DNA of 10,834 nt from Poronia punctata (taxonomy: Eukaryota > Ascomycota > Sordariomycetes > Xylariales > Xylariaceae): contig MU401939.1 of the NCBI GenBank assembly GCA_022579005.1, forward strand, positions 3,986-14,819. Direction: 5' to 3'. Numbering within the stretch: the first letter of the stretch is position 1; each line of letters opens with the position of its first letter. Of this stretch, positions 1-10,834 are shown in pieces. The position numbers and the translations under genes were made by a program. The notes under the pieces were generated by a model. That model was given only the letters and a program-made list of their open reading frames with translations. It ran no database searches and was not told the DNA's origin.

Positions 1-22
1 GCCGCCCCCCCCCCCCCCCCCG

Positions 23-73
<51 letters not shown>
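1..73. repeat. Poly-C homopolymer tract
   Basis: The first 73 bases are C except for G at positions 1, 4 and 22, leaving an uninterrupted run of 51 C from 23 to 73. The other strand is a poly-G run, which in principle could form G-quadruplex or i-motif structures. The tract begins at the window edge and ends abruptly in ordinary mixed sequence about 360 bp upstream of the TATA box. It may be a real simple repeat or an assembly or sequencing artefact, and the sequence alone cannot separate these. Confidence 0.9.
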
Positions 74-75
<2 letters not shown>

Positions 76-430
76 GGTGTTGAGAGCCTTGCATGCTGCC
101 ACTACGCCGGCCTCACAGAATGCGAACAACGAGAACAACAAAGCCGAGCAATCAAGGTGTTTACGAAAACATCAACTGCGCTAGAACCTTCATAGGATAA
201 GGAATGGTGGTCACGTGACAAGCGACTGGACCGTGATCTTGGAAAGTTAGCTGCAGATCACAGGACAACAATAAAACCCGTAGGAACTGTACTAAAAGAG
301 GCGTGAATAGCCGGACGCAAGGCCGAGCTCACTCTGATCTAGGCAGAAAGAGGCCTAAAACTGGTTTGGGGGCAAGACCTTGTGGTCCGTTGCCAAGAGA
401 GATGATGACTTATACATAGGATGACGCAGG
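74..430 (+). promoter_or_regulatory. Upstream intergenic region of the VIT-vWA gene
   Basis: This is 357 bases of balanced composition between the poly-C tract and the TATA box. I see no credible coding region or RNA gene on either strand. It holds the 10-bp CACGTG palindrome listed separately and a 9-bp repeat, CAAGGTGTT, at 73-81 and 153-161. It is most simply read as the upstream control region of the downstream gene, because nothing else in the window could use it. Confidence 0.55.
210..219. promoter_or_regulatory. Perfect 10-bp palindrome with CACGTG core (E-box/CDEI-like)
   Basis: GTCACGTGAC is its own reverse complement. CACGTG is the core bound by fungal bHLH factors of the Cbf1/Pho4/USF type, and RTCACRTG is the Cbf1/CDEI consensus, which is met on both strands. 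It lies about 210 bp upstream of the TATA box, a plausible distance for an upstream activating site. Binding is inferred from the motif only. A specific 10-bp palindrome is unlikely at random in this short region, but a functional site is not proven. Confidence 0.45.
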
Positions 431-438
431 TATAAAAG
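431..438 (+). promoter_or_regulatory. TATA box
   Basis: TATAAAAG is a good match to the eukaryotic TATA box. It is followed by a pyrimidine-rich stretch (about 441-490), a frequent arrangement around fungal transcription starts. The start codon is 96 bases downstream of the box. With the usual spacing of 25-35 bases, transcription would start near 460-470, around AACACAC, giving a 5' leader of about 65-75 bases with no upstream ATG. Confidence 0.65.
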
Positions 439-459
439 GCGTCCTCCCCCCCTGCCCCT

Positions 460-533
460 TAACACACTTGCCTTCCCAATCCTTACCCCTCACACAGAAA
501 CCAAGCTCATTAGGCAAAGACACCCCAATCATA
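460..533 (+). promoter_or_regulatory. Probable 5' leader and start-codon context
   Basis: This CT- and CA-rich leader has no ATG before the one at 534, whose context ATAATGG has A at -3 and G at +4, favourable for initiation. The reading frame is open further upstream to a TTG at 468, which would add 22 residues, but TTG is not an expected start in a fungal nuclear gene and lies about where transcription should begin. Starting at 534 also places the histone-like ARTKQTAR exactly behind the initiator Met, which independently supports that start. Confidence 0.6.
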
Positions 534-560
534 ATGGCTCGCACCAAACAGACGGCTCGG
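534..560 (+). other. Histone H3 N-terminus mimic (H3 residues 1-8)
   Basis: The codons give Met plus ARTKQTAR, identical to the first eight residues of mature histone H3. Ala at position 2 should allow Met removal by methionine aminopeptidase, exposing a free Ala as in real H3. H3K4 readers (many PHD fingers) and writers recognise this A1-R2-T3-K4 geometry. The match stops at H3 K9: the next residues are S-L-T-D rather than K-S-T-G. Identity is read directly from the sequence; modification or reader binding is inferred. Confidence 0.85.
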
Positions 561-3203
561 TCCCTTACCGACTACTGTAGTCCACAAGTGGGTTGCTGGC
601 ATCCTGTCGACGATTCGGATAATTCCGCTTGCCGGCACTACCTCCCCATGTCGGCTGTCCAAGTCCACACCGTCATCAAGGACGTTGCCTCGCGTACCAC
701 TATAACTCAGTCTTTCACCAACACAACGAGCGAGCACTTGGAGAATATGGTCTATTCGTTCCCGGGCTTCAGTGGCATCGCCATCGTCTCCTTTTCGGCT
801 ACTATTGGTGACGTCAAGATCACTGGAGTGGTGAAGGAGAAGAGAGAAGCACGCCGCGAGTTCGAACAGGCTGTCGCGCAGAACAAAGCGGCTGCCCTCA
901 TGGAGCAGCTACCCCAAGCGTCGGATGTCTTCACCACCCATATCGGCAACGTACCGGCAGGAAGCAGTGTTGTGGTCGAGCTCACCTATGTGGCTGAATT
1001 GAATTATGACGCTGAATATGATGGCATACGTCTAATGATACCATCTAGTGTTGCACCTCGCTTTGGGGACTACGACCCTCCAAACTTTCTCATTACTTCC
1101 GGCAATGCCCTCGTTTTGGATGGGATGCACATTAGCATAGATGTGGAAACTCCCGAAGGGTTCCCCATTCACGCCATCCAGTCTCCCAGTCACGAAATCA
1201 CGCTCAACCTAGGACGCACAACCTCTATGCCTCTTGAGACTTCCTTGCCTCACCGTGCCTCTGCGACATTATCACTTAAGCCCGTGACGCTGGACAAAGA
1301 CTTTGTCGCCATAGTCAAGATTGCTAACGGCAATGCGCCCAAAGCCCTATTGGAGACACATGCCACCATTCCGAAACAGCGAGCGTTGATGGTAACTCTC
1401 GTTCCCAAGTTTGATTTGCCACCTAAGCCTAGCGAGGTTGTCTTTGTTCTCGATCGGTCGGGAAGCATGCGTGGCAAAATGCAGCTGGTGACGCAGGCAA
1501 TGACCACGATGCTCAAATCGCTCCGGGTCGGCATCAAATTCAACATCTGTTCCTTTGGGGACCACTTTTCCTTCCTTTGGCCACACAGCAGTCCGTATAA
1601 CGAAGAGACGCTCGAAGAGGCCTTGAAGCACGTGGAAAACCTGGATTCGAACTATGGCGGGACCCGTATACTGGAACCGGTCCAAGCCACCCTCTCCCAG
1701 CGCTTTTCGGATTTGCCACTTAACGTTATTCTGCTTACCGATGGCCAGATCTGGAACCAAGACCAATTGTTCAAGGCGATCCGCGAGGCTTCTCAGAATG
1801 ACCGAGCCAGATTCTTCGCGCTCGGAATCGGTCACGGCACCTCTACCGCCCTCGTGGAGGGCATCGCTGCCGAAGGCAAGGGAATAAGCCAGTTTGTCAC
1901 TAACGGTGAAACAATGGACAAGAAGATGGTTCGGCTCCTCAAGTGTGCCTTGATGCCACACGTGGAGGACATTTGTCTTGATGTGAAATACAGAAGGGAC
2001 GACGAAGAGTACGAAATCATCGAAGCCGAGGAAGCGTCAAAGGTAACTGTTACTTTGCCGGTGCGACAGAAACCCGAGGGGGCTCTGAGGCCTGTCTTGT
2101 CATTTTTTGACAAGGACATGAGAGATGAAACGGAAGAGGAAAAGACCGATGGAGACAAGAACGACGGAGACCGTAGTGACAGGTTCGCTTATCTGCCCGC
2201 GGTGTCGGGACCAGCAGTTCTTCAAGCGCCGTTCCGACTACCTCCACTCTATCCCGTTTCACGAAGCACGACGTACTTGCTGCTAGACCCGAGCACATTT
2301 TGCTCCACGCCGGAATCCGTCATATTTAGAGCTTCCTCCAACGGCGTCCCTATCGAGTTGGAGATTCAGGTAGACGATGTTGGCAAAGGGGAAACGGTCC
2401 ACGCCCTGGCCGCGAAGAAGGCCGTCTCGGAACTAGACAAGGGACATGGTTGGCTCAGCGGTGCTGTTGACAGGGAGGCTGGTGTCGCCCTCAAGACGAA
2501 ATACCCAAGTCTATGGGATGAAATGGTGCAGCGGGAGGCTGTCCGTCTCGGTCTTCAATATCAGATCGCGGGCAAGTGGTGCTCGTACATTGCGGTTGAA
2601 GGAAACAAATTGTATGAGACTACTAAATACACTGGCCGGGCCCCACGGAGACAGCTTGCTTCAAAGGCCTGTCGGCGGTCTGTTCCTTCTAGCTCTAGAC
2701 CAAAGAGACAGAGACGCCGCAGGGCACCTCTCGGGGAATCGCCGAGGCGAAGTCCGCGCCTCCAAGCAAAGGCGAAAGCTCAAGAGGCATCGCTAGGTTC
2801 TCCGACTGTGCCCTCTAACACACATCCTATTGAGGCAAAGCGAACTATGACGGAGCCATGTGTGACAGTGCTTGCTGCAGTAGAGAACTCTACTGTCGCG
2901 CAACTATCTATCACGGAGAGGATGTACACACTTATTCGGCTTCAGAGATTCGATGGATCTTGGGAATGGCAGCAGTCCTTGCTTGACATTGCAGGTGTGA
3001 CAGATTCGAATGGACAGTTACCTATTCAGCCGAATGCTATCGGCGCTACAACATTGGCCGTGGCTTTCTTTCGCACTCGAGCAGCACTTGAAGTAGGATC
3101 CTGGGAACTTGTTGCTGAGAAGGCGGTTGACTGGCTGGCTGCGCAGAATGTAAATGGGGAGGCTGAGATTAAGACGATTTCTGAATTGCTTGTTTCGATC
3201 TAG
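534..3203 (+). CDS. VIT and vWA domain protein carrying split histone H3-tail-like sequences
   Basis: This is an intron-free gene of 889 residues from the ATG at 534 to the TAG at 3201-3203. Domains in order are: (1) residues 1-9, MARTKQTAR, identical to the histone H3 N-terminus; (2) a VIT domain at about 37-170, with the family pattern VASRTTITQSFTN, a YSFP motif, VKEKREARREFEQA and DVFTTHIGNVPAG; (3) a vWA domain at about 300-475 with an intact MIDAS metal site: DRSGS (Asp307, Ser309, Ser311), Thr377 in GGTRI and Asp403 in LLTDG; (4) an acidic linker near 526-550; (5) the conserved post-vWA region at about 575-690, with HALAAKKAVSEL and LGLQYQIAGKWCSYIAVE; (6) an H3-like segment at 700-720; (7) a basic, NLS-like run at 723-744; (8) a C-terminal module at about 795-870, LIRLQRFDGSW through AEKAVDWLAAQ, as in VWA5A/PARP4-type proteins. 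I see no signal peptide or membrane segment. VIT-vWA proteins are thought to be protein-interaction scaffolds, and the fungal ones lack a settled function. The H3-like parts and basic run suggest a nuclear, chromatin-associated role (inference). The gene is confident; the function is not. Confidence 0.93.
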   Translation: MARTKQTARSLTDYCSPQVGCWHPVDDSDNSACRHYLPMSAVQVHTVIKDVASRTTITQSFTNTTSEHLENMVYSFPGFSGIAIVSFSATIGDVKITGVVKEKREARREFEQAVAQNKAAALMEQLPQASDVFTTHIGNVPAGSSVVVELTYVAELNYDAEYDGIRLMIPSSVAPRFGDYDPPNFLITSGNALVLDGMHISIDVETPEGFPIHAIQSPSHEITLNLGRTTSMPLETSLPHRASATLSLKPVTLDKDFVAIVKIANGNAPKALLETHATIPKQRALMVTLVPKFDLPPKPSEVVFVLDRSGSMRGKMQLVTQAMTTMLKSLRVGIKFNICSFGDHFSFLWPHSSPYNEETLEEALKHVENLDSNYGGTRILEPVQATLSQRFSDLPLNVILLTDGQIWNQDQLFKAIREASQNDRARFFALGIGHGTSTALVEGIAAEGKGISQFVTNGETMDKKMVRLLKCALMPHVEDICLDVKYRRDDEEYEIIEAEEASKVTVTLPVRQKPEGALRPVLSFFDKDMRDETEEEKTDGDKNDGDRSDRFAYLPAVSGPAVLQAPFRLPPLYPVSRSTTYLLLDPSTFCSTPESVIFRASSNGVPIELEIQVDDVGKGETVHALAAKKAVSELDKGHGWLSGAVDREAGVALKTKYPSLWDEMVQREAVRLGLQYQIAGKWCSYIAVEGNKLYETTKYTGRAPRRQLASKACRRSVPSSSRPKRQRRRRAPLGESPRRSPRLQAKAKAQEASLGSPTVPSNTHPIEAKRTMTEPCVTVLAAVENSTVAQLSITERMYTLIRLQRFDGSWEWQQSLLDIAGVTDSNGQLPIQPNAIGATTLAVAFFRTRAALEVGSWELVAEKAVDWLAAQNVNGEAEIKTISELLVSI
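2631..2693 (+). other. Second histone H3-tail-like segment (H3 residues 11-32)
   Basis: Residues 700-720 read TG-RAPRRQLASKA-CRRSVPSS, against H3 [22 protein letters not shown]. One Gly is missing and the differences are K14R, K18R, A25C, K27R, A29V and T32S, with QLASKA (H3 19-24) unchanged. All three changed lysines became arginine, so charge is kept while acetylation or lysine methylation is precluded. K23 and S28 equivalents remain (Lys711, Ser716). The segment follows the post-vWA region directly, in a linker before the C-terminal module. The similarity is far beyond that of a generic basic linker. Confidence 0.85.
2700..2765 (+). other. Basic NLS-like and SPRRSPR segment
   Basis: Residues 723-730 are PKRQRRRR, a strong monopartite nuclear-localisation-like cluster, and residues 737-742 are PRRSPR within SPRRSPR. 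The SPRR/SPR units resemble the S/TPKK motifs of linker histones and some DNA-binding tails, which prefer the minor groove of AT-rich DNA. They follow the H3-like piece without a break. Nuclear import and DNA contact are inferences from composition. Confidence 0.5.
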
Positions 3204-3323
3204 AGGTAGAGTGCCCTAGTTTATATAGTAGGCAAAGAAAATATGTTAAAAGCAACGACTAAGAGCAAGACTTACACAGTTACTTACACAGCTAACTATT
3301 AAGCAATATAAGCTAGAACTTTA
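3204..3323 (+). other. 3' flank of the VIT-vWA gene
   Basis: These 120 bases separate the stop codon from the telomere-like units. They are already AT-leaning but still contain CA, TC and CC dinucleotides, so they do not share the depletion seen further on. A 12-bp unit, ACTTACACAG plus two bases, is present twice in tandem at 3270-3293. A-rich AAGAAAATA at about 3236-3244 could serve in 3' end formation, but no clear polyadenylation signal can be assigned. Confidence 0.45.
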
Positions 3324-3340
3324 TTAACCCTAACCCTATA
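3324..3340. repeat. Interstitial telomere-like units (CCCTAA)
   Basis: TTAACCCTAACCCTATA contains two CCCTAA/CCCTAT units, the complement of the TTAGGG telomere repeat used by most filamentous fungi. It sits at the step between ordinary sequence and the AT-rich block. Two units can occur by chance in a large genome and cannot be called a true telomere. The position on the border is what makes it notable: it could be an interstitial scar of an old telomere or break repair, or a binding site for Rap1/Tbf1/Teb1-type factors. Confidence 0.5.
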
Positions 3341-3993
3341 TTATAACTTATTTATTTATGCACTGCTTTTTTACCGGTATATATATATATTTAGTTTAGT
3401 ATACCTTTATAACTTAAATATTTTTTATATATAGCCTTTTTATATTTTTTATTTATTTTAATATAATATATAATATTTAAAATATATTTTTAATTATTAT
3501 TAATAATTAAAGTATATTATTAATAAATACTTTTATATTTATTATTATATATAATATTTATTATTAAATCTTTTTAATATATTTTAGTTTAACTTTAAAC
3601 TTTAAGCTTATTTATTATTAACTATATTAAATTTATAAAATTATTTTTATAATATTTTTTTATAATTAGCTTAATTTTTTATTTTATTACTAGTATATTT
3701 AGTATTTTTTTAATTGCTATAAATATATATTAGTTTATTTATAACTATTAGTATATAAAAGTTATAAAGATTATATAATTTTTTTAAGTATTATATTGCT
3801 TTTAAATACTAAATAATTTTATTGTTATTAAAAGAAAAAAAGATAATAATAACTTGCTATGCTTTATAAATAAGTAATAAGCTTAAAGTTTTACTTTTAT
3901 ATTATTTTAAGCGTTACTACTACTATAATTTCATTTAATTTACTTATAATATTTTATTTTATTAATTTTTATTAACCTTTTTAAAGTTTTTAT

Positions 3994-4736
3994 TTATTAG
4001 AATTTCTTTTAATATTTTTACTTTTATTAACTATATTAAAGCTATTAAAACGCAAATATTTTATAAATATAAATATTTAGTTTTTAATATATTAGTTTTA
4101 AATTATATTAAACTTACTTTATTAAAAAAGTATATATATAGTATATATATATAGTATATATATATAGTATATAATTAGTACATAAAAAATATGCGTTTTT
4201 TATATATTAAATATATAATAAGTATATGTTTTTTTATATTGCTAATAAGTTTAAATTATAATATAAATCTTTATAGCTATATAAAATTTATTATAAAAGT
4301 TTTTATAACTTTTTCTTTTTATTAATTAAGTTAATATAGTACTATTAATAATAATATATTATATTTATATTTATTTTAGCTAAACTAATACTAATTAGTA
4401 GTTAAATTAGCAACTATAAAAAAGCAAGGTTTAAAAATAAAAACTATTATTATATTTACTTTTTACTTAATTTAAAGTTGCTTTAGCTTTATATTGCTTT
4501 TAAAACTTACTATATTTAAATAAGTAATAAATAAAAAACCTAATTTAAATTATTATATAACTACTTAAAAAAATAAAATAAATAAAAAAAGCTATATTAA
4601 ATTATAGTAAATGTTTTATAAGTTCTATACTAATAAAATAAAAAATAGTAAGCATTTTTATTACTTTTAACTTATAGCTAATTTAAAAACTAATTAGCAT
4701 TAACTTATAATAGCATTATTATTATATAATTTTAAT
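3994..4736 (+). repeat. Direct repeat copy A (~743 bp)
   Basis: This copy aligns over its whole length with 4911-5635. Long shared blocks include AAGCAAGGTTTAAAAATAAA (4421 onward in A, 5321 onward in B), TTAAAGTTGCTTTAGCTTTA and CTAATTTAAAAACTAATTAG. Most differences are C/T or G/A. Its 5' end is more degraded than copy B: where B has CCCTTTTAATACCC, A has TTCTTTTAATATTT. It also contains an expanded TA-rich array. It could be a mutated LTR or part of a tandemly duplicated element; no coding content is visible. Confidence 0.8.
4130..4175 (+). repeat. GTATATATATATA short tandem array
   Basis: Units of 11-13 bp beginning with G follow each other from 4130: one 11-bp unit, two identical 13-bp units at 4141-4153 and 4154-4166, then a decayed GTATATAAT. 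Copy B of the surrounding repeat has fewer units at the matching place, so the array probably expanded by slippage after duplication. Confidence 0.6.
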
Positions 4737-4910
4737 ATAATAAATAATAGGTTTACTTTAAAAATAACTAAGTAGTTACTATTAAAGTAAAAAAGCGTTT
4801 AGTATATATTAGCAAATTAAGCAATAATTAATTTAATATTAAAAAAATAAGCAAAGCTTATTTTAAAAAATATAATATATATAGCGCATTAATTAAAAAA
4901 TTAACTATGT

Positions 4911-5635
4911 ATATTAAAATCCCTTTTAATACCCTTAACCTTATTAACTACATTAAAACTATTAAAACGAAAATATCTTATAAACATAAATATTTGGTTT
5001 TTTACGTATTAGTTAGACTTACTTTATTAGAAAAGTATATGCGCAGTGTATATATATAGTATATAACTAGTATATAAGGAGTACGCGTCTTTTATATATT
5101 AAATATATAGGGTATACGTATTTTTCTTATATTATTAATAGGTTTTAATTAATTGTAAACTTTTATAGCTATATAAAAACTTGCTAAAAAAAGTCCTTAT
5201 AACTTTTTTTCTTTTTAATTAATTAAGTTAATATAGTACTATAAATAATAACGTATTATAGTTATATTTATTTCTAGCTAAACTAATATTAATTAGTAGT
5301 TAAATTAATAATTATAAAAAAGCAAGGTTTAAAAATAAAAACTATTATTATACTTACTTTTTACTTAGTTTAAAGTTGCTTTAGCTTTATATTGCTTTTA
5401 ATACTTATTATATTTAAGTAAGTAATAAATAAAAAATTTAATTTAAATTGTTATATAACTACTTAAAAAAATAAAGTAAGCAAAAAAAGCATATGCTAAA
5501 TTATAATAAGCGTTTTATAGGTTATATACTAATAAGATAAAAAATAGTAAATATTTTTATTACTTTTAACTTATAGCTAATTTAAAAACTAATTAGCATT
5601 AATTTATAATAGTATTATTATTATATAACTTTAAT
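4911..5635 (+). repeat. Direct repeat copy B (~725 bp)
   Basis: This is the partner of 3994-4736 in the same orientation, starting about 175 bp after copy A ends. Its first ~200 bases keep more G and C than almost any other part of the block (for example ACCCTTAACC, GCGCAGTG and GGAGTACGCGTC), so it preserves more of the ancestral sequence there. Elsewhere copy A has the C and copy B the T (CTAATACTAATT versus CTAATATTAATT), so both copies mutated independently. A weaker resemblance may continue past 5635 (AAAAAAATAAGCA in both flanks), suggesting a repeat unit nearer 0.9 kb. Confidence 0.8.
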
Positions 5636-8600
5636 TTTTTTTTAAATTTTTTTTTAAAAAACTAACTATATTAAAAATTTTAGTATATATAGTAGTTAGT
5701 ACTACTTTACTTTAAAAACGCTTTTAATAACAACTTAAATTAAGTTAAATTTTTTAAAAAAATAAGCATAGCTATTTATTTATTAAAAAAGCATGTTATT
5801 TTTAAAAAGTAAAGCGTAAAAACACTTAACTTTAAAATATTAGCAAAAAACAAGCTAAATATATATATGTTATATAAAGTAACTAAATATATATTATAAC
5901 GTAATTAGTATACATGCTAGTTACGCTTTATATTATAAGGTAGCTATAAAACTAAAAAGGGCTAGCTTGATTTTTATTTTTATATATATAGCTATTATTT
6001 TTGCGTTGCTTTTTAGACTCAAATACTTAGCTATTTATTATATACTTAATATACTAAGTTATATTTTTTAAAATACTTTTATAAAGTTATAATTAATATA
6101 AAGCTTTTAAAACCTAGTTAATATGTTTACTTTAGCTAAACCTCTTTTAGTATAAAGTTAAAATAATCTTTAAAAATTTTTAATTTTATTATAATAGTAA
6201 TTTTGCTTAAATATAAAACTTATAAGAGCTTTTTTTTATAAAGCAAACTATATATAAAAAATAAAAAGCTAAAAATTAATAATACGCTTATATATATAAA
6301 CGCGCTTAAGCTAAAAATATAATAAGTTTTTATAATTACTAATAATTTAATTAAAAAATAAAAATAAAATACTAGCTTACTTTAAACTTTAAAAACTATA
6401 AAAATTAGCTAAAAGCTTTAGTATAAAAACAACATATTATAAAAAAGGTTTAAAAAATAGCTAAGCTATTATAGTTTAAAACTAAGTAGTAAAAGCTATA
6501 CAAATTAAGCTATAAAGCTAAAACTATAAAATATAACTTAGCTAGCTTACTATTTTTAGTTTAATAAAGCTATAAGATTATAACTTAAAAAATACTTTTA
6601 ATAGTAATTTAAAAAAATTAAAAATATAAAGAAACTAAAAAGAACTAAAAAACAAATAGTTAAAAAATTAAAAAAACTAAAAAATAAGTAGCTAAAAAAC
6701 TAAAAAACTAAAAAACTAAAAAAGTTTAAATATTATAATAAATAAAAAAAGGTAGCGTATTTTATAAAGTATAAAAAAGGTTTATAATACTTAAAGTTAT
6801 ATATATATAAGCTAGTAATTAAAAGCTAAAATAACTTAAAAATTAAATTTTTAATAAAAACTTTAAAAATTAACAGCTTGCTTAAGTAAAAACTTTTAAA
6901 ATTTTAATTAAATATAAATACTAGCTAATACTTTTTTATTATATTTTTTTTTTAGTTAATATTAGCTTTTTAATATATTTAAACTTTATTATTTTAGCTT
7001 ACGTTTTTTTATATAGTTTTTTTATTTAATACGTTACTTTTTATAAAACTTTATAGTTTTATAAATAAAAACTATAATTTAAGCTGCTACTTTATATTAC
7101 TTAAACTTTTTACTTTAAAATAATACTAAAATAATTTATTAAACTTTATTTTTACTTAAAAAGTAATATTTTTAACTATTTACTTATACTTAGCTAGCTT
7201 TATTTTATTTTTTATTATTAACTTAAAACTTAAAGCTTTTAAATTAATTAAAACTTTTACTTTACTATTACTTTTTAGCTAAAAATTTATTTTAACTTTT
7301 ATTTTTAGTATTTTAATTATAAGCTATAAAAACTTAATTTTAATTTTTATTAACTATTTTGCTACTTTTTTATATAACCTTTACGTTTTTTAGCAATATA
7401 TAACTTATTTTAACTTTTTAAAGCGTTTTAACTTTTTTTTTAATAGTACTAAAGCAATAAATTAGTTTAAAAAAGTTTTTTATTACTTTAATAATTATTA
7501 TATAACTTTAAAAGCTTATATTTAACTATTGCTTTAATATACTTTAACTTATAAAGTTTATAAATAATTAATTTTTTTTAAAAAAAATTATATAAACTAA
7601 AATATTGCTTATAGCGCTATTAAGCATTATTTTTATTTAAATAATTTTTAATAAAAATCTTTTACTATTGCTACACTTTATAACTATAAAAAAATATTTT
7701 AATTAAATAATATTAAAAGCTTATATAAATACTTTTAAAAATGTTATTTTTTTTATTAAAATATTAAAGCTTATAATAAGCTATATTTTAATAATATTAT
7801 AGTTTAAAGCCTTTTATAACAAATATTTAACTTTATAATTTAAGCTATTTTTTTTTATTAACTAAAATTTAGTAACTTTAAATAACTTACTTATAAAGAC
7901 CTTTATAATAAGCTTAACTTTTAAGCAATAAATAAATTTTGCTTTTAAAAATATTAAAAATAAAGTAAAAAAAATCTTAGCTTATTAAAAAAAAAATTTA
8001 AGCTTTTTAAAAAACTTAATAAGCTTTTTTACTTATACTTTATTAAAGCTATTATAACTTAGCTTAAAAATTAATAAAATGCTTAATAAGCAAAAAGTAT
8101 AGCTATAGTTAATAGCTAGCTAATAACTATTATAAAATAAAAGCTTATTACTATTATAAACAACTTTACTTTACGTTTTTAAAAAATTAAAATTATAATA
8201 AAATAGCTAAAAGTTATTATAAAAAAATAATAAAAAATAATAAATTAACTAGCTTTTTAGCTTTTTATTAATTATAATTAATAAAGTATAAAAATTATAA
8301 TATATTTAATAAACTAGTAAAGTAGTTATAGTAAATAAAAATAAAAAAGTTATTAAAGTTATTTAAATTAAAAAGTACTTAGTTATAAGTATTAAATATA
8401 TTTAAAAAACTTTTATTTATAATAAAACTATTTAAAAGTATATAACTTTAATAAAAATAAAATTATATATTTTAATAATTAGTAGCACTTTAAAAAAAAA
8501 CGCTTGCTTAAACATATTAAATATATTATTTTACTTAGTAATATTATTATATTTAATTAAAAATATAAAAATATTAAAATTAAAATATTATACTATATTT

Positions 8601-10834
8601 AAAAAAATAACTTAGCTAATAATTATAACTTTTACTTTTTAGTATATTATAAACTTAAAAAGTATAATTTAATTTTATAAAATATAGCTTTTAAAGCAAT
8701 ATAATAATTATAAATAAAATATATTTAACTAATATAAGTAGCTAATGCTTAAAATTAACAAAACGCTTTAGCTATAAAAAACGTTATTAATATTAAACCT
8801 TTTACTTATATTAGTAATATAAATATAGTTAAAGCTTTGCGTTAAAATAATAACTTATTTATATATAAAAATAAAAGCTATATTTATATAAACTAAACTT
8901 AAAATTTTATTTATATTATTACTATTAACTTTAATAATATAAAAGTTATAAAAAAAGTTAAAAAAAAATAATAATAAAATAGCTATTAAAATGTTTACTA
9001 TTAATTAATATAAACTACTTTTTATATAAGTTTTTTTTTATTAAAAGCTTATAAAAGTTTTTGCTTAAAAAAATAAAAATATTTTATTATAATTAAATAT
9101 TTAATTAGTTGCTTTAAAAGTTAAAATATTTAATTTGCTTTTTACTATTATAAAAAATATATTTAAAAATAAAAAAGCTAATATAAAATAAGCGCTTAAT
9201 ATTTATATAAAAGCTTAATAGTTATAAAATATTAAAGTTAATAAGCTACTTTTAAAAAAAGTTAATATTATATTTAAAAATATAATTTTTAAAGTACTAA
9301 GCTATACTAACGTATTAATTTATTAAATTAGCTATATTGTTTAAAACGTTATAATTAAAAGTAAAAAAACTATTTATATAGCGCTTAAAAATATTAAATA
9401 CTAATTTAGCTAAAAAAGTAAAAATTAAATTTTAATTAATATTATAAACTTTAGTAAGCTACTTAGCTTATAGCTTAATATAATTACGCTTTTAAAATTA
9501 ACTAATTACTTTATAGCTTTAATTTAATAAACTAAATTTTAGCTTATTAAAAATATATTATAATAAATAACTAATATAAGTAATTATTTTTATATTAATA
9601 TTATAATAGTTAGTTTTAATATTTTATAAAATAATATTTAACTAAGTACTTAAAGCTTTAATTTAAAGCTAACCTTATTTTAAATATTTTTTATAGCTTT
9701 AAAGTAGTATATAGTTATTAACTATATTTAAACTTGCTTTAAAATTATTATTATTATAAGCATAAAAAAGCAAGGCAAGCTTATTATAAAAGTTATTAAT
9801 ACTAGTATATAAGCTAGCTTTATTATTAAAATATATATTTTAAATTATACTTTACTAGTTTAATAAATTAGTTTAACTTAAAAAAGCTATAGTAATAACG
9901 TTAATAAAGTTAGCTATATTAATATTATTAAAATTAAAGTATAGCTTACTAAGTAAAGCGTTAAATTTTTATTATATATTGTTTTAAAGCAATATACTTT
10001 ATTTTTTTTACTTTTAAATATAAATTTTATTATTAAAACAAATATGTTTTTATATTATTAAAATAATTACTTTATATATAATATATAGTTTAAAAAAATT
10101 AAAAATTATAATTTTAGTAGTATTTATTAAAAACTAGTTTTTATTATAATTATTTAAAGTTATTAATATATTAAAAAACTAGCTACTATTTACTTATTTT
10201 TAAAGCTAGTAAATAATATAATAAAGCTTTATTAAATAAGTATTAAAAAAGTAGCTAATAGTAATAATAATAATAAGTTTAGCTTATTTTGTTATAATTA
10301 AAATATTACTTTAGTTATAAATTATAATATTACTTTTTATAGTATACTTTAAAAAGAAATCTTTAATATAGTGCTTAATATTAAAAAAAGCTTACTTTTA
10401 TATATTACTAGCTTTAGCTTTATTTATTTTAAAAGTATTATACTATTTAGTTATAAGTATAATATTAATTTTAATTTTTTTAATATATTTTTAATTAATT
10501 TAGCTAATAATAAAATAATATAAGTTATACTATATAATAATGCTTTTATAAATATTTTTTATAATACTACTTAAAAAGTTTATTATAAAGCTTAATAAAT
10601 TAACATTGCTATTGCTAAAAAAGTAAATTAATTAAGCGCTTTAATTAAGTTATTTAATATTTTTATTATATATAAAAGCAAAGCTAAAAAAGTTTATTTT
10701 TTTAATAATATTTTACTAAACAAAATAACTTTTTTAAGCATATATAATTAAAAAAAAAAGCTATTAAAAAAAAAGTTATAAACATTAAAAATAAAACTTA
10801 GTTATAATAAAAAAGTATTTATAAAAATATTTAG
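5636..10834. other. Degenerate AT-rich sequence without recognisable genes
   Basis: About 5.2 kb follows the repeat pair with no supported gene, RNA or intact mobile element. It is probably several mutated transposons, but I could not recognise a reverse transcriptase, integrase or DDE transposase motif through the mutations. Slightly less degraded patches occur around 5900-6030 (AAAAAGGGCTAGCTTGA, GACTCAAATAC). The lysine-codon-like stretch at 6630-6725 is listed separately. No end of the block is reached in the window. Confidence 0.7.
6692..6723 (+). repeat. Four perfect 8-bp CTAAAAAA tandem units
   Basis: CTAAAAAA occurs four times head to tail, preceded from about 6640 by looser copies (ACTAAAAAGAACTAAAAAAC). 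The wider 6630-6725 stretch is almost only A with scattered CT. It may be a simple repeat made by slippage. It could also be the C-to-T-mutated remains of a Lys/Glu-rich coding stretch, as found at the C-termini of many fungal pogo/Fot1-type transposases; that second reading is only a guess. Confidence 0.6.

Follow-up and report, generated by a model that had tools for sequence, protein, structure and literature searches.

The disordered N-terminus and linker of a fungal VIT-vWA protein carry two well-preserved part-copies of the histone H3 tail, confirmed here in a protein that is not a histone and that is encoded in the window, the whole 10,834-nucleotide stretch of Poronia punctata DNA analysed. 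The match is accompanied by conservation of the copies against drifting flanks, by predicted disorder around them and, in relatives, by mimics of other hub peptides. We put at about even the chance that these disordered segments have been turned into docking peptides, which copy the H3 tail for the proteins that bind it.

Gene and domain layout

The features of the gene and its protein are as follows.

431 to 438, + strand: TATA-like box TATAAAAG, read from the sequence, about 100 nt 5' of the start codon
534 to 3203, + strand: intronless gene for an 889-residue VWA5A/PARP4-type VIT-vWA protein (open reading frame, Pfam, full-length homologues)
537 to 560, + strand: codons 2-9, ARTKQTAR, equal to H3 residues 1-8, at the protein N-terminus (sequence match, conservation)
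651 to 989, + strand: VIT domain, residues 40-152 (PF08487, E 1.9e-32)
1434 to 1895, + strand: vWA domain, residues 301-454 (PF13768, E 2.8e-29)
2610 to 2867, + strand: disordered linker with mimic peptides, residues 693-778 (pLDDT < 50)
2634 to 2693, + strand: internal H3-like epitope GRAPRRQLASKACRRSVPSS, residues 701-720, matching H3 13-32 (14/20 identical)
2703 to 2723, + strand: basic cluster KRQRRRR, residues 724-730, resembling a classical NLS (sequence)
2745 to 2765, + strand: RRSPRLQ, residues 738-744, resembling the HMGN core RRSARLSA (sequence)
2901 to 3200, + strand: C-terminal folded helical domain, residues 790-889 (predicted structure)

Translation of 534-3203 gives a protein that reads MARTKQTARSLT... 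and ...TGRAPRRQLASKACRRSVPSS..., in agreement with the M-ARTKQTAR start and the internal near-copy of H3 described in the initial annotation. That annotation ended the open reading frame at 2693 and so lost the C-terminal domain and the remainder of the linker; the stop codon is at 3201-3203. The ATG at 534 has A at -3 and G at +4. Its frame is listed as opening at a TTG (468), and it is the first ATG in that frame, none occurring between the two positions. By established rule the initiator methionine is expected to be removed before alanine. An AT-rich, RIP-like tract adjoins the gene, and the contig sequence upstream of the window consists of N.

The Pfam scan found VIT followed by vWA, with neither a PARP family nor the histone fold (PF00125) in the window protein, and the top three foldseek matches were to inter-alpha-inhibitor heavy chain 1. 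The best sequence match among solved structures over the VIT-vWA core was PARP4, the vault PARP (E 1.1e-22), which differs in possessing the PARP domain. A search for the major vault protein gave no match, but gave none in the control genomes either and so carries no weight. Residues 307-311 of the vWA domain read DRSGS, which we take to be a MIDAS-type motif, and D307, S309 and S311 are invariant in 48 rows. The pLDDT values indicate a folded core and C-terminal domain and disorder in the N-terminus (1-15) and in the linker, stretches in which both H3-like segments lie and would be exposed. A VIT-vWA core with a folded C-terminal domain after a disordered loop places the protein, on its predicted structure, with the VWA5A type. 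The account of VWA5A and Dictyostelium Vwa1, intracellular VIT-vWFA proteins of clade B2, describes the same VIT, vWA, disordered loop and CTD (PMC10539598), to which residues 790-889 correspond by position; its main text contains the word 'histone' 0 times and makes no mention of H3 mimics.

Strength and conservation of the H3 copies

Among 2,520 shuffled versions of the C-terminal parts of homologues, the highest score was 53 and none (0/2,520) reached 55, the threshold for an internal H3 copy; the internal match of the window protein scores 82. A phmmer search of the PDB matched histone H3 at residues 700-731 (best E 0.014). Exact-pattern searches of the organism's own 45-Mb genome found ARTKQTA and PRxQLAxKA each encoded at only two places, the H3 gene and the VIT-vWA gene. 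Chance or low-complexity similarity, for which the richness of the segments in Ala, Lys and Arg could be cited, is excluded by the shuffle scores and is further opposed by this restriction and by the retention of the epitopes in orthologues; we regard it as extremely improbable, and the match to the histone tail exceeds what chance would give. Relative to the host H3 gene, 4/8 codons of the N-terminal epitope differ, every change being silent, and the internal 20 codons comprise 5 identical, 9 silent and 6 replacing, so that the gene holds neither a recent H3 copy nor an assembly duplicate, and both recent duplication and misassembly were ruled out.

Among the best 120 of 1084 homologues, window protein included, 21 carry H3 1-8 at the N-terminus with at least 6/8 identical residues, and 42 carry an internal copy (41/119 without the window protein); by the threshold, 78 of these best 120 lack one. 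Whether orthologues keep the H3-like segments had been set beforehand as a refutation test, and the outcome favours the initial annotation: within the window protein's own clade of 21, the N-terminal copy is present at 6/8 or better in 19/21 and the internal copy in 21/21. A gene-model artefact in relatives was rejected, the N-terminus being common to those 19/21. P0013 and P0047 have other start positions, which may reflect how they were annotated.

In this clade the mean frequency of the commonest residue falls from 0.88 in residues 2-9 to 0.40 in residues 10-17, and from 0.87 in residues 703-720 to 0.19 in residues 722-790, the VIT and vWA domains standing at 0.81 and 0.82. Both epitopes are thus as conserved as the folded domains, in contrast to their drifting flanks, and at the protein level, across the 21 clade members, they appear to be held by selection. 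This contrast largely refutes a neutral relic, meaning a functionless piece of an H3 gene brought into a disordered linker, for example through a transposon. The capture and amplification of H3 by hAT transposons in other fungi (PMC6710886), the free variation of the linker and the AT-rich tract beside the gene all fit such an origin, but it does not account for the silent divergence of the codons, for a second epitope placed exactly at the N-terminus or for the tandem H3 15-31 units found in P0006, P0012, P0016, P0018, P0020 and P0196, and it is very improbable.

The internal copy changes state 14 times on the tree, a patchy presence that repeated loss fits as well as repeated gain, and H3 1-12 is absent from many internal copies. 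In relatives such as P0196, P0123 and P0243, H3 ~2-31 forms a single continuous segment, and there is modest support for a tendency of H3 1-8 to sit either inside the protein or at its N-terminus (contrast between 0.67 in 21 proteins and 2.00 in 13; p 0.012, uncorrected for kinship). That contrast covers the 34/42 listed proteins that have a recognisable N-terminus, as judged by a crude filter that dropped some seemingly intact proteins. These two observations make it doubtful that the matches are independent of each other, as had been supposed. Six further proteins were selected for H3; at least two of them, P0123 and P0139, are fragments in which the N-terminus is missing.

Lysines and motifs around the internal copy

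In 48 internal copies the lysines are identical to H3 in 33% (K14), 71% (K18), 69% (K23) and 65% (K27), whereas P16, R17, Q19, L20, A21, S22, A24, R26, S28 and P30 are identical in 83-98%; A25, A29 and S31 show no advantage over the lysines (69-73%). The K14 position is occupied by Ala in 10 copies and by Met in 8, and the window protein has Arg in place of K14, K18 and K27. The modifiable lysines of the internal copies are therefore less conserved than most of their neighbours, which speaks for a docking epitope more than for a lysine-mark substrate; the epitope is probably read through its Arg, Gln, Leu, Ala, Ser and Pro residues and not through modified lysines. Of the roles proposed in the initial annotation, decoy or recruiter is reasonable because the mimicry is real, conserved at both sites and exposed in disorder, and that of lysine-mark substrate describes the internal copy poorly.

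An RRSARL-like motif, searched for at any position, occurs in 15/21 clade members and in 0/105 others, mostly as RRSARLQ. It resembles the RRSARLSA octapeptide, the last two residues of which are unmatched, and is a putative nucleosome-binding motif. HMGN and Dsup bind the nucleosome acidic patch through motifs of the RRSARLSA type, and Dsup is termed in the same source the only non-vertebrate protein found to do so (PMC12487698). The fungal protein might then be a chromatin recruiter, docking on the acidic patch through RRSARLQ and presenting the H3 epitopes as extra tails for H3K4 or PHD-type readers and writers, which would suit the basic cluster and the conservation of the N-terminal K4 at 0.90 in the clade. 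However, 6/21 clade members lack the motif, Pro replaces Ala in the RRSPRLQ of the window protein, the internal lysines are poorly conserved, and the P-stalk, CTD and SNARE mimics of relatives (below) have no obvious role at the nucleosome. Recruitment is unlikely on balance. It lies near the view of the initial annotation.

The captured tail could alternatively serve as an NLS, since H3 1-28 and H4 tails are NLSs for Kap123 and also bind Kapbeta2, and H3 mimics, H4 mimics and FG repeats all occur in the VIT-vWA family. Arg at the K14 position of the window protein is not decisive against import, as the K14R change weakened H3-NLS import only slightly in the same work (PMC5677370). The lysines that Kap123 contacts there, K14 and K23, are nevertheless kept in only 33% and 69% of internal copies, K14 often being exchanged for Ala or Met; a classical basic cluster already adjoins the epitope in the window protein, and an NLS leaves the N-terminal H3 1-8 and the P-stalk, CTD and R-SNARE mimics unexplained. 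Import is an improbable explanation.

Other hub peptides in the linker

At least one hub-peptide mimic is present in 58/125 homologue linkers, comprising the H3 tail (48), the H4 tail (2), the ribosomal P-stalk end (10), the Pol II CTD (5) and an R-SNARE (2), with no H2A tail mimic in the 125 (0/125); FG repeats also occur in linkers of VIT-vWA relatives. Reversed queries gave 4 matches for H3, 1 for the P-stalk, 5 for the CTD and 0 each for H4 and R-SNARE, the CTD control being uninformative because its heptads are near-palindromic. The R-SNARE match of P0111 scores 84 against a null maximum of 46 and that of P0100, less complete by eye, 59 against 38; Pfam matched Synaptobrevin in two proteins of the homologue set. 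P0121 scores 47 for the P-stalk end (null maximum 35), although its 12 matches in a PDB scan included no hub peptide. The H3 match of P0115 (score 59) is doubtful by eye. Ubiquitin (best 54, null maximum 44), tubulin (40, 37) and the Hsp70 end (39, 36), all from a first panel, were rejected as unconvincing by eye. The H3 tail is also embedded in non-histone families unrelated to VIT-vWA. In relatives the corresponding position holds mimics of other key peptides of the cell, a pattern suggestive of a docking or bait strip built into the protein; the H3 mimic is one case of this wider set of hub-peptide mimics.

A more speculative extension, which we hold to be rather unlikely, is that fungal VIT-vWA proteins are multi-bait sensors, with interchangeable hub-peptide copies in the linker and the H3 epitopes as one cartridge among them. 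The baits would be H3 and H4 tails, the P-stalk end, the Pol II CTD, R-SNARE and FG repeats, so that a foreign protein attacking or gripping a hub would also grip or cut the bait, freeing the C-terminal domain and setting off a response.

Relation to known proteins

Histone-tail pieces in non-histone proteins have precedents in the histone mimics G9a, influenza NS1, HDV antigen and SARS-CoV-2 ORF8, for the last of which mimicry has been both proposed and disputed. These are short motifs around one lysine, whereas the window protein belongs to a host gene family and has H3 1-8 at its true N-terminus and ~17 residues inside, of which the lysines are the less conserved part. The fungal protein qualifies as a histone mimic by its match to a histone tail and by its conservation, with putative binding or modification by a histone reader or writer. 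Plant RRS1, whose WRKY domain acts as a decoy, likewise has a target copy built into a multi-domain protein, but that copy is a domain, and the fungal protein has short peptides and a putative sensor role. The H3-Gcn5 baits pDG1 and pDG2 (P0124, P0125), which are yeast two-hybrid vectors, also place the H3 tail in a non-histone protein but, unlike the fungal gene, are man-made.

In the docking interpretation, a VWA5A-type core would display H3 1-8 at its free N-terminus and H3 ~15-31 in its linker, the latter accompanied in the window protein by the HMGN-like RRSPRLQ and the basic cluster, and these peptides would compete for or recruit H3-tail-binding proteins. Occupation of the linker may, by analogy, alter the coupling of the VIT-vWA core to the C-terminal domain; the CTD of Dictyostelium Vwa1, a protein with a disordered loop in the corresponding position, has been proposed to be autoinhibitory (PMC10539598).

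Implications

A literature search on H3-tail mimicry in VIT-vWA proteins found no report, and no description was found of one linker carrying species-varying copies of H3, H4, P-stalk, Pol II CTD and R-SNARE peptides, a pattern that points to a common logic of bait, scaffold or sensor. If docking is true, chromatin is not the only place where H3-tail epitopes are on show, because a host gene family presents them as well. This would bear on the titration of H3-tail readers, and in these fungi antibodies to the H3 tail and peptide baits could hit a non-histone protein. The hub-peptide pattern itself offers a direct test of the function of fungal VWA5A-type proteins.

Histone H3 tail copies in the window protein

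The initial annotation had read the VIT-vWA protein encoded in the window as carrying a histone H3 tail mimic in two places, and both matches are present: residues 2-9 read ARTKQTAR, identical throughout to H3 1-8, and residues 701-720 are identical to H3 13-32 at 14 of 20 positions. A phmmer search of the whole protein against the PDB matched histone H3 at about residues 700-731 (best E 0.014), and in the 45-Mb genome ARTKQTA and PRxQLAxKA are each encoded only by the H3 gene and the window gene. Relative to the host H3 gene, four of the eight N-terminal codons are silently different, while the internal 20 codons comprise five identical, nine silent and six replacing; this silent divergence indicates that the H3 copy is old and maintained at the protein level. 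The features of the gene and its surroundings, within a 14.8-kb contig, are as follows.

1-73: poly-C-rich stretch at the edge of the window; contig sequence 5' of it reads N
534-3203, + strand: intronless gene for the window protein, 889 aa
Residues 40-152 of 889: VIT domain (Pfam scan)
Residues 301-454 of 889: vWA domain (Pfam scan)
3300-10834: AT-rich tract (GC 13.1%, vs 54% over 1-3220)

The AT-rich tract has a TpA/ApT ratio of 1.49 and a (CpA+TpG)/(ApC+GpT) ratio of 0.23, as repeat-induced point mutation leaves, and by eye contains diverged repeats, for example at about 4080-4700 and 5000-5600.

No PARP or histone domain was found in the window protein by Pfam scan. Among solved structures its best relative by sequence is PARP4 (E 1.1e-22, PDB phmmer); by fold it is inter-alpha-trypsin heavy chain 1. 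The window gene was the single match to the VIT family in the genome. The AlphaFold2 model, built from 48 sequences, predicts a folded core, a folded C-terminal domain (CTD) from about residue 790 (mean pLDDT 79.5) and disorder at residues 1-15 and in the linker between core and CTD (693-778), placing H3 epitopes in both disordered, exposed parts.

Conservation among homologues

The homologue search gave 1084 matches, of which the best 120, including the window protein, were examined together with six extras from H3-directed searches, selected for H3 and hence biased (126 in total). The closest named homologues are from Xylaria, Nemania and their relatives, with identities of 53-59% for the first 16 (best 120 of 1084). 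An internal H3-like segment, scored at a threshold of 55 (highest of 2,520 shuffles, 53), was present in 42 of these 120 and in all six extras, and an N-terminal ARTKQTAR matching at at least six of eight positions in 21 of the 120, complete in 15 of those 21. A FastTree tree of the 126 cores placed the window protein in a clade of 21, where orthologues largely keep both segments (internal 21/21, N-terminal 19/21). Over the whole tree the internal segment underwent at least 14 state changes and the N-terminal copy five, with gain not separable from loss and some rows being truncated gene models. At a distance from the clade, N-terminal H3-like starts occur in the homologues P0054 (6/8) and, more weakly, P0079 and P0086 (5/8 each); P0059, distant from the clade, begins MRTSQTARG.

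Conservation within the clade, measured as the frequency of the most common residue averaged over positions, was 0.88 at residues 2-9 vs 0.40 at 10-17, and in the linker region 0.87 at 703-720, 0.70 at 690-700 and 0.19 at 722-790, many residues of the last stretch being present in the window protein alone; the folded VIT and vWA domains reached 0.81 and 0.82.

The 48 internal copies share a conserved core, H3 15-31, with high identity at P16 (98%), R17 (96%), Q19 (94%), L20 (96%), A21 (94%), S22 (96%), A24 (92%), R26 (85%), S28 (83%) and P30 (92%). The lysines are less well kept (K14 33%, K18 71%, K23 69%, K27 65%), and A25 (69%), A29 (71%) and S31 (73%) are kept no better than these. Because the lysines are less conserved than most of the core, the residue pattern of the internal copy speaks for recognition of peptide shape, and argues against dependence on lysine acetylation or methylation. 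At the N-terminus, K4 is conserved in the clade (0.90). The residue pattern of the internal copy is a poor fit to the alternative that it acts as a nuclear localisation signal, Kap123 using K14 and K23 (PMC5677370); that explanation also leaves the N-terminal copy and the non-histone mimics unaccounted for.

The H3 15-31 unit is in tandem in six proteins (P0006, P0012, P0016, P0018, P0020 and P0196). H3 ~2-31 lies within the linker, little changed, in P0196, P0123 and P0243, and more altered in P0104 and P0026. For the 34 H3-bearing proteins in the list whose N-terminus is recognisable, identity of the internal part to H3 1-8 averaged 0.67/8 with an N-terminal copy (n=21) vs 2.00/8 without (n=13; permutation p 0.012, kinship ignored); with the extras included the contrast was 0.67 vs 2.44, but some extras are fragments. 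This comparison hints that H3 1-8 may tend to sit either inside the linker or at the N-terminus.

Copies of other conserved cell peptides in homologue linkers

Linkers of 125 proteins (one of the 126 being too short) were scored against a panel of hub peptides that was our own selection rather than an unbiased scan, a hit beating all 200 shuffles by at least 8. Hits were found for the H3 tail in 48 linkers, the ribosomal P-stalk end in 10, the Pol II CTD in five, the H4 tail in two, R-SNARE in two and the H2A tail in 0 of 125; reversed queries gave 4, 1, 5, 0 and 0 for the first five. Any panel peptide was present in 58 of 125, and two or three kinds in eight. Independent support came from Pfam, which detected FG repeats in 9/44 and 6/35 proteins (two sets, 79 of 126 checked) and, in the second (n=35), Synaptobrevin, Ribosomal_60s and Rpb1 repeat in two each. 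In PDB phmmer searches P0111 matched synaptobrevins and P0118 matched P1/P2 followed directly by the Pol II CTD, both with weak E-values (0.003 and worse); P0121 gave no such hub-peptide match. P0111, a VIT-vWA protein of Entomortierella, has its R-SNARE-like motif at linker residues ~824-893, and in the VIT-vWA linkers of P0118 (761-837) and P0106 (~829-876) Pol II CTD-like heptads directly follow a P-stalk-like end.

An RRSARL-like motif occurs in 15/21 proteins of the window clade vs 0/105 others, and resembles in sequence the HMGN core RRSARLSA, which binds the nucleosome acidic patch (PMC12487698).

H3 tails in unrelated proteins

H3-only searches, one giving 20 proteins and another examined for its best 120 of 350, listed mostly histones or histone fusions. 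H3 tails were also found inside an RT-like family, P0122, P0126 (Clonostachys), P0137 (Cosmosporella) and P0202, with mutual identity of 50-88%, the RT label coming from one protein, P0122, whose Pfam match fell below threshold (RVT_1, E 0.011). These four fungal proteins have a near-complete internal H3 tail, then an acidic stretch. P0195, P0204 and P0233 are FG-rich with H3-tail copies and Pol II heptads (FG and heptads by eye), P0204 and P0233 also having, by eye, an H4-tail-like GKGGKGLGKGG stretch. Several H3-like segments occur in P0193 (684 aa, SET domain), and several H3-tail segments in P0194 of Oikopleura dioica, which begins MARTGQTARKST. Since these non-histone families are unrelated, H3 tails seem to have been captured on more than one occasion. 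Capture of H3 by hAT transposons is known in fungi (PMC6710886).

Putative role of the mimics

The H3 mimic first noted is real and conserved, and its initial interpretation is partly supported; the pattern is broader than H3 alone, extending to other hub peptides in the linkers of relatives. Among the matches listed in open-access PMC, none described mimicry of the H3 tail by VIT-vWA proteins, which argues weakly for its absence from the literature. Like the window protein's linker, the loop that joins core and CTD in Dictyostelium Vwa1 is disordered, and the Vwa1 CTD is proposed to keep the protein autoinhibited (PMC10539598). The linker would present docking or bait peptides, whose binding may change the coupling of core and CTD. 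Ribosome-inactivating proteins are known to dock on the P-stalk end (PMC5086656), which fits, and does not show, bait against foreign proteins. A role of the H3 mimic as decoy or docking bait is likely but unproven.
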